Positions 1 to 64,000 of a DNA stretch of 64,000 nucleotides are shown here, one piece after another. The notes under the pieces are model-generated. The model had not been told where the DNA came from. It searched no databases and saw only the letters and a program-made list of their open reading frames with translations. The first letter of the stretch is position 1; each line of letters starts with the position of its first letter. Where the stretch lies: assembly GCA_026391315.1 (NCBI GenBank), contig JAPLDT010000101.1:1-64000 (forward strand), read 5' to 3'. Source of the stretch: Bacteroidia bacterium. GTDB lineage: Bacteria > Bacteroidota > Bacteroidia > Bacteroidales > Prolixibacteraceae. The position numbers and the translations under genes were made by a program.

Positions 1-1
1 A

Positions 2-238
2 CAGATTATCCTGGCCGACGAACCTACCGGGAATCTGGACCCCGAAACTTCGCAAAAATTGATGGTGCTGTTGCACGAAATCAACAAAGATGGGGTGACC
101 GTCGTGATGGCCACCCACGATTACGAGATGATCAGGCAATTTCCGGCCAGGCGCATGATTTGCGAAAACGGCGAGCTGAAAGAGATGCTTCCTCCTCCCG
201 AACCACTTGATTTCGATATCCTCCTCGCAGATAATTAA
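2..238 (+). CDS. ftsE: Cell-division ABC transporter ATP-binding protein FtsE-like (3' part)
   Basis: Only the last 78 codons are in the window; the 5' part lies outside. The visible part carries the Walker B and D-loop region (ILADEPTGNLDP, residues about 3-14 of the fragment) and the switch histidine (VMATHDYEM), so it is the nucleotide-binding subunit of an ABC transporter. The sequence around these motifs resembles FtsE/LolD-type ATPases; in Bacteroidota an FtsE-like ATPase with an extended, Pro-rich tail is common, and a PPPEP tail is present here. FtsE works with FtsX at the septum to control peptidoglycan hydrolases, which would fit the neighbouring murB. LolD or MacB-like identity cannot be excluded from the fragment. 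Confidence 0.75.
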   Translation, partial: QIILADEPTGNLDPETSQKLMVLLHEINKDGVTVVMATHDYEMIRQFPARRMICENGELKEMLPPPEPLDFDILLADN

Positions 239-290
239 AGTTTAAGGTTCAATGTTCAATGTGGCACCACTTTGAACATTGAACTTTGAA

Positions 291-372
291 CCTTTATCCT
301 TTTCACTTTATCCTTTATCCTTTTCACTTTATCCTTTATCCTTTTCACTTTATCCTTTATCCTTTTCCCTTC
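291..372 (+). repeat. 21-bp tandem repeat upstream of murB
   Basis: About 3.7 copies of a 21-bp unit built from CTTTATCCTTTT and CACTTTAT, directly before the murB start. Because 21 is a multiple of three, the repeat stays open in the murB frame and would encode a repeated SFSLYPL heptad, making an artificially long N-terminus. Related AAAGGATAAAG repeats occur near 18.35-18.53 kb and 35.45-35.48 kb. Confidence 0.85.
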
Positions 373-380
373 CTTCCTCC

Positions 381-1400
381 ATGTTCAAACTGATCCCCAA
401 CTTCTCTCTCCGGCACAACAACAGCTTTGGCATAGATGTCTGTGCAAATTACTGGTTAACAATCAGTGAGGTAAAAGATTTGGATGAGGCGATGACAAAA
501 TATCCGCATCTTCGGGAGGAGACTAAAATGATTATTGGCGGAGGTAGCAACCTGCTTTTCCTGTCAGATTTCGACGGAGTGATTCTTTCACCTGATTTTT
601 GTGGGTACGAAATTTCTTACCAGGATGACCTTGTCATTGAGCTGGAGGTAGGCGCCGGAGTTGAATGGGATGATTTTGTTGAATATTGTGTGGAGCATGG
701 ATGGTATGGAGTAGAGAATTTATCCCTGATTCCGGGAAAGGTTGGCGCTGCACCGGTGCAAAATATTGGCGCCTACGGAGTGGAAGCGGAGCAAGTCATC
801 GTTAAAGTAAATGGCTTTAATCTTGAGACATCAGAATTAGAGAGTTATACCCGGGAGCAATGTCAATTCAGTTACCGCTCCAGTATTTTCAAGGAAAAAA
901 TGCTAAACCGTTTCATGGTTACCTCCGTGGTTTTCAGACTTCAAAAGAGGGGTGAATTGGTTTCAGAGTATGGTGACCTGAACAGAGTCATGAAGGAACT
1001 GGGCGAGCCCTCGTTAAAGAATGCAAGAGAGGCAGTCATTCAAATTAGGAGATCCAAACTGCCCGATCCAAAGATATTGGGCAATGCCGGTAGTTTCTTC
1101 AGAAATCCGGTGTTGTCTGCCAGGGAGGCTGCTTCGCTGGCAGATTTCCTACCGGGATTACCCCTCTATCCCACCTCCGGGAAAGAGGTGAAAGTAGCCG
1201 CAGGATTTTTGATCGATCATGCAGGCTGGAAAGGCAGGCGACTGGGGCGCGCGGCTGTGCACGACCGGCAGGCATTGGTGCTGGTCAATTTGGGTGGGGC
1301 AACCGGCGCTGAAATTCTGGAGCTCTCGATGGCCATTCAGCAGGATATATTTGAGAAGTATGGGGTGGTGCTGGAGAGAGAAGTGCAGGTTGTAGAGTAG
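381..1400 (+). CDS. murB: UDP-N-acetylenolpyruvoylglucosamine reductase MurB
   Basis: MurB reduces UDP-GlcNAc-enolpyruvate to UDP-MurNAc with NADPH and FAD in the cytoplasm, the second committed step of peptidoglycan precursor synthesis. The product is 339 aa, the usual length of type I MurB. Visible motifs are the FAD-binding GGGSNLLF, the segment SLIPGKVGAAPVQNIGAYG, the active-site arginine motif YRSSIFK, the catalytic serine motif GNAGSFFRNP and the C-terminal glutamate in LEREV. The start at 381 (MFKLIPNFSLR) was chosen because the in-frame extension back to 279 is entirely a 21-bp tandem repeat. It follows the FtsE-like gene in the same direction, fitting an envelope-biogenesis neighbourhood. 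Confidence 0.95.
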   Translation: MFKLIPNFSLRHNNSFGIDVCANYWLTISEVKDLDEAMTKYPHLREETKMIIGGGSNLLFLSDFDGVILSPDFCGYEISYQDDLVIELEVGAGVEWDDFVEYCVEHGWYGVENLSLIPGKVGAAPVQNIGAYGVEAEQVIVKVNGFNLETSELESYTREQCQFSYRSSIFKEKMLNRFMVTSVVFRLQKRGELVSEYGDLNRVMKELGEPSLKNAREAVIQIRRSKLPDPKILGNAGSFFRNPVLSAREAASLADFLPGLPLYPTSGKEVKVAAGFLIDHAGWKGRRLGRAAVHDRQALVLVNLGGATGAEILELSMAIQQDIFEKYGVVLEREVQVVE

Positions 1401-1504
1401 GAATTACAAATTAAAGATTACAAATTGAGAGATGAAATGATGGGTGACTTTGGCCGTCAATTCTTACCAACGGGGCTGATTATTTGATTTGGTTAAGTAG
1501 TTTT

Positions 1505-1807
1505 TCAAGCTATCTCTATTCCGTACTTCTGGATTTCGCTTAAAAAGTCACTTTTATCATGATCTCTTTCGATAAGGATTGGTTCAATCCTATCATCAAC
1601 TTGCCTTCGCAGTTTCCACAACAATGGATGGATTGAAAAGTAATCGCCCTCGATATGGTTCACAACAATTGCCACATCAATATCGCTGTCAGTTTGGTTT
1701 GTGTTCTTCGCGTATGAACCAAATAGATATACTTTCTCATGTGGAAAGTATTGCTTGAGTAAAAGGCTGTATTCTTTGACTTTGGTTATAGCTTCATTTT
1801 TATCCAT
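1505..1807 (-). CDS. MNT-type nucleotidyltransferase (probable antitoxin of a HEPN/MNT pair)
   Basis: A 100-aa minimal nucleotidyltransferase. The pol-beta-type signature is present: GSYAKNTNQ (GS at residues 30-31) followed by DSDIDVAIV (D42 and D44). In characterised HEPN/MNT modules the MNT protein AMPylates and neutralises the HEPN ribonuclease; that function is inferred here from family and context. It lies downstream of the HEPN gene and overlaps it by 22 nt, so the two are probably translated together. No separate promoter is evident. The order HEPN first, MNT second is common for this module. Confidence 0.85.
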   Translation of the reverse strand: MDKNEAITKVKEYSLLLKQYFPHEKVYLFGSYAKNTNQTDSDIDVAIVVNHIEGDYFSIHPLLWKLRRQVDDRIEPILIERDHDKSDFLSEIQKYGIEIA

Positions 1808-2172
1808 TGCTGTAACTCTTTGGTTTTATGAAGAATCTCAATGCATTTATCTTCGGTCAAGCTTTTCAGCAACCGTTCTTTATGAGAAGGATAGCGAGCC
1901 TCAATATTTAGCGGTTCTATTTGGTCTATAAAATCTTTTTGTTCTTCAGAGAACGACTCGTAAAAGTCTCCTTTCTTAGCCAAGTATGATAAACTATGTG
2001 AAAAGGGAGCAGTTTCTGCCTTTATGCCAGTAAAGTAGGCTTTGAAAATCTTCTCAATAGATTGATGACACATAAAACCCACGTACAAATACCTCTTGCT
2101 CTGAAGCATTGCCTCGGCAGTTTCCAGGTCATAATCGGATATTTCAAGCCAGTACTGTACCTTATCGTCCAT
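1786..2172 (-). CDS. HEPN domain protein (probable toxin of a HEPN/MNT pair)
   Basis: A 128-aa all-helical protein. The opening (YWLEISDYDLETAEAML, then YVGFMCHQSIEK) is typical of the HEPN domain family that partners MNT nucleotidyltransferases. HEPN toxins are metal-independent ribonucleases whose usual active site is Rx4-6H. Here the nearest match is R93-Y-P-S-H97, only three residues between R and H, so ribonuclease activity is uncertain. The gene overlaps the MNT gene by 22 nt in the same direction. The pair sits in an accessory stretch between murB and mltG and may be a toxin-antitoxin or phage-defence module. Confidence 0.83.
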   Translation of the reverse strand: MDDKVQYWLEISDYDLETAEAMLQSKRYLYVGFMCHQSIEKIFKAYFTGIKAETAPFSHSLSYLAKKGDFYESFSEEQKDFIDQIEPLNIEARYPSHKERLLKSLTEDKCIEILHKTKELQQWIKMKL

Positions 2173-2430
2173 TTCTCTAACTTTATGTCAAAGGTAGAAC
2201 AAAAAAATGACTCAGGAAATTCTCTCTCTCGTCTTGGATAATTGAGCCCAACTGTTTCTTGATATACAATTTTGAGGAGTTGTGTGTTGATGAAATAACG
2301 AATGACTGTTTAAGAAAAAGCCTGATATTTTGGAAAAGAAAGGTTTTTGAGCGAAGTCGTAACAAAGGTTGACAGGCACTCCCAATAAAGTATGTACTGG
2401 CGGGGAAGTTTACCGGATAACGCAAATGTG

Positions 2431-3399
2431 TTATTTGGAATTTTCAAATATTTTCTTTTTTGCATATTCATTTTCAATATTGGATTTAATAAATTGTTCA
2501 AGATCGGGATAAAGTCCTAGGCCCTCTTTCAAAATTTTTATTCCCCTGGAAATTTGGTAATCATTTATAAATGATGCCCCTAAATAAAACATTGCATCTT
2601 TATCATATTTGTTGAACTCTAATATTTTCAGATTAAATTCTATTGCAAGTTTGTATTTTTTTGAAAAATATGCCCTAGAAGCTTTTATCTGTAAACTTTT
2701 TAGCTTGCTATAATAATTTTCATCGACATATTTTTCAAGTTTTTGAAGTGTTTTATAGAATTCAAAAACACAAATTTTAAACTCTGAAATATCATTTCGA
2801 ACTGGTTTGAGAAGTCCCCCATAAAAATTTATTTTTCCAATAGCTCTTGAATTGTCCCATGATTCAAAGAGAATATTTCTTTGTAACTCATTAATTATAT
2901 TAAGGAATTCTGGATCCAGATAAATTATATATCTAAGTAAAACACCAATATTTTTGTTAATGTTTGATAGATAGTCCGAAACAAAACCTCCAATATTATA
3001 CAATTCATTACTTTTTAAATTATAACAATCATACTTCATTTTTGTATCAAAAAAATTTTCCCTTAAGGCATTTTCTAGTTCAATCAATGTAAGCGAACCA
3101 TCATAGTACTTATTTTGTGAAATATTTTGGTGGGTCATTTCTGTAACGATAAACATGCCATCCCACAGAATTTTGTCTGTAATAAATTCAATTTGAGGTT
3201 TGATTTTGTTGATATCTCTTTGTCGAGGGATATAGTTAATGAAGTAATAGAATATTAAGGCGGATAAAGTTGATAGAACCAAAGGAAACCAAAAAGTACT
3301 TTGTTTCGTGAAATTGGTAAACCACTTTATGAAAGCACTATTTTTAATTACTCTGTTGAAAAGAACTATTTTTGTCTTAAATTGTTTTAAGAAAGGCAT
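2431..3399 (-). CDS. Membrane-anchored protein with C-terminal TPR-like repeat, function unknown
   Basis: A 322-aa protein not assigned to a named family. Near the N-terminus a hydrophobic segment (FWFPLVLSTLSALIFYYFI, roughly residues 36-54) should form one transmembrane helix; the rest is lysine- and asparagine-rich and mostly helical. The last 80 residues look like TPR units (AIEFNLKILEFNKYDKDAMF and GIKILKEGLGLYPDLEQF). The start at 3399 is the first ATG; an upstream TTG would add six residues. Base composition is clearly more AT-rich than the flanking housekeeping genes, suggesting transfer. It sits with the HEPN/MNT pair and the pentapeptide protein on the minus strand. Confidence 0.65.
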   Translation of the reverse strand: MPFLKQFKTKIVLFNRVIKNSAFIKWFTNFTKQSTFWFPLVLSTLSALIFYYFINYIPRQRDINKIKPQIEFITDKILWDGMFIVTEMTHQNISQNKYYDGSLTLIELENALRENFFDTKMKYDCYNLKSNELYNIGGFVSDYLSNINKNIGVLLRYIIYLDPEFLNIINELQRNILFESWDNSRAIGKINFYGGLLKPVRNDISEFKICVFEFYKTLQKLEKYVDENYYSKLKSLQIKASRAYFSKKYKLAIEFNLKILEFNKYDKDAMFYLGASFINDYQISRGIKILKEGLGLYPDLEQFIKSNIENEYAKKKIFENSK

Positions 3400-3595
3400 A
3401 ATTTTCAGCTTTGTCAATTTTTAAATCCTGTGAGGAACTATTGTTCGTATTAAAATCACCCGTTCAGGTAGTTTCCAGTTAATAATTAACCATAAAAGTA
3501 TAGAAATGCTTTGAGAAATAACTGGAATTTTGAGAATAACTTCGCGGATAAAAAACGATGCGAGGATTAAGAAAATTTGGGCAATGGATTCTAGA

Positions 3596-4168
3596 TCAAT
3601 CAATTTCTATCCCGTATTTCCCCAACAAACCCGCAACACCCGGCATGGAGAACCTGGCTTTTTTCATCCGGTTGAGTTCAGGGTCGATCGTATAATTATA
3701 GGCTGCGTGAAAGTCTGTTTTTTCCAGGTTACTGTTCTCAAAGATGGCGCCGGATAAATCGCAGTTGTCGAAAGAGCGACCGCTCAGGTCTGCCTCCGTA
3801 AAATCGACCTCCTGCAAAGCGCAGTCCCTGAAACTGCTTCTCCTGAGGTTGAGTTTGTAGAAAGAGGAGAGGTTTAGCGTACATTGATCAAAATGAATGG
3901 ATAAAAGGAAGGTGTTGCAATTTTCGAAATGGACTCCCACCAATTTGCAGGCAGTGAACTTGACCTCCTGGAAAGCGCTGTTTGTGATTTTTGCCAAACT
4001 GACATTGCAGCCGCTAAAACCACATCCGATGAAAGTGCAACCAGAGAGATCACAGGTGGAAAGATCACAATCAGAGAATTTACAATTCTCATACTCTCCT
4101 TTGGGCAGCGGTTCCGCTGTAAAATTGGTTTTGGAAAAATTCTTTGATTCGATGTAGTTGGTGCTCAT
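3596..4168 (-). CDS. Pentapeptide-repeat protein
   Basis: A 190-aa protein made largely of pentapeptide repeats of A(D/N)LxX type, seen from about residue 20 to 150 (for example CDLSTCDLSGCTFIGCGFSG, then ADLSGRSFDNCDLSGAIFEN). Such repeats fold into a right-handed quadrilateral beta-helix. Some family members mimic DNA and protect gyrase from quinolones (Qnr), others have no known role. Cysteines are frequent at repeat positions, which is common in uncharacterised bacterial members. There is no signal peptide, so it is likely cytoplasmic. The sequence does not establish whether it is Qnr-like. Confidence 0.85.
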   Translation of the reverse strand: MSTNYIESKNFSKTNFTAEPLPKGEYENCKFSDCDLSTCDLSGCTFIGCGFSGCNVSLAKITNSAFQEVKFTACKLVGVHFENCNTFLLSIHFDQCTLNLSSFYKLNLRRSSFRDCALQEVDFTEADLSGRSFDNCDLSGAIFENSNLEKTDFHAAYNYTIDPELNRMKKARFSMPGVAGLLGKYGIEID

Positions 4169-4499
4169 TCTTTGAAATTTGTTTTTCGTCCACTTCGTCC
4201 CCTCGAAAGGCTCAAGGACCAGAGTTTTCTTTTTTAATTCGACCCCTATGCCCCTTCGACACTTCGACAGACTCAGTGCAGTGCAGCTCAGGGATCGGAG
4301 TCCGTTTTATGTCCGACTCCCTTGGCCCCTCGGCTTCGCTCGGGGACCCGTATTTTTTGTTCTCATTTCGCCCCTTCGGCCCTTCGGCTTCGCTCAGGGT
4401 ACCACTCCGCTCAGGGATAGGGAGCCACTTTCCACGGTAATTTCTTCTTTTAATTTGTGTAATCTGTGTAATTTGTGGTAGGGGAGGGGTTCTTTTTGC
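4169..4499. repeat. Gene-free stretch filled with TCGACAGACTCAG / CGGCTTCGCTCGGGGACC-type repeats
   Basis: This 331-bp gap between two minus-strand genes contains several GC-rich imperfect palindromic units at about 4195-4225, 4245-4290, 4318-4350 and 4367-4425, such as CCCCTCGGCTTCGCTCGGGG. The same family recurs at 39.64-39.86, 43.26-43.38 and 46.70-46.95 kb. Open frames through it are repeat-encoded (recurrent PSAS or FGFA) and not genes. It could act as a terminator or REP-like element. Confidence 0.75.
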
Positions 4500-5744
4500 T
4501 CATTTGTAGACTTTCATTTTATTCAGCGCTTCCTGGTATTTTCGTGCGTTTCTGTTGTGTTCGGAGAGTGTTTTGGCGAAGTTGCTATACCCCGAAAAAT
4601 CCTCTTTGGCGCAGAAGTAGAAGTAGTCGTGTACCTTGAAGTTTAGAACTGCCTCCAGGGAGGAGATCTCTGGGATGTTGATCGGTCCGGGAGGGAGCCC
4701 CGGGTTTTTATAAGTGTTGTATGGACTTTCCACAGCTAGCTGGGTTGTCAGAATTCTACGGATGCCGAAATCGCCCAGGGCAAATCGGATGGTAGGATCA
4801 GCCTGTAGGGGCCAATCCTTGTGCAGACGATTGATGTAAACGCCCGCAATGACCGGTTTATCTTCCGCTTTGTTGCTCTCTTCCTGCACAATCGAGGCCA
4901 GCGTTGCTACCTGATCGGTGGTTAGACCAATGCTCTTTGCCTTCCCTTTTCGGGTTTCGTTCCAGAATTTATCGTATTCGTACTTCATCCTGGTAAGAAA
5001 AGCCTGAGGCGTGGTGGTCCAATAAAGCGAATAGCTGTTGGGGATAAATAGCGCAAGAATAGTCTCTTTTTTAAAGCCCAATTTCAGGGTACTGGAGTCG
5101 TTTTTAAAGAGTTTAATAAAGGAGAGAGAGTCGCATTGCAACTGTCTGGCAATTCTCCCGGCCAGATCTTCGAGGGTTCGGATGCTATTGAAGGTGACCA
5201 TCACCGGGGTCTGGATCCCTGATCGGAGGATATTGATCAGTTGATTGTTGCTCCATCCTTTTTGAACTTTGTAGGCTCCGGGATGGAGGTTGTTGTCGTA
5301 ATCCTTGAATCGGGCAACCCGTCTGAAGGTTTCAACTTTTGTGAGGCATCCATTCTCTTGCAACTGTTTGACAACCTGATCGAAATTGTCCTTTTCGCGG
5401 ATGAAAAGCGTGTAGTTACTGGCCACATTTGGACTATACCATCCAGTGTAAAAATTTTTGATCCAAATGGCTGAAATGAGGAGCAGGACGACCAGAAGGG
5501 CGGCTATTTTTTTTCTGATCCCTATTCTGCGAAATGCTGCATAGCCTTGCAGGGAAATCTGTTTGATGCTGTTTCTGATGCCTATTCTGCTAAATGCTGT
5601 ATTGGCTTTCGCATAGCCTTGCAGGGAAATTTGTCTGATGCTTTTCCCCGTTTTGAAAATAGTGCCCTTACAAATCAGAAAGAGAGGTTTAATCCTCTTC
5701 TCCAATTTGCTTGTTTGGGTGACCTTTTGTTTTCGCTTGCTCAT
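4500..5744 (-). CDS. mltG: Endolytic peptidoglycan transglycosylase MltG
   Basis: MltG is an inner-membrane lytic transglycosylase that cleaves nascent glycan strands and so sets their length. The 414-aa protein has a long basic cytoplasmic N-terminus, one transmembrane helix (about residues 82-98, AALLVVLLLISAIWI), then the YceG/MltG domain. The catalytic glutamate lies in ASIVQEESNKAED, and the C-terminal landmarks GLPPGPINIPE, YFYFCAKED and EHNRNARKY are conserved. Oddly, the N-terminal tail has a near-perfect tandem duplication (QISLQGYA plus RIGIR, residues about 39-77). Its start region is divergent from the flavodiiron gene. Confidence 0.93.
   Translation of the reverse strand: MSKRKQKVTQTSKLEKRIKPLFLICKGTIFKTGKSIRQISLQGYAKANTAFSRIGIRNSIKQISLQGYAAFRRIGIRKKIAALLVVLLLISAIWIKNFYTGWYSPNVASNYTLFIREKDNFDQVVKQLQENGCLTKVETFRRVARFKDYDNNLHPGAYKVQKGWSNNQLINILRSGIQTPVMVTFNSIRTLEDLAGRIARQLQCDSLSFIKLFKNDSSTLKLGFKKETILALFIPNSYSLYWTTTPQAFLTRMKYEYDKFWNETRKGKAKSIGLTTDQVATLASIVQEESNKAEDKPVIAGVYINRLHKDWPLQADPTIRFALGDFGIRRILTTQLAVESPYNTYKNPGLPPGPINIPEISSLEAVLNFKVHDYFYFCAKEDFSGYSNFAKTLSEHNRNARKYQEALNKMKVYK
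5515..5640 (-). repeat. In-frame tandem duplication in the mltG N-terminal region
   Basis: Two adjacent copies, about 5515-5569 and 5573-5640, share CCTATTCTGC, AAATGCTG and ATAGCCTTGCAGGGAAAT with a 12-bp length difference, so the frame is kept. They encode QISLQGYA...RIGIR twice in the cytoplasmic tail before the membrane helix. Confidence 0.85.
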
Positions 5745-5896
5745 TTATCTGTTCAAAAATACAATTTTAATGCAATCTGCTAAACAAACTGGTTAATTCA
5801 GAATATGTTTAATTTATAACGCAGAGAATAATTTTCTCTGTGTAAGCTTTTTTAATTTTGAGCATCATCTCAGAAGGGCTGTAAGTGATAAAATAG

Positions 5897-5904
5897 TATT
5901 TTTG
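5897..5904 (+). promoter_or_regulatory. Putative -7 box TATTTTTG before the flavodiiron gene
   Basis: Matches the Bacteroidota -7 consensus TAnnTTTG, 32 nt before the ATG at 5936. No convincing -33 element was seen at the expected distance. Confidence 0.55.
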
Positions 5905-5935
5905 CAGTTTAAATCAGCAGAATAAAATTCAGTAT

Positions 5936-7126
5936 ATGCATCAGATCAAATTGGCCGATAACATCTATTTTCTGGGCTTCAATGATCGTCGAACCGCCCT
6001 TTTCGAGAATATCTGGCCCATCCCCGACGGAATCTCTTACAATTCCTATTTAATTGTTGATGAAAAGGTTGCTTTGGTCGATACCATGGAGCGCCAGTAC
6101 ATCGAAGATTACATGGCCAGAATAGAAGGTATTATAGGGTCGAGACAGATCGATTACCTGATAATCAATCACATGGAGCCGGACCATTCGGGATCGATGA
6201 AGGCCATCGCCGCCAGATACCCAAATATCACGTTAGTTGGAAACAAAAAGACCTTTGGCATCGCCGAAAACCTAGGTTTCAATCTGGATAAAATGTTGGA
6301 GGTTCACGATAATTCGATTCTGGATCTGGGGAAAGTAAAACTGCAGTTTCAAACCATCCCGATGGTGCACTGGCCCGAGACCATGATCACCTACGATGAA
6401 ACGCACAAAATTCTCTTTTCAGGCGATGCTTTTGGAAGTTATGGTACCTTGGATGGCGGTGTGTTTGATGATGAACTCAATCTCGATTTTTATGAGGTGG
6501 ATGTGATGCGCTATTTTACCAACATCGTTGGAAAATATTGTCCGCATACTCAGCGTGCCATTAAAAAACTGGCGCCACTCGATATAAAAATGATTGCGGC
6601 AACCCACGGTCCGATCTGGCGTACCAATCTGGAGTGGGTGCTGAGCCGCTACAACCGCTGGAGCTCATACGAAAAGGAGCAGGGATGCATCATCGTCTAC
6701 GGCTCCATGTACGGAAATACACAGAACATGGCTGAGGTCATTGCCCGTCAGTTGAGCGAAAGAGGGATTAAAAACATCCGGGTTTACGACTCTTCCAAGA
6801 CACATCCTTCCTACATCATCAACGATATTTTCCGGTACAAAGGGTTGATCATCGGCAGCTGCGCTTACAACAATGCCCTTTTCCCCAACGTAGAGACGCT
6901 CCTTTCCACCATCGAACACATGGCCATCAAAAACAACTATTTTGCCATTTTTGGCAACTTCCTTTGGAATGGTGGTGGTGTCAGTAACCTGAAAAGATTT
7001 GCCGAGCACATGAACTGGGAGACCATTTACGAACCGGTTGAAGAGAAGGGGGCCCTGAAGCAGGAGAAGTTTCAGCTGTGTGTCGAACTGGCGAATACCA
7101 TGGCGGACAAGCTGCTGATGATGTAG
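5936..7126 (+). CDS. Flavodiiron protein (oxygen/NO reductase, FprA/ROO type)
   Basis: A 396-aa class A flavodiiron protein that reduces O2 to water and/or NO to N2O in the cytoplasm of anaerobes, taking electrons from rubredoxin or similar donors. The N-terminal metallo-beta-lactamase-like domain carries the diiron ligands H79-x-E81-x-D83-H84 (NHMEPDHSG), H145 (MVHWPE), D164 (FSGDAFG) and H224 (ATHGPIW). The C-terminal flavodoxin domain starts near residue 251 with the FMN loop VYGSMYGNTQN. All ligands are present, so it should be active. There is no fused rubredoxin and no rubredoxin gene next to it. It stands alone, divergent from mltG. Confidence 0.95.
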   Translation: MHQIKLADNIYFLGFNDRRTALFENIWPIPDGISYNSYLIVDEKVALVDTMERQYIEDYMARIEGIIGSRQIDYLIINHMEPDHSGSMKAIAARYPNITLVGNKKTFGIAENLGFNLDKMLEVHDNSILDLGKVKLQFQTIPMVHWPETMITYDETHKILFSGDAFGSYGTLDGGVFDDELNLDFYEVDVMRYFTNIVGKYCPHTQRAIKKLAPLDIKMIAATHGPIWRTNLEWVLSRYNRWSSYEKEQGCIIVYGSMYGNTQNMAEVIARQLSERGIKNIRVYDSSKTHPSYIINDIFRYKGLIIGSCAYNNALFPNVETLLSTIEHMAIKNNYFAIFGNFLWNGGGVSNLKRFAEHMNWETIYEPVEEKGALKQEKFQLCVELANTMADKLLMM

Positions 7127-7236
7127 AAAAAAAATATTACACAGAGAATAATTTAGCTTTATCCTGAATTCGATGTGTATATAATTTTTTGGCAACTGCT
7201 TAAATTTTAGAGAAATACACAGAGTTCACGGAGCAT

Positions 7237-7256
7237 AAAAATCGCAAGCGATTTTT
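7237..7256. terminator. Hairpin AAAAATCGC-AA-GCGATTTTT
   Basis: A perfect 9-bp stem with a 2-nt loop, A-rich on one side and T-rich on the other, lies about 110 bp after the flavodiiron stop, so it can terminate transcription. It sits between copies of a short CACAGAG/CTCTGTGTAA repeat (7139, 7218, 7257, 7344) also seen near 5822-5845. Confidence 0.5.
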
Positions 7257-7353
7257 CCTCTGTGTAACTCCTCTTTCCTCAATTCAATTTACTAATTGCT
7301 GGCATGATCATTTCCGATGAATTTTCGATTGATAAGACAATTCCTCTGTGTAA

Positions 7354-7361
7354 TATTTTTG
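7354..7361 (+). promoter_or_regulatory. Putative -7 box TATTTTTG before the phosphoesterase gene
   Basis: Matches TAnnTTTG only 10 nt before the ATG at 7372, implying a very short leader if it is used. It overlaps a CTCTGTGTAA repeat. Confidence 0.35.
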
Positions 7362-7371
7362 TGGCTAAAAT

Positions 7372-7902
7372 ATGAAACGAATCGCTCTTCTGTCGGATAC
7401 GCATAGTCACCTGGATGATCAAATGATCCGATTGCTGGGGGAGTGCGATGAAATTTGGCATGCGGGGGATATCGGCAGTAGCTCGGTAACAGACCGGCTG
7501 ATGCAGATCAAACCGCTGAAAGCCGTCTGCGGCAACATCGATGGGGCAGATTTAAGGATGCAGTTTCCCTCGCTATTGCGTTTTCATTGCGAAGGGTTGG
7601 ATGTAATGATCACTCATATCGGAGGTTATCCAGGTCATTACGAAAGGAATCTGCTTCCGATTTTCAAAAATAATCCGCCCAAACTTTTTATAGCCGGCCA
7701 CTCCCATATCCTGAAGGTGATCTTTGACCCGAAATTTCAACTGCTTTTCATCAATCCCGGGGCGGCAGGACAGCAAGGATTTCACATTGTGAGAACCATG
7801 GTGCGTTTTACCATTGACGGGGATCAAATCAGAGATATGGAAGTGGTAGAGTTCGGAAAGCGGGGAACTTTACAATTTGAAACTGGCAGCACACCAGTTT
7901 GA
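7372..7902 (+). CDS. YfcE/MJ0936-family metallophosphoesterase
   Basis: A 176-aa calcineurin-like phosphoesterase. The metal-binding motifs appear in the family order: LSDTHSH (residues 7-13), HAGDIG (31-36), GNID (around 54-57), THIGG (around 83) and GHSHI (around 109). The size and motif spacing match the single-domain YfcE/MJ0936 family, which hydrolyses phosphodiesters in vitro and whose physiological substrate is generally unknown. No signal peptide is seen, so it is cytoplasmic. Its last 33 nt overlap the 3' end of the convergent prmA gene, so their transcripts are complementary there. Confidence 0.9.
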   Translation: MKRIALLSDTHSHLDDQMIRLLGECDEIWHAGDIGSSSVTDRLMQIKPLKAVCGNIDGADLRMQFPSLLRFHCEGLDVMITHIGGYPGHYERNLLPIFKNNPPKLFIAGHSHILKVIFDPKFQLLFINPGAAGQQGFHIVRTMVRFTIDGDQIRDMEVVEFGKRGTLQFETGSTPV

Positions 7903-8706
7903 CCGTTCGGTAGAGCTTGTCAATTTCATTCCAAGCGAGGTGGTTCTCTCTTCAATGGCTTCCAGATCAGTGGTATAGAATCCACTCATGATCAATAATC
8001 CGCCGTCTTTCAGCACCTTCCGATAGGTCGCCATATCCTGTAAAAGTATATTTCGCTGAATATTGGCCAAAATAACGTCGAATTGCTGATCCGAAAGCAG
8101 GCTTGCATCACCTTGTCTTACGAGGATGTTGCCGATATGGTTGAGTTCAGCATTTTCAATTGTGTTGTTGGTCGACCATTCGTCTATGTCGATGGCAGTG
8201 ATCGCAGCGGCGCCTTTCATGGCCGCAAGAATAGCAAGGATACCGGAGCCACACCCCATGTCCAGAACCTCTTTTCCTTTCAGCTCAAGATCCAGGATCG
8301 CCCTGATCATCAGGTGGGTCGTTTCGTGGTTACCTGTTCCGAATGCCATTCGCGGATTGATGATGATTTCATACCTGGCCGCGGGATAGGTATCATGAAA
8401 TGGGGCGCGGATCATGCATTGGCCTTCAATCAGCAGTGGCTCGAAATAGTTTTGTTCCCAAACTTCGTTCCAGTTTTGATCTGCAATCACCTCGATGGTA
8501 TGGTCAAAACTGAAATACTCATTCTTTTGAAGGTTCTCTGAATTGAGAATCTTCGGAGTGAAATTTACCGAAGGAATGTAGGCTTCAATGTTATCATCCG
8601 TTTCGACAAAGCTTTCGAAACCAACATTGCCAAGTTCTTGCAACAGCAATTCTCGGGCAATTTCATTGTCATTTTCAAGGGTGCAGGTAATCTTTGTGTA
8701 TTCCAT
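7870..8706 (-). CDS. prmA: Ribosomal protein L11 methyltransferase PrmA
   Basis: PrmA trimethylates several amino groups of ribosomal protein L11 using S-adenosylmethionine. The 278-aa protein has an N-terminal substrate-recognition domain (about residues 1-125), then a class I methyltransferase domain. SAM motif I is VLDMGCGSGILAILAA, followed by the acidic loop AIDIDEWS and the family motif LANIQRNIL. The segment PRMAFGTGNHETT before motif I is characteristic of PrmA. The length is normal. It converges with and overlaps the phosphoesterase gene by 33 nt. Confidence 0.94.
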   Translation of the reverse strand: MEYTKITCTLENDNEIARELLLQELGNVGFESFVETDDNIEAYIPSVNFTPKILNSENLQKNEYFSFDHTIEVIADQNWNEVWEQNYFEPLLIEGQCMIRAPFHDTYPAARYEIIINPRMAFGTGNHETTHLMIRAILDLELKGKEVLDMGCGSGILAILAAMKGAAAITAIDIDEWSTNNTIENAELNHIGNILVRQGDASLLSDQQFDVILANIQRNILLQDMATYRKVLKDGGLLIMSGFYTTDLEAIEERTTSLGMKLTSSTERSNWCAASFKL

Positions 8707-9092
8707 AAGAAAGTGACAAAAGTGACTAAAGTACTTAGGGACAAGTTGAAAGTTGATAATTACAAATCAATGTCGTTGAGTTAAGTGACGCTCCGTTTTC
8801 CGAGTGAGCGACTCCGTAGGAGTTTTCCGTGAATAACCCCCAGTGCAACTGGGGGACTAGTGGGATAAAAATCTTCATAAACCCCATCGGGGTTTCCCAA
8901 TAACAAGGTATTGCAAACTTTATCTTGAAATTGTTGGGTAACTCCTACAGAGTTTCTTTTCATTTGTGCCTTTCTTTTCCTCCGGTTACAAGCGGAGGTT
9001 ATTCGCTGGCAACTCCTTCGGAGTTCTATTAACTAAACGAAATTGAATTACATTACAAATTTCAAATTTAATGTGAACTAATCATCACATCT
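8707..9092. repeat. REP-like hairpin cluster in a 386-bp intergenic region
   Basis: At least six short hairpins lie between 8811 and 9027: ACTCCGTAGGAGT (8811), CCCCCAGTGCAACTGGGGG (8837), AACCCCATCGGGGTT (8880), ACTCCTACAGAGT (8941), CCTCCGGTTACAAGCGGAGG (8979) and AACTCCTTCGGAGTT (9011). GTGAATAACCCCC near 8829 and the reverse complement of GGAGGTTATTCGC near 8995 are inverted copies, so this is a two-unit REP/BIME-like structure. Such repeats are often mobilised by TnpA-REP (RAYT) transposases; none is in the window. No gene is supported here. Confidence 0.75.
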
Positions 9093-11741
9093 TCAATAAG
9101 AGATCCGGAAAGCCATATTAATCCCAACCTTTGTAAAATTCATCTTATCAAACCCAACAAAGACTCCCACATTGGTCGAATAAAGTACCTCTAACAGTGT
9201 ATATCCAAACTCTGTATGGTAAGGATTGACAGGTGAGCTGTAATAGCCTGCCCATAGCATTTCCCTCCATAATGTGTTGCTTAGGACAGGGAGATATTTC
9301 AGGAGGATAAGCGGTGATTTGTAGGAGATGAATCCATTGAGAAACCGGTCGGAAGTAGATAGCGCATAATAATTCGGCACATAAAAGGAGTGACGGTATT
9401 CGTGTGGCAGTACCGGACTGGTCTGGGTCTGGACGTGTGCAAAATCAGAGAAATGAAGCTGACGGTTGTTGGTAAACAATCCGGTGTTTATGTCCCATGA
9501 AAGACTCGAAGATTGACTGAAATCGATGGAGTAGGAGAGTCCAGCATTCAGGTAGTCAAAATCAGAGGTACTGGCGAAGATATTGCTGACTCCTTTTTCA
9601 TAACCTACATAAAAAGTTGGAAAATCTGAATGCGACATTGTTTTGATGCCCTCCCGGATTCTGTAATAATATTTTGGGGTGTATTCGAGTCTGACGCCAT
9701 ACTTTGCCGAAACCTGTCCGGCCAGTTGACTGGCAGTTACTTCGTCGTTGGCAGGGAGATTGCGCTCATAATTGTCCGTATTGTCAATGAAGGAGTAATT
9801 GGTGGAGTTCTCCAGTTGGCTTGTCTTTTTCCATTCGAGTTTCATTCGCAATACCAATCCATTGAACAAATCGACCTGATTGGCCATTTTGACATAACGG
9901 TCTTCATAGAAACGGGCAAAATTGGTCTTGAAGAACAGTGAGGAAACGCTATTGATAAAAGGGGAAATGGCACTCTCCCGGGAGTTGAAATCTTCCGAAA
10001 ATCTTCCAAAGTCCAGTTCAAATTTTCCCCGATGCAATGGGGCGTAAGTGTATTTGATGCCCATGTTTCCCATTACCGTTTCACGGCTATAGGCATAGGC
10101 AATTCGTGGACGGAATTCAAGGGAACGGCCGGGTTTGAAGTTTTTGGTAAAGGCGATTTCCTGGTTGACTGTAAAGCCATCGACGGCATTAAAGGTTACC
10201 CTGCTGAGGTTGAAAAGGCCGGAATAGTAAAAGTGCCAGGTAGAATCCGCAAAGGTTTTCTTACTTCCGAGAAAGAGCGGGGCAAATACTCCGGGATTAA
10301 ATTTTCGTTTGGCAATGGTGACAACCTTGGGTTTGCTTAACTCCAAAAGGGTAATGGAGTCGCGCTTTTGGAAGCTTTGCAGCTCTTCCGATGCCAATGG
10401 AATTGGTCGCATACTGTTCCAGAAGGAGGTGTCTCTGTTGGCAGCATTGGGATCAACCTTTACCTTTACCGATTCAGTTATTTCAAGTGTTTTGAGAGAG
10501 TCATTGCTCGATTTAGCGTTGGCGGATTGCATCAGACGCGAGAGCTTGTTCATCTCCAGGATACTGAGTTCTTTCTTTCCGAGCAGCTGGTCAATTTTCA
10601 CTTTTTTCTTCTCCAATGATTTTGAAGATTTCTTTGCGGGTACCGCTTTGGTGATTACTGGCTTGTCAGATTGAACACTTGCCTGTGTCCTGACCGGAAG
10701 ATTGAGCATATCCAAAACACTCTGGTTGAAATGGACATCGGTATAACGCATCGAAGTGGAGAATCTTCCGCTTCCTTTGATCCCCATCATGCTGGCATCG
10801 AACGAAAACTTATGACTGACCGGCAGCCAGATAGAGGGCGATACTTCATCATAAGTCATGAAAAGGTTGACTGTTCCGACAGGTGTTTCAAAGTTGAGAT
10901 CAGCCTGTTTCAAACACCAATAATCTTCCATGATATAGATAGTTCCCTCAAAGAGAAGTTTGCTTTTTCGCTTGGGCGTTACCCTGATCTTGTTGACAAT
11001 ATTCTTTCCTTCGTAGTTAAATCCTTCGTAGGTAAAGTTGTAATGAGAAAATGCATTTTTCCCTACCGGGGATATTAAAACATCAATATTGTCCTGGTAA
11101 AGACTTGATCCAAGTATATCAGTAACCTGAAAATCAATTCCTTTCGGGAATGACGAGTTGATAGATTTGATTTGCAGGTCATACTTATCAGGTGCTTTGA
11201 AAGTGATCTGGTTGACACTCTCCTGTACCAGAATATCACCGGATTTCACATCGATGTTCTTTCTCTTGAGCTGATTTCTGAATATCCCGGGGATGTTTTC
11301 TACCTTGATGGTTCCGCGCAGATAGGCCGTTGCAACATAACTTTGCATTTGGTTGAGGTGAACATAGGAGAGACTGATCACTTTGCGCATGATGGGATAA
11401 GCCCTGTCGACTCCGGCGCTTATACTGACCTCCTGTATCTCCTGAAATTGCTCTTCCAGCACTACTGAGACGCTGATCGGTTTGCCTGATAATATGATGG
11501 TTTCGGTCTTCGGTGTGTAACCCAGACTGCGGTAGGTCACTGTATAATTTCCGGATGGGAGCTGGATTTCAAAATCACCATTTTCGTTGGTGGTGGTGCC
11601 TTGCGATCCCTCTTTGAAAAATACTGTCGCGAATGGGATTGGCTGACCACTCTTGTCTTTGATATTGCCTTTGAGATTATGACCAGATGCAAGATTGGCC
11701 AATAGCCAAAGGAAGGAGAACAATATCAGAAATTTTCTCAT
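9093..11741 (-). CDS. DUF5686-like outer-membrane protein with N-terminal carboxypeptidase-regulatory-like domain
   Basis: An 882-aa exported protein. A signal peptide (MRKFLILFSFLWLLANLASG) is followed by a carboxypeptidase D regulatory-like beta-sandwich (residues about 21-105, GNIKDKSGQPIPFATVFFKE and TTTNENGDFEIQLP). The remainder resembles the DUF5686 family, whose C-terminal half is rich in alternating aromatic beta strands and predicted to form an outer-membrane barrel. Its function is unknown; the regulatory-like domain is shared with SusC-type receptors but no TonB plug is visible. The start at 11741 was preferred over an ATG 54 codons upstream because the signal peptide begins here and a TAnnTTTG box lies 38 nt before it. 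Confidence 0.85.
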   Translation of the reverse strand: MRKFLILFSFLWLLANLASGHNLKGNIKDKSGQPIPFATVFFKEGSQGTTTNENGDFEIQLPSGNYTVTYRSLGYTPKTETIILSGKPISVSVVLEEQFQEIQEVSISAGVDRAYPIMRKVISLSYVHLNQMQSYVATAYLRGTIKVENIPGIFRNQLKRKNIDVKSGDILVQESVNQITFKAPDKYDLQIKSINSSFPKGIDFQVTDILGSSLYQDNIDVLISPVGKNAFSHYNFTYEGFNYEGKNIVNKIRVTPKRKSKLLFEGTIYIMEDYWCLKQADLNFETPVGTVNLFMTYDEVSPSIWLPVSHKFSFDASMMGIKGSGRFSTSMRYTDVHFNQSVLDMLNLPVRTQASVQSDKPVITKAVPAKKSSKSLEKKKVKIDQLLGKKELSILEMNKLSRLMQSANAKSSNDSLKTLEITESVKVKVDPNAANRDTSFWNSMRPIPLASEELQSFQKRDSITLLELSKPKVVTIAKRKFNPGVFAPLFLGSKKTFADSTWHFYYSGLFNLSRVTFNAVDGFTVNQEIAFTKNFKPGRSLEFRPRIAYAYSRETVMGNMGIKYTYAPLHRGKFELDFGRFSEDFNSRESAISPFINSVSSLFFKTNFARFYEDRYVKMANQVDLFNGLVLRMKLEWKKTSQLENSTNYSFIDNTDNYERNLPANDEVTASQLAGQVSAKYGVRLEYTPKYYYRIREGIKTMSHSDFPTFYVGYEKGVSNIFASTSDFDYLNAGLSYSIDFSQSSSLSWDINTGLFTNNRQLHFSDFAHVQTQTSPVLPHEYRHSFYVPNYYALSTSDRFLNGFISYKSPLILLKYLPVLSNTLWREMLWAGYYSSPVNPYHTEFGYTLLEVLYSTNVGVFVGFDKMNFTKVGINMAFRISY

Positions 11742-11779
11742 GCAGCGGAATGTTTTGGCAGGTATACGGATTTCAGGTT

Positions 11780-11787
11780 CAAAAGTA
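11780..11787 (-). promoter_or_regulatory. Putative -7 box TACTTTTG before the DUF5686-like gene
   Basis: On the minus strand this matches TAnnTTTG, 38 nt before the chosen ATG at 11741. It lies inside the longer alternative reading frame, which supports the shorter start. Confidence 0.5.
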
Positions 11788-11899
11788 CCAAAAGGATTGG
11801 GAAGCCTATACAGAAGCACAAAAAAAACAGATGAAAAGCAGAAAATATCTGGCATTTGTGCATGAATAGGATGTTTGTTCTTCCAGCTGATTGTTGGTT

Positions 11900-11987
11900 T
11901 CACGCAAAGTGCGCAAAGGGAAACGCAAAAGACGCAAAGTGTTACGAGTAAAACTTTGCGTCTTTCTTTGCGAACTTCGCGTGAAAT
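11900..11987. repeat. CGCAAAG-type inverted repeat
   Basis: The left arm contains CACGCAAAGTGCGCAAAGG and GACGCAAAG; the right arm contains CTTTGCGTC and CTTTGCGAACTTCGCGTG. The arms can pair into a long imperfect hairpin in the gap between tpiA and the DUF5686-like gene. It belongs to the same style of element as 14603-14683, 28832-28937 and 50656-50751. Confidence 0.75.
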
Positions 11988-12031
11988 TGTATTGCTCTAA
12001 GGTGATTACTCCCTAAATAAGAGCTACTTTG

Positions 12032-12790
12032 CTAGTAAGCGTTGATGATTGCCAGAAAATCGTCTGCCTTGAGTGAAGCGCCTCCGATCAATCCGCCGTC
12101 AATATCCGGTTGACTGAAGAGTTCCTGTGCGTTGGCAGGACTGCAGGAACCGCCATAAAGAATGGAGCATTCAGCAGCGATATTCTGATTGTATTTTTTT
12201 GCAATCAACTGACGGATAAAGGAAAGCATGTCCTGGGCTTGTTGTGAACTGGCAGTACGTCCTGTTCCGATGGCCCAGATTGGTTCATATGCGATCACGA
12301 TTTTCCCGAAATCTTCGGCAGAAAGGTTGAAGACTGTCTCCTCGAGTTGCTTTTTTACGAATGCGTTTTCTGTCCCGGCCTCGCGGATGGCAAGAGCCTC
12401 GCCGCAGCAGTAAATCGGAGTCAAACCCTGGGCAAGGGTCAGCGCGACTTTCTTGTTCAGCGTCTCGCTTGTTTCATGGTAATATTCGCGGCGTTCGGAG
12501 TGGCCAAGAATGACATAGGTGGCACCGGTTGATTGAATCATAGATACGGAAACTTCTCCGGTGAAGGCGCCTTTTGCTTCTGCCGCGCAGTTTTGTGCGG
12601 AAACTGAAACCCTGCTTAAATCAACAGCAGTAGCAACGCTGGCAAGATGGGTAAAGGGGGTTCCAAGTACGACTACTACATCTTTTGCCCCTTTTTCTGC
12701 AACCAAATTGCTAACTTGTTTAGCCAGCGCAATACCTTCAGCAAGTGTGGTGTTGCATTTCCAGTTACCGGCTACAATTTTCTTTCTCAT
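12032..12790 (-). CDS. tpiA: Triosephosphate isomerase
   Basis: Interconverts dihydroxyacetone phosphate and glyceraldehyde-3-phosphate in glycolysis and gluconeogenesis. The 252-aa length is normal. All catalytic landmarks are visible: N9-W10-K11 (GNWKCN), the histidine motif VILGHSERR, the catalytic glutamate in [11 protein letters not shown] and the phosphate-binding LYGGS and GLIGGASL loops. It follows the DoxX-type and DUF1599 genes in the same direction, a conserved Bacteroidota arrangement. A TAnnTTTG box just upstream suggests it also has its own promoter. Confidence 0.97.
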
Positions 12791-12830
12791 GGTCGGTGAT
12801 ATTTAATTTTTGAAGTTAATGATCTTGCAG

Positions 12831-12838
12831 CAAAGATA
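12831..12838 (-). promoter_or_regulatory. Putative -7 box TATCTTTG before tpiA
   Basis: Minus-strand match to TAnnTTTG, 40 nt before the tpiA ATG at 12790 and inside the 100-bp gap after the DoxX-type gene. Confidence 0.55.
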
Positions 12839-12890
12839 GAAATCAGACATTTAAGTAACGAATGCTTTGTGGCAGTTGCAGACGATTTAA

Positions 12891-14030
12891 CTATTTGGTT
12901 ACGTTGGTAACCAAACTTGTCATTTCTTTAATGGTAGGAATATCGTTGTGGTGCCATTTGCCCATGATGGTTCCGCTGCGGAGATAAAGCAGCCCAGGAT
13001 TTCCTCTGACAATGGTTTTAAGCGTTACCTCGTCGCCAAATAGAAATTCGTAGGTTGGGTGCGCGATATTTTTAAAGTCCTCCAGTCGTTGTCCGGTTGT
13101 AGAGGTAAGACAAACAAATTTGTAGCCCGAAAACCTTGCCCAAACCGCTATTCCATTGATGAGTTCCTGCTTTTTAAGTGAACTGTTTGCCAGGTTGGCA
13201 GATATCAGGAAGAAGGTGGGTTTGTCGTCCGCAAAAAAGAAGCTGGTCACATCGTCACCAGGCGCAGTACGGATTTGGAAATCATGGATCGGAGGTGTAT
13301 AGCCCTTTTTAACCAAAACAGCTTCGCCCATCGATTCGAATTTCCAGTTCACGGTATCCTTCCAGGGATAGTCGGTGTCGGTGAATTTTTGTACTTTGTT
13401 GGTTTGCTTGTTCCTGTAGAAGAAACTGTTGGCATATACATCCGCCTTTTCTCCTTCCGGGATCTTCATACTTTTGGGTATGTTAACGCCAACTTTGTAG
13501 GGTCTGAAATCAAAAACAGGATCGTGCCTGTATGACCAGGTGACAAACCCAATGTAAATGGTGGTGATGATGGCCATCCTGTAATAGCGCCATTTCCCCA
13601 GAATCACCGGTTGGATGGTCTCCCGCCTGATATATACCAGAAGAACCATAGCCGAAAGGAGAATGTTTTTGTAAAAGGTTTCCCAGTTGGAAATCACAAG
13701 GGCATCCCCAAAGCACCCGCAATCAGTGACCGGATTTTTGATGGCCACATAAAGCGTAAATGGAGTGAAAAATGCCATGAAGATTAGTCCGAGCAGCGAG
13801 CTCAACCTAATTCTGACGCAGAGCAGCATGGCAGCCCCGATTAAAAATTCTGCCAGTGGAAGAAGGTAAGACCCGGCAGGAGCCAGAAAGCGGAGGCTGC
13901 CAAGTCCCATAGAAGGAAGATAGTCAGCCAGCTTGTACTCTAATCCCCATGGATCTATACCTTTTACAAAGCCTGAAAAGATAAAGACCAGTCCGAAGAT
14001 CCAGCGCGAAATGTTGGTAAGCGTCTTCAT
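12891..14030 (-). CDS. DoxX-type integral membrane protein, BT_3928-like
   Basis: A 379-aa protein with a DoxX/MauE-like membrane domain over the first 150 residues (ISRWIFGLVFIFSGFVKGID, then four or so hydrophobic helices) and a soluble C-terminal region of about 200 residues. A CGCFGD motif near residue 105 lies between helices, reminiscent of the MauE/DoxX cysteine region. DoxX relatives are implicated in redox or quinone-linked processes, but the role of this Bacteroidota clade is not established. It overlaps the upstream DUF1599 gene by 4 nt (ATGA), so the two are translationally coupled. The C-terminal part may be thioredoxin-like (FRSGTIMGKWHHND) but no CxxC is present. Confidence 0.83.
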   Translation of the reverse strand: MKTLTNISRWIFGLVFIFSGFVKGIDPWGLEYKLADYLPSMGLGSLRFLAPAGSYLLPLAEFLIGAAMLLCVRIRLSSLLGLIFMAFFTPFTLYVAIKNPVTDCGCFGDALVISNWETFYKNILLSAMVLLVYIRRETIQPVILGKWRYYRMAIITTIYIGFVTWSYRHDPVFDFRPYKVGVNIPKSMKIPEGEKADVYANSFFYRNKQTNKVQKFTDTDYPWKDTVNWKFESMGEAVLVKKGYTPPIHDFQIRTAPGDDVTSFFFADDKPTFFLISANLANSSLKKQELINGIAVWARFSGYKFVCLTSTTGQRLEDFKNIAHPTYEFLFGDEVTLKTIVRGNPGLLYLRSGTIMGKWHHNDIPTIKEMTSLVTNVTK

Positions 14031-14572
14031 TGTTCAGGTTCGAATTCCATTTTGATCAGCGCAAAAACCGAATAATTGATCATGTCCATGTAGTTGGCAT
14101 CAACTCCCTCAGAGATAAGTGTCTTACCAAGATTGTCCTCGATTTGCTTGGTCCGTTTGATCTTCATGAGTATCAGGTCGGTAAAGGAGCTGATGCGCAT
14201 TTTACGCCAGGCTTCACCATAATCATGATTTTTGTCGAGCATCAATTTTTTTGCCTTCTCGAGGTTAGCAAGGTACATGGCCTCCGCCTGGTCGCGGGGC
14301 AACTCTTCCTCTTTCGAACCCAATTCAAGCTGTATGAGCGCAAGCGAGCAATAGTTAATTATGCCGATAAATTCGGAACGGGCATCGTCATCAATTTTTG
14401 CCACCCCTGTCTCTTCGATGGTTCTGATTCGCTGTGCTTTGATAAAGATCTGGTCGGTCATGGAAGAGGGGCGCAGAATTCGCCAGGCAGTACCGTAATC
14501 TTTCATCTTTTTAACAAAGACTTCCCGGCACAGGCCGATCACATGATCGTATTGTTCTTTGGTTTTTTTCAC
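14027..14572 (-). CDS. DUF1599 protein with two tandem copies of the domain
   Basis: A 181-aa protein with two homologous halves. The first copy contains KMKDYGTAWRILRPSSMTDQ and FIGIINYCSLALIQLE; the second contains KNHDYGEAWRKMRISSFTDL and YMDMINYSVFALIKME. The domain has been linked by others to nucleotide-modifying functions, but its activity is unknown. The likely start is the GTG at 14572 (MKKTKEQYDHV). The ATG at 14734 would add 54 residues encoded by a long inverted repeat and is not credible. It is coupled to the DoxX-type gene by a 4-nt overlap and lies opposite folP and cdaA, a neighbourhood conserved in Bacteroidota. Confidence 0.82.
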   Translation of the reverse strand: MKKTKEQYDHVIGLCREVFVKKMKDYGTAWRILRPSSMTDQIFIKAQRIRTIEETGVAKIDDDARSEFIGIINYCSLALIQLELGSKEEELPRDQAEAMYLANLEKAKKLMLDKNHDYGEAWRKMRISSFTDLILMKIKRTKQIEDNLGKTLISEGVDANYMDMINYSVFALIKMEFEPEQ

Positions 14573-14602
14573 CGATAAGGGTTTATGGTTTTTTTCTTTT
14601 CT

Positions 14603-14683
14603 CTTTGTGAGACTTTGTGCCTTAGTGTCTTTGTGGCAAAAAGAAACTGCCACTAAATCACTAAGGCACAAAGTCTCACAAAG
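14603..14683. repeat. 25-bp perfect inverted repeat (CACAAAG type)
   Basis: The arms 14603-14627 and 14659-14683 are perfectly complementary (CTTTGTGAGACTTTGTGCC plus TTAGTG), with a 31-nt loop. The element sits directly before the DUF1599 gene and creates a spurious in-frame extension of it. Confidence 0.9.
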
Positions 14684-14808
14684 AATTTTACTAATAAAAT
14701 GACGAGTTTTTAATTCTTGAAAACGATATTTCAAATATATAAAAAGCTGATGAATGAGCGACCAATTCTACGGATAAGCCATAAAAATAAAGATCATTCA
14801 ACCGGCTG

Positions 14809-15405
14809 TCAAGACGTTGGTCTCTCATAGATCAATTTTAAATCAGGTTGAATATGATCCAGAATATAAGGTTTGAAGGAATCCAGGAATCCCACATCTA
14901 TCTTCCGCTTTGTTTGTTTTTCCAGTTGAAATTGTACTTCCGCCAGGTCGAAATAACTGAATTTCTCATCTGCTTTGATGGCTATGTCAATGTCACTTTT
15001 TGGCCCATCATCACCTCTGGAGAAGGAGCCATAGATCCAGGCAGAATGAATCGAATTGAAATTACTGATTGCAGAAATTATTAGATCCTTGATTTTATTG
15101 CGGTCTATCTTTTTAAAAGCGATGTAATTCAACTTTTCTTCAGCCAATTGCAAGGCTTCCAGGGCAAATTCTTCATCTTCTACTTCATAAACAATATTGT
15201 CTGATAACCAGGCTAACATTAAATCAGCTTTGTCAACATTAAAATAAATGGCAAGTTTGGCCAACAGCTCTTTTGAAGCTTTGCGTTGCCCCCTTTCAAT
15301 TTTGCTGAGAATGGCCTGGTCTATATCCAGGTAGGCAGAAACTACCCGCAAGGGCAATTTTTTTTCTTCCCTGAGTTCCCTGATGGTGGCGCCGAAATCT
15401 TTCAT
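14809..15405 (-). CDS. XRE-type HTH fused to an MNT nucleotidyltransferase domain
   Basis: A 198-aa two-domain protein. Residues 1-65 form an XRE/Cro-type helix-turn-helix (TIRELREEKKLPLRVVSAYL, then QAILSKIERGQRKASKELL). Residues about 100-195 form a minimal nucleotidyltransferase with YGSFSRG (GS at 126-127), D138 and D140 in SDIDIAI and a third acidic position in KIDVGF. Such fusions suggest a self-regulating antitoxin that binds its own promoter. No HEPN partner gene is recognisable within 1.5 kb on either side, so it is an orphan here. It may act in trans on another toxin, or be a transcription regulator using the nucleotidyltransferase as a sensor. Confidence 0.85.
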   Translation of the reverse strand: MKDFGATIRELREEKKLPLRVVSAYLDIDQAILSKIERGQRKASKELLAKLAIYFNVDKADLMLAWLSDNIVYEVEDEEFALEALQLAEEKLNYIAFKKIDRNKIKDLIISAISNFNSIHSAWIYGSFSRGDDGPKSDIDIAIKADEKFSYFDLAEVQFQLEKQTKRKIDVGFLDSFKPYILDHIQPDLKLIYERPTS

Positions 15406-16084
15406 GTGTATATAATTTGTTTTTTAATTGCCACATGGAATACCCAGATATTCATTTTCGGTTGGTGTGAATATATTCTAATGGGTATTTCATTTTGACA
15501 TAATATATTTTGATAAATATTGTCAAAATTATAATAATTAATTGGATATTTCAAAAAAATTGTCTTATAATATTGGCAACAACTGTGTGGGGTCAAAATG
15601 GTTGGCAATATCCATCAACGTTGAGTTTGTTTAACCTCTACGAGGTAAAGTCCGCTTGGAGGTTGATTCTCTACAATACTTTATCCGCTACGCGGAAAAT
15701 TTTCAGCCGCACCTTTATCGACTAATATTGAGTCCACTCAGATAAGTCTTTTCCTGCCGTTGTGGCCTTCCTTGTTTATTTGCTTTTCGGAGTGACTCAA
15801 TATTTGAGAATTAAAGGTCTGTACAAACACAATACTAAGATGGCTTTCCGCGTAGCGGATAAAGTATTGTAGAAAAATAGTATTACCAGGTAGTTTTCCG
15901 CGTATCGGATAAAGGGTATTTCCAAGGATACCAATGAGTATAAATCAATCCGAATCAGATTTCCAATATTGATCTCTATTTGAACAGTTTTGCTAATTTT
16001 GTCAACTGACAGCGAAGCAGGCTCAATGTGCTTTGGCATTGTAAGCTGCTGTTGCTGATCCTTTTTGTACCAAAGATCCTTTTC
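15406..16084. repeat. 679-bp intergenic region with a 28-bp inverted repeat
   Basis: A perfect 28-bp inverted repeat (TTTCCGCGTAGCGGATAAAG plus TATTGTAG) lies at 15671-15698 and 15845-15872, 146 bp apart, and a third partial copy with one mismatch is at 15895-15913. Each arm itself contains a TCCGCTACGCGGA hairpin. An additional CTCTACGAGGT palindrome is near 15636. The left part (15406-15600) is AT-rich. No protein-coding gene is supported; the structure looks like a non-autonomous mobile repeat. Confidence 0.75.
15994..16001 (+). promoter_or_regulatory. Putative -7 box TAATTTTG before folP
   Basis: Matches TAnnTTTG. It is 26 nt before an ATG at 16028 and 83 nt before the preferred folP ATG at 16085, so it leaves the folP start open. 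Confidence 0.45.
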
Positions 16085-16954
16085 ATGTTGTTTCAGAAAA
16101 TAGAAAATCCTTTCTACCGCAAAAAAAGATCCCTTCAGTTGAACGGGAAGCTGATTTGGCTGGATGAGCCTGTCGTCATGGGGATCTTGAACCTCACACC
16201 TGATTCTTTTTACGAAGGGAGCAGGTATAGCATGGAGAAGGAGATTCTGCTTCGTTCGGAGGAGATTTTGGTTTCCGGAGGTTTGATCATCGACATTGGG
16301 GCCGTCTCCACAAGGCCTGGAGCGGCGGAGGTTTCAGAGGAGACCGAGATGGCCAGGCTGCTGCCTGCTGTCAAAGCGATCCGGAACCATTTCCCGGAGG
16401 CGATTCTTTCTGTCGACACCTTTCGATCCGGTGTGGTCAGCAACATTTACGATGAAATTGGGGGATTTCTGGTTAATGATATCTCCGGGGGCACAATGGA
16501 TGGGGCAATGTTCGAAACCGTTGCAAAGCTTGGTCTGCCCTATATTTTGATGCACATGCAGGGAACTCCCCAGACGATGCAGATACATCCCTTTTATGTC
16601 GATGTGGTCAAAGATATTCTGTTCAATCTATCCGAAAAAATAAACTCACTCAAGTTGATGGGTGTAAACGACATCATCGTGGATCCGGGTTTCGGTTTTG
16701 GCAAAAACCAGCGTCACAATTATGAACTTTTAAATTGCCTCGATTCATTTCGTCTTTTTGAACTACCTTTGCTGGTAGGCGTTTCCCGCAAGGCAATGAT
16801 ATGGAGATTGTTGGATAGTTCTCCCACTGAGAGCCTGAACGGAACCACCGTTTTAAATACCCTCGCGCTGATGGGAGGCGCCGACATTCTCAGGGTGCAC
16901 GATGTCCGGGAAGCGGTTGAGACCATCAAATTGGTCGCCGAATTAAAAAAGTGA
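16085..16954 (+). CDS. folP: Dihydropteroate synthase FolP
   Basis: Condenses p-aminobenzoate with 6-hydroxymethyl-dihydropterin pyrophosphate to give dihydropteroate in folate synthesis; the sulfonamide target. The TIM-barrel signatures are intact: VMGILNLTPDSFY, DIGAVSTRPGA, VNDISGG, DPGFGFGK, LLVGVSRKAMI and RVHDVREA. The 289-aa product from ATG 16085 has the normal length. An in-frame ATG at 16028 would add a 19-residue hydrophobic extension; a -7 box 26 nt before it means that start cannot be excluded. It is followed after only 4 nt by cdaA, a linkage common in Bacteroidota. Confidence 0.95.
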   Translation: MLFQKIENPFYRKKRSLQLNGKLIWLDEPVVMGILNLTPDSFYEGSRYSMEKEILLRSEEILVSGGLIIDIGAVSTRPGAAEVSEETEMARLLPAVKAIRNHFPEAILSVDTFRSGVVSNIYDEIGGFLVNDISGGTMDGAMFETVAKLGLPYILMHMQGTPQTMQIHPFYVDVVKDILFNLSEKINSLKLMGVNDIIVDPGFGFGKNQRHNYELLNCLDSFRLFELPLLVGVSRKAMIWRLLDSSPTESLNGTTVLNTLALMGGADILRVHDVREAVETIKLVAELKK

Positions 16955-16958
16955 TTGT

Positions 16959-17741
16959 ATGACAGAACTCTTTATACACCTCAAGTTTCTGGATCTTCTG
17001 GATATTTTTTTCGTGGCCATTCTCTTTTACGAATTGTACGGTTTGGTCAGGGGGACTGTCACTTTCAGCATATTCCTGGGGATCTTTATTGTTTTCATGG
17101 TCTGGATTGTTGTCAGGGCTTTGAAAATGGAGCTGCTGGGTTCGATCCTGAGCAACCTTTTTGGTGTGGGAATGATTGCCATTATTGTTGTTTTTCAGCA
17201 GGAGATCCGTCGTTTCCTGCTGATGTTGGGAAATAGCTACCGGAACAACAAGAAGATCTCCATTGGGTCACTCATTGCAGGCCAGTTTAGAAATATTTCA
17301 CCCTCGGGCATCAAATCGATCGTGGACGCCTGCATTCAGATGTCCAAATCGAGAACAGGCGCCCTCATAGTTATTGCGAGGGCCAATGAATTAAAAGAGT
17401 ATGTCCGTACGGGAGAATTTATCGATGCAGAGATTCGTACCGATTTGATATCCAGTATATTTTTTAAAAATTCACCCCTTCACGACGGCGCTTGTATTGT
17501 AACATCCAACCGAATTCAGGCAGTGCGCTGCATCCTTCCGGTGTCGTCAAGTCAGGAGATCAGTCCGGCGCTGGGATTGCGGCACCGCGCGGCGATAGGA
17601 ATGTCGGAGGTTACCGATGCCTTCACCATCGTGGTAAGTGAAGAGACCGGCCGGATTTCCATTACCGAAAACGGAAAGCTGATGGAGAACGTCAGTCCTG
17701 ATGAACTCTTCAGAATGTTACAGTCCGAAGAAAAAAACTGA
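16959..17741 (+). CDS. cdaA: Membrane diadenylate cyclase CdaA (c-di-AMP synthase)
   Basis: Makes cyclic di-AMP from two ATP; this messenger governs potassium and osmotic homeostasis and cell-wall stress. The 260-aa protein has three N-terminal transmembrane helices (about residues 12-31, 35-53 and 64-80) and a C-terminal DAC domain with the catalytic DGA motif (176-178, LHDGACIV) and the RHR motif (208-210, LRHRAAIG). Its organisation is that of CdaA. The gene starts 4 nt after folP, so they are cotranscribed. No CdaR or c-di-AMP phosphodiesterase gene is adjacent. Confidence 0.95.
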   Translation: MTELFIHLKFLDLLDIFFVAILFYELYGLVRGTVTFSIFLGIFIVFMVWIVVRALKMELLGSILSNLFGVGMIAIIVVFQQEIRRFLLMLGNSYRNNKKISIGSLIAGQFRNISPSGIKSIVDACIQMSKSRTGALIVIARANELKEYVRTGEFIDAEIRTDLISSIFFKNSPLHDGACIVTSNRIQAVRCILPVSSSQEISPALGLRHRAAIGMSEVTDAFTIVVSEETGRISITENGKLMENVSPDELFRMLQSEEKN

Positions 17742-17793
17742 TCCTGCCTGCACTTTTTAACTCATAACTTATAACTCATAACTCATATCTAAA

Positions 17794-18345
17794 ATGAGCA
17801 TTCTTGCAACCTTCAATTACTTCGACTACCTGATTTTGCCTTTCATGATCTTTTTGGCAAGGATTTGCGATGTAACTATTGGCACCTTGCGGATTGTAAT
17901 GATCTCAAAAGGACAAAAACATCTTGCGCCCATCCTCGGTTTTTTTGAAGTTCTGATCTGGTTAATTGCCATCGGTCGGATCATGCAAAATCTTGATAAC
18001 TGGGTCTGCTATATCTTTTATGCTGCCGGCTTTGCTACCGGAAATTACATTGGAATGTTGCTGGAGGAGCGGTTGGCAGTGGGAATCTCTCAGATTCAAA
18101 TCATTACAGGCAAGGACGCAAGCATTTTAATTCAGGCTCTGAAGAACGCAGGTTACGGAACCACCTACCATCCTGCCGAGGGAGGCGCTTCAGGCAAATT
18201 GGTGAACATTGTTTACAGCATCGTCAAACGAAGTGACCTGGATAAAGTCACAGATATTGTCAAAGCGCACGATCCGGAGGCATTTTACTCGTTTGCGGAT
18301 GTGAGGTTTGTCAATAAAGATCTCATTTCACCTCTGGCGAAATAA
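17794..18345 (+). CDS. DUF5698/DUF2179 membrane protein (UPF0316 type)
   Basis: A 183-aa protein. The N-terminal half has three or four hydrophobic helices with the family-typical DVTIGTLRIVMISKGQK stretch; the C-terminal half (about residues 105-175) is a soluble DUF2179 domain, a ferredoxin-like fold found at the end of YitT-type membrane proteins. Its function is unknown. It follows cdaA in the same direction with a 52-bp gap containing short TAACTCATAAC repeats, so it may belong to the folP-cdaA transcript. A repeat array and a hairpin follow its stop. Confidence 0.85.
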   Translation: MSILATFNYFDYLILPFMIFLARICDVTIGTLRIVMISKGQKHLAPILGFFEVLIWLIAIGRIMQNLDNWVCYIFYAAGFATGNYIGMLLEERLAVGISQIQIITGKDASILIQALKNAGYGTTYHPAEGGASGKLVNIVYSIVKRSDLDKVTDIVKAHDPEAFYSFADVRFVNKDLISPLAK

Positions 18346-18348
18346 AAG

Positions 18349-18532
18349 TAAAAAGGATAAAGTTAAAAGGATAAAGTTAAAAGGATAAAGTAAAAAGGAT
18401 AAAGTAAAAAGGATAAAGTAAAAGACGCTGCATTCTTGATTTGCAACGTCTTTTGCCCTAAAGATAAACGAGTTAAAGTCTTATTCAGTTCAAATCCCAC
18501 TTTATCCTTTTAACTTTATCCTTTATCCTTTT
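18349..18532. repeat. 14-bp tandem repeats, hairpin and inverted counterpart
   Basis: Five head-to-tail copies of TAAAAAGGATAAAG-like units cover 18349-18420. A hairpin (AAAGACG...CGTCTTTT, 18421-18453) follows, and an inverted stretch CTTTATCCTTTTAACTTTAT lies at 18500-18532. This is the entire gap between two convergent genes. The hairpin followed by T residues could terminate transcription from both sides. Confidence 0.8.
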
Positions 18533-20200
18533 CTAGTTACTATCAAAGTGAACAGATTTCACAGCCCTTCCTGATGGATCAGCGTTGTTCCGGAAGGACG
18601 GATCCCAAGCCAGCGCCTCAGGGGTACTACAGGCAATTGATGGAACGGAAGGTACGCAGGTGGCCGCTGCGTCTGATGGAAAGTGTTCGAAGAAAATGGA
18701 GCGGTAGAAATACTCCTCTTTCGACATCGGGGTATTGATTGGAAAACGGAATTTGGCGTTTTTCATCTGTTCGTCTGTTACTTTTTCAGCAACCATAACC
18801 TTCAGGGAATCGATCCAGTTGTAGCCAACACCATCGGAGAATTGCTCTTTCTGGCGCCAGGCAACACTGGCCGGAAGGTAATCTTCGAATGCCTTGCGCA
18901 AAATCCATTTCTCCATTTTACCGTCCTTGGCCATCTTATCTTCAGGATTCAGGGTCATGGCTACATCCATGAACTCTTTGTCGAGGAAAGGAACCCTTCC
19001 TTCAACGCCCCAGGCTGCCAGCGATTTGTTGGCGCGCAGACAGTCGTAGAGGTGCAGTTTGCCCAATTTGCGGATGGTCTCTTCGTGAAATGCCCGGGCA
19101 TTGGGCGCTTTGTGAAAATAGAGGTATCCGCCGAATATTTCGTCGGCGCCCTCTCCCGAAAGTACCATTTTTACCCCCATCGATTTGATCACCCTTGCTA
19201 ACAAATACATAGGTGTAGATGCCCTAATGGTGGTAACATCGTAAGTTTCAAGATGATATACAACATCTCGGAGGGCGTCCAATCCTTCCTGAACAGTAAA
19301 GTGAACCTCGTGGTGTACAGTGCCGATGTGGTCTGCCACTTTCTGCGCGGCGACAAGGTCGGGCGAACCGATTAGTCCAACGGCAAATGAGTGCAGTTGG
19401 GGCCACCAGGCTTCCTGGGTGTCATCTAATGATTCGACCCGTTTTGCAGCATATTTTTTGGCGATGGCCGAGATGACGGATGAGTCTAATCCACCCGAGA
19501 GAAGAACCCCGTATGGAACATCCGACATCAGCTGACGGTGTACGGAATCCTCGAGGGCTTTACGAAGTACTGGGATACTGGATACATTGTTCTTCACATT
19601 TTCATAATCTCCCCAGGTGCGGCTGTACCATTTTTTGGGAACCCCATCTTTGCTGTAGAGGTAATGTCCGGGCAAGAATTCTTCAATTCTCTTGCAAACA
19701 CCCTCAAGGGCTTTGAGTTCTGAGGCGATGTAAAACTGTCCGCAATCATCCCATCCCATGTAGAGCGGAATGATCCCGATATGGTCGCGGGCTATCAGGT
19801 AGCAATCTTTTTCCCTGTCGTAGAGTACAAAAGCAAAGATTCCGTTCAGATCTTCGAGAAAATCAATGCCCTTCTCCTGGTAAAGGGCCAGAATGACTTC
19901 ACAGTCGGATTGGGTCTGAAATTCGTATTTGGCTTCGAGTGGCTTTCTAAGTTCCATGTGGTTGTAAATCTCGCCATTGACGCCAAGCACAAGATTACGG
20001 TCCTTGCTGTAAAGTGGCTGGCCTCCCGAAGTTGGATCGACGATCGCAAGACGTTCGTGGGCTATGATGGCCCGGTCGTCCACGAAAATACCGGACCAGT
20101 CCGGACCGCGATGCCTGATTCGTTTGGACATCTCAAGCGCCTTGATGCGCAATTGCTCCGATGCGGTGTTTATTTCAAATATTCCTACAATTCCACACAT
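18533..20200 (-). CDS. asnB: Asparagine synthase B (glutamine-hydrolysing)
   Basis: Converts aspartate, glutamine and ATP to asparagine, glutamate and AMP. The 555-aa length is normal for AsnB. The N-terminal class II glutaminase domain begins with the nucleophile Cys2 (MCGIVGIFE) and shows RHRGPDWSG and GVNGEIYNH. The synthetase domain has the PP-loop LSGGLDSS and the pyrophosphate/aspartate region VLSGEGADEIFGGYLYF. It is convergent with the cdaA-side operon and divergent from the first susC gene. A TAnnTTTG box lies 66 nt upstream. Confidence 0.96.
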   Translation of the reverse strand: MCGIVGIFEINTASEQLRIKALEMSKRIRHRGPDWSGIFVDDRAIIAHERLAIVDPTSGGQPLYSKDRNLVLGVNGEIYNHMELRKPLEAKYEFQTQSDCEVILALYQEKGIDFLEDLNGIFAFVLYDREKDCYLIARDHIGIIPLYMGWDDCGQFYIASELKALEGVCKRIEEFLPGHYLYSKDGVPKKWYSRTWGDYENVKNNVSSIPVLRKALEDSVHRQLMSDVPYGVLLSGGLDSSVISAIAKKYAAKRVESLDDTQEAWWPQLHSFAVGLIGSPDLVAAQKVADHIGTVHHEVHFTVQEGLDALRDVVYHLETYDVTTIRASTPMYLLARVIKSMGVKMVLSGEGADEIFGGYLYFHKAPNARAFHEETIRKLGKLHLYDCLRANKSLAAWGVEGRVPFLDKEFMDVAMTLNPEDKMAKDGKMEKWILRKAFEDYLPASVAWRQKEQFSDGVGYNWIDSLKVMVAEKVTDEQMKNAKFRFPINTPMSKEEYFYRSIFFEHFPSDAAATCVPSVPSIACSTPEALAWDPSFRNNADPSGRAVKSVHFDSN

Positions 20201-20574
20201 ATCATTTTAATTTGTTTGTTGGCATTCTAAATTGTGTAAAATACAATATGATCAAAAACAACAGCACAAATATACATATTTCTATAATAGTTCTCATATA
20301 ATTTACAAAATGATATTTTTATTTTGAAATGGGGCTTAATTATTTATTTTTTGTAATGAGTATTGTTATTGAATTTATTTTTTACTTTTAAGGGTAGAAT
20401 TCAGGCAATTCTATTTCGCAATAAACTAACTAATTAATAACTTAATGCCTATGAAGAAACACCCTCTCTAATCAAATGATTCAAAATTAATGGTATACAA
20501 ATGTTTTGGCCATTAATAGCGCATAAGTGCGGAAATTTTCAGGTCATTTTATTTATTAAAAATTATTACAATCT
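20201..20574. promoter_or_regulatory. 374-bp AT-rich divergent control region between asnB and susC
   Basis: No gene is seen. The region is very AT-rich and must hold both divergent promoters. A minus-strand TATATTTG box is at 20267-20274; on the plus strand only near-matches to TAnnTTTG were found (TATTTTTTG near 20346). No sigma/anti-sigma or other regulator gene is adjacent to this SusC locus. Confidence 0.5.
20267..20274 (-). promoter_or_regulatory. Putative -7 box TATATTTG before asnB
   Basis: Minus-strand match to TAnnTTTG, 66 nt before the asnB ATG at 20200. No -33 partner at the expected distance was seen. Confidence 0.5.
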
Positions 20575-23500
20575 ATGAAAAAAAAACCTATTCAAAACTC
20601 GGGCGGGAGCTTCTTGTTAAGAAAAGTTTCACGAGTAATAAGATTATGCCTTGTCATTTTATTGGTTACAACCATACAGGTTTTTGCCACAATGTCTTCA
20701 CCTGTTCATTCAGGGGATTTTTCAGGGGATACATCGGGTCAACAGGCAGGTAAGAAGATTACTGGCAAGGTAACTGATGCCACCGGTGCAACCATACCAG
20801 GTGTGTATGTTGTTGTAAAAGGTACTACCAAAGGGGTAAGTACGGATATGGATGGTAAATTTTCTTTGAACAATGTACCGGATGAGGCCATCTTGCATTT
20901 CTCTTTTGTAGGAATGAGGGATCAGGATGTGGTTGTCGGGGCAAAGACAGTTTTTAATATCAAGATGGAGGATGCCTCAATTGGTATTGAGGAAGTTATT
21001 GCCATCGGATATGGATCTGTCAAAAAAAGCGATGCTACCGGAGCAGTCAACAATGTTGGTTCAAACAGATTAATGGACAAACCTTCCATTAATCTCGGAC
21101 AGGCCCTGCAAGGGAAAGTGTCTGGCGTACAGGTTATCCAGATGGGTGGTGGTGTACCGGGAGGTAACCCGATGATTCGTATCCGGGGATCCAACTCTAT
21201 CAGTACAAACAATGATCCTCTTTTTGTTGTTGACGGAATTGTTGGGGTCGGAAACGTGTTGATGAACCTGAACCCTGATGATATCGTTAGTACAGATATT
21301 TTGAAAGATGCCTCCGCAACGGCTATTTATGGTGCAAGAGGAGCAAATGGCGTTGTCCTGATCACTACCAAGCGCGGGATGTCAGGTCAACCTCAAGTGG
21401 ATTACAAAGGGAGTGTTTCTGTGGGTGTCATGCAGCGTCATTTGTATTCTATGACTGCTGAGCAATTGATGTATACCTATGAGCAGGCTATGGCCAATGG
21501 ACCTAAATATGGAACTATCAACAGCACCAAGGACTTCCGTGGTCTTACCGCAGGTGGTCAATCCTATTCAGAAATGCCCTGGTTATTTACCAAAGTTCCT
21601 TCGGGTCAGACTTATTCCGTACCATTGTTGGGAAAAGACGGAAACTTATACCAGCCAAGATACGACTCTAATTGGGAGGATATAGAGTTCAAACCATCAG
21701 TTTCAACCAATCACTATATCGATGTCCGTGGAGGAACAGATGTTGCTAAATACTCTGTGTCAATAGGATATACAAATCAGCAAGGTTTGATGCGACAATC
21801 TTATTTCAAACGCTACAGTGGAAACCTTACCGGTGATGTGAAAGTATTTAAATGGCTTGATTTTGGTACACAGCTTGGTTTTATTCAGAGTTTTACTTCG
21901 GATGATGGTGGAATCACCAGATCAACGGCAGAAGTGTGGCCGATCGTTCCTACTCAATATCCCAATGACCCTGCCACCTTTGGTATTTATGCATCCCGCT
22001 GGGGAACCAATGCGGACTTCAATGTCGGTGAACAGTGGTACAATATTGTATTCAGAAGGAACCAAACTTTTGGTCAAACCATCAGGAACCAGGTAACCGG
22101 AAGTGCAGTCCTAAAGGCTCAGATTACCAAAGATCTTAGTTTCAAGAGCGATTTCTCACTGGACTTCAACAACTATAAGTACGACTACTACAGTGGAAAG
22201 TACTATGGTGGTGACGGATCAACTACCATGCAAAATAACTATGGGATGTACTGGCAAAACCAGAACTATTTCAACTATGATAAAGTTATTGCGACTGATC
22301 ATACCATCAATGCAATGTTGGGTCTCTCCTGGTCAAGATACCGGTATGAGAATTTAAATGCCGGGAACAGTGTCTTCTTTACCAATTTTTATGCCTATCA
22401 CAACCTTGGCGCTGGTGCCGCAGCACGGCCAACAGTCGGCAGTAGTGATGGACAAAGTGCCCTTGCTTCGGTTTTTGCCAGGGTTAACTACAGCTATAAA
22501 GGAAAATATATGGCCACTTTTACAGGTCGTAGAGACGGTTCCTCAAAATTTGGTGAAAATTCAAAATGGGGATTTTTCCCATCTGCTGCATTGGCCTGGA
22601 AAGCCTCTTCTGAAGATTTTATCAAGAATATTTCAGCCATTTCGAATCTTAAAGTGCGTACAAGTATTGGTCGTACGGGAAACCAGGAGATTGGTAGTTA
22701 CGTTACACAACGGTACGTGGGTGTCAATAGCGCCATTGTCATTGGCAATGCATCATTGACCGGCGTTTATCCAAGTTCGGTGGGTAACCCCGATCTTAAA
22801 TGGGAAACCACTACCCAATATGATGCGGGAATTGATCTGGGTTTACTGAAAGATCGGATCACTCTCTCGCTCGACTATTACCACAAACTGACAACCGATA
22901 TGTTGCTTTCTGTACCACTGCCATTATCAACCACCGTTGGCTCGGTAACCATGAATTATGGCTCGGTACAAAATCAGGGAATTGAAGTGGAACTGAATAC
23001 CCGCAACATTGTGACCCGGGATATTAAGTGGAGCACAACATTTACCCTGAGCAACAACCAGAACAAGATTACGGCGCTTGGTCCAACAGGGGCACCGATC
23101 TATGTTCAGTTGGGTGCTGGAAACGCAACCACTATTTATAAGATTGGCTATCCAATCGGATCATTCTTTGGTCTTAACCGTCTGGGTACATGGGGAACCT
23201 CTGAAGCTGCAGCTGCTGCGCGTTACGGAATGCGACCCGGTGACCTGAAATTCTTCGACAAAAACAATGACGGTAAAATTGACCTGCAATCTGATGGCGA
23301 TGTCATTGGAAATGCATTTCCAAAGTTTATCATTGGATTTAACAATACCTTCAATTACAAGAACTTTGATCTCAGTTTGGATATCCAGATTGTTCAGGGT
23401 GTGAACAAAGCTTTCATCCATGAATCGGCTGAGGACCGTCAATTGGTTTCCGGAGGATTGAACTCAACATTGACCGCATGGCGTCCGGATAATCAAAACT

Positions 23501-23826
23501 CATTGGTTGCACAGATTCGGCCAGGGAACGGAGGAGCTTATTATCAGTCATATGCAGATACGCACATGCTTTCTGATGCCTCCTTCATCAGGGGTAGTAA
23601 TTTAACTGTAGGTTACACCTTGGCAGAGGCTTTATCCAAGAAAATCAAATTATCAAGAGTAAGAGTCTATGTTAGTGCGGTGAATTTCTTCCTGATAACA
23701 AAAGTTGAAGGATATGACGCTGAAGGTAGTTCTTTGGATAAGAGTTTCGCCACAGCGCCAAACTCTGACAAGTATCAGTATCCCAATCCATCGACCTACT
23801 CCTTCGGAGTCAACGTTAGTTTCTAA
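20575..23826 (+). CDS. SusC/RagA-family TonB-linked outer-membrane receptor (locus 1)
   Basis: A 1083-aa TonB-dependent transporter that imports a ligand, usually an oligosaccharide or peptide, captured with its SusD partner. After a signal-anchor-like N-terminus (hydrophobic about residues 22-40) come a carboxypeptidase-regulatory-like domain (about 60-130, GKVTDATGATIPGVYVVVKG), the SusC signature and TonB box region (IEEVIAIGYGSVKKSDATGA), a plug domain (IRIRGSNSISTNNDPLFVVD, ILKDASATAIYGARGANGVV) and a 22-strand-type beta barrel ending in an aromatic residue (FGVNVSF). It is followed after 14 nt by susD. No degradative enzyme is nearby, so the substrate is unknown. Confidence 0.95.
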   Translation: MKKKPIQNSGGSFLLRKVSRVIRLCLVILLVTTIQVFATMSSPVHSGDFSGDTSGQQAGKKITGKVTDATGATIPGVYVVVKGTTKGVSTDMDGKFSLNNVPDEAILHFSFVGMRDQDVVVGAKTVFNIKMEDASIGIEEVIAIGYGSVKKSDATGAVNNVGSNRLMDKPSINLGQALQGKVSGVQVIQMGGGVPGGNPMIRIRGSNSISTNNDPLFVVDGIVGVGNVLMNLNPDDIVSTDILKDASATAIYGARGANGVVLITTKRGMSGQPQVDYKGSVSVGVMQRHLYSMTAEQLMYTYEQAMANGPKYGTINSTKDFRGLTAGGQSYSEMPWLFTKVPSGQTYSVPLLGKDGNLYQPRYDSNWEDIEFKPSVSTNHYIDVRGGTDVAKYSVSIGYTNQQGLMRQSYFKRYSGNLTGDVKVFKWLDFGTQLGFIQSFTSDDGGITRSTAEVWPIVPTQYPNDPATFGIYASRWGTNADFNVGEQWYNIVFRRNQTFGQTIRNQVTGSAVLKAQITKDLSFKSDFSLDFNNYKYDYYSGKYYGGDGSTTMQNNYGMYWQNQNYFNYDKVIATDHTINAMLGLSWSRYRYENLNAGNSVFFTNFYAYHNLGAGAAARPTVGSSDGQSALASVFARVNYSYKGKYMATFTGRRDGSSKFGENSKWGFFPSAALAWKASSEDFIKNISAISNLKVRTSIGRTGNQEIGSYVTQRYVGVNSAIVIGNASLTGVYPSSVGNPDLKWETTTQYDAGIDLGLLKDRITLSLDYYHKLTTDMLLSVPLPLSTTVGSVTMNYGSVQNQGIEVELNTRNIVTRDIKWSTTFTLSNNQNKITALGPTGAPIYVQLGAGNATTIYKIGYPIGSFFGLNRLGTWGTSEAAAAARYGMRPGDLKFFDKNNDGKIDLQSDGDVIGNAFPKFIIGFNNTFNYKNFDLSLDIQIVQGVNKAFIHESAEDRQLVSGGLNSTLTAWRPDNQNSLVAQIRPGNGGAYYQSYADTHMLSDASFIRGSNLTVGYTLAEALSKKIKLSRVRVYVSAVNFFLITKVEGYDAEGSSLDKSFATAPNSDKYQYPNPSTYSFGVNVSF

Positions 23827-23840
23827 ATTTTTTAAAATTT

Positions 23841-25493
23841 ATGATTATGGAAAATAGAAATAAAAATAGTATGGTGATGAAATACATCATATTATTAACA
23901 GCTTTCATGCTTACTTTCAGTGGTTGTTCGGATTTCTTAAAAGAGACACCTACAGGATCACTGACTGATAAATCAACATATACCAGCGAAGAAGACCTCA
24001 CTGCCCTTGTTATAGGACCTTATCGCAACCTTGTAAACTGGACAGCAGGTGCAGGTGACTGGGGGAATAACCTTCCTCAAACACTCGAGTTCCCTACCGG
24101 GGAAGCCTGGACCATCGAAGCACATGCCCTGTACTGGAGATTTCAAACCAATCAGGTTTCCGGAGATTTACTGGACGACTTCAATAACCAATGGAATTAT
24201 TGGTTTACCGGAGTAAGAGACTGTAATTTCTCCATTCAAATGATTGAAGGGATGAAGGGCATCGCCAGTGACAAAATATCCATTGCGCTTGGTGAGGTCA
24301 AGACCCTGCGTGCATGGTACTATTTTAACCTGGTACGCTACTGGGGAGATGTTCCGATGATTACCAAAATTCTGGAAAATGTTGCAGATGCTGAATTGCC
24401 ACGTACATCGCTCAAGAAGATCTATGATGAAGTGATTATTCCTGATCTGGAATTTGCTTTGGCCAGTAGTCTGACTGATACAAAATCTTCAGGACGTGTC
24501 ACAAAATATGTTACAAGGGCTATTGCAGCTGATGTTTACCTTACCGTTGCAGGCTATCCTTACCAGGAGGTAAATGCGGCTCCAACGAAGGAGTTTTGTG
24601 TAAGCGGATCATGGGCACAGAAAGGTTATCCGATTAACAATGCCAGTTCGAAAGCATTTTTGCAAAAGGCCAAGACTCAGCTTGACGTACTTTACGGAAA
24701 ATACACTTTGGGAACTTATGATGATTTGCACGATCCTGCCATGAATAACAAGGGGGAGGCAATTTTTCAGGCTCAGTATCTTTCCGGAGTAACCAACAAT
24801 GGAGAGATTCAATGTGCCTTGCCTTTGATTAGTCATATTTCAATGTTTGGAGATGAGAATGGTACTTTTATCCCAAGTATGAATTATTACAATTCTTATA
24901 ATCCGGCTGACAAAAGGGTCCAGGAGCGCCAGTTTTTCTTCACAACAGATAACCTGTCGACCAAGTATGATCCTACTCAAAGTCCTGCTCCAAAATTTGA
25001 CAGACCTTATTTGTTCAAATTGTATGATGCAAATGCCATCAAGGTTACAGCAAAATCTGGCTTAAACTGGACTTACTATCGTTATGCAGACATCATGTTA
25101 ATGCTTTCCGAAGTAAACTGGACATTGAAGCAATTGGGAGACATAGTTTCTGATGATGACATCATTAAAGGAATCAACACGGTTAGGGCCAGGGCGTTAC
25201 TTCCTGCTTACCGTGCTTCCGATGTGACATTGCTTTCTATTATGAGCGAACGTGCCTATGAATTGTTATTCGAGAGTAAAATGTTGTGGGATCAGCGTCG
25301 TACAAGAATGTGCCTTATCGATGGATCAGGCGCTTTCAGCGGTATTCACGACTTTATAGGTCATAAAGCAGGGGAGTTCAGTTTTTCTTTTGGTCCGATG
25401 AATTTAATTTCACCTATGCCGGGATCTGAAATTCTGAACAACAAGAAATGCTTGCAAAACTTTGGGTATCTACCGAAACAAGCAGGTCAATAA
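23841..25493 (+). CDS. SusD/RagB-family surface lipoprotein (locus 1)
   Basis: A 550-aa substrate-binding lipoprotein that forms a lid on the SusC barrel. The signal peptide ends in a lipobox (LTFSGC, Cys about 29), followed by the family-typical SDFLKETPTGSLTDKSTYT. SusD helices and TPR-like packing are suggested by ALGEVKTLRAWYYFNLVRYW, the most conserved SusD stretch, and by the C-terminal YRYADIMLMLSEVN and RAYELLFESKMLWDQRR. It begins 14 nt after susC and is followed by a lipoprotein gene, a typical SusC-D-E-like order. Confidence 0.95.
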   Translation: MIMENRNKNSMVMKYIILLTAFMLTFSGCSDFLKETPTGSLTDKSTYTSEEDLTALVIGPYRNLVNWTAGAGDWGNNLPQTLEFPTGEAWTIEAHALYWRFQTNQVSGDLLDDFNNQWNYWFTGVRDCNFSIQMIEGMKGIASDKISIALGEVKTLRAWYYFNLVRYWGDVPMITKILENVADAELPRTSLKKIYDEVIIPDLEFALASSLTDTKSSGRVTKYVTRAIAADVYLTVAGYPYQEVNAAPTKEFCVSGSWAQKGYPINNASSKAFLQKAKTQLDVLYGKYTLGTYDDLHDPAMNNKGEAIFQAQYLSGVTNNGEIQCALPLISHISMFGDENGTFIPSMNYYNSYNPADKRVQERQFFFTTDNLSTKYDPTQSPAPKFDRPYLFKLYDANAIKVTAKSGLNWTYYRYADIMLMLSEVNWTLKQLGDIVSDDDIIKGINTVRARALLPAYRASDVTLLSIMSERAYELLFESKMLWDQRRTRMCLIDGSGAFSGIHDFIGHKAGEFSFSFGPMNLISPMPGSEILNNKKCLQNFGYLPKQAGQ

Positions 25494-25527
25494 CAGGATA
25501 AATTAATTTGGTAATTAATTATACAAT

Positions 25528-26712
25528 ATGAAAACAAGAAAAATCATAATATTAACGTTAATGTTTTCAGTAGCGTTAATCATGAGCTGTACAAAACAAC
25601 CCTATTATGAAATACCCAAAGATGCGAGTGGTAAAGCAATTATTACACAGGTATCTACTACATCAACTACTGGTGTCACTGCTTTGGATGATAAATTTAC
25701 CGTCAATTCTACTTTGCCGAATGCAAAATCAGGTGATGTTATGACAGCTGAATTGTTGAAAATGCAAATTCCGTCCTGGGGCGGAACTGCAACACAAAAC
25801 CTGCCTTTGGCAAATACCAAGAAACAGGTTACAGTTGGAGCGGATCTGAAGACTTCTGTGACCTACACCAGGGCAGAGGCTCAAATGACGAAAATTGGTG
25901 ATTTCGTAACTTTCACTTTGGCTGGGGCAACAGAAAGCGGATATATTTCTACTATTACAGTTACCAATGCCATGACAGTAGGAGCCCCAATGTCAGGAGC
26001 AACTGTTGTTTCGGTTATTCGGACTCCTGAAGTAGCCTATATGCAAGTCAAAGTAGTTCCAAAAGTTGCTGCTTATTCAGGGGTAGTAACAGCCAGTAGA
26101 AAAAATGGGGTCAATGGAAGCTGGGTGCCGGTTGGAACTGGAACTTATTCTGCTCCTCCATTCATGATTCCGGTTTCAGGCAGTGATTTTGCTGCAGGCA
26201 AGGATACCATGTACTATAAATTTTCTGCTGCGGTGGGTACTTATACAGAAGATGCAACTACAACAGTTTTGGTGAGCGATCCATTTTTCTTTCTTAAGAA
26301 ATCTGCAACATCAACACTTGGAGGTTCTTCAGCCGGTAGAAATATCCTGACCAACACAGCTGTTTCTGCTACCGATGCGAATGCAATCATCGCAGTGGAC
26401 GGTGGTTCACTTGTGATCCATGGAGGCTCAGCCTGGGCCGTAGGTGCTAAAAGCATTGGATTTGTAAAAACTACCAAAGTGGTCTTTGATGCGAATAACG
26501 CTGCTACAGCTATGGCTGCATTCGATGCTGGGACATCTGCAGCGACTGCTGATCCGAGCAATGCTTACTACATCTTCAAGATTGTCAATGGAACCAATGC
26601 CTCAGATATTTATTACGGAGTGATGCAAATTACAGGCATGGTTCCCGGGGTATCGGTATCTTACGATTACAGGATTGGAAATCTCTATGCTCATTGGGCA
26701 GTGATTAAATAA
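25528..26712 (+). CDS. Surface lipoprotein of the first SusC/D locus, function unknown
   Basis: A 394-aa lipoprotein: signal peptide with lipobox (VALIMSC, Cys21), then an Ala/Thr/Ser/Val-rich sequence with regular beta-strand character, which suggests immunoglobulin-like domains. An internal segment looks like a small beta-sandwich (KVVPKVAAYSGVVTASRKN). By position (third gene after SusC and SusD) it is comparable to SusE/F-like binding proteins, but no recognised carbohydrate-binding signature was seen. The unit ends at a strong intrinsic terminator 20 nt downstream. Confidence 0.7.
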   Translation: MKTRKIIILTLMFSVALIMSCTKQPYYEIPKDASGKAIITQVSTTSTTGVTALDDKFTVNSTLPNAKSGDVMTAELLKMQIPSWGGTATQNLPLANTKKQVTVGADLKTSVTYTRAEAQMTKIGDFVTFTLAGATESGYISTITVTNAMTVGAPMSGATVVSVIRTPEVAYMQVKVVPKVAAYSGVVTASRKNGVNGSWVPVGTGTYSAPPFMIPVSGSDFAAGKDTMYYKFSAAVGTYTEDATTTVLVSDPFFFLKKSATSTLGGSSAGRNILTNTAVSATDANAIIAVDGGSLVIHGGSAWAVGAKSIGFVKTTKVVFDANNAATAMAAFDAGTSAATADPSNAYYIFKIVNGTNASDIYYGVMQITGMVPGVSVSYDYRIGNLYAHWAVIK

Positions 26713-26732
26713 TCATTTACGCATTAATTTGA

Positions 26733-26771
26733 AGGAGGTTGTCTTTGATTATTCAGACAACCTCCTTTTTT
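26733..26771 (+). terminator. Intrinsic terminator of the first SusC/D operon
   Basis: A perfect 12-bp stem (AGGAGGTTGTCT, 26733-26744, with AGACAACCTCCT, 26755-26766), 10-nt loop, followed directly by T residues. Confidence 0.92.
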
Positions 26772-26803
26772 AATTCAGAAAATGCTATGTCAGAACTTAG
26801 AGA

Positions 26804-26981
26804 CTGTTTAAAATTTATTTTTTTTGCCCGTAGGGCATTAATATCAATAGAAAAGAACAACGAAGAAATCTATTGTCCGTTAGGACATTAACAGATAAAG
26901 GATTAATTCCCTACGGGAAATATGGTTTAATGATGTGCCCTTTCTATTGACATTTATCTCCTACGGAGAAAATTTAAACAG
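26804..26981. mobile_element. MITE-like element, copy 1
   Basis: About 178 bp bounded by terminal inverted repeats: CTGTTTAAAATTT at the left and the complement of CTGTTTAAATTTT at the right. Inside are several short hairpins (GCCCGTAGGGC, CCCTACGGG, CTCCTACGGAG). There is no reading frame of its own. The ends are identical to those of copy 2 at 36595-36786. Its right end overlaps the stop region of the HMA-like reading frame at 26961, so the last seven or so codons there are element-derived. Confidence 0.75.
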
Positions 26982-27764
26982 CCTCTTAAACTTATTGGCA
27001 ATTTTGCCAACCTCTCCACCTTCATAATTGATAGTTAGCGTATCATTTTTCATGTTTTTCAGGATGGAGGTACTGTTTGTTAGGGAGTCAATAAAAATAA
27101 TATTGAAAAATACCCTTGAGGCACTATCCATGGTAGAGTGAAATCCTACAATACCATTGTTGTTGGAGAGATGGCTCACAAAATAGGGCAATGCCTCAAT
27201 ATCGTACTGTTTAGGTTCAATCTGAATCTTCAGTGTATCAAGCATCGTTTCGCGGTAGCTTTTCTTCCAGTTGAAGGTTCTCTGGTAAGGTTCAAACATT
27301 TTGTTTTTGTATTCCGTCAACCTGATGGTTTGGAACAGTGGTGTGCCAACCAACTTAAATGAAAGATCGAAATGAGTTGAAAGCTCCTTTGTGTTGATTT
27401 TCAGTATTTTGGTTTCAATCATCTCTTTCAGTCCAGATGCATTCAGATTTGAATTGTATGGCAAAAATAACCTGATTGTTACCGGACAACTGAAAACGCT
27501 TTCGAGTCCGAGGGCGTCCGACTTTTCTTTAAGCAGTAGGGAAAGATGCGAGAAGTCATTGGGATCAAAGAAGTTATCAAGCTGGCAGGTGACCATTTTT
27601 ATATTTAGGATGGAATCGGGAAGTTCACGAACGACTGCCTTCTGCGGTGTAAATATCTCCGCCTGAATTTTTTGGTCCGTTAAAATAGTCGGATCATACA
27701 ATACTTTGACCTTGTGGGTGGTGACATAGGTAGCAACACCCAGCACTCCTTTGACCTCTTTCAT
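26961..27764 (-). CDS. HMA-like C-terminal part of a frameshifted polyferredoxin gene
   Basis: The 267-aa frame has no clear start of its own: upstream of its first ATG (27764) the same frame stays open and encodes a heavy-metal-associated-like strand-helix (GLTEIKCFGSSTAFANKM), which continues into GVLGVATYVTTHKVKVLYDP. This is the beta-alpha-beta-beta pattern of an HMA domain in which the usual CxxC is CxxS. That frame reaches back to a stop beside a run of five A's inside the upstream ferredoxin gene. Removing one A would fuse the two into a protein of about 610 aa. The remaining 200 residues are unassigned. The extreme C-terminus (FKRLFKFSP) comes from the end of a repeat element. Confidence 0.6.
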   Translation of the reverse strand: MKEVKGVLGVATYVTTHKVKVLYDPTILTDQKIQAEIFTPQKAVVRELPDSILNIKMVTCQLDNFFDPNDFSHLSLLLKEKSDALGLESVFSCPVTIRLFLPYNSNLNASGLKEMIETKILKINTKELSTHFDLSFKLVGTPLFQTIRLTEYKNKMFEPYQRTFNWKKSYRETMLDTLKIQIEPKQYDIEALPYFVSHLSNNNGIVGFHSTMDSASRVFFNIIFIDSLTNSTSILKNMKNDTLTINYEGGEVGKIANKFKRLFKFSP

Positions 27765-28800
27765 TTTGTTGGCGAAGGCAGTGGAACTGCCAAAGCATTT
27801 GATTTCGGTGAGCCCTGATTGGGTGAAAACCGCTGCTTTTTACGATGGTGGCAATAACCGGCAACCATTTCAATCCGCTTCGCCTGTTTATTTGCAGGGT
27901 GTCTTTTTCGGGACAAACTTCGAGACATTCGCCGCACAAGTTGCAATCCACATCAGTAACCACCTTCATTCTGGCTACATCAATGACCTGTGGGCATTTG
28001 CGGCTGCATAGCTGACAGTTTGTGCAGGATGATTCGTTGCGGGTAATTTTGGCAACCGGAAAGAAATTCAGTTTTCCGCCGAAGATTTCCAGCAGATATC
28101 CTCCGATTGCTATGACAGCCAAAGGCCAGACGTATGAAAACTGTGTTCCAGTGAGGCGAATAAGTGCATAGAGCAGAACGACAGCGGCAAAGAACCAGGT
28201 AAATTTGAGGATGTTTGAGATGGCGCCGAGCGGACAAATATACTTGCACCAGAAAAGTCTGAAGATGATGGATCCTATCACCACCAGGGAGATAGAAATC
28301 AATGCGAAGTACCAGACAACATCCAAACTGAAGCCTGATGCCACGGCATAATAGGGATCAAATTTTTTGCAAAAAAGCTCGTTACTATCAAGGGTGTAAT
28401 AGAAGGTAACAAATAGGAGGATGTATTTTAAGGAGCGTAAAAGTAGATCCGCTGATCTGGAAATTTTAATGCTGACTTTGAATTTATCCCCAAGATTTCC
28501 AAGCCATTCACTGATTGTCCCAATTGGACAAATGAAGGCACAAAAGAGTTTGCTAAAAAGGATAATTCCAATAATGAGCATGATGCCCATGGCAATTTGC
28601 GCGGTGGTCATGGTACAGGCCAGCGAATTGTTCAGGAAGTAACTGCTTAACGCCTGAACTCCGCCGAAAGGACAATAGGCTTCAAAATCCGGGACATAAT
28701 CCTTCTGCAGGAAGGCCCTGGCTCCAAGAAATAGTAAAAACGAAATGACAATCCACTGAAGGATGAATCGGGGAAGGTTTCTTTTTTGGTTAAATCTCAT
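27694..28800 (-). CDS. Membrane polyferredoxin (NapH/CcoG-like), frame altered at its 3' end
   Basis: The first 320 or so residues are a multi-pass membrane iron-sulfur protein: hydrophobic helices near residues 13-27, 67-85, 122-140, 157-180 and 205-235, two CxxxCP motifs (FCAFICPIG and WCKYICPLG), and two ferredoxin-type 4Fe-4S clusters (CTNCQLCSRKCP and CNLCGECLEVCP). NapH/CcoG/NosR-type proteins pass electrons across the membrane or assist metalloenzyme maturation. After IVKSSGF the sequence becomes Cys/His/Gln-rich and non-protein-like, while the adjacent frame encodes an HMA-like domain, so a +1 frameshift at the five-base homopolymer 27837-27841 is likely. It may be a sequencing error, a real lesion, or recoding. 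Confidence 0.8.
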   Translation of the reverse strand: MRFNQKRNLPRFILQWIVISFLLFLGARAFLQKDYVPDFEAYCPFGGVQALSSYFLNNSLACTMTTAQIAMGIMLIIGIILFSKLFCAFICPIGTISEWLGNLGDKFKVSIKISRSADLLLRSLKYILLFVTFYYTLDSNELFCKKFDPYYAVASGFSLDVVWYFALISISLVVIGSIIFRLFWCKYICPLGAISNILKFTWFFAAVVLLYALIRLTGTQFSYVWPLAVIAIGGYLLEIFGGKLNFFPVAKITRNESSCTNCQLCSRKCPQVIDVARMKVVTDVDCNLCGECLEVCPEKDTLQINRRSGLKWLPVIATIVKSSGFHPIRAHRNQMLWQFHCLRQQNERGQRSAGCCYLCHHPQGQSIV

Positions 28801-28831
28801 GTTAATTGGTTGGTCGTTTGGTTACATGTAA

Positions 28832-28937
28832 TAAGCAACATCCTTTGTGCATCCTTTGTGTTTTCCTTAGGGACCTTTGTGGTGAAATATTGACTTTTAA
28901 CCACAAAGGGCGCAAAGGTTTGCACAAAGGACACAAA
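28832..28937. repeat. CACAAAG-type inverted repeat
   Basis: The left arm (CCTTTGTGTTTTCCTTAGGG, then ACCTTTGTGGT) and right arm (ACCACAAAGGGCGCAAAGG, then GCACAAAGGACAC) form a long imperfect hairpin in the gap between pssA and the ferredoxin gene. Confidence 0.75.
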
Positions 28938-28966
28938 AATGAAGTATGGTTGTGCGAATAATTTCG

Positions 28967-29704
28967 CTATTTTTTTGTCAATTCACTGATTACAGAGATT
29001 CCAATAAACAGCAGAACTATCGTGGAAATACCGTAAAGTTGCAGGGTGGCAATCAATAATACCGAACAAATCATAAAGATGTACTGGATCCGGTTGTTCT
29101 TCCAGCTAAGATTTTTGAATTTTAGCGAGAACATAGGAATCTCGGCTATCAGCAAAAAAGAGAAGAGGAAAGTAATGAAGAGTAGTACCGGAGTTGAAAG
29201 TAAAAGCTGATCAATGCCCGGAATAGTTCCATGCTCCTGAATCAATGCCAGCGAGGAGATAAACAGTGCATTTGCAGGGGTTGGCAGACCGATGAAAGAG
29301 CTGGTCTGGCGCGCATCGACATTGAATTTTGCCAGCCGCAAAGCGGAGAAAATAGGAATCAGAAATGCAGCACCAAGGATCAATGTTTCGGTAAGGGTTG
29401 GATTTGATTGAAGATCGGGCAGGACGTTTTCTTTGAACAGACTTGTTTCAAGTAGTTTAAACATGATTAAACCGGGTGCCAGTCCGAAGGAGATCATATC
29501 TGCCAGCGAATCCAACTCTTTTCCTAACGGTGAATAGGCCTTTAACAGCCGGGCTGTCATGCCATCCAGGAAATCAAAGATGGCAGCTAGAAGAATCAAA
29601 ATTACTGCTGTTGTCAGCGCCCCCTTTAAAATAAAAACTACTGCAATGCTACCGCAAAGGACATTGAGCGAAGTTAAGAAATTGGGAATATGCTTTTTGA
29701 TCAT
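28967..29704 (-). CDS. pssA: CDP-diacylglycerol-serine O-phosphatidyltransferase PssA
   Basis: Makes phosphatidylserine from CDP-diacylglycerol and serine at the membrane. The 245-aa protein has about seven hydrophobic helices and the CDP-alcohol phosphotransferase signature with its aspartates (FDFLDGMTARLLKAYSPLGK, then ELDSLADMISFGLAPG). The start at 29704 (MIKKHIPNFLTSLNVLCGS) fits the family; the frame is open 44 codons further up but that part overlaps psd and is not family-like. It follows psd by 10 nt, so the product and substrate enzymes are cotranscribed. Confidence 0.94.
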   Translation of the reverse strand: MIKKHIPNFLTSLNVLCGSIAVVFILKGALTTAVILILLAAIFDFLDGMTARLLKAYSPLGKELDSLADMISFGLAPGLIMFKLLETSLFKENVLPDLQSNPTLTETLILGAAFLIPIFSALRLAKFNVDARQTSSFIGLPTPANALFISSLALIQEHGTIPGIDQLLLSTPVLLFITFLFSFLLIAEIPMFSLKFKNLSWKNNRIQYIFMICSVLLIATLQLYGISTIVLLFIGISVISELTKK

Positions 29705-29714
29705 AAGACCGGAG

Positions 29715-30365
29715 TTATAATTCAGCGAGTATCGTTTGACTGCCGGTAACCTCCTGACAGAGTTCAACATTGACTTTGGTTCCGACAGGCAGGTAAATAT
29801 CGACGCGGGATCCAAAACGGATAAATCCCAGCTCATCCTGCTGTGCTACCTTTTTTCCTACCGTGGAGTAAGATATAATACGTTTGGCAACCGCACCGGC
29901 AATCTGTCTCACCAGAACTTCGGTTCCATCTGCCATGCGAATCACGGTAGTGGCCCTTTCGTTCAGGGTTGAAGATTTGGGCAAATAGGCTGCCATAAAA
30001 TGGCCGCTATGGTGTTTGAAATAGGTGACCTCTCCTGGAACCGGATTCCAGTTGATGTGTACATTGTTTACTGACATAAAGACAGAAATCTGCAATCTTC
30101 TATCTTTAAAATATTCATTTTCAGTGGTCTCTTCGATTGCGACAATGTTGCCATCAGCCGGAGAGAGTACTGATTTGGGTGCAGGGGTAATAATTCTGTG
30201 GGGATAACGAAAAAAACGGACAGTTAATACCAGAAAGGGCAAGGTTGCCAAAATCATGAACACCCGAAATACCGTTTCTCCCGTCAGGCCTACCAGGTAA
30301 TTGACTGCCAGCCAAATTAATATCGAAATCAAAACTATTTTATATCCCTCTTTGTGTAATCTCAT
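29715..30365 (-). CDS. psd: Phosphatidylserine decarboxylase proenzyme (short archaeal-type PSD)
   Basis: Decarboxylates phosphatidylserine to phosphatidylethanolamine. The 216-aa length and N-terminal membrane segments (about residues 8-24 and 28-46) match the short Psd class. Conserved segments are SVNNVHINWNPVPGEV (catalytic histidine region), HHSGHFMAAYLPKSS and the self-cleavage site FGS near the C-terminus (RFGSRVDIYLP), where the pyruvoyl group forms on serine. The start at 30365 (MRLHKEGYK) was chosen; a longer frame would run into cdsA. It lies between cdsA and pssA, so the full PE pathway is encoded together. Confidence 0.94.
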   Translation of the reverse strand: MRLHKEGYKIVLISILIWLAVNYLVGLTGETVFRVFMILATLPFLVLTVRFFRYPHRIITPAPKSVLSPADGNIVAIEETTENEYFKDRRLQISVFMSVNNVHINWNPVPGEVTYFKHHSGHFMAAYLPKSSTLNERATTVIRMADGTEVLVRQIAGAVAKRIISYSTVGKKVAQQDELGFIRFGSRVDIYLPVGTKVNVELCQEVTGSQTILAEL

Positions 30366-30417
30366 TCCTTTTTCGTTAAGTAGGGCAAAAATAGTGATTT
30401 TTTCTTGAATATTGTCT

Positions 30418-31239
30418 TTATCCGAAGTAGTGGATGAGCAGGTAGACGAATGGAGAGGCGAAAAGGATGCTGTCGAACCGGTCAAGCAAACCTCCATGAC
30501 CGGGTAGAAATTTACCGGAATCTTTGAGCCCAATATTGCGTTTGATCATCGATTCGACCAGGTCGCCGATCGTACCCGAGATGGTAACAATCGTAGCAAT
30601 CAGTAGCATAAATCCTGTCTCAAACCTTGGGAATAGCCGTTGCAAGGCAACGGCCAAAAGCAGGGCAAGAAACCAGCCACCAAAAAAACCTTCCCAGCTC
30701 TTTTTGGGCGATATTCTTTCCAAAAGACGGTGTTTACCCAATGTTACCCCGAACAGGTAAGCCCCGGAATCAAATGCCCAAATCAATATAAAAAGAGATA
30801 TCAGGAGCGTTGGTTCGTAATTGTTATCAGCCGGAAATGTTGGGAAGACGAAATAGTTAAAGAGCGAGAACGGGTAAATGATGTAAAGAATCCCGAAAAG
30901 AGTGACGGCAATGTTTTCAAGTGCATTTTTCTTTGCACGGAAAAGTTCATAGGCAGGAATGACAAATAGAATTGCCAGATTAAATCCGAAAAGATTCACG
31001 GAGACTATCCCTTTTGTATAGAGGAAGGTGAGGAGGAAAATCAAGGCTCCCATGGTAATTCCCATGACTTTCTGTGGTGAAATACCTGCGGATTTTGAAA
31101 GCTGGTAAAACTCTTTGAGGATAAATATGGAGAAAAGTCCAAACAGGAGGGCAAAACTCCAGGGGCCAAACCAGATGGCTCCCATTAGCACGACTGCAAA
31201 GAGCAGTCCGGAGATGCTCCTCTTGTAAAATTCTTTCAA
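30418..31239 (-). CDS. cdsA: Phosphatidate cytidylyltransferase CdsA
   Basis: Forms CDP-diacylglycerol from phosphatidic acid and CTP, the branch point of phospholipid synthesis. The 273-aa polytopic protein carries the CDS signature near the C-terminus (SMIKRNIGLKDSGKFLPGHG, then GLLDRFDS) and KKSWEGFFGG before it. The start appears to be a TTG at 31239: the family N-terminus (KEFYKRSISGLLFAVVL) begins there, and it overlaps the DUF2007 stop codon (ATTTGA), implying translational coupling. The next ATG would delete the first membrane helix. Confidence 0.94.
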   Translation of the reverse strand: MKEFYKRSISGLLFAVVLMGAIWFGPWSFALLFGLFSIFILKEFYQLSKSAGISPQKVMGITMGALIFLLTFLYTKGIVSVNLFGFNLAILFVIPAYELFRAKKNALENIAVTLFGILYIIYPFSLFNYFVFPTFPADNNYEPTLLISLFILIWAFDSGAYLFGVTLGKHRLLERISPKKSWEGFFGGWFLALLLAVALQRLFPRFETGFMLLIATIVTISGTIGDLVESMIKRNIGLKDSGKFLPGHGGLLDRFDSILFASPFVYLLIHYFG

Positions 31240-31451
31240 ATTTCCCCCGTTATTAGTTGGTCTAAAATTTTCAGTGCCTCCTGCTCGTCGTGCTCTTCGA
31301 TGTAAAGTTCCACATCACCGAAAGCATGATAAGAAGAGTCTTTTTGATTTATTATCACTGCATTGATACCATTTTCTGCCAGCAGATCGCGTGCCATCAA
31401 CACCTTAAATTCATCACCTGAAAAATAGATCTTTTTCCAACTCTTTTCCAT
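31236..31451 (-). CDS. DUF2007-family small protein
   Basis: A 71-aa soluble protein with a beta-alpha-beta-beta pattern (KIYFSGDEFKVLMARDLLAE, then AVIINQKDSSYHAFGDVELY) typical of DUF2007, a ferredoxin-like fold often annotated as a putative signal-transducing or PII-like domain with no proven role. It is wedged between ftsH (12 nt upstream) and cdsA (4-nt overlap), a position that suggests regulation of membrane protein quality control or lipid synthesis. That link is inference only. Confidence 0.82.
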   Translation of the reverse strand: MEKSWKKIYFSGDEFKVLMARDLLAENGINAVIINQKDSSYHAFGDVELYIEEHDEQEALKILDQLITGEI

Positions 31452-31463
31452 ACAAAATTCCTG

Positions 31464-33491
31464 TTATACAACAGTATCATTATCCTCCGCCGCCTTGACG
31501 GTAACCTCTTCAGATTTTTCTTCTTCTTTGGTTTTGTTCCATGGTCTTGGACCGAAAACATGTTCGAGGTCTTCGGTAAATATTACCTCACGTTCGAGAA
31601 GTAGTTCTGCTAGTTTTTTATGGCCTTCCGCATTGGTACCCAAGATCTTTTTAGCTCTTTCATACTCCTTGTTGATAATGATATTTACTTCAGAATCAAT
31701 GATCTCTGCGGTTTTTTCGCTGTATGGTTTGGTAAATGAATAATCTGACTGTCCGGATGAGTCGTAATAACTTACCTTGCCTATTTTTTCACTCATACCA
31801 AAGTAGGAGACCATGGCAAAGGAGGTGCGGGTTACCTTTTCCAAATCGTTTTGGGCTCCAGAGGAGACAGATTTGAAGATCAGCTCTTCGGCGGCACGTC
31901 CGCCCAGGGTGGCACAGATTTCATCAAGCATCTGTTCCTTGGTTGTGATCTGCCTTTCCTCGGGCAGGTACCAGGCAGCGCCCAACGCTTTTCCACGAGG
32001 GACAATGGTTACCTTTACCAATGGATGGGCATGTTCCAGCAACCAGCTAACGGTAGCATGACCAGCTTCATGGTAAGCAATGGTTGCCTTTTCGTTGACC
32101 GATATGATTTTGTTTTTCTTTTCCAATCCGCCTATGATACGGTCGACAGCATCGAGGAAATCTTGCTTTTCAACCACCTCTTTCATTTTTCTGGCGGCAA
32201 TCAAGGCAGATTCGTTGCATACATTTGCGATATCGGCGCCGGAGAATCCGGGAGTCTGTTTGGCAAGGAAATCCACATTTACGTCTTCACCCAGTTTTAA
32301 GGGGCGAAGGTGAACCTGGAAGATCTCCTTACGGTCAATCATATCGGGAAGTTCAACATGGATCTGACGGTCGAAACGACCGGCCCGCATGAGCGCCCTG
32401 TCCAGAATATCGGCACGGTTGGTCGCTGCCAGGATGATCACACCGGAGTTGGTATCAAAACCATCCATCTCAGTCAGCAACTGGTTCAGTGTATTTTCGC
32501 GCTCATCGTTCGATCCCATGTTGGGATTACGTCCGCGAGCCCGTCCAATGGCATCAATCTCATCGATAAAGACGATACAGGGAGATTTCTCTTTCGCTTG
32601 TTTAAATAGGTCACGTACCCTTGATGCACCTACGCCGACAAACATCTCGACGAAATCGGAGCCTGACATGGAGAAGAAGGGCACGTCGGCTTCTCCTGCT
32701 ACAGCTTTGGCTAATAATGTTTTACCTGTTCCAGGAGGGCCGACAAGTAAGGCTCCTTTCGGGATTTTGCCACCTAATTTTGTATAACGATCAGGGTTCT
32801 TAAGGAACTCTACAATCTCCTGAATCTCCTCTTTGGCTTCGGCCAAACCGGCCACTTCTTTGAAAGTAGTGGATACCCTGGATTCTTTGTCGAAAACTTT
32901 GGCCTGGGATTTTCCCACGCTGAAAATATTTCCGGCTCCTCCGCCGCCTTTACTCATCCTGCGGAAGATCCAGAAGTAGAAAAAGACCAGAATCAATATG
33001 GGGAAAATCCAACTGAAGATCTCCGTGAAATAGTTTGTCCGGGTTTCGTAGGTTAATATAACACGCGATGAGTCGCCAACCTCTTGCTGGGCCTTCTCAA
33101 GGTTGGATTCGAAGACATCGACGGAACCGATGTTGAAGGTGAAATGAGGACCTGTCTTGGAAGGTTCGGACAGGCCCTGGTTCAATTTGGCCTTATATTT
33201 TTCGTAAGAACCCTCTTTCAGGAAAATCTCTGCCTCAGTCTTGTTGACAATGTTGATTCTATCGACATCACCATTCTTTAGCATCGTACTTTTCACTTCA
33301 CGCCAGTTGGTTTCTACCGGTTTGCCACTCGTTCCGTAGATATAATTAATATACAGAATGGCTACCAGTACAATCCCGTAAATGTACATGGGATTGAACT
33401 TGAAAGCGGAAGGTTTATTGGGTACGCCCATGCCGGGTTTGTTCGTTTTGTTGGTCTTCGGACCTGCTGTATTTGGTTTTTTTTCTGCCAT
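31464..33491 (-). CDS. ftsH: ATP-dependent zinc metalloprotease FtsH
   Basis: A membrane-anchored AAA+ protease that degrades misassembled membrane proteins and regulatory substrates. The 675-aa protein has two transmembrane helices (about residues 36-53 and 155-177) flanking a periplasmic domain. Walker A is GPPGTGKT (251-258), Walker B IVFIDEID (306-313), the second region of homology includes [20 protein letters not shown], and the zinc site is HEAGH (474-478). A short poly-G linker (KGGGGAGN) follows the second helix. It lies 6 nt after rsfS and before DUF2007-cdsA-psd-pssA. Confidence 0.97.
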
Positions 33492-33497
33492 GATAAT

Positions 33498-33875
33498 TTA
33501 AATGTCAGCTTCAATGTTATAAATTGTTCCATCGCCCCAGAGAGATTCAAGATCGTAAAACCTTCTGAAAGGTTCCTGAAAAATGTGCACCATCACATTC
33601 ACATAATCAAGCAATATCCATTGTGCATTTTGAAATCCATCCTGACGCCAGACAGTTTCAAAGGCAAGCTCTTCCACACTCTCCTCCACCGACCGTGCGA
33701 TGGCATCGACATGCGTATTTGAACTTCCGTGACAGATGATGAAATTGTCGCATTCAGCCTCTCCTTCACCGGATAGGTCGATGTTGATAATTTCAATCCC
33801 TTTTTTTCGCCGGATGCCTTCTACAATGGCATCCACCAAATCCAACGGGCCTTTTTCACTCACTTTTTGAGTCAT
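33498..33875 (-). CDS. rsfS: Ribosomal silencing factor RsfS
   Basis: RsfS (RsfA/YbeB) binds ribosomal protein L14 and blocks subunit joining during starvation. The 125-aa protein has the DUF143/Oligomerisation fold signature: GIEIINIDLS, the segment CDNFIICHGSSNTHVDAIA, then WILLDYVNVMVHIFQEPFRR and FYDLESLWGD, all in the usual order and spacing. It is the first gene of the minus-strand run rsfS-ftsH-DUF2007-cdsA-psd-pssA and is divergent from birA. A TAnnTTTG box lies 17 nt before its ATG. Confidence 0.95.
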   Translation of the reverse strand: MTQKVSEKGPLDLVDAIVEGIRRKKGIEIINIDLSGEGEAECDNFIICHGSSNTHVDAIARSVEESVEELAFETVWRQDGFQNAQWILLDYVNVMVHIFQEPFRRFYDLESLWGDGTIYNIEADI

Positions 33876-33892
33876 AGAATGATTTATAGAGA

Positions 33893-33900
33893 CAAAGATA
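33893..33900 (-). promoter_or_regulatory. Putative -7 box TATCTTTG before rsfS-ftsH operon
   Basis: Minus-strand match to TAnnTTTG, 17 nt before the rsfS ATG; it would drive the six-gene rsfS to pssA run. Confidence 0.55.
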
Positions 33901-33984
33901 GTTGTTTTACTGATTCATAAAAAACTCTTTCGATGCAGGATCTCTCCAATATCGCTAACTTTACAGGGTAAATTTTGTAAAGCA

Positions 33985-34719
33985 ATGATAGGATCAACCA
34001 TCATACATCTTGACAGTGTGGATTCGACCAATAACTATGCCGCAAAGGAATTGCTGACAAAAAGTCTGAATGAAGGAACCCTCTTTGTTGCTAAATGTCA
34101 GCATGCGGGTAGGGGAACTGGCCTGGCCTCGTGGGAGAGTGCAGACGGATTAAACCTGACATTCACGGTAGTTATTTATCCGTCAGGTGTTGCGCTTTCA
34201 CAACAATTTTCAATTTCGCAGGCGATTTCGCTGGGTATGACCGATTTTTTATCCCGGTTTGTCTCAGATCTATCGGTCAAATGGCCCAATGATATCTATG
34301 TGAATGACAAAAAGATAGCTGGAATATTGATCGAGACGGCCATTACAGGAGGAAAATTCTCGCGGGCGCTTGTTGGCATCGGGTTAAATATCAACCAGGA
34401 GGTTTTTGTTTCGGATGCACCAAATCCGGTCTCGTTAAAGAATCTGACAGGCAAAACGTATGAGCTTTCTCAGATGCTGACCGATCTGTGCACCAGTCTT
34501 GACAACAGATACCGGTCCCTGATCAGGGGCGATTATTTCATCCTTCAGCACGACTATGGCAAACTTCTTTACCGTAAAGGGGTTTGGGCCAATTACAGCG
34601 ACCAGGATTCGGATTTTGAAGGAAAGATTGTCGGGATTGAGGGAGGTGGGCGATTGCAAATAGAAACCAGAAAGGGGGAGGTAAGGGGATTTTATTTTAA
34701 GGAGGTGGCATTCAGGTAA
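33985..34719 (+). CDS. birA: Biotin-[acetyl-CoA-carboxylase] ligase
   Basis: Attaches biotin to the carrier protein of biotin-dependent carboxylases through biotinyl-AMP. The 244-aa product is the monofunctional class without the N-terminal DNA-binding domain of E. coli BirA, so it is not expected to repress genes. Motifs are HLDSVDSTNNYA, the biotin loop HAGRGTGLASWES (a variant of GRGR), LSVKWPNDIYVNDKKIAGI and GIGLNIN. A C-terminal SH3-like domain follows. It is divergent from rsfS. Confidence 0.94.
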   Translation: MIGSTIIHLDSVDSTNNYAAKELLTKSLNEGTLFVAKCQHAGRGTGLASWESADGLNLTFTVVIYPSGVALSQQFSISQAISLGMTDFLSRFVSDLSVKWPNDIYVNDKKIAGILIETAITGGKFSRALVGIGLNINQEVFVSDAPNPVSLKNLTGKTYELSQMLTDLCTSLDNRYRSLIRGDYFILQHDYGKLLYRKGVWANYSDQDSDFEGKIVGIEGGGRLQIETRKGEVRGFYFKEVAFR

Positions 34720-34722
34720 TCC

Positions 34723-34850
34723 GGTCGCAAACCTCAGCAGATTGCTTCGCTGCGCTCGCAATGAGGTTACTTTGTGGATGGTGGTGGGTATTGAACAACT
34801 TGCGACCGTCATTGCGACCACGAGGAACGAAGTGGGAAGCAATCTGCTGT
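34723..34850. repeat. CAGATTGCTTCGC-type inverted repeat
   Basis: The arms 34723-34764 and 34810-34849 share GCAGATTGCTTC and CGCAATGA in opposite orientation, giving a long imperfect hairpin. A partial third copy (GAACCGTCATTG, AGCAATCCGTTG) follows to about 34905. The element fills the gap between convergent birA and the SRPBCC gene. Confidence 0.8.
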
Positions 34851-34916
34851 ATCCCAATCATCAAGCAAAACGAACCGTCATTGGTGGTAAGTGAAGCAAT
34901 CCGTTGTCTAGCGTAC

Positions 34917-35381
34917 TTATTCCAGAGAATAATCGATGGTCGTCAGCATATCAGCCACCTTCTCAATCCCTTTCTCCAGGTATCCACCCACCATCATTTT
35001 GACCATCATGTTGAGTTCAGCGTGGAGCGTCAACCTCATTTTACAATGGTTGTCATCGATTGGGGCGAGCTGTACCCAAAAAGTAACCGGAAATGGTACG
35101 GATTTCTCTCCCTGGAATTTGATGGATTTGTAAGGTTCACGTTCAACGATCTCGATTCCGACATTCCCAACCGGACTAATGGTAAAGCTGCAACGATCTT
35201 CGGTGGCAGAGAAATCGTCGACCTTAAAACCCTTGGTGTCGACCCCCTTTTTGTTGAGTTCTTCAATCTTTTCGGCAGATACGAACTGCTCCAGGTTTTT
35301 CAGGTTGGAGAGTTTGGCAAACACCGATTCCTGCGACCAGGCGATCTCACGCGGTTCACTCACATATTTTTCAATTCCCAT
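34917..35381 (-). CDS. SRPBCC-fold (START/polyketide cyclase-like) protein
   Basis: A 154-aa single-domain protein. The pattern of a helix-grip fold is visible: an N-terminal strand followed by EIAWSQESVFAKLSNLKNL, a series of amphipathic strands (IEIVEREPYKSIKFQG, VTFWVQLAP, CKMRLTLHAEL) and a long C-terminal helix (MMVKMMVGGYLEKGIEKVAD). The fold binds hydrophobic ligands in a cavity, but the ligand is unknown. The start at 35381 (MGIEKYVSEPR) is the one that matches the domain; an upstream in-frame ATG adds 18 unlikely residues. It follows pyrE by about 100 bp. Confidence 0.8.
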   Translation of the reverse strand: MGIEKYVSEPREIAWSQESVFAKLSNLKNLEQFVSAEKIEELNKKGVDTKGFKVDDFSATEDRCSFTISPVGNVGIEIVEREPYKSIKFQGEKSVPFPVTFWVQLAPIDDNHCKMRLTLHAELNMMVKMMVGGYLEKGIEKVADMLTTIDYSLE

Positions 35382-35484
35382 GATGTTGTTGGTTCGGTTC
35401 TTAAATTTAAATTGGCGGAGGATAGGGGTGGCCACAAAGGGCCACCTCTACTTTATCCTTTTTACTTTATCCTTTATCCTTCTC

Positions 35485-36117
35485 TTACCTTCCCCAGGTT
35501 TCCGGAGTTTTTCTCCAGTTGTTCAGACTTGCCAGTTGCTTATCGTTGATTTCGCCCGAATCGTGGGCCAACTTCAAAAGAACATTGTAATTGCTAAGGG
35601 AGGTTAGCTCAATGTCTGCATTTTCGAAATTAGCTGCGGCATGAGGAAAATTGTAGGTGAAGATGGCCAGCATTCCCAAAACTTCCGCACCGTAATTGCG
35701 AACCGCTTGTGCAGCATTCAGGGAGGAGGTGCCTGTTGAGACCAGGTCTTCGATGATCACAGTTTTGGTTCCTTGCGGGATGTCGCCTTCAATCAGGTTC
35801 TCCAGTCCGTGGCCCTTGGGGGCGGAACGAATATAGATAAATGGCAATCCAAGCGCTTCAGCAACCAATACCCCATGCGCTATGGCGCCAGTAGCTACAC
35901 CGGCAATGGCCTCGGCATCAGGGTACTTTTCGCGTACAAGTTCTGAAAATGCCTTGCAGATGAAAGTACGGGTCGCGGGATAGGATAAAATCTTCCTGTT
36001 ATCGCAATAGATCGGGGCTTTCCAGCCTGATGCCCAGGTAAATGGCGCATCGGGTTGTATCTTTATGGTGTTGATTGCCAGCAACTGTCTGGCAACTTCA
36101 ATTTCTCTTTGTTCCAT
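35485..36117 (-). CDS. pyrE: Orotate phosphoribosyltransferase PyrE
   Basis: Converts orotate and PRPP to orotidine monophosphate in pyrimidine synthesis. The 210-aa protein has normal length. The PRPP-binding motif is VIIEDLVSTGTSSLNAA, with the catalytic flexible loop around RSAPKGHGLENLIEGD and the substrate segment FTWASGWKAPIYCDNR. It precedes the SRPBCC gene, with a stretch of AAAGGATAAAG-like repeats (35450-35483) in the gap. A TAnnTTTG box is 17 nt before its ATG. Confidence 0.96.
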   Translation of the reverse strand: MEQREIEVARQLLAINTIKIQPDAPFTWASGWKAPIYCDNRKILSYPATRTFICKAFSELVREKYPDAEAIAGVATGAIAHGVLVAEALGLPFIYIRSAPKGHGLENLIEGDIPQGTKTVIIEDLVSTGTSSLNAAQAVRNYGAEVLGMLAIFTYNFPHAAANFENADIELTSLSNYNVLLKLAHDSGEINDKQLASLNNWRKTPETWGR

Positions 36118-36134
36118 CGTTAATTGATTTTGTG

Positions 36135-36142
36135 CAAAGTTA
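36135..36142 (-). promoter_or_regulatory. Putative -7 box TAACTTTG before pyrE
   Basis: Minus-strand match to TAnnTTTG, 17 nt before the pyrE ATG at 36117. Confidence 0.5.
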
Positions 36143-36301
36143 AGCTTTTTTACTATTTTTAGTCAGCGGGCAAGTGTATGTTTTTGTGAGGTTACTGACT
36201 GTCACATTGTTTTTTTATTTCCACGTATTCTAAAAATGAAACTTATATCTCAAAAAAAAATACTTTTACTATTACATACAAAACGCTAAAACTGAATTAT
36301 T

Positions 36302-36553
36302 ATGATGTCAAAGAAAATGGGAATAATTTTTATTTGCTTGATAGCAATATCTGGTGTGATTGAGTTTTCATTTAAGCAAAGTGCAATTGCTCATATTATT
36401 GCCAGAGTAATACTTTTAATATTTGGCATTTATTTCCTTACTGAAAAAGATTTCAAAACAAAATACCCAAAAGCAGTAAGTATGAGGCCACAATTGATAA
36501 TCTTAATAGTTGTTATTATGGCCCTGACTGTTTATCAATATATTATTAAATAA
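36302..36553 (+). CDS. Small three-helix membrane protein, function unknown
   Basis: An 83-aa hydrophobic protein with three predicted transmembrane helices (about residues 6-20 IGIIFICLIAISGV-like, 28-46 AHIIARVILLIFGIYFL and 64-81 LIILIVVIMALTVYQY), separated by a lysine-rich loop (KDFKTKYPKAV). It matches no family I recognise. It is AT-rich compared with pyrE and followed by a MITE-like element. The coherent hydrophobic pattern and correct ATG start support a real gene, but the short length leaves doubt. Confidence 0.55.
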   Translation: MMSKKMGIIFICLIAISGVIEFSFKQSAIAHIIARVILLIFGIYFLTEKDFKTKYPKAVSMRPQLIILIVVIMALTVYQYIIK

Positions 36554-36594
36554 TTGCTTAAAGATTATTTCTCTTTAAGCCTCAACTCTTGAGT

Positions 36595-36786
36595 CTGTTT
36601 AAAATTTGTTTTTTTGTCCCGAAAGGGATATAATGTTGGTAGAATATGGATTAAAATCTAAATTCCGTCCCGTACGGGACGGGATATTTTGAGGTCTATT
36701 CTCTTTCTACCGACATTATGTGCCTACGGCACGGTGCTGATCAAGTGATTTCTGATGATAAAATGGAAACAATAAAATTTAAACAG
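36595..36786. mobile_element. MITE-like element, copy 2
   Basis: About 192 bp bounded by CTGTTTAAAATTT (36595-36607) and the complement of CTGTTTAAATTTT (36774-36786), exactly the ends of copy 1 at 26804-26981. Inside are GTCCCGAAAGGGAT, TCCCGTACGGGA and GCCTACGGC palindromes, and an inverted pair around ATAATGTTGGTAGAATA and TATTCTCTTTCTACCGACAT. No transposase frame is present. Confidence 0.78.
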
Positions 36787-36803
36787 TTTCTTACATAGAT
36801 ATA

Positions 36804-39641
36804 ATGAAAATAATTATGTCTAATTATATTCTAATTACAGTTTTGCTCTTCACGGACCTGGTTGTTTCAGGGCAGAATCTCAAAAACATTGTTCTTGATC
36901 CTTCCTCTTCAACAGTAGTCATCGGATTTGTTACCACGGCTGACTCCAAACTAAACTTGCCGCAATCCATTCCAATTGTTTCGTATGAAGTTTGCAAGAA
37001 AAACGACCTGCTGCACAAAGAGTTATTTACCACTTCCGCATCCAAAAACAGTTCCTCGAAAATTCAGGTTTCCACAATGACGGAAGAAAGCTATCATCCC
37101 GGATACAAGGCTGTTCTAACTTTTAAAAATATTTCGCAGGATACAATTTGGCTTACCAATGTTGTGCCATTTGGCTTCACCGGCGACAAGGTGTGTCTGA
37201 CCGGGAAAGGGGACCATCCGTTGTCGAGAAGTTACCTCTTCAGACCGGGATTTGAACCTGTCAACTGCATTTTGCCCGACAACGCATGGGAAACCGGATT
37301 CTCCGATATCACCGTTAATGATACGTTGAAAGTATCCGCAATCACCCGAAGAAGCCGCGACAACATGGTGAAGGCGGTCCGGCATCGTTTTGAGACGGAA
37401 ATGGCCCCGGGCGGTGCGGTGCAGTACAATCTGTATGCCGATTTTCACATGGGCAACTGGCAGGATGGGCTTCGGTTGATGTTTCAGAATCGGATGCTTT
37501 ACGATGTGGAACCCGGCAAATTTGACAGTCAAATGCTGGAAAGAAAGGATCTCCAGTGGATCCGGCATGCCTATGTTTCGCATCTGATCATGGCATGGAA
37601 TGGTATGTTCTACGACGATGCCGATCAGAAATTTCACCTGGAGGAGTTTGTCAAAAAGGGTAAAAAACTTTACGGAGGCGACGATTTTATCGGCATCTGG
37701 CCAACCTGGCCTACGCTTGGCGTTGACCGGCGCAACCAGTGGGACCTCTTTCGGGACCTGCCGGGAGGAACCGGGCAACTGAAGCTGGAGGCTGAAAAGT
37801 TGAACAAATTGGGATCTCACCTCTTTATTTGCTACAATCCATGGGATGAGAGCACCCGAAGCGAAAACCATGCGGGCGGAATGGCAGAACTCATCGCTGC
37901 AACCCATGCTGACGGCGTCGTTCTTGATACCCGCGGAGCATCCAGCAAAGCGCTTCAACAGGCGGCAGATTCCGTTCGCAAAGGGGTGATCATGTATTCG
38001 GAAGGAATGGCCGTACCCAAAGATATGCAGGGCATAGTGGCAGGCCGGGTGCACAATGCTCTTTATTATTGTCCGATGCTGAACCTGAACAAAATCATCA
38101 AACCGGAATTCGCCATCTTCAGGGTGGCCGAAATTTACAAGGAGCCGATCCGGCGGGAGTTCTGTCTTTCTTTCTTCAACGGATACGGCACAGAGCTGAA
38201 TATCTTCGCCCCCGGAATCCCCGAATGGGCAGATGAGCAATACCGGTTTTTAGGAAGAATTGCGAGGATTCAACGCGAGAATTCTGAAAATTTCACAAGC
38301 AGGGCGATCACTCCGCTGTTGTCGACCACCACCGACCAAATATTTGTAAACAGTTGGCAAACAACAACCAAAACGATCTATACCATCTTTAGCTTGATTC
38401 CGCAAGGATACAAAGGTGGCCTGTTTGAGATTAAACCCCTGCCGGGAATGCACTTTGTGGATCTTTGGCAACACGAGGAGAAGCAGCCAATCAAAAATGG
38501 TATAAGCTGGTTGATCGGGGCGGAAACGGATGCCTTCAACCAAAGCTGGCTTGGCACCAACAACGAAGGGGCAGTGGATTGCATCGCGCAACTTCCTGAA
38601 TTGATTACGGCAACACTGGCGGGCGATGAACTTTCAATTCACGTTGGGAAAGGTGATTCCATCAGGATTTGGGCGGGCGTTCCCGACTACCAAAAGCATC
38701 CGCTGGTGATGAAAGCCAAAGATCAAACCATCCGGCTAACGGATCATTTTGGACGGTTCGAAGGGAGATTTGTTATCCAGCTATTCGAAAAAGATCAACT
38801 ACTCGACGAAAAAATTGTTTCAATCCTACCGGGAACGCCGCGACTGATCAGTCATTCGGAAAAAACGGAGGTTGCCGTGAAGGTCCCAACCGGGATGGTA
38901 AAAATTCCTGACGGGAAATTTAAGTTTCATGCCACCAACGGGGACGAATTTATTCCCTATCCAAAAGAAAATGAGGGGAAAATCTTCGATATGCCATCTT
39001 TTTTCATGGATAAATTCCCGATTACGAACAGTCAGTTCAAAAAATTTCTGGACAATACCGATTACCAACCGGCCGACAGCGCTAATTTTCTGAAGAATTG
39101 GATAAAAAGGAGTTTCCCGGTAGGTCAGGAGCAATATCCTGTTGTCTATATTTCGTACGAAGATGCCAAGGCTTATGCCAAATGGGCGGGGAAACGACTG
39201 CCAACGGAACTGGAGTGGCAATATGCCGCGCAAACTGCCGCTTGCAATGAATGGCCCTGGAAGCAGAAACAGCAGATCCGGCGTGCCGAAGAGGCAGTGA
39301 CGAATACCCTGACGATCTTCAAAATCCAGGGAATCGAAAAAGGCAGATGCAACGCGGGCGATGGTTCGCTCTACCCGGTCGGCAGGTATCCCAAAGGAGC
39401 AAATCCTTACGGACTGCAGGATCTGGTCGGATGTGTCTGGCAACTTACCAACGACCTTTACCTCAATGGAAGCTACCGTTACATCCTCATAAAAGGCGGA
39501 AGTTATTTCAATCCCTCCTCAAGTTGGTGGTATGTTCAGGGCGGTCCGAGGGAACTTCATTACCGGCAATTCTTGTTGCGGGTATCGGAAGGCTTCGAAC
39601 GGAATGCAACAGTAGGGTTCAGGTGCGTCAAAGATTTGTAG
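36804..39641 (+). CDS. Exported glycosidase-like protein fused to a formylglycine-generating-enzyme-like (FGE/SUMF1) domain
   Basis: A 945-aa protein with a probable signal peptide (hydrophobic residues 8-20, then SGQ). The middle (about 220-560) looks like a TIM-barrel glycosidase core (WPTWPTLGVDRRNQWDLF, DGVVLDTRGASSK, VIMYSEGMAVPKDMQGIVAG), but I cannot assign a GH family. From about residue 692 on there is an FGE/sulfatase-modifying-factor domain (GMVKIPDGKFKF, FFMDKFPITNSQFKKFL, GKRLPTELEWQYAAQ, NPYGLQDLVGCVWQLTND, NATVGFRCV). The two copper-binding cysteines of active FGE, usually after the RGGS motif, are missing: here the stretch is KGGSYFNPSSSWW. The domain is therefore more likely a structural or binding module than a true formylglycine synthase. 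It lies 1.5 kb before a GH127-type gene. Confidence 0.75.
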   Translation: MKIIMSNYILITVLLFTDLVVSGQNLKNIVLDPSSSTVVIGFVTTADSKLNLPQSIPIVSYEVCKKNDLLHKELFTTSASKNSSSKIQVSTMTEESYHPGYKAVLTFKNISQDTIWLTNVVPFGFTGDKVCLTGKGDHPLSRSYLFRPGFEPVNCILPDNAWETGFSDITVNDTLKVSAITRRSRDNMVKAVRHRFETEMAPGGAVQYNLYADFHMGNWQDGLRLMFQNRMLYDVEPGKFDSQMLERKDLQWIRHAYVSHLIMAWNGMFYDDADQKFHLEEFVKKGKKLYGGDDFIGIWPTWPTLGVDRRNQWDLFRDLPGGTGQLKLEAEKLNKLGSHLFICYNPWDESTRSENHAGGMAELIAATHADGVVLDTRGASSKALQQAADSVRKGVIMYSEGMAVPKDMQGIVAGRVHNALYYCPMLNLNKIIKPEFAIFRVAEIYKEPIRREFCLSFFNGYGTELNIFAPGIPEWADEQYRFLGRIARIQRENSENFTSRAITPLLSTTTDQIFVNSWQTTTKTIYTIFSLIPQGYKGGLFEIKPLPGMHFVDLWQHEEKQPIKNGISWLIGAETDAFNQSWLGTNNEGAVDCIAQLPELITATLAGDELSIHVGKGDSIRIWAGVPDYQKHPLVMKAKDQTIRLTDHFGRFEGRFVIQLFEKDQLLDEKIVSILPGTPRLISHSEKTEVAVKVPTGMVKIPDGKFKFHATNGDEFIPYPKENEGKIFDMPSFFMDKFPITNSQFKKFLDNTDYQPADSANFLKNWIKRSFPVGQEQYPVVYISYEDAKAYAKWAGKRLPTELEWQYAAQTAACNEWPWKQKQQIRRAEEAVTNTLTIFKIQGIEKGRCNAGDGSLYPVGRYPKGANPYGLQDLVGCVWQLTNDLYLNGSYRYILIKGGSYFNPSSSWWYVQGGPRELHYRQFLLRVSEGFERNATVGFRCVKDL

Positions 39642-40139
39642 ACCCTGAGCGGTGTGGTACCCTGAGCGAAGGGCCGATAGAATCAAAAGACCACCGATCC
39701 CCGAGCGAAGCCGAGGGGTGTAGGGAGTCGAGTTAAAGAAGGGAAAATTATGTTCTCAGAGCTTCCCTTCACTGAGACTGCCGAAGTGACTAATGAATGA
39801 CATTGATACGCCGGTCCCCGAGCTTGTCGAGGGGTCAAAGGAGTCGAATAAATATATGGAGAATGATCCCAGAGTAAAGCCGAAGGGCGACAGACACTCA
39901 TCAAGAACGAACAGTAAAACCAATTTAGAATGAACGATCTTAGTGATACCTTTGTGATTTGGTGCCTTAGTGGCAGGTTTTTTTCTCTACAAAGGCGCTT
40001 GGTTATCAGTAGATTAGCTGCAATAGTTTTCGACACCATATTTGTGAGTTAAGGACAGATCCAATTTTGTTTAGAAAATATTTAATAACTGAGAAAAACG
40101 AAATTTATATTTATATTAAAAATTTATACCATTTACACT
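39642..40139. repeat. 498-bp gene-free region with GAGCGAAGCCGAGGGG and GAGCTTGTCGAGGGG repeats
   Basis: Units of the dispersed GC-rich repeat occur at about 39645-39675, 39699-39720 and 39815-39850, interleaved with GGGAGTCGA and GAGTCGAATA remnants. The second half (about 40050-40139) is strongly AT-rich and leads into the nuclease-like gene. No gene was recognised. Confidence 0.7.
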
Positions 40140-40991
40140 ATGCCTCCTACTCTAGTAAACCCAAATGATATAAACACCAGGCAACTATTTTCGGTTAAAC
40201 AAATTCTCTTATCGCGTGGCTTTGAAGTAATAAATGAGGATACTAGCGAAAAGCTTTTAATTACAGAGGAAAATATATATGATGCCATTTGGGTAAAAAT
40301 ATTTAATGTTTTTAATGATTATGGGTTTCGGACTGAATTAAAGAACTTTCTTTATAATCAAAATGAAGTTACATCTATTGAAGTAAAAGAAATTGTAACA
40401 CATCCTAAGTTTGTAAGAGAGCGTTCAAGGTTTGATAATACATTTGAATGGTTTGCTGGTGAGTTAATGATAAAAAAATTTGCTGCATTTTCAGCTTCGT
40501 TTGGGGTGACTATTCGCGATATTATGCGTAATACCACAGCAACCTCTGCGGGTGATTATGATTCATTGGTGGTACTCAGGAACACTAATCTGGCTTACTT
40601 TGAATGCAAAGCAGGAGGATTTGATAACTCGGCAATAATGAAATGCTACGAAAGAATGTTATCCTTAAACTGTGAATATTCAATTTTAATATGTGTTAAA
40701 AATATTGAGGAAGAACAGATTATTTGGGAGTGTTCAAAAGTTATTGTGCCAGTTACCAATGGACATGATTTTAACAAAATATACATTAAAGGTAGAGAAT
40801 TAGATATTATTTACGATTTGCACAACTGTTATATAATTGATCTATCTAGAAATTTTGAAAATAAAATTCGAACAATATTAAGAGTTAACGCAGCTAAAAT
40901 AAATCAATTGCATTATGGGATGAGCTTTGACAACGACACTTTTAATAAATTAGGTTATGAAGTGCAAACATTAGATAGTAAGCATTATTAA
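40140..40991 (+). CDS. Putative PD-(D/E)XK nuclease-fold protein
   Basis: A 283-aa protein from an AT-rich gene. Its centre shows the restriction-endonuclease-like core: a helix with conserved acidic residues (EWFAGELMIKKFAAF, E103 and E108), then GDYDSLVVLRNTNLAYFECK, in which D141 and E155-C-K157 form the D...ExK metal site on consecutive strands, followed by a helix (SAIMKCYERMLSL). The ExK strand resembles the nuclease domain of Card1/Can2-type effectors, but no CARF domain is visible. The N-terminal 90 residues and the C-terminal 90 residues are unassigned. It stands alone between repeats with no methylase or other defence gene. Family identity and activity are inferred from motif pattern only. 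Confidence 0.6.
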   Translation: MPPTLVNPNDINTRQLFSVKQILLSRGFEVINEDTSEKLLITEENIYDAIWVKIFNVFNDYGFRTELKNFLYNQNEVTSIEVKEIVTHPKFVRERSRFDNTFEWFAGELMIKKFAAFSASFGVTIRDIMRNTTATSAGDYDSLVVLRNTNLAYFECKAGGFDNSAIMKCYERMLSLNCEYSILICVKNIEEEQIIWECSKVIVPVTNGHDFNKIYIKGRELDIIYDLHNCYIIDLSRNFENKIRTILRVNAAKINQLHYGMSFDNDTFNKLGYEVQTLDSKHY

Positions 40992-41029
40992 ACTAATAAA
41001 GTAAAATTGCAAACTGCTATTATCGAATG

Positions 41030-41102
41030 TGTTGCGTTAGGCCGGCTAATGAGAGAAATACGGAGCTTTCTGCAACGTTGAAGTTTAGTGCTGGCTAACA
41101 AT
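41030..41102. repeat. Imperfect hairpin GTTAGGCCGGC ... GCTGGCTAAC
   Basis: The arms at about 41035-41045 and 41090-41099 can pair with small bulges over a 45-nt loop. It lies in the 212-bp gap between the nuclease-like and GH127-type genes. The ends superficially resemble integron attC core sites. Confidence 0.35.
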
Positions 41103-41203
41103 TAGTACTCCGAAACCCACCCGAACGCATGGCCAGAAACCAATATAAGCGGTAAATTTATAAAGTAATTTTGAGATCAAAACAATATAGATACGTGGAC
41201 ATA

Positions 41204-43219
41204 ATGAAAAACTATTCTGCCTTAATACTCCTATTCGTTTTTCTCTCTTTTTCGTTGATGGCTTCCGCGCAACAAAGCAATAATCCCTCCAATTACCTAA
41301 ACAACAGATCTCCACTGATCTCAAAACCATTTATTGAACTTCCACTTGGGGCAATATCCCCGGAAGGGTGGCTGAAAGACCAACTGTTGCGCCAGAAGAG
41401 TGGCATGACCGGTCACCTTGATGAGATCTATGAAAAGGTGATGGGCAATCGGAACGGATGGCTGGGCGGAGATGGCGATGTGTGGGAGAGAGGACCCTAC
41501 TGGATCGACGGTCTGTTGCCGCTGGCCTATATCTTAAAGGACGATGCACTCATCGCCAAAGTGAAACCATGGGTCGAATGGGCGCTGAACAGCCAGCAAG
41601 CGAATGGCTATTTTGGTCCTTCGGTTGACCATGCGAATGAGCCTGGATTGCAGCGCAGCAATGCCAGGGATTGGTGGCCCAAGATGGTGGTGCTGAAATT
41701 CTTGCAGCAATATTATTCTGCAACGCAGGATGAACGGGTGATCCGTCTGATGCTCAATTATTTTAAATACCAGTTGAAAGAGCTGCCCAAGACTCCGCTG
41801 AACCATTGGACCCACTGGGGCGAAGACCGTGGCGGGGACAACCTGGCTGTGGTCTACTGGCTCTACAACCTGACCGGCGAAAAATTTCTGCTGGAATTGG
41901 GCGAGTTGATTCACAAACAAACAGTCAACTGGACGGATGCCTTTCTGACCGGACAACTTCGTAACCAGTGGAGTTTTCACTGCGTCAATGTGGCCCAGGG
42001 GATGAAAGAGCCTGGCGTCTATTATCAGCAAACAAAAGACAAAAAGTATGTGGAGGCAGTGAAGGCAGGATTGGCTGATCTGAAGGCCTTCCATGGTTTC
42101 CCGGATGGGTTGTATGGCGCAGATGAGATGCTGCACGGCAACAATCCTACCCAGGGCTCTGAGTTCTGCTCAGCCGTTGAGATGATGTTTTCGATGGAAA
42201 GCATCCTTCCGGTTACGGGAGAGGTAGCTTTTGCCGATCAGCTGGAGCGGGTCGCTTTCAATGCATTGCCTACTCAGGCAACTGACAATTACGATAGCCG
42301 TCAGTATTTTCAGCAGACCAACCAGGTAATGGTGAGCCATCACCCCAGAAATTTCAATACGGCTTACGAAGGTACCGGACAGCTCTTTGGTCCGCTGACG
42401 GGTTATCCCTGCTGCACCTCCAACATGCACCAGGGATGGCCGAAATTCACTCAGAATCTGTGGTATGCCTCAGCAGACAATGGCATTGCAGCGCTTGTCT
42501 ATGCGCCATCAAAAGTAAAGGCTAAAGTTGGCAAAGGCACCAATGTTGAAATCACCGAATCCACCAATTATCCGTTTGATGAATCCATTCGTTTCAGAAT
42601 TAAAATTGAGAAGAGGACCAGCTTTTCTTTTCATCTGAGAATTCCGGCCTGGTGCAAAAAATCAGCTATCCGGATCAATGGCCAATTGTGGGGCGAACCC
42701 GATGGAAACAACCTAGCCACCATTACCCGCGAATGGTCTGACGGTGATGCTGTGGTTTTGTCGCTTCCTATGCAGGTTACGGTAAGTCGCTGGTACGAGA
42801 ATTCGGCAGTTGTGGAACGGGGTCCGCTGGTCTACGCCCTTAAAATAGGGGAGGAGTGGAAAAAAGTGGTGAACACGGATAAATATGGTCCGTTTTATTA
42901 CGAAGTACTTCCATCTACACCCTGGAATTTTGGATTGCTGACTGCGGCCATTGCCAATCCTGGTAAGGAGTTTGAGGTTGTGAAACGTGCGGTATCACCG
43001 GGAAGTTACCCCTGGAACCAGGAGAATGCCCCGATCGAAATCAAAACCAAAGGAGTCGTTATCCCATTCTGGACACTCTACAATGGATCGGCAGGACCGT
43101 TGCCATACAGTGAGCAGGACCAGCTGAAAACCGACCCGCCGGTTGAAATTACGCTTATTCCATATGGCTGCACTACGCTTAGGATTACCGAATTTCCGGT
43201 AGCGAGGATTAAAGAATAA
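41204..43219 (+). CDS. GH127-type (DUF1680) beta-L-arabinofuranosidase-like glycoside hydrolase
   Basis: A 671-aa exported hydrolase. From ATG 41204 the protein opens with a signal peptide (MKNYSALILLFVFLSFSLM, then ASAQ). The upstream part of the frame to 41171 is not needed. The (alpha/alpha)6-type catalytic domain carries the zinc-site residues of GH127: E320 and C322 in GSEFCSAVEMMFS and the pair C403-C404 in GYPCCTSNMHQGW. In the characterised bifidobacterial enzyme the equivalent Glu-Cys-Cys-Cys set binds zinc and supplies the nucleophilic cysteine. A C-terminal beta-sandwich follows (FRIKIEKRTSFSFHLRIPAW). The likely substrate is an arabinofuranose-containing glycan, but related families act on other sugars. 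Confidence 0.85.
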   Translation: MKNYSALILLFVFLSFSLMASAQQSNNPSNYLNNRSPLISKPFIELPLGAISPEGWLKDQLLRQKSGMTGHLDEIYEKVMGNRNGWLGGDGDVWERGPYWIDGLLPLAYILKDDALIAKVKPWVEWALNSQQANGYFGPSVDHANEPGLQRSNARDWWPKMVVLKFLQQYYSATQDERVIRLMLNYFKYQLKELPKTPLNHWTHWGEDRGGDNLAVVYWLYNLTGEKFLLELGELIHKQTVNWTDAFLTGQLRNQWSFHCVNVAQGMKEPGVYYQQTKDKKYVEAVKAGLADLKAFHGFPDGLYGADEMLHGNNPTQGSEFCSAVEMMFSMESILPVTGEVAFADQLERVAFNALPTQATDNYDSRQYFQQTNQVMVSHHPRNFNTAYEGTGQLFGPLTGYPCCTSNMHQGWPKFTQNLWYASADNGIAALVYAPSKVKAKVGKGTNVEITESTNYPFDESIRFRIKIEKRTSFSFHLRIPAWCKKSAIRINGQLWGEPDGNNLATITREWSDGDAVVLSLPMQVTVSRWYENSAVVERGPLVYALKIGEEWKKVVNTDKYGPFYYEVLPSTPWNFGLLTAAIANPGKEFEVVKRAVSPGSYPWNQENAPIEIKTKGVVIPFWTLYNGSAGPLPYSEQDQLKTDPPVEITLIPYGCTTLRITEFPVARIKE

Positions 43220-43249
43220 TGTGGAAATTGGGAAATATGAAAATGTGAA

Positions 43250-43380
43250 AATGAGAAGATGACCAATCCCTGAGCGTAGCCGAAGGGGCGAAAACTAGAT
43301 TGTCACCCCTCGGCTTCGCTCGGGGACCCGGATTCCGTTTTATATTTCGTCCCTTCGGCTCCGCTCAGGGAGCATGATTC
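43250..43380. repeat. GAGCGTAGCCGAAGGGG / CTCGGCTTCGCTCGGGG repeats
   Basis: Two oppositely oriented units (about 43260-43290 and 43305-43335) and a third at about 43350-43372 lie between convergent genes and can form hairpins. They are the same family as at 4.2, 39.7 and 46.8 kb. Confidence 0.75.
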
Positions 43381-43414
43381 GCAAACCAAATCGAAAATCC
43401 AAAATCAATAGCCC

Positions 43415-44821
43415 CTATTTTTTCTGTTGTATAAATCGACTTTCTCTATAAATCTTCAGAAAAAGCGCTTCAAAATTGTGGCTCGGCGACAGTGCGGGAG
43501 AAAGAATTAGTTTTTGGTCGGGAGCGATCAAATAAAAAGTAGGGACTACCTTGATCCGGTAATCCGAAATGGCCTGGTCGGGTTGAACCGGAGTAAACAA
43601 TCCCCAGGGATATTTTTTAACATTCCAGAGTTTCACAGCATCGGCAAAATTCTTGTCGAGCGATACCGGCACGATGGTCAGGATGCTGCTTAGTTTTTTG
43701 TTCATGCTCACCAATGAATCCAACTCTGCCCGACTCTCCTTGCTGTCACTCCTGAAAAACGCCAGGTAGAGAAACTTCCCGTTGGCACGAAGCCTGAAGG
43801 AGACATCTTTCTGGTTTCTTACCATTAGTTCCGGAGCAGGACTTCCTTCCTGAAGTGATGTGATCTTTGACAAAATCCCTGGCAGAATAGCTTTCAGTGG
43901 TTCAAAAGTTGAAAGTGTCTGAGCCTCTTTCAGCCCTTTCATCATGGATGGCTTATCGAATTTGCCCGAGAAGAAACCGTCATAAAAACTTTTGACTGCG
44001 ATTAGGTCAGCGACTTCCTTCCGGTATCCGGTGCCTGATAATTGCGCGACAAATCCCTCGAAATTTCCCTGCAAAGCCTTTTTGAGAAACTCTTTTTGCC
44101 GGAAATCCTGAGATTTATTTTTTAGGTAATCCGCAAAAATCGCGTTGAAAAAATGCTGAAAACCCGGATGGGCAAGGGCAATCTCAGCGGAAGCAAAATA
44201 TTTTTTGGCGATACGCTCCTTGTTTTGTTGGTCGACAGCAAGTTCCATTTCGCCATAACTACATGTTTTTAGCGTATTAAGATAGGCGTATTTTCCGGTA
44301 GGATAACGATTTTCGAGTCTGGAAATGATGGCTTTCAGCGTATCCGGAGATCTTTTTTGATAGAGATCCACCGTGTGTAATGCAATTTCCCTGTTACAAT
44401 CTGTCTGGAAAGCCCTTACCAGGATGTTGAGGTCAGATGCTTTGGCCCCCATGATGCTCAGCCAGTAAAGCGCAGGTTCGAAATAAGGACTGGCCGCCTC
44501 CTGTGCAGTGCGGGGAGAATAGGCAGGCAATGATATTTGATAGGAAGAGCCCGGTTCAACCACCATGGATCCCTTGTATTTTTCGAGATCGGTATAAATT
44601 TCGGTGGATTGACCAATTGAAAATGTAAGTACGAAAGTTCCGTCCTTTTCAACGGTAGTTTTGGCGAGTTGGTGCGGCTGGTGAGAGACCGGTTCCCGGT
44701 AGGTATAGAAAACGAGCTCTTTCCCGGCATAATCGGCTGCCTGACCGCGGATAGAGACCATCTGACCGAAGAGTGATCCGAAGCAAAACGTGAAAATTAG
44801 GAGCAGAATGAAACGGCGCAT
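43415..44821 (-). CDS. Exported thioredoxin-fold (TlpA-like) protein lacking the CxxC motif
   Basis: A 468-aa protein with a signal peptide (RRFILLLIFTFCFGSLFG). Residues about 20-110 form a beta domain like the DUF4369-type N-terminal region of Bacteroidota TlpA proteins. The middle 200 residues are helical. The C-terminal 140 residues show the thioredoxin fold (FLYLAFFRSDSKESRAELDS, then KVVPTFYLIAPDQKLI with the cis-proline), but where active family members have WCxxC this protein has FRSDSKES, so thiol redox activity is not expected. It lies 2 nt downstream of coaD on the same strand and is probably cotranscribed. Confidence 0.8.
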   Translation of the reverse strand: MRRFILLLIFTFCFGSLFGQMVSIRGQAADYAGKELVFYTYREPVSHQPHQLAKTTVEKDGTFVLTFSIGQSTEIYTDLEKYKGSMVVEPGSSYQISLPAYSPRTAQEAASPYFEPALYWLSIMGAKASDLNILVRAFQTDCNREIALHTVDLYQKRSPDTLKAIISRLENRYPTGKYAYLNTLKTCSYGEMELAVDQQNKERIAKKYFASAEIALAHPGFQHFFNAIFADYLKNKSQDFRQKEFLKKALQGNFEGFVAQLSGTGYRKEVADLIAVKSFYDGFFSGKFDKPSMMKGLKEAQTLSTFEPLKAILPGILSKITSLQEGSPAPELMVRNQKDVSFRLRANGKFLYLAFFRSDSKESRAELDSLVSMNKKLSSILTIVPVSLDKNFADAVKLWNVKKYPWGLFTPVQPDQAISDYRIKVVPTFYLIAPDQKLILSPALSPSHNFEALFLKIYRESRFIQQKK

Positions 44822-44823
44822 GA

Positions 44824-45312
44824 TCAGGATTCTTCCGGTTCTTCGTAAAAATCTTCGATGTTGAAACAGGCAGGAAGAAATTGCGAAGCATCCCCCCTGT
44901 GGCGGAGAATATCCCTGACAATGGTGGATGAAATGGCAGTATGTTCGGGCAGTGTCAATAAAAATACAGTTTCGATATCCTCGTACATCTTCTTGTTGAT
45001 CTGACCGATGGCACGCTCGTATTCAAAGTCGGCAGCCGTACGGAGTCCCCGGAGAATATACTGCGCATGCACCTTTCGGCAATAATCCACTGTAAGCCCT
45101 TCGTATTTGCCAACCTTGATCTTCGGTTCATCCTTGAAAACCAGTTTGATCCAATCCTTGCGTTTCGACAGCGGGTAATAGGTTCTTTTGTTCGAATTGT
45201 AACCGATCATGATGATGATCTCATCAAACATTGGCAAGGCCCTGCGAATGACCGATTCGTGGCCGATTGTAAAGGGATCAAACGAACCCGGGAAAACAGC
45301 GATTCTCTTCAT
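44824..45312 (-). CDS. coaD: Pantetheine-phosphate adenylyltransferase CoaD
   Basis: Catalyses the penultimate step of coenzyme A synthesis, adenylating 4'-phosphopantetheine. The 162-aa length is normal. The nucleotidyltransferase T/HxGH motif is in FPGSFDPFTIGHESVIRRA and the C-terminal ISSTxxR motif is in TAISSTIVRDIL. Other family residues (RGLRTAADFEYE) are present. It is followed closely by the thioredoxin-fold gene and is divergent from hydF. A TAnnTTTG box lies 18 nt before its ATG. Confidence 0.96.
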   Translation of the reverse strand: MKRIAVFPGSFDPFTIGHESVIRRALPMFDEIIIMIGYNSNKRTYYPLSKRKDWIKLVFKDEPKIKVGKYEGLTVDYCRKVHAQYILRGLRTAADFEYERAIGQINKKMYEDIETVFLLTLPEHTAISSTIVRDILRHRGDASQFLPACFNIEDFYEEPEES

Positions 45313-45330
45313 GTCAGCATTTTGGTATCA

Positions 45331-45338
45331 CAAAGCTA
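45331..45338 (-). promoter_or_regulatory. Putative -7 box TAGCTTTG before coaD
   Basis: Minus-strand match to TAnnTTTG, 18 nt before the coaD ATG. Confidence 0.5.
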
Positions 45339-45391
45339 AAAAAGAAAAAATGAAAATGTTGATTTTGCTGAAATCATTCCTTAGATATCGT

Positions 45392-45399
45392 TATTTTTG
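45392..45399 (+). promoter_or_regulatory. Putative -7 box TATTTTTG before hydF
   Basis: Match to TAnnTTTG, 39 nt before the hydF ATG; with the coaD box it forms a compact divergent promoter region. Confidence 0.55.
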
Positions 45400-45438
45400 A
45401 AGCATCAGGCTGGCAGGAGAAAGACAATTTTATGACAC

Positions 45439-46680
45439 ATGACTGAACGGGATATTATCGGAATATTTGGCGCCATGAACGCGGGGAAAAGCTCCCTGAT
45501 GAACCTCATCACCCAACAGGAGAGTTCCATAGTGGATGCCTCACCAGGTACCACGGCAGATACCAGAGTGACCCTGATGGAACTGCACGGCATCGGTCCC
45601 GTCAAACTGATGGATACGGCAGGATACGATGAATCCGATATTTTGGGTGAAAAAAAGCGAAAAAAAGTATCCGCAGCCCTGAAAGAGTGTGACTTGGTTT
45701 TGCTGGTGATAGATCCTTCTTCTCCCGGTTTACCTACCGGGAAGGTTCTTCTGGATGAGTCCCGTGAAGAAGGCAAACAGTTATTGGTTGTCTACAATCT
45801 GTTTAACGCTGATGATGGTCAAAAAATTGATGGATTAAAAATCCAACTTCCTGATTTATTGAATTTTCCGGAAACCAGGCTCTCCGCTTTAGATCCGGAT
45901 GGTCGTTCATCACTCCTGCAGTTTTTGCTTGAAAACTACATTCCCAAGAACAATCCAACCCAACTTTTGCCATTTGTGGCTCCGGATGAATTTTACATTC
46001 TAAACATTCCCATGGATGAGGAGACACCTCCCGGAAGGTATCTCAGGCCGCAAGCCATGGCCGAAGAGTACATCACCCGCCATTGGGGTTATCCGGTCTC
46101 CTACCGGATGAACCTGGTGAAAGCAAGGGCGAATGATGTGGGCGAGAAAGCCCGCTGGAATAGCTTTCTAGGCAGCTTTGGACGAAGACCCAAAGTGATC
46201 ATCACCGATTCGCAGGCCATGGACATCATGAAAACCTGGACGCCTGCCGATATTGGTCTGACAACCTTTTCCATCATGATGATCAACTACATGAGCAGGG
46301 GAAAACTGACCAATTTTGCCAATGCAGTTAGTGCCGCTGATAGCCTGGAACCGGGCGATTCGATTCTGATCGCCGAAGCCTGTAACCACTCCAGAATCAA
46401 AGAGGACATCGGTACCGTCCAAATTCCCAATCTGATTACCCAAAAATTTCCCGGAGTGAAGGTAATTCATCTTTTTGGCAGGGAGTGGCCTGAACCCGAA
46501 GAACTTAAAACGATCAAGCTGGTCATTCATTGCGGCGGTTGCATGATTACACCCCAACGAATGGCAACCCGTTTGCGTGACCTCGAAAAACTGAACATTC
46601 CCATTACCAATTATGGGATCTTTCTCTCCTTTGTGCAGGGGAAAGGGGTGCTGGAGCAGGTACTCAGACCCTGGAAATAA
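45439..46680 (+). CDS. hydF: [FeFe]-hydrogenase H-cluster maturation GTPase HydF
   Basis: HydF is the scaffold on which HydE and HydG build the 2Fe subcluster before transfer to HydA. The 413-aa protein has an N-terminal GTPase domain (P-loop GAMNAGKSS at 11-19, DTAGYDE G3 region), a dimerisation domain and a C-terminal 4Fe-4S-binding domain with C315 (EACNHSR) and C365-x-x-C368 (HCGGCM). These three cysteines are the HydF signature. No hydrogenase, hydE or hydG gene is in the window, so it is unlinked from its partners here. Its presence points to hydrogen metabolism and anaerobic life. Confidence 0.95.
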   Translation: MTERDIIGIFGAMNAGKSSLMNLITQQESSIVDASPGTTADTRVTLMELHGIGPVKLMDTAGYDESDILGEKKRKKVSAALKECDLVLLVIDPSSPGLPTGKVLLDESREEGKQLLVVYNLFNADDGQKIDGLKIQLPDLLNFPETRLSALDPDGRSSLLQFLLENYIPKNNPTQLLPFVAPDEFYILNIPMDEETPPGRYLRPQAMAEEYITRHWGYPVSYRMNLVKARANDVGEKARWNSFLGSFGRRPKVIITDSQAMDIMKTWTPADIGLTTFSIMMINYMSRGKLTNFANAVSAADSLEPGDSILIAEACNHSRIKEDIGTVQIPNLITQKFPGVKVIHLFGREWPEPEELKTIKLVIHCGGCMITPQRMATRLRDLEKLNIPITNYGIFLSFVQGKGVLEQVLRPWK

Positions 46681-47064
46681 TTTCGGATTTTTTATTTTAG
46701 ATTGGGACTCACTGAGCCTGTCGAAGTGAGATTTAGAAGAATCATTAAGCCGGTCCCTGAGCCTGTCGAAGGGTTTATAAAATTTACAATTTCTATAATA
46801 ATTCTGTTGAGTGAAATTCTCTGAACTAAAAGTGTTTTGTAGGGATTCGTTTGACTTGATATGCCCCTCGACAGGCTCGGGGACCGACGTTGGTTAATTT
46901 TCATTTCCCCTTCGACAAGCTCAGGGACTTCGGGCTCAGGGTAGTTCAAGAATGAAACTTGAGTTACACTCTTAAATCCATCAAACAAAATAACCACATA
47001 GGCACATAGTTCACAATAGATTCTACTGTGTCCTATGTGCCTATGCGGTAAATTTTAAATCTTC
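46681..47064. repeat. 384-bp gap with TCGACAGGCTCAGGGACC repeats and a 17-bp hairpin
   Basis: Repeat units are at about 46709-46733, 46755-46775 and 46860-46935 in both orientations (GAGCCTGTCGAAG, CCTCGACAGGCTCGGGGACC, CTTCGACAAGCTCAGGGAC). At 46993-47009 and 47033-47049 a perfect 17-bp inverted repeat (ACCACATAGGCACATAG except for one G:C/T change at the base) forms a hairpin just after the peptide transporter stop. The region separates two convergent genes and no gene is seen. Confidence 0.75.
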
Positions 47065-48849
47065 CTAATTCGTAACTCTCTCTAATTTCTTCAGCATCGA
47101 GAACATAAATGCCGCAGACAACAGACAGCAGACGATGAAGATCGACCACAACATCCAAAGATCCAGTCTGCTCCAGAAGAAGCTTCCTACTACCAACAGC
47201 TTATTTCCAACGGCGGTTGCCAGCAGCCAGCCACCCTGCATCAAACCCTGGAAGCGGGGTGGTGCAACTTTGGATACAAAGGAGAGTCCCATCGGACTTA
47301 GGAAAAGTTCGGCAATGGTAAAAACCAGATACCCATTGATCAGCCAATAAGGAGTAACCCTGGATGAGTCGGGAACAGCCTGCCCGTTTAAAGTGTGGGG
47401 CGAGACCATGTTAAGCGACGCTACCAGAATTAAAAGGAAGGCTACGGCAGCGATAATCATTCCAAATCCAATTTTCTTCGGAGTAGAAGGTTCTATCCCC
47501 TTTTTGTTCAGCCAGGCAAAAGCACTCATGACCAATGGGGTTATGAATACGATGAACAATGGGTTGAAAGATTGGAAAATTTCCGGTGCAATGGCATTCT
47601 CGTTCTGGTAGCTCTGTGTGTATAAATAAGCAAATATAGCTCCGACCATAAAAATGGCGAGGCCAATCAGCCTTTCGGTTCTTGTTTTATTCTTGCCGAT
47701 AGCGACAAAAAGACCAGCAAGGGCACCAAAAACACAAAGAATTGACCATGGTCCAAAGAATAAATTAGTGAATGGTCCGACCTGCTTGGCAATGTAGTCA
47801 CGGGCAAAAAAAGTAAGGGTTAATCCGTTTTGGTGGAAAGACATCCAGAAGAAGATGACAACGATAAATACCATGATCAATGCCGTTACCCTGGGTTTTT
47901 CCTCGTTGTTGGCAGAAAGGATAATCCAGGTGGCGAAGGCGACAAAAAGTCCGACAGCTAAGGCAATATCAAGGTTGTTCAGGCCAAAATATATGATTGA
48001 AAAGGTTGCTGCAGAAGCAAGCAAGGCGAATATCAGGGATTTGGTGCCGTTTTCAATTTTGACGGATTGAGCTGATGTAACTTTTTCTTTATTGGGTAAA
48101 TGTTTTTGGAAAAACAGATAGACCAGGAGTGAAAGAACCATCGCTCCGGCTGCAACACCAAATGCATAATTGTAACCACGAGAAAATACATCCAGATAGT
48201 TATGGGCAAATTGTCCCAGATCGCTCACTTGTCCTGAAATAGTTGCTTTTTGAGCGAGTAGCTGGAATTGCGATGTGTCCGTCATTTTTCCGTTGATAAA
48301 CTGGTGGCAAAGGGCCGGCAAACTGCCGTCATGCAAAAATCCGTTCTTTTCTAACCACCAGTTTCGAACTCCATTGGCCGCATGAGGTGCAAAAAAAGCT
48401 CCAACGTTGATACCCATATAGAATATCATGAAAGCGGAATCACGTAACTTGGAATACTTTGGATCATCGTACAACTGTCCGACCACTGCCTGAAGATTGC
48501 CTTTGAACATCCCGTTTCCAAACGCGATAACAAACAGGGAGACCACAGTCAGGGTTAGGGAGAGTCCGGGTACCGCCATCAAAATATAACCGGTGAGCAT
48601 AATCAGTATGCCGGCAAAGATGACCAGTTTGTATTTGCTGGTCGAGTCAGCTACAAGACCACCAATCAACGCAAGGGCATAAATGCCAAAATAGAACCAG
48701 CTATAAATATTGCCTGCAACTTCTTCGTCCAGACCAAATTTTGTCTGTAAGAAAAGTACAAGAATAGCCATCATGGTATAGAAGCCGAACCGCTCGCCCA
48801 TGTTGGCAAAAAAGGCTACTACAAGCCCTTTGGGATGTCCTTTAAGCAT
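47065..48849 (-). CDS. POT-family proton-coupled oligopeptide transporter
   Basis: A 594-aa inner-membrane transporter with about 14 hydrophobic helices. Family landmarks are the first-helix motif (FFANMGERFGFYTMM, the ExxERFxYY region in which the first acidic position is Asn), GGLVADSTSKYKLV between helices 2 and 3, and FMIFYMGINVGAFFAP, the conserved PTR2 signature. POT proteins bring di- and tripeptides in with protons. Together with the MFS transporter and PepD 3-6 kb away this suggests peptide nutrition. A TAnnTTTG box lies 30 nt before its ATG. Confidence 0.92.
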   Translation of the reverse strand: MLKGHPKGLVVAFFANMGERFGFYTMMAILVLFLQTKFGLDEEVAGNIYSWFYFGIYALALIGGLVADSTSKYKLVIFAGILIMLTGYILMAVPGLSLTLTVVSLFVIAFGNGMFKGNLQAVVGQLYDDPKYSKLRDSAFMIFYMGINVGAFFAPHAANGVRNWWLEKNGFLHDGSLPALCHQFINGKMTDTSQFQLLAQKATISGQVSDLGQFAHNYLDVFSRGYNYAFGVAAGAMVLSLLVYLFFQKHLPNKEKVTSAQSVKIENGTKSLIFALLASAATFSIIYFGLNNLDIALAVGLFVAFATWIILSANNEEKPRVTALIMVFIVVIFFWMSFHQNGLTLTFFARDYIAKQVGPFTNLFFGPWSILCVFGALAGLFVAIGKNKTRTERLIGLAIFMVGAIFAYLYTQSYQNENAIAPEIFQSFNPLFIVFITPLVMSAFAWLNKKGIEPSTPKKIGFGMIIAAVAFLLILVASLNMVSPHTLNGQAVPDSSRVTPYWLINGYLVFTIAELFLSPMGLSFVSKVAPPRFQGLMQGGWLLATAVGNKLLVVGSFFWSRLDLWMLWSIFIVCCLLSAAFMFSMLKKLERVTN

Positions 48850-48879
48850 AAGTTTTAAGTTTGAATTTGATTATTGAAG

Positions 48880-48887
48880 CAAATATA
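48880..48887 (-). promoter_or_regulatory. Putative -7 box TATATTTG before the POT transporter gene
   Basis: Minus-strand match to TAnnTTTG, 30 nt before the ATG at 48849. Confidence 0.55.
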
Positions 48888-48893
48888 ATAAAA

Positions 48894-49008
48894 AGTGCGC
48901 TAAAGTGTCTAAAGTGTCTAAAGTGCCTAAAATTAATGCCGTCAGGGATGATTTTTTTATAGTTTCAACTTTAGGCATTTTAGACACTTTAGCGCACTTT
49001 AGGCACTC
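48894..49008. repeat. CTAAAGTG repeat array with inverted arms
   Basis: The left side has four to five CTAAAGTG(T/C) units, 48894-48930; the right side has their complements (TTTAGGCATTTTAGACACTT, 48970 on), so the two sides can pair around a 40-nt loop. It lies in the 5' extension of the nnr reading frame and is not coding. Confidence 0.8.
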
Positions 49009-49035
49009 GTTCTTCAAAAAGCCAAATAATTCACC

Positions 49036-49043
49036 TAACTTTG
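49036..49043 (+). promoter_or_regulatory. Putative -7 box TAACTTTG before the NAD(P)HX repair gene
   Basis: Matches TAnnTTTG, 29 nt before the ATG at 49073. It lies inside the longer open frame, so it supports the shorter start. Confidence 0.6.
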
Positions 49044-49072
49044 AGTCAATTAAAATTTTGACAAATTATTTC

Positions 49073-50587
49073 ATGAAGATTTTTTCCAGGGAGCAGATTC
49101 CATTGATTGACAGACAAACCAGGGATTTGGAGCCAATTTCGGAGATCGATCTGATGGAGAGGGCTTCGGTAGCGCTGTCTGGTTGGATTCATGCAAGTTA
49201 CCCTGTCTCCACCAGGATTGTAATCTTTGCAGGACCCGGGAACAACGGGGGAGACGCACTGGCTGTTGCACGAATTCTGGCTACCCGGGGCTATTCTATT
49301 GTGGTTTACCTTCCTGATTTGGGTCGTCATCGCTCGGAAGCATCCCAGATTAACTTGGATCGATTAAAGGAATGTCCGGAAGTTGCCGTCGTCGAAGTTA
49401 ATGAAACTTCAGACTTTCCTGACTTGTCGGATTTCGATCTTGTGTTGGACGGGCTCTATGGAGCAGGACTGAATCGTCCTTTGGAAGGTTTTGCCTCCAG
49501 GATAATTGACTTGATAAATGATTCGGATGTGGAGGTGGTTTCGATCGATTTGCCCTCCGGACTGCTCTGCGACGAAAACCAATACAATACGGGCTCAATC
49601 GTCAGGGCTGACTTTACGCTCACCCTGGAATTTCCAAAGCTGGCCCTTTTTTTCGGTGAAAACGAGCAATATTTCGGCAAATGGGTCATTGTTCCGTTTG
49701 GACTGAATTCCAAAGTGTTGGAAGAGACCGGTTCGAATCGCTATTTTCTTGATCAGAAGAGCGTTTCCGTTCTCCTTAAACAACGGAAAAAATTTTCTCA
49801 CAAAGGAAGTTATGGTCATGGATTGTTGCTTTCGGGCAGCAAAGGTAAAACCGGAGCTGCCCAACTCGCTGCCAAAGGGGCTTTGCGTGCAGGCCTGGGC
49901 TTGCTAACCGTGCATATGCCGGAACCTGCAACCGGATTTTTACAGGTTGCCTTGCCCGAGGCCATGACCAGTTTGGATTCAGGGAAAGAGATGATCACCG
50001 AGCTTCCGGATCTTGGTAAATACACAGCCATTGCCGCAGGCCCTGGTATAGGGATGGATCCTTTGACTCAGAAGGTTGTCAAAATGTTGATTGATCAGGC
50101 GAACGTCCCTCTGGTTCTCGATGCAGACGCATTGAACATTTTGGCTGCCAACCCCTCCTGGATCAAACTTCTTCCACCCAATACCATTTTAACCCCCCAT
50201 CCTGCCGAATTCGACCGACTTTCGGGGATTGTCCTGAAATCAGAGGAGGAGCGGCTGCAGATCGCTGTACAGTTTGCCGGCAGTTATGGTGTTGTTTTGA
50301 TCCTGAAGGGTGCATATACCCGTATTGTACTACCCGACGGATCCGTCTATTTTAACAGCACCGGTAATCCGGGTATGGCAACAGGGGGCAGTGGGGATGT
50401 TTTAACTGGTATTATCCTCGGACTGCTATGTCAGGGCTATATACCGGCTGAGGCGGCGATGTTGGGCGTCTTTTTGCATGGCAGGTCCGCTGATTTACGG
50501 GTTGCAGCATCATCTGAAGAATCCCTGCTGGCCGGTGAAATTGCCGACCATTTGGGAGAAGCCTTTGCTTCATTAAAATGGAGGTAA
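49073..50587 (+). CDS. nnr: Bifunctional NAD(P)H-hydrate repair enzyme (epimerase/dehydratase, YjeF-type)
   Basis: Repairs damaged NADHX/NADPHX: the N-terminal domain epimerises the R and S forms, the C-terminal domain dehydrates the S form using ADP or ATP. The 504-aa protein has both parts: YjeF-N (about 1-210) with AGPGNNGGDALAVARIL and SIDLPSGLLCDE, and the ribokinase-like domain (about 230-500) with GSKGKTGAAQLAAKGALRAG, AAGPGIGMDP, LTPHPAEFDRL and NPGMATGGSGDVLTGI. The start at 49073 (MKIFSREQIPLID) is supported by domain alignment and a -7 box 29 nt upstream; the preceding open frame is a CTAAAGTG repeat array. Confidence 0.95.
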   Translation: MKIFSREQIPLIDRQTRDLEPISEIDLMERASVALSGWIHASYPVSTRIVIFAGPGNNGGDALAVARILATRGYSIVVYLPDLGRHRSEASQINLDRLKECPEVAVVEVNETSDFPDLSDFDLVLDGLYGAGLNRPLEGFASRIIDLINDSDVEVVSIDLPSGLLCDENQYNTGSIVRADFTLTLEFPKLALFFGENEQYFGKWVIVPFGLNSKVLEETGSNRYFLDQKSVSVLLKQRKKFSHKGSYGHGLLLSGSKGKTGAAQLAAKGALRAGLGLLTVHMPEPATGFLQVALPEAMTSLDSGKEMITELPDLGKYTAIAAGPGIGMDPLTQKVVKMLIDQANVPLVLDADALNILAANPSWIKLLPPNTILTPHPAEFDRLSGIVLKSEEERLQIAVQFAGSYGVVLILKGAYTRIVLPDGSVYFNSTGNPGMATGGSGDVLTGIILGLLCQGYIPAEAAMLGVFLHGRSADLRVAASSEESLLAGEIADHLGEAFASLKWR

Positions 50588-50655
50588 ACTTTGAGATACA
50601 AAAAAAAACAAGCAAATTTGGAGCGTCCTATACAATTTGATTATTGGTTGAACCC

Positions 50656-50751
50656 TTTGGTTCCTTTGTGTGTACTTAGTGACCTTTGTGGTTAAGTTTT
50701 AATAAAATCACCACAAAGGTCACGAAGGGAAACACAAAGGGCGCAAAGTAT
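50656..50751. repeat. CACAAAG-type inverted repeat
   Basis: The left arm (CCTTTGTGTGTACTTAGTG, ACCTTTGTGGT) and right arm (ACCACAAAGGTCACGAAGG, AACACAAAGG) form a long hairpin between the nnr and DUF4831 genes; it may end nnr transcription. Confidence 0.78.
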
Positions 50752-50785
50752 ATATTTTAGTTGTAATTTGTAAATTATTGTTAAT

Positions 50786-51889
50786 ATGAGAATTTTAACC
50801 ACATTTCTTCTGGTAACCTGTTTGGTTGCCTCTAATCTGGGTTTATCAGCCAAAGACGATAAAAAGAAACCCGCCAACGAATTGTCAGCTTTTGCCGGAG
50901 GAGTAGTCTATTCTCTTCCCCGAACGGGAATTCACATCGAAGTTGAGGTTGTGCAGGAGCAACTGATTCATGGACCCTATTTTGCCTATGCGCAAAAGTA
51001 CCTGGGAATCAACAATGCAGCCAAAGCTGACGAAGAGAACTGGGCCATCACCAACATTGGCATGGAAACCTACGGCGAACCGGATCCAAACGCGGTTTAC
51101 AGGGCTACCGGAAGCATCGCAACCCTTCTGAGTTTGACCGATGACGGAGTGTTACTCGGCATAAACAGCGAGGTTAAGCAAGCCGAAAGTAAATTAGTAA
51201 CCAATGTATTTCCGCTCAGGCAAGCCGTTCCCGACAATATTTGGAGTGACGTATCCATGCACTCTTTTCTGAGCGAGAAGGATACCACGAAAAGGGCCGG
51301 AAGCAACTTCAAGTCGTTTGAAGAGAAAGCCGCAGAAGCGGCCTATGATATCCTGAAACTCAGAAAGAGAAAGGCACTGACGCTGGCAGCCAAATACGAC
51401 AAACTACCTCCGGATGGGGAAGCCTACAAAGTGATGGTCGCCGAACTGGACAAAATCATTGACAATTACGTTTCGCTTTTTATCGGTAAAACCATTACAA
51501 AAAAATACAAACATTCCTTTAATGTTGTTCCGGACGGAAAGAATGGAAAAGGTCTTGTTGCCTTTCGATTTTCAGCAAATGCTGGTGTCCTGCCTGAGAG
51601 TAACGTATCCGGAAAGCCCATTATGCTCGAGATTGAGCCCATTGCCGAAATGAAACAAAAGATTGATGCAACAGGCGCCGGTGAAGGAACTACCAAAGGA
51701 ATCTACTACAGGGTGCCGGTTTTGGCCCAGGCCCGTCTGCTAAACGGCAGTGATGTTTTAGCCCAGGCAAAAATTGCTGTCGCTCAGTTTGGGACAATTA
51801 CCGCTTTGCCCGATGGACTGCTCAATGGTGAATATTCCATACAGTTTCATCCGGCTACGGGGGCGATCAGTAAAATTGGCACCAACTAG
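50786..51889 (+). CDS. DUF4831-family exported protein
   Basis: A 367-aa protein of a Bacteroidota family with no known function. A signal peptide is visible (ILTTFLLVTCLVASNLGLSA), followed by a lysine-rich stretch and the family-like opening GGVVYSLPRTGIHIEVEVVQ and GPYFAYAQKYLGI. The rest is predicted to be mixed alpha/beta with no membrane segments, so it is periplasmic or surface-exposed. It follows nnr in the same direction, separated by a long hairpin that may make it an independent unit. Confidence 0.8.
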   Translation: MRILTTFLLVTCLVASNLGLSAKDDKKKPANELSAFAGGVVYSLPRTGIHIEVEVVQEQLIHGPYFAYAQKYLGINNAAKADEENWAITNIGMETYGEPDPNAVYRATGSIATLLSLTDDGVLLGINSEVKQAESKLVTNVFPLRQAVPDNIWSDVSMHSFLSEKDTTKRAGSNFKSFEEKAAEAAYDILKLRKRKALTLAAKYDKLPPDGEAYKVMVAELDKIIDNYVSLFIGKTITKKYKHSFNVVPDGKNGKGLVAFRFSANAGVLPESNVSGKPIMLEIEPIAEMKQKIDATGAGEGTTKGIYYRVPVLAQARLLNGSDVLAQAKIAVAQFGTITALPDGLLNGEYSIQFHPATGAISKIGTN

Positions 51890-52030
51890 AAATAGAGGTT
51901 GTTTTTCATCGATATCATGATTCTAAAAGCTGCCAAATCTCATCTCTTATCTCTCTTATCTCATATCTCTTTTACTTATCTTGCACCTCAGTTTTAGAAA
52001 ATTAATTTTCATACCACTAATTAAACTTTT

Positions 52031-53407
52031 ATGACAGAAATGATTCGGAAGTCCCTCAGAGATTCCAAAACTGCACGATGGGCTGCATTAGGTATCGTCT
52101 CATTAACAATGTTTTGCGGTTATTGGTTTGCTGATGTAATGTCTCCTCTCAAACCAATGCTCGAATCACAGTTGGGTTGGACAAGTACAGACTACGGAAC
52201 TTTTACCAGCGCTTATGGCTGGTTTAACGTATTCTTTTTAATGTTAATTCTGGGCGGAATCATTCTGGATAAGATTGGGGTTAGGCTAACCGGACTTGGC
52301 TCTGCGGGAATCATGGTTTTGGGAGCAGGGTTGAAATATTATGCCATATCAACTACATTTCCTGAAGGCGCTACCATTTTGGGATTAAAGATGCAGGTAG
52401 CGCTTGCATCGATAGGTTTCGCGATTTTTGGTGTTGGGATTGAAATTTCCGGTATCACCGTAACCAAGATCATCGTTAAATGGTTCAAAGGTTATGAATT
52501 AGCTTTGGCGATGGGACTTCAGGTTGCTGTAGCACGCATAGGAACATTGATGGCATTGGCTTCACCGGTGCCAATCGCCAAATATTTTGGATCCATATCT
52601 TCTCCTTTGCTGGTTTGTCTGATTCTTTTAACAATCGGTTTTCTCTCCTATTTTGGCTATATTGCCATGGATAAGAAACTGGATGCTTCCGAAGTTGATC
52701 ATGTCAAGGAAGAAGAAGAAAGTTTCCAGGTCAGGGATATCTTTTCAATCATGTCGAATAAGGGATTCTGGCTGATTGCCATTCTTTGTGTCCTTTTCTA
52801 TTCAGCTGTCTTTCCATTTATCAAATATGCCGCCGACCTGATGGTCAATAAATATGGTTTGGAGCCTGAAGTTGCCGGCCTTATTCCAAGTTTATTGCCT
52901 CTGGGTACACTTTTCCTGACGCCTCTGTTCGGCGGGATATATGATAAAATGGGTAAAGGTGCCACGATGATGATCATCGGCTCTGCTATGCTGATTGTTA
53001 TCCATGGATTGTTTTCTATTCCAATTATTGATAGCTGGATCTTTGCAACCGTCCTGGTGATTTTGTTGGGAATTGCCCTCTCTCTCGTACCTTCTGCCAT
53101 GTGGCCTTCAGTGCCGAAGATTATTCCAGAAAGACAATTGGGAACTGCCTATTCGGTCATTTTTTGGATTCAGAACTGGGGTTTGATGGGCGTGCCATTT
53201 TTAATAGGCAGAGTGTTGGACAAATATTGTATTTCGGGTGAAAAAGTGGTGGATGGTGTGACAATCAGATCCTATGACTATACAATTCCAATGTTGATCT
53301 TTACCTCCTTCGGCGTAATGGCATTGGTTGTAGCATTGATGTTGAAACGCGAAGACAGAATTAAAGGTTATGGATTGGAATTGCCAAATATTAAAAAGAG
53401 TGCCTAA
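52031..53407 (+). CDS. Major facilitator superfamily transporter
   Basis: A 458-aa membrane protein with about 12 hydrophobic helices. The MFS motif between helices 2 and 3 is GGIILDKIGVRLTGLGS, and a second related motif (GGIYDKMGKGATMM) follows helix 8, showing the two homologous halves. The substrate is not shown by the sequence. Its position 140 bp before the dipeptidase PepD, plus overall similarity in outline to MFSD1-type dipeptide carriers, suggests dipeptides, which is inference. A CTAAAGTG repeat array follows it. Confidence 0.88.
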   Translation: MTEMIRKSLRDSKTARWAALGIVSLTMFCGYWFADVMSPLKPMLESQLGWTSTDYGTFTSAYGWFNVFFLMLILGGIILDKIGVRLTGLGSAGIMVLGAGLKYYAISTTFPEGATILGLKMQVALASIGFAIFGVGIEISGITVTKIIVKWFKGYELALAMGLQVAVARIGTLMALASPVPIAKYFGSISSPLLVCLILLTIGFLSYFGYIAMDKKLDASEVDHVKEEEESFQVRDIFSIMSNKGFWLIAILCVLFYSAVFPFIKYAADLMVNKYGLEPEVAGLIPSLLPLGTLFLTPLFGGIYDKMGKGATMMIIGSAMLIVIHGLFSIPIIDSWIFATVLVILLGIALSLVPSAMWPSVPKIIPERQLGTAYSVIFWIQNWGLMGVPFLIGRVLDKYCISGEKVVDGVTIRSYDYTIPMLIFTSFGVMALVVALMLKREDRIKGYGLELPNIKKSA

Positions 53408-53517
53408 AGTGAGCTAAAGTGACTAGAGTGCCTAAAGTACTTCGCAACAAGCAGGATTGTTTGGATCCTCGTAACTTTAGTTCACTTTAGTCACTTTAGG
53501 TCACTCTAGTCACTCTC
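53401..53517. repeat. CTAAAGTG repeat array with inverted arms
   Basis: Units such as GCTAAAGTGACTAGAGTGCC (53413 on) are answered by complementary units (CTTTAGTTCACTTTAGTCAC, 53475 on), forming an imperfect hairpin between the MFS gene and pepD. Its first bases overlap the MFS stop codon. Confidence 0.8.
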
Positions 53518-53548
53518 TGATTAATAGAAATCATTTAATAATAAAGAA

Positions 53549-55009
53549 ATGAGCAAAGAAATAATCAACCTCGAACCCAAGGCGGTTTGGGGAAATTTTT
53601 ATCAGCTGACGCAGGTCCCACGTCCGTCCAAGCACGAAGAGAAAATCCAGGATTTCATGTTGAAGTATGGAAAATCACTCGGATTGGAAACAGAAAAGGA
53701 TGCCGTTGGTAATGTAGTTATCCGCAAACCGGCTACTCCCGGTATGGAAAACAGAAAGGGCATCGTTATGCAAGGGCATCTAGACATGGTACCCCAGAAG
53801 AACAACGATACGAAACATGATTTTGAAAAAGATCCCATCGATGCCTGGATTGACGGCGAATGGGTGAAAGCTCGTGGTACAACCCTCGGGGCCGACAATG
53901 GCATGGGTGTTGCCGCAGCAATGACTGTTCTGGCTTCTAAAACACTGGTTCACGGACCCGTTGAGGCTCTGTTTACCTGTGATGAAGAGACAGGAATGAC
54001 GGGCGCTTTTGGCCTTCAGGCCGGATGGCTGAAAGGAGATATTCTGCTCAACATGGACTCAGAAGATGAAGGTGAACTCTATGTCGGATGTGCCGGTGGT
54101 GTGAATGGCAACATTGAGTTTGAATACGACGAGATGATCGTTCCCAAAGGTTATTCATCCTATAAGCTGATAATAAAAGGATTAAAAGGTGGACATTCAG
54201 GGCTGGACATCAATCTCGGCCGCGGAAATGCCAACAAATTGATGGTTCGTTTTCTCAAGCATGCCATCCAGGAGATGGATGTCCGACTTGCTGAGGTCAA
54301 CGGAGGAGGTATGCGCAATGCCATCCCGCGTGAGTGCTACGCCATTGTTGTGGTTCCCACAGAATCTATCGCTGATTTTATTGCTGCAGTTGCAAAATAT
54401 GAGAATATCTACAAAGCCGAGCTGAAAATTTCCGAACCCAATTTAAATTTTGCCGCTGAAGAGTGTGCCAAACCAAAATCATTGATTGACGAAAGAGTTC
54501 AGGATGATATGATTGATTCTGTTTATGCCTGTCCCAATGGGATGATCCGTATGAGCGACAGCATGCCGGGACTCGTCGAGACTTCAACGAATCTGGCTAC
54601 CGTGAAGTCTGAAAACGGAGTGATATCCGTTAAATGTCTTCTGCGTAGTTCGGTTGACTCAGCCAAAGATGATCTGTGCGAGCAGGTTGAAAGTGTTTTC
54701 TCACTGGCTGGAGGAATGGTCAGGTTTGATGGCGGTTATCCGGGTTGGAAACCAAACATGGATTCGGCCATACTTAAACAGATGCAGAAGATCTATGAAA
54801 ATAAATTCGGAAAAGTTCCGGAGGTCAAAGCCATTCATGCTGGCTTGGAATGCGGTATCCTTGGGGCCAACTATCCCCATTGGGACATGATCTCTTTTGG
54901 GCCAACCATGCGTTTCCCTCACTCTCCGGATGAGAAAGTGAATATTCCGACAGTAGCTAAATTTTGGGACTTTTTGGTGGAAACGCTAAAAAATGTGCCA
55001 TTAAAATAG
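53549..55009 (+). CDS. pepD: Cytosolic Xaa-His/beta-Ala-His dipeptidase PepD (M20 family)
   Basis: A 486-aa metallo-aminoacyl-dipeptidase that splits dipeptides such as carnosine and Xaa-His. The di-zinc ligands are in MQGHLDMVPQK, ADNGMGVAAAM, FTCDEETGMTGAFG and LNMDSEDEGELYVG, and the C-terminal ligand region is IHAGLECGILG. The length is normal for PepD. A lid domain occupies about residues 195-370. No signal peptide is present, so it acts on imported dipeptides, which fits the neighbouring transporter genes. A strong terminator follows. Confidence 0.95.
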   Translation: MSKEIINLEPKAVWGNFYQLTQVPRPSKHEEKIQDFMLKYGKSLGLETEKDAVGNVVIRKPATPGMENRKGIVMQGHLDMVPQKNNDTKHDFEKDPIDAWIDGEWVKARGTTLGADNGMGVAAAMTVLASKTLVHGPVEALFTCDEETGMTGAFGLQAGWLKGDILLNMDSEDEGELYVGCAGGVNGNIEFEYDEMIVPKGYSSYKLIIKGLKGGHSGLDINLGRGNANKLMVRFLKHAIQEMDVRLAEVNGGGMRNAIPRECYAIVVVPTESIADFIAAVAKYENIYKAELKISEPNLNFAAEECAKPKSLIDERVQDDMIDSVYACPNGMIRMSDSMPGLVETSTNLATVKSENGVISVKCLLRSSVDSAKDDLCEQVESVFSLAGGMVRFDGGYPGWKPNMDSAILKQMQKIYENKFGKVPEVKAIHAGLECGILGANYPHWDMISFGPTMRFPHSPDEKVNIPTVAKFWDFLVETLKNVPLK

Positions 55010-55026
55010 CTTGATTTTTCGCATTA

Positions 55027-55068
55027 AAAATCCCGGTTTTGCACTTAGCTGAACCGGGATTTTTTTTT
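55027..55068 (+). terminator. Intrinsic terminator after pepD
   Basis: The stem AATCCCGGTT (55029-55038) pairs with AACCGGGATT (55052-55061) over a 13-nt loop and is followed by eight T residues. Confidence 0.92.
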
Positions 55069-55080
55069 GAATTAAATGGT

Positions 55081-55088
55081 TAAATTTG
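55081..55088 (+). promoter_or_regulatory. Putative -7 box TAAATTTG before the regulator gene
   Basis: Match to TAnnTTTG, 69 nt before the chosen ATG at 55158, just after the pepD terminator. Confidence 0.45.
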
Positions 55089-55157
55089 AGGGACATATTG
55101 GCGTTTGATTCAACAATAGCAATTATTCAATCAATCGAAAATCATATTCATAAAGCA

Positions 55158-58076
55158 ATGATAGTCAGGCGAATTCATATCTTACTCCTATTTTGGCTGC
55201 TACTTCATTTGTCGTCTTATGCGGAAATAAAAAAAATTGGTACCCCTTATATCCGGAATTTCCTCAAACGTGAGTACAGGGCAGGCACCCAGAACTGGAA
55301 TATAGTACAGGATAAACGGGGATTTATCTACACTGCCAACAACGAAGGATTGCTCGTTTATGATGGCAACCAATGGCAACTCTATAAGATGCCAAACTCT
55401 TCAATTGTCCGGGCACTGTTTGTTGATAAAAGTGGCGATATTTATGTAGGCGCCTACAACGAAATGGGCAAGATGGTAACCCTTCCCAACGGGAAAATGG
55501 TTTATAAATCGCTGAAAAAATTTATACCAGTTGAATATCAAAATTTTGATGATATCTGGAGCGTTTTTTCTTTTGAAAACAAGATTATATTTCAATCCTA
55601 CAATTGTGCTTATATCTGTTCGCACGACACCAGCATCTCGGTTTTACAGGCGCCGGTCCGGTTTCACCACGCTTTTAAAGTGAACGACCGTGTTTTTTTC
55701 AACGATCTTTCAGACGGACTTTTTGAATACGATGGAAAGCGGCTTACAAAAATGGTTGGATGCGATAAATTGAGAGGAATGCAGATCTGGTCCATTCTAC
55801 CTTTGTTCGGAACCAAGGATTTGATGATATGTACTTTAAACAATGGGGTATTTCATTTCGATGGAAAAAGATTGGAGGAGTGGGGCAGTCCGGTGAATGA
55901 ATTTTTGAAAAAAAATCAAATATTTTGCGCTTCAACGCTAAGGGATAAGTATTATGTAATTGGTACTGTCCAAAATGGAGTCATTATTGTGGATGAACAT
56001 GGTAACATCTTTCAACATTTTCACAAGAAAAACGGATTGCAAAACAATACTATTTTGAGCCTTTTTACGGATAGATCAGATAATCTGTGGCTTGGACTTG
56101 ATAATGGTGTGGATTATGTCAATATCAATTCGCCGATTACCTTCCTTCAAAGTACTGATGGGATCGGTGCCGGTTATTGTGCCATTGTTAAGGATGGAAA
56201 ACTCTACCTGGGAACGAACCAGGGATTGTTCGTGACAGACTGGCATGGAAGTGAGCAAATCAGTAATCTCAAATTGATTCCTGGAACATTAGGCCAGGTT
56301 TGGTCACTAGAGATTCAGGATGGGGAGCTGTTATGCGGACACAACAATGGAACATTTGTCGTTGAGGATGAGAAGGCATTCTACATCGATCAAACACCTG
56401 GTGGATGGAAATACCTTCAGTTGAAAAAACATCCAGGATTTCTCATTGGAGGAACCTACAACGGATTGTCTTTATTTCAAAAAGTAGGTAATCATTGGCA
56501 ATTTGCCAAGCACATCAAAGGGTTTAATGAGTCTTTCAGGGTCTTTGAAGAGGATGAGGACGGGGATATATGGATGAGTCATGGTTTCAAGGGGATCTTC
56601 AAGGTCACTCTGAACAATGAACTCGATTCGGTTACCTCCTCGCGGTTCTATAACTCAAAGGATGGATTGCCAACCAATTACAATCTGAACGTTTACAAAA
56701 TCAAGAATAGGATTGTCTTCACCTCAAAACAAGGAGTTTACGAATACAACGCCAAGAATGATAATTTTGAAGTGTCGGTTTTTTTCAATCAACTTCTTCA
56801 GCCAATTTCAGATATCTCCTATCTGAAAGAGGACAAAAAGGGTAATATCTGGTACATAGCCTGGATAAATTCGGTCAACAGGGCCGGAGTTTTTAAGCTC
56901 AAAGAGGATTTACGGTACCAGCATGTATCCGCACCTTTTGCAATCCTGTCGGGGAAGTTTATCAGCGGCTTTGAGTCAATTTATGAATATGGAGACGAGA
57001 ATTATTTTTTGGGGACTGAAGAGGGATTTGCCCATTACAGTCCAAGGATAGAAACCAACCTAAATCCTGAGTTCTCTGCCTACATTACGAAAGCTGTAGC
57101 ATTGCATCAGGATAGTACTTTTTATCAGGGCAATAATTATTCTGCCAAAACCAGGGATCAGAAAAGAGAATACAATTTCCCATACAAGCGAAATGCCTTC
57201 AGGTTCATCTATTCATCTCCTATATACGATAACCCCGGCAATATTGAGTACAGTTACAAATTGTCCGGTTTCACTGATGCGTGGTCGGAATGGAGTAGTT
57301 CATACATGAATGAATTTACCAATTTACCGGAAGGTGATTTTGTTTTTATGGTGAAAGCGAGGAATCAACTTGGTATCGAGAGTCTGTCGGATCAAATTGA
57401 ATTCAGTGTCTTACCCCCCTGGTACAAGTCCGTATTGGCCTACGTTATCTACTTCTTTGTGGGACTTCTTTTGACACTTCTGGCAGTTTGGCTAATCTAT
57501 CTTAGAATTGATATTTCTAAACGGAAGGATCGTCTTAAGCATTTGCAGGCATACCGACAGAAGGAGCAGGAGTATGTCAGAAATGCCCTGATTGATGAAA
57601 AGAAGATCATCAACCTGAAGAATGAGAAGTTAAAAGCTGAAATGATCCACCGAGATAAAGAGCTTGCCAATCAGACAATGGATCTTATCAGGAAGAACAA
57701 ATTTTTGCTAAACATCAAGGAGGAGTTACTGAAACTAAAGAGACCTAACAATGATTTTGCATTGAATGACAAAATATCCTCTTTGATAGTGAAAATAGAC
57801 AAGGATCTGGATCATAATAAACAATGGGAGGTATTTGAGTCAGCTTTTGATGAGGTACATGAGGACTTTCTCAATCGTCTGAAATCTTCCTACCCAAACC
57901 TGACTCCAAAGGAACTTCGCTTGTGTGCCTACCTGCGGCTAAATATTTCCTCCAAGGAGATTGCTCCCCTGATGAATATTTCAGTCAGGGGAGTCGAAAT
58001 TTGCCGATACCGGGTACGAAAAAAACTGGATATAGAACGTGACACCAATATGACCAGTTTTATCATCAATTTTTAG
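55158..58076 (+). CDS. Membrane sensor-regulator: beta-propeller, Y_Y_Y domain, TM helix and LuxR-type HTH
   Basis: A 972-aa single-chain one-component regulator. Order of parts: signal peptide (IHILLLFWLLLHLSSYA), two-component-regulator-type propeller repeats in the periplasm (about 25-690, repeated units like GLLVYDGNQWQLYKM, NLWLGLDNGVDYVN and GDIWMSHGFKGIFK), a Y_Y_Y domain (about 693-750, EYSYKLSGFTDAWSEWSS), one transmembrane helix (about 758-780), a coiled coil (about 790-860) and a C-terminal helix-turn-helix (LTPKELRLCAYLRLNISSKE, then MNISVRGVEICRYRVRKK). There is no kinase or receiver domain, unlike hybrid two-component PUL regulators. It most likely senses the glycan product and controls the following SusC/D genes. 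The start was set at 55158 because the upstream frame begins at a TTG without a signal peptide. Confidence 0.85.
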   Translation: MIVRRIHILLLFWLLLHLSSYAEIKKIGTPYIRNFLKREYRAGTQNWNIVQDKRGFIYTANNEGLLVYDGNQWQLYKMPNSSIVRALFVDKSGDIYVGAYNEMGKMVTLPNGKMVYKSLKKFIPVEYQNFDDIWSVFSFENKIIFQSYNCAYICSHDTSISVLQAPVRFHHAFKVNDRVFFNDLSDGLFEYDGKRLTKMVGCDKLRGMQIWSILPLFGTKDLMICTLNNGVFHFDGKRLEEWGSPVNEFLKKNQIFCASTLRDKYYVIGTVQNGVIIVDEHGNIFQHFHKKNGLQNNTILSLFTDRSDNLWLGLDNGVDYVNINSPITFLQSTDGIGAGYCAIVKDGKLYLGTNQGLFVTDWHGSEQISNLKLIPGTLGQVWSLEIQDGELLCGHNNGTFVVEDEKAFYIDQTPGGWKYLQLKKHPGFLIGGTYNGLSLFQKVGNHWQFAKHIKGFNESFRVFEEDEDGDIWMSHGFKGIFKVTLNNELDSVTSSRFYNSKDGLPTNYNLNVYKIKNRIVFTSKQGVYEYNAKNDNFEVSVFFNQLLQPISDISYLKEDKKGNIWYIAWINSVNRAGVFKLKEDLRYQHVSAPFAILSGKFISGFESIYEYGDENYFLGTEEGFAHYSPRIETNLNPEFSAYITKAVALHQDSTFYQGNNYSAKTRDQKREYNFPYKRNAFRFIYSSPIYDNPGNIEYSYKLSGFTDAWSEWSSSYMNEFTNLPEGDFVFMVKARNQLGIESLSDQIEFSVLPPWYKSVLAYVIYFFVGLLLTLLAVWLIYLRIDISKRKDRLKHLQAYRQKEQEYVRNALIDEKKIINLKNEKLKAEMIHRDKELANQTMDLIRKNKFLLNIKEELLKLKRPNNDFALNDKISSLIVKIDKDLDHNKQWEVFESAFDEVHEDFLNRLKSSYPNLTPKELRLCAYLRLNISSKEIAPLMNISVRGVEICRYRVRKKLDIERDTNMTSFIINF

Positions 58077-58170
58077 TTGTGATGAAATACATTTTCTTAA
58101 CATTTAAGAGTTTGATGTATTAATGCAATTAGCAAAATATTTTATTAATATCTATGTATCAAATATATAA

Positions 58171-58235
58171 TTGTATTTTTGATGTAGTAAAGATGTATTA
58201 ACAATTATTTGATGTTGTATTTTTGATGTAGTAAA
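58171..58235 (+). promoter_or_regulatory. Two 21-bp direct repeats carrying -7 boxes upstream of the second susC
   Basis: TTGTATTTTTGATGTAGTAA(A) occurs at 58171-58191 and again at 58215-58235, 44 bp apart (about four helical turns). Each contains a perfect TATTTTTG (58174-58181 and 58218-58225), the Bacteroidota -7 consensus. A related TTTGATGTATTAA lies at 58111. The pair is 111-175 nt before the susC ATG and may be tandem promoters or operators for the adjacent LuxR-type regulator. Confidence 0.65.
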
Positions 58236-58345
58236 AAATTGTTCGTTGTTATTAATAAAGGTTAAAATTGCGACCAAATTCGAATACCGGGAATAGCTTT
58301 CCGGGATCAATAAGGTTAATTAAATTCTAACATTTATTAAAATTT

Positions 58346-61300
58346 ATGAAACAAACGATTTTTGCTCTTTTGTTTTTGTTAAGTTCTTTTGCACTATCTG
58401 CACAGGAACTTTTGGTAAAGGGTGTTGTCACTTCGGCCGACGATGGACAACCGATTCCGGGAGCGACTGTAGTCGTAAAGGGAAAAACTACCGGGATTAT
58501 TACCAATCTCGATGGTGCATACTCTTTAAAGGTACCTGGAAACGCGACACTCGTATTCTCTTTTGTAGGATTAAAATCTCAGGAGATTGCTGTCAATAAC
58601 AGGACTACTATCAATGTTGTTCTTGCATCTTCAACCGAAGCCATCGAGGAGGTGGTTGTGGTTGGTTACGGTACTCAAAAGAAAAGTGTGGTTACCGGAG
58701 CTATATCCAGCGTAAAATCCAAGGATCTTGAAAAAGTATCCCCGGGGCGTGTGGAACAAGCTTTACAGGGAAGGGTTTCTGGTGTTACAGTTGCCGCTAA
58801 CTCTGGTCAGCCTGGATCAGCAGCAACCATCCGGGTACGTGGTGTGACGACTTTTGGTGATGGCGGAAACAATCCCCTCTGGGTTGTGGATGGAGTTGTG
58901 GTCGATGCCGGAGGTATTGGTTACCTCAATCAGTCGGATATAGAATCCATTGAAGTACTTAAAGATGCCGCTTCTGCCGCGATTTATGGTACACGTGCTG
59001 CAACCGGTGTTATCCTAGTTACCACGAAGAAAGGTTCGGCCGGTAAGCTGAGTGTCAGTTATAACGGTTTCTATGGCGTATCAGGACCTGCAAAAATATT
59101 GAATCTGCTGAATGCTACTCAATATGGTGCATTACTGAATGAGAGATCAGTAGCAGGCGGTGGTAATGTTGTATTTCCAAATCTTGGTACATTAGGTGTC
59201 GGAACAGACTGGCAAAAGGCTATTTTCAACAACAGTGCCAAACGTTATTCACATGAACTCAGTCTGAGTGGTGGAAATGATAAGTCTACTTTCTATTTTT
59301 CACTTGGAATTCAGGATCAGCAGGGTATTGTTGCCACTGACATTTCTGAATTCAATCAAAAGAATATGAGGCTTAACTCAACCCATAAAATCTCAAAAAT
59401 TTTCACATTCGGTGAAACAATCGGATATACTCATCAGAAACAGACAGGACTCGGAAACACCAACAGCGAGTTTGGCGGGCCGCTGAGTTCTGCCATCAAC
59501 CTTGATCCGGTTACTCCGTTGGTTGTGACGGATCCTGCAGCTGCCAATTTGGCTCCTTACAGCGTAAATCCTGTAATCAGGGATGCCAATGGGAATCCAT
59601 ACGGAATTTCAGCCATCGTCGGGCAGGAGATGACCAATCCACTGGCATACATCAAGACCAGACTTGGTCAATATGGATGGTCAGACAATTTTGTTGGTAA
59701 TGCTTACCTGTCAGCCCAAATAACCAAAGATCTGATGATTAAATCTTCGGTTGGTGCAAAACTGGCTTATTGGGGAGATCAGGGCTTTAACCCGGTGTTT
59801 TATTTAAGTGCGACCAATCAGGTTCTCAGAAATAGTATTTACAAGAATAGTTCCAACGTCTTTAATTATAATGTTGAAAATACGATTAACTATTCCAAGA
59901 TAATTGGTGATCATAATGTAAATGTTTTATTAGGTCAGGCCGTTTATGTTGATAACAATGGAGGTGGCCAGGGTGTCACGCTCTATAACCTTCCCGTTTC
60001 CAATTACGCGGACGCTTCCTTCAACTTTAATATTCCGGCAGCAACAGATAAGACCGGATGGGGTTCTGAGAATACTTTACATAAACTGACATCACTTTTT
60101 GCCCGTGTAAACTACAACTATAAAGAAAAGTACCTGTTTACCGGTATCTATCGTCGTGATGGTTCTTCCAGATTTGGTACCAATAATAAATATGGTGTTT
60201 TCCCTTCATTCTCATTGGGTTGGGTAGTCTCTAAAGAAAGTTTCTGGCCTGCCAATGAAATCGTTAACACTCTGAAAATCAGAGGTGGTTACGGTGTTGT
60301 AGGTAATGATGCCATCCGTGATTTTGGTTACCTTGCTACGGTAGGTGGTGGATTCAATTATACGGTTGGAAATTCAGGTTCGATTACAACTGGTTATGCA
60401 CCTGCTTCTCTGGATAACCCTGATTTGCGTTGGGAAGAGACGGCTCAAGCCAATATCGGTTTCGAAGCAAGACTCTTCAAATCATTGAATCTAACTGTGG
60501 ACTATTACAACAAGAAGACATCCGGTATCTTAAGGCCTATCACCATTCCTGGATATGTTGGTGTTTCTTCTTCTCCGGTAGGCAATATCGCCGATATGGA
60601 GAACAAAGGATTAGAGGTCGAATTGAACTACAGCAAGAAAATTGGCCAGGTAAATTTTTCAGCCAGCGGAAACGTAGCATACCTCAAAAACACAGTAACT
60701 TATGTGGCTGCTGATGCCAATTATATCACAGGAGATGCATCGTTTCAATCCATGGGCGCCGTAACAAGAACCCAACAAGGTCAGTCTTACAACTCTTTCT
60801 ATGGATACAAGACAGCAGGTATCTTCCAGAATGTGGCAGAGATCGCTGCTTATACCAATTCAGCAGGCCAACCAATTCAGCCGAACGCAAAACCAGGTGA
60901 CTTCCGTTGGGTGGATACCAATGGTGACGGTGTAATTTCAGATTTGGACAAGACCTTCCTTGGTAATAATATTCCGAAATACACATTCGGTCTGACGCTG
61001 AATCTTGATTACAAGAACTTCGACCTGATGGCCTTTGCTTCAGGTTCTGCAGGCAGCAAAATCTTCCAGGGATTGCGCCGTCTGGATATCAGTAACTCGA
61101 ACTGGCAGACTGTTGCATTAAGCCGTTGGACAGGTGAAGGAACATCCACTACCTATCCTCGTCTTACCAGCAGTGATACCAATGGAAACTTTGGAAATAT
61201 GTCAGATTTCTATCTGGAAAATGGTGACTATGTCCGCCTCAAAGTGGTTCAGTTAGGATATTCATTACCTGCCAATATTGTCAGTAAGATCAATGCAAAT

Positions 61301-61453
61301 AAACTTCGCGTTTATGTATCTGCAGAAAATTTATTGACTCTGACCAAATACACTGGTTACGATCCTGAAATCGGTGGCGGTGTTTTTGGTATCGATAAAG
61401 GTGTCTATCCTCAGGCACGTACGTTCATGCTTGGCGTTCAATTACAATTTTAA
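58346..61453 (+). CDS. SusC/RagA-family TonB-linked outer-membrane receptor (locus 2)
   Basis: A 1035-aa TonB-dependent transporter. It has a signal peptide (IFALLFLLSSFALSA), a carboxypeptidase-regulatory-like domain (about 22-100, GVVTSADDGQPIPGATVVVK), the TonB box region (IEEVVVVGYGTQKKSVVTGA), a plug (IRVRGVTTFGDGGNNPLWVV, VLKDAASAAIYGTRAATGVI) and a barrel ending in FMLGVQLQF. It is the first structural gene of the PUL and lies 270 bp after the sensor-regulator. SusD follows closely. The transported compound is probably an oligosaccharide; the downstream binding protein suggests a beta-glucan. Confidence 0.95.
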   Translation: MKQTIFALLFLLSSFALSAQELLVKGVVTSADDGQPIPGATVVVKGKTTGIITNLDGAYSLKVPGNATLVFSFVGLKSQEIAVNNRTTINVVLASSTEAIEEVVVVGYGTQKKSVVTGAISSVKSKDLEKVSPGRVEQALQGRVSGVTVAANSGQPGSAATIRVRGVTTFGDGGNNPLWVVDGVVVDAGGIGYLNQSDIESIEVLKDAASAAIYGTRAATGVILVTTKKGSAGKLSVSYNGFYGVSGPAKILNLLNATQYGALLNERSVAGGGNVVFPNLGTLGVGTDWQKAIFNNSAKRYSHELSLSGGNDKSTFYFSLGIQDQQGIVATDISEFNQKNMRLNSTHKISKIFTFGETIGYTHQKQTGLGNTNSEFGGPLSSAINLDPVTPLVVTDPAAANLAPYSVNPVIRDANGNPYGISAIVGQEMTNPLAYIKTRLGQYGWSDNFVGNAYLSAQITKDLMIKSSVGAKLAYWGDQGFNPVFYLSATNQVLRNSIYKNSSNVFNYNVENTINYSKIIGDHNVNVLLGQAVYVDNNGGGQGVTLYNLPVSNYADASFNFNIPAATDKTGWGSENTLHKLTSLFARVNYNYKEKYLFTGIYRRDGSSRFGTNNKYGVFPSFSLGWVVSKESFWPANEIVNTLKIRGGYGVVGNDAIRDFGYLATVGGGFNYTVGNSGSITTGYAPASLDNPDLRWEETAQANIGFEARLFKSLNLTVDYYNKKTSGILRPITIPGYVGVSSSPVGNIADMENKGLEVELNYSKKIGQVNFSASGNVAYLKNTVTYVAADANYITGDASFQSMGAVTRTQQGQSYNSFYGYKTAGIFQNVAEIAAYTNSAGQPIQPNAKPGDFRWVDTNGDGVISDLDKTFLGNNIPKYTFGLTLNLDYKNFDLMAFASGSAGSKIFQGLRRLDISNSNWQTVALSRWTGEGTSTTYPRLTSSDTNGNFGNMSDFYLENGDYVRLKVVQLGYSLPANIVSKINANKLRVYVSAENLLTLTKYTGYDPEIGGGVFGIDKGVYPQARTFMLGVQLQF

Positions 61454-61552
61454 CAATATACAGATATGAAACGAGCATATTCGCTATACACAAACACGGA
61501 TGAAAATTCCAATGCGAGTTCCATCCAGCCTTTAAAAACAAATTATTTACGG

Positions 61553-63067
61553 ATGAAAGAAAAAGTAATTAAATACTTATTCATAGCGGTGTCCCTTATT
61601 ATTTCCCTGGGATCCTGCGATAAGGCATTCTTAGATGTCAAGCCGAAGGGCCAGTTTCTATCGGCCAACTATTATGCAGACAAAGATCAGGCATATGCTG
61701 CATTGGTCGGAGTTTATGATGTCCTGAGAAAAAATTCAGGAGGCTTCGAAAATATGATTACCATGATGAACGCTGGTTCTGATGACAATTATGCCGGAGG
61801 CGGTGGAGCAACAGACGGTGCTGGTATTCAGGGCTTTTCAAACTATACGCTGAATGCTGTTATTATGCCGGGAAGCTTCTGGAGCGATCATTATCAGGGA
61901 ATTTTTAGAGGTAATACATTGCTGTCCAAGTTGACAGGTGTTAACATGGATGCCACACTCAAGTCAAGATTCACGGCAGAGGTTAAAGCATTGCGTGCAT
62001 TGTATTATTTCAACCTCGTAAGAATGTTCAAAAATGTTCCGCTTCTTCTGGAACCATTGACAGCAACTAATATGTACGAAGTGGTTCAGTCTACTCCTGC
62101 TGCTATTTACACGCAGATTGAGAAGGATCTGACGGAGGCAATTGCCGATCTTCCCAGCACAGTTACTGCGTCTACCGAAGCTGGCCGCCTCACAAAAGGA
62201 GCAGCACAGGCACTACTCGGAAAAGTCTATCTTTATGAGAATAAGGGATCCCAGGCAGCTGCTACATTGGCCCTGGTCAATGGTACTCCCGGTGGAACCA
62301 GCCAGTATGGTTACAGACTACTTTCCAGTTACAGTGATCTTTGGGTGACAAGCAATAAATTCAATACAGAATCGATTATTGAAACATCTCACAGCAGCAC
62401 AGGTGCTTCCGGTTGGGGCAACTGGGGTAGTAGCAGTGATGAGGGTAATTCAGTTTGTGTTATGGTAGGTCCGAGAAGTTATTCAAGACCTGCAGGTTCC
62501 AGCGCACCTGATGTTCCTTCAGGATGGAGTTTCAATGTTTTCACACAGGATTTCTATGATGCCATGAAATCAGATCCGAGATTCGGAGCAACAGTTTTCG
62601 ATATGAAAGCTTATAAGGCCGCTTCTAAGGCCGATTACATTGGCGGTTATATGGATACAGGATACTTCCTGAATAAATTCTTACCCAGGACTTCAGATGT
62701 TTCTACTGGCCCGGGCGATCAGGTTCTGAATTACAAACAAGATACCTATATCATCCGTTTGGCGGATACCTATCTGCTGGAAGCTGAAGCGTTAGGAGCT
62801 ACAGGTGCCAGGGCACAGGCATTGCTGGATGCAGTAAGGGCCAGAGTCGGGCTTCCTTCCGTTCCTGTAACACTGGCTGCTATCAAAGCTGAAAGAAGAA
62901 TGGAACTTGCAGGCGAAGGTCATCGTTTCTTCGACCTTGTAAGATGGGGTGATGCACCTGCAAAACTTGGAAGCAGGGGTTTTGTGGCTAGTAAAAACGA
63001 AATTTTCCCAATTCCTTACAGGGAATTGCAAGGAACTAAACTGGTTCAAAATCCGGGTTACAATTAA
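61553..63067 (+). CDS. SusD/RagB-family surface lipoprotein (locus 2)
   Basis: A 504-aa glycan-capture lipoprotein pairing with the preceding SusC. The start at 61553 begins a lipoprotein signal (KYLFIAVSLIISLGSC, Cys about 22); the longer frame from 61466 adds 29 hydrophilic residues before it. Family marks are DKAFLDVKPKGQFLSANYYA, VKALRALYYFNLVRMFKNVP, LADTYLLEAEAL and AIKAERRMELAGEGHRFFDL. It is 99 nt after susC and followed after 26 nt by the PKD-type binding lipoprotein. Confidence 0.94.
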   Translation: MKEKVIKYLFIAVSLIISLGSCDKAFLDVKPKGQFLSANYYADKDQAYAALVGVYDVLRKNSGGFENMITMMNAGSDDNYAGGGGATDGAGIQGFSNYTLNAVIMPGSFWSDHYQGIFRGNTLLSKLTGVNMDATLKSRFTAEVKALRALYYFNLVRMFKNVPLLLEPLTATNMYEVVQSTPAAIYTQIEKDLTEAIADLPSTVTASTEAGRLTKGAAQALLGKVYLYENKGSQAAATLALVNGTPGGTSQYGYRLLSSYSDLWVTSNKFNTESIIETSHSSTGASGWGNWGSSSDEGNSVCVMVGPRSYSRPAGSSAPDVPSGWSFNVFTQDFYDAMKSDPRFGATVFDMKAYKAASKADYIGGYMDTGYFLNKFLPRTSDVSTGPGDQVLNYKQDTYIIRLADTYLLEAEALGATGARAQALLDAVRARVGLPSVPVTLAAIKAERRMELAGEGHRFFDLVRWGDAPAKLGSRGFVASKNEIFPIPYRELQGTKLVQNPGYN

Positions 63068-63093
63068 TTAGCTATCTAATAAAATATACGAAC

Positions 63094-64000
63094 ATGAAGA
63101 AAATAACAATGATCTACAGTTTTGCATTGCTGATTCTCATTTCAGCTGCAAGTTGTACTTTAAAAGATGGTATCGACCAAGATGTATCCTTCTTAAAAAC
63201 GGCTGTTTCCGGAAATGTCAATAAGATCTTTGATATCACCAACGATAACTCAGGAAAGGTTAAGATTACTCCGACAGGAGAAGGCGTAACCTCATTCCTG
63301 GTTAGTTTCGGACATGGAACGGGTTCGAGTGCCTCTGCAACAGTGTTGACAGGTGGAAACACAACGCATGTATACCCTGAAGGATCCTACACCGTTTCAG
63401 TAGCAGCCAGCGACATTGCCGGGGTTGTAACTACTACAACTTATCCATTGGTGGTTACCTACAGGGCTCCTGAAAATATCGCAGTGACCCTGTCGCAATC
63501 GGTTCACAACCTGAAAGTGAAGGCCAAAGCTGATTATGCTGCATCGTATATGGTTTATTTTGGGGATGTTGCCAATGAAGCAGGTACTGCCCTTGCAACA
63601 GGCGCTGAAATTTCCCATGACTATGCAACTTCGGGCAATTACAATGTAAAGGTTGTCGCTTTGAGTGGCGGCGCTGCCAAATCAGAGAAAACGACTGCCA
63701 TCGTTGTCACAGATCCTTTCGGATTACCAATTGATTTTGACAATGCTTTTGTAAGCTATTTCTTTGGCACTTTTGGAGATGGACAGCAGTTTGCAACGGT
63801 TGCAAATCCTAGTGCAACGGGATTGAACACGAGTGCAAAAGTTGGTAAATTCACCAGAGGCGCCCAGGGATGGAGCGGAACATACAGTCCTTTGAATGTC
63901 CCTATTGATTTTGCCAATGGTAAGAAGATTAAGGTATTGGTTTACAATCCAGATCCTGCACTTGTTGGCAAGAAGTTGAATGTGGAATTGGAGGCTGCCG
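63094..64000 (+). CDS. PKD-type surface glycan-binding lipoprotein of the PUL (3' end outside the window)
   Basis: At least 302 codons; the gene runs off the end. The protein opens with a lipoprotein signal (ALLILISAASC, Cys21) and has two immunoglobulin/PKD-like domains (about 25-110 and 115-200, with EGSYTVSVAASD and SGNYNVKVVAL as typical PKD ends). From about residue 203 (PIDFDNAFVSYFFGTFGDGQ) there begins a beta-sandwich with NPSATGLNTSAKVGKFTRG and WSGTYSPLNVPIDFANGKKI, a pattern I associate with surface glycan-binding proteins of laminarin-type PULs. That substrate assignment is inference. By position it is the SusE/F-like gene of this PUL. Confidence 0.85.
   Translation, partial: MKKITMIYSFALLILISAASCTLKDGIDQDVSFLKTAVSGNVNKIFDITNDNSGKVKITPTGEGVTSFLVSFGHGTGSSASATVLTGGNTTHVYPEGSYTVSVAASDIAGVVTTTTYPLVVTYRAPENIAVTLSQSVHNLKVKAKADYAASYMVYFGDVANEAGTALATGAEISHDYATSGNYNVKVVALSGGAAKSEKTTAIVVTDPFGLPIDFDNAFVSYFFGTFGDGQQFATVANPSATGLNTSAKVGKFTRGAQGWSGTYSPLNVPIDFANGKKIKVLVYNPDPALVGKKLNVELEAA

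Follow-up and report, generated by a model that had tools for sequence, protein, structure and literature searches.

An 83-nt deletion and a MITE-like repeat in a probable pseudogene of a Bacteroidales membrane 4Fe-4S/HMA-like protein

Reading frames and neighbours at the locus

The window is a stretch of 64,000 nucleotides (positions 1 to 64,000 of contig JAPLDT010000101.1, assembly GCA_026391315.1) from a Bacteroidia bacterium of the Prolixibacteraceae. ORF reading of its minus strand gave a membrane 4Fe-4S frame open over 368 codons (28800-27694) and, one base over, an HMA-like frame that is open from before the junction and stops at 26961. The two frames meet at AAAAA (27841-27837), as the original prediction had described, and the frame break at this position is real. 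Skipping one A at the junction yields an open frame of 612 codons, in agreement with the predicted joined protein of about 610 aa, and adding two A's yields one of 613. The features of the locus are collected in Table 1.

Table 1. Features of the broken gene, its surroundings and its intact paralog
Feature	Position	Strand	Description
MITE-like repeat, 186 bp	26800..26985		inverted ends GAGRCTGTTTAAA, TAA on both sides
3′ part of broken gene, other frame	26986..27840	-	HMA-like domain with CxxS, then two further ferredoxin-fold domains
Out-of-frame tail of 368-aa ORF	27694..27836	-	about 48 unrelated residues after broken helix
Deletion junction	27841..27842	-	ATCGT/AAAAAGCAG; frame shift here; 83 nt absent relative to all four congeneric copies
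5′ part of broken gene	27842..28800	-	NapH-like membrane region, CPFGG and CxxxCP motifs, two 4Fe-4S ferredoxin motifs
Upstream neighbours	28967..31239	-	CDP-alcohol phosphatidyltransferase (pssA-like), psd, cdsA-like; synteny
Operon-like group with intact paralog (G000:C110)	L143:6062-18634		ECF sigma factor, small proteins, TonB receptor, DUF4876, DUF6850, ABC ATPase, DUF4857

The window copy lies between pssA and a SusC/SusD pair. In three congeners (G003, G006 and G001) the pssA-like and psd genes likewise stand before the gene, each matching in a single frame. Every neighbour compared (asparagine synthase-like, SusC/SusD-like, pssA-like, psd, FtsH-like and others) aligns to a congeneric gene without a change of frame. 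This speaks against poor base calling, and general low sequence quality was rejected on this ground. The interval between pssA and the broken gene contains a repeat-like stretch at 28820-28960 (CTTTGTGC..., CACAAAGG...).

A deletion at the junction of the two frames

The two pieces are colinear with one 634-aa ortholog, matching its residues 1-320 with 78% identity and its residues 349-633 with 62% identity (E=0), and a split of one protein is therefore favoured over chance. The 5′ part, the counterpart of residues 1-320 of the congeneric copies L007/L030, stops inside the last transmembrane helix; for the out-of-frame tail that follows, no homology was found in the alignments made. The intact congeneric ortholog of 634 aa (L007/L030) was matched end to end, in one frame, by 76 of the 96 fetched loci, a number that includes some loci fetched twice. 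The others were the window itself, copies truncated at contig ends, copies that were diverged or matched only in part (mostly with long open frames) and one interrupted copy. Searches also found homologs with both parts in one frame in relatives and in named genomes.

The idea that the two halves are one protein was thus borne out by a single-frame 4Fe-4S membrane protein with HMA-like domains in relatives, and the uninterrupted homologs of about 600 aa that it called for exist. Neither of the outcomes named as contradicting a fusion, separate proteins with the same breakpoint or a lack of joined homologs, was encountered. None of the 84 homolog rows aligned is broken at the junction site of the window. 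A second interrupted homolog, G043:C37 (L017/L021), is broken after the first HMA-like domain, independently of the lesion in the window.

The split had been put down to a single base in the homopolymer. DNA alignment with the four congeneric copies showed instead a gap of 83 nt in the window exactly at the junction. Residues 321-348 of L030 (28 residues) have no counterpart in the window, and the 83 nt amount to 28 codons, which leaves the frame shifted by one base. The absent segment comprises the second half of the transmembrane helix at 308-331 and the ELPTIDxxWG linker; it is kept in 84 of 84 other homolog rows, and the linker tryptophan W341 is invariant in 44 aligned family members. In an AlphaFold2 model (mean pLDDT 86.9), the ortholog has the helix 308-331 and then three ferredoxin-fold-like units, assigned by following the succession of strands and helices. 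Hydropathy scanning detected this helix in the ortholog but not in the joined window frame.

Correcting one base leaves half of the helix and the linker absent, and a one-base sequencing error in the homopolymer was rejected because it leaves 83 missing bases unexplained. Judged from the alignments, the frame break is best attributed to the 83-nt deletion, not to a one-base slip. As residues 321-348, including half of the last helix, are deleted, the product of the joined 612-codon frame would lack 28 conserved residues, among them the membrane crossing that leads to the metal domains. The sequence ATCG is present at both edges of the deletion in congener L007. A short repeat may have been used in the deletion, which is a suggestion only.

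A programmed frameshift or transcriptional slippage at the A5 run could, by skipping one base at the junction, read the open 612-codon frame and yield the joined protein. However, this product would be without the conserved helix half and linker, a run of five A's is shorter than those known to slip efficiently, and the frame is unbroken at this site in every aligned homolog. This last observation led us to reject programmed recoding, and we regard the whole explanation as extremely improbable. It is also conceivable, but unlikely, that most of the population is intact and that the contig represents a misassembly or a rare deletion variant. The genome is a draft of 111 contigs, and neither half shows further decay, as would fit such an artefact; against it, assembler or base-calling errors do not typically leave an 83-nt gap with edges that have, in relatives, no more than a few bases in common, and the junction lies well within a 117-kb contig in which the compared neighbouring genes are intact.

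Domain content, the 3′ end and decay of the window copy

The first piece gave Pfam ferredoxin matches to Fer4_5 (E=5e-13) and Fer4_10. Its score against the NapH/MauN family (TIGR02163) was 54.7 bits, far below the curated cut-off of 213, and the match of the window copy to the HMA domain (PF00403) was likewise weak, 12.9 bits against a gathering cut-off of 24.8. Of the 44 family members, 16 gave an HMA match at E≤0.01; a profile of the family hit ferredoxin chains as well as the HMA domains of ATP7B and CopA. Foldseek returned no PDB match at E≤0.001, and a literature search for a polyferredoxin with a heavy metal-associated domain in Bacteroidetes found nothing.

The replacement of the metal-site CxxC by CxxS, which had been noticed in the window copy, is present and proved to be a feature of the whole family, with C363 invariant and S366 at least 90% conserved; CxxS was accordingly rejected as a sign of decay. 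All the family-invariant cysteine motifs (CPFGG, CxxxCP and two 4Fe-4S motifs) are present. The HMA-like domain and the two further domains are also there, but out of frame with the membrane part. Because the last transmembrane helix and the ELPTIDxxWG linker are missing, both of which occur in 84 of 84 rows, the window copy appears to be a broken, not a working, member of this Bacteroidales 4Fe-4S/HMA-like family.

The MITE-like repeat supplies both the terminal residues of the gene, RLFKFSP, and the stop that it now has. Several near-identical copies of the 186-bp repeat occur elsewhere in the genome, the longest of them 94-96% identical, and there are many shorter, more diverged pieces besides. 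Removing the repeat and joining its flanks gives GGEVGKIANKFKF followed by a stop, that is, the NKFKF ending of orthologs. From this comparison the repeat seems to be a second lesion, at the last codons of the gene. As a separate observation, the intact gene in L058 and L103 is directly followed, at about 7040-7700, by a second copy that resembles the C-terminal domains.

Decay of the window copy is not advanced, since both halves are otherwise stop-free and the cluster-binding cysteine motifs are kept. Its divergence is only mildly raised in comparison with its nearest ortholog. When changes at codon positions 1+2 were compared with those at position 3, the window copy differed from L007 (p=0.01 for the N part, p=0.08 for the C part) and not from the intact copy L008; overall, codon-position and branch-length comparisons gave no clear relaxation. 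The tree rows labelled L042_G003par, which represent a different gene, were left out of account.

The 368-aa product, in which the membrane part and the ferredoxin part are both preserved, could still be functional. NapH-like proteins have no HMA domains, and with every cluster-binding cysteine motif intact the shortened product might have been retained as one of them. Yet about 48 unrelated residues follow the broken helix at the end of the frame, no homolog examined ends at the break point of the window, and the C part shows no disproportionate divergence relative to the N part, unlike what would be expected of an old truncation. A functional truncation is therefore improbable, more so than an assembly artefact.

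In our view the window gene is most likely a pseudogene, an orphan copy, recently inactivated, of a Bacteroidales protein that is about 635-660 aa long. Compared with intact orthologs it carries a disabling lesion, from which we infer loss of function, and the inactivation looks recent because there are no other stops. When intact, this protein combines a NapH-like membrane part with two 4Fe-4S ferredoxin motifs, and its final transmembrane helix leads to three HMA-like ferredoxin-fold domains, presumably periplasmic. The 83-bp deletion took out the linker together with half of the helix before it and shifted the frame, and the MITE-like element inserted at the 3′ end. Of the three options first offered, recent inactivation is upheld by the deletion and the 3′ repeat; sequencing error falls with the 83 missing nucleotides, and programmed recoding with the absence of a break in homologs. 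An apparent one-base split resolves into an ordinary larger deletion and a mobile-element insertion, and the case shows how fusing two frames by removal of a single base can lead astray.

Intact relatives, iron-uptake-type genes and known systems

The same genome encodes an intact paralog of 637 aa, whose neighbours are given in Table 1. Among about 80 homologous loci, the gene is adjoined by a TonB receptor cluster in 31, a DUF4876-like lipoprotein in 33 and a DUF6850-like protein in 36, the DUF names of these clusters resting on likeness to the paralog's neighbours. The paralog's operon resembles two loci induced by iron limitation: Bacteroides thetaiotaomicron BT3625-3633 (DUF4857/ABC/PepSY/DUF4876/TonB), which iron depletion induces 37- to 128-fold, and the DUF4876/TonB locus PG1019-1022 of Porphyromonas gingivalis, with 21- to 215-fold induction (PMC10434189). 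The window copy stands outside any operon of the TonB/DUF4876/ABC/DUF4857 type.

By analogy with these induced loci, and because of the paralog's neighbours, a metal-reductase or electron-supply role of intact family members is plausible; they may act as an inner-membrane electron conduit or a metal reductase or handler for TonB-dependent uptake of a metal, probably iron. More tentatively, and with somewhat less than even confidence, intact members could be inner-membrane metal reductases or handlers that replace PepSY-type membrane proteins in the iron-limitation-induced TonB/DUF4876/DUF6850/ABC/DUF4857 operon, the window gene being a decaying orphan copy outside it. A by-product of the analysis is a lead to a widespread Bacteroidales membrane 4Fe-4S/HMA-like protein beside genes of iron-uptake type.

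Single-ORF relatives in Bacteroidales (L030 in CAIRSO010000848.1; L047, Butyricimonas synergistica; L065, Alistipes sp. dk3624) have the same domain order as the window copy. In these relatives the frame is continuous and both the last helix and the linker are retained, whereas the window copy is short of the 83 nt and frame-shifted. It is 67% identical to L030 over the matched parts, and within the genus the genomic neighbours are the same. The membrane part of the NapH/MauN family is related, and there too CxxxCP motifs precede 4Fe-4S motifs; the present family differs from it in an extra helix and the HMA-like domains. CcoG, a cupric reductase of the FixG/RdxA type, is likewise a 4Fe-4S protein of the membrane and is reported to reduce a metal ion. 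Reduction of Cu(II) as by CcoG is for the present family an analogy only, HMA-like domains being found here instead of the FixG C-terminal domain.
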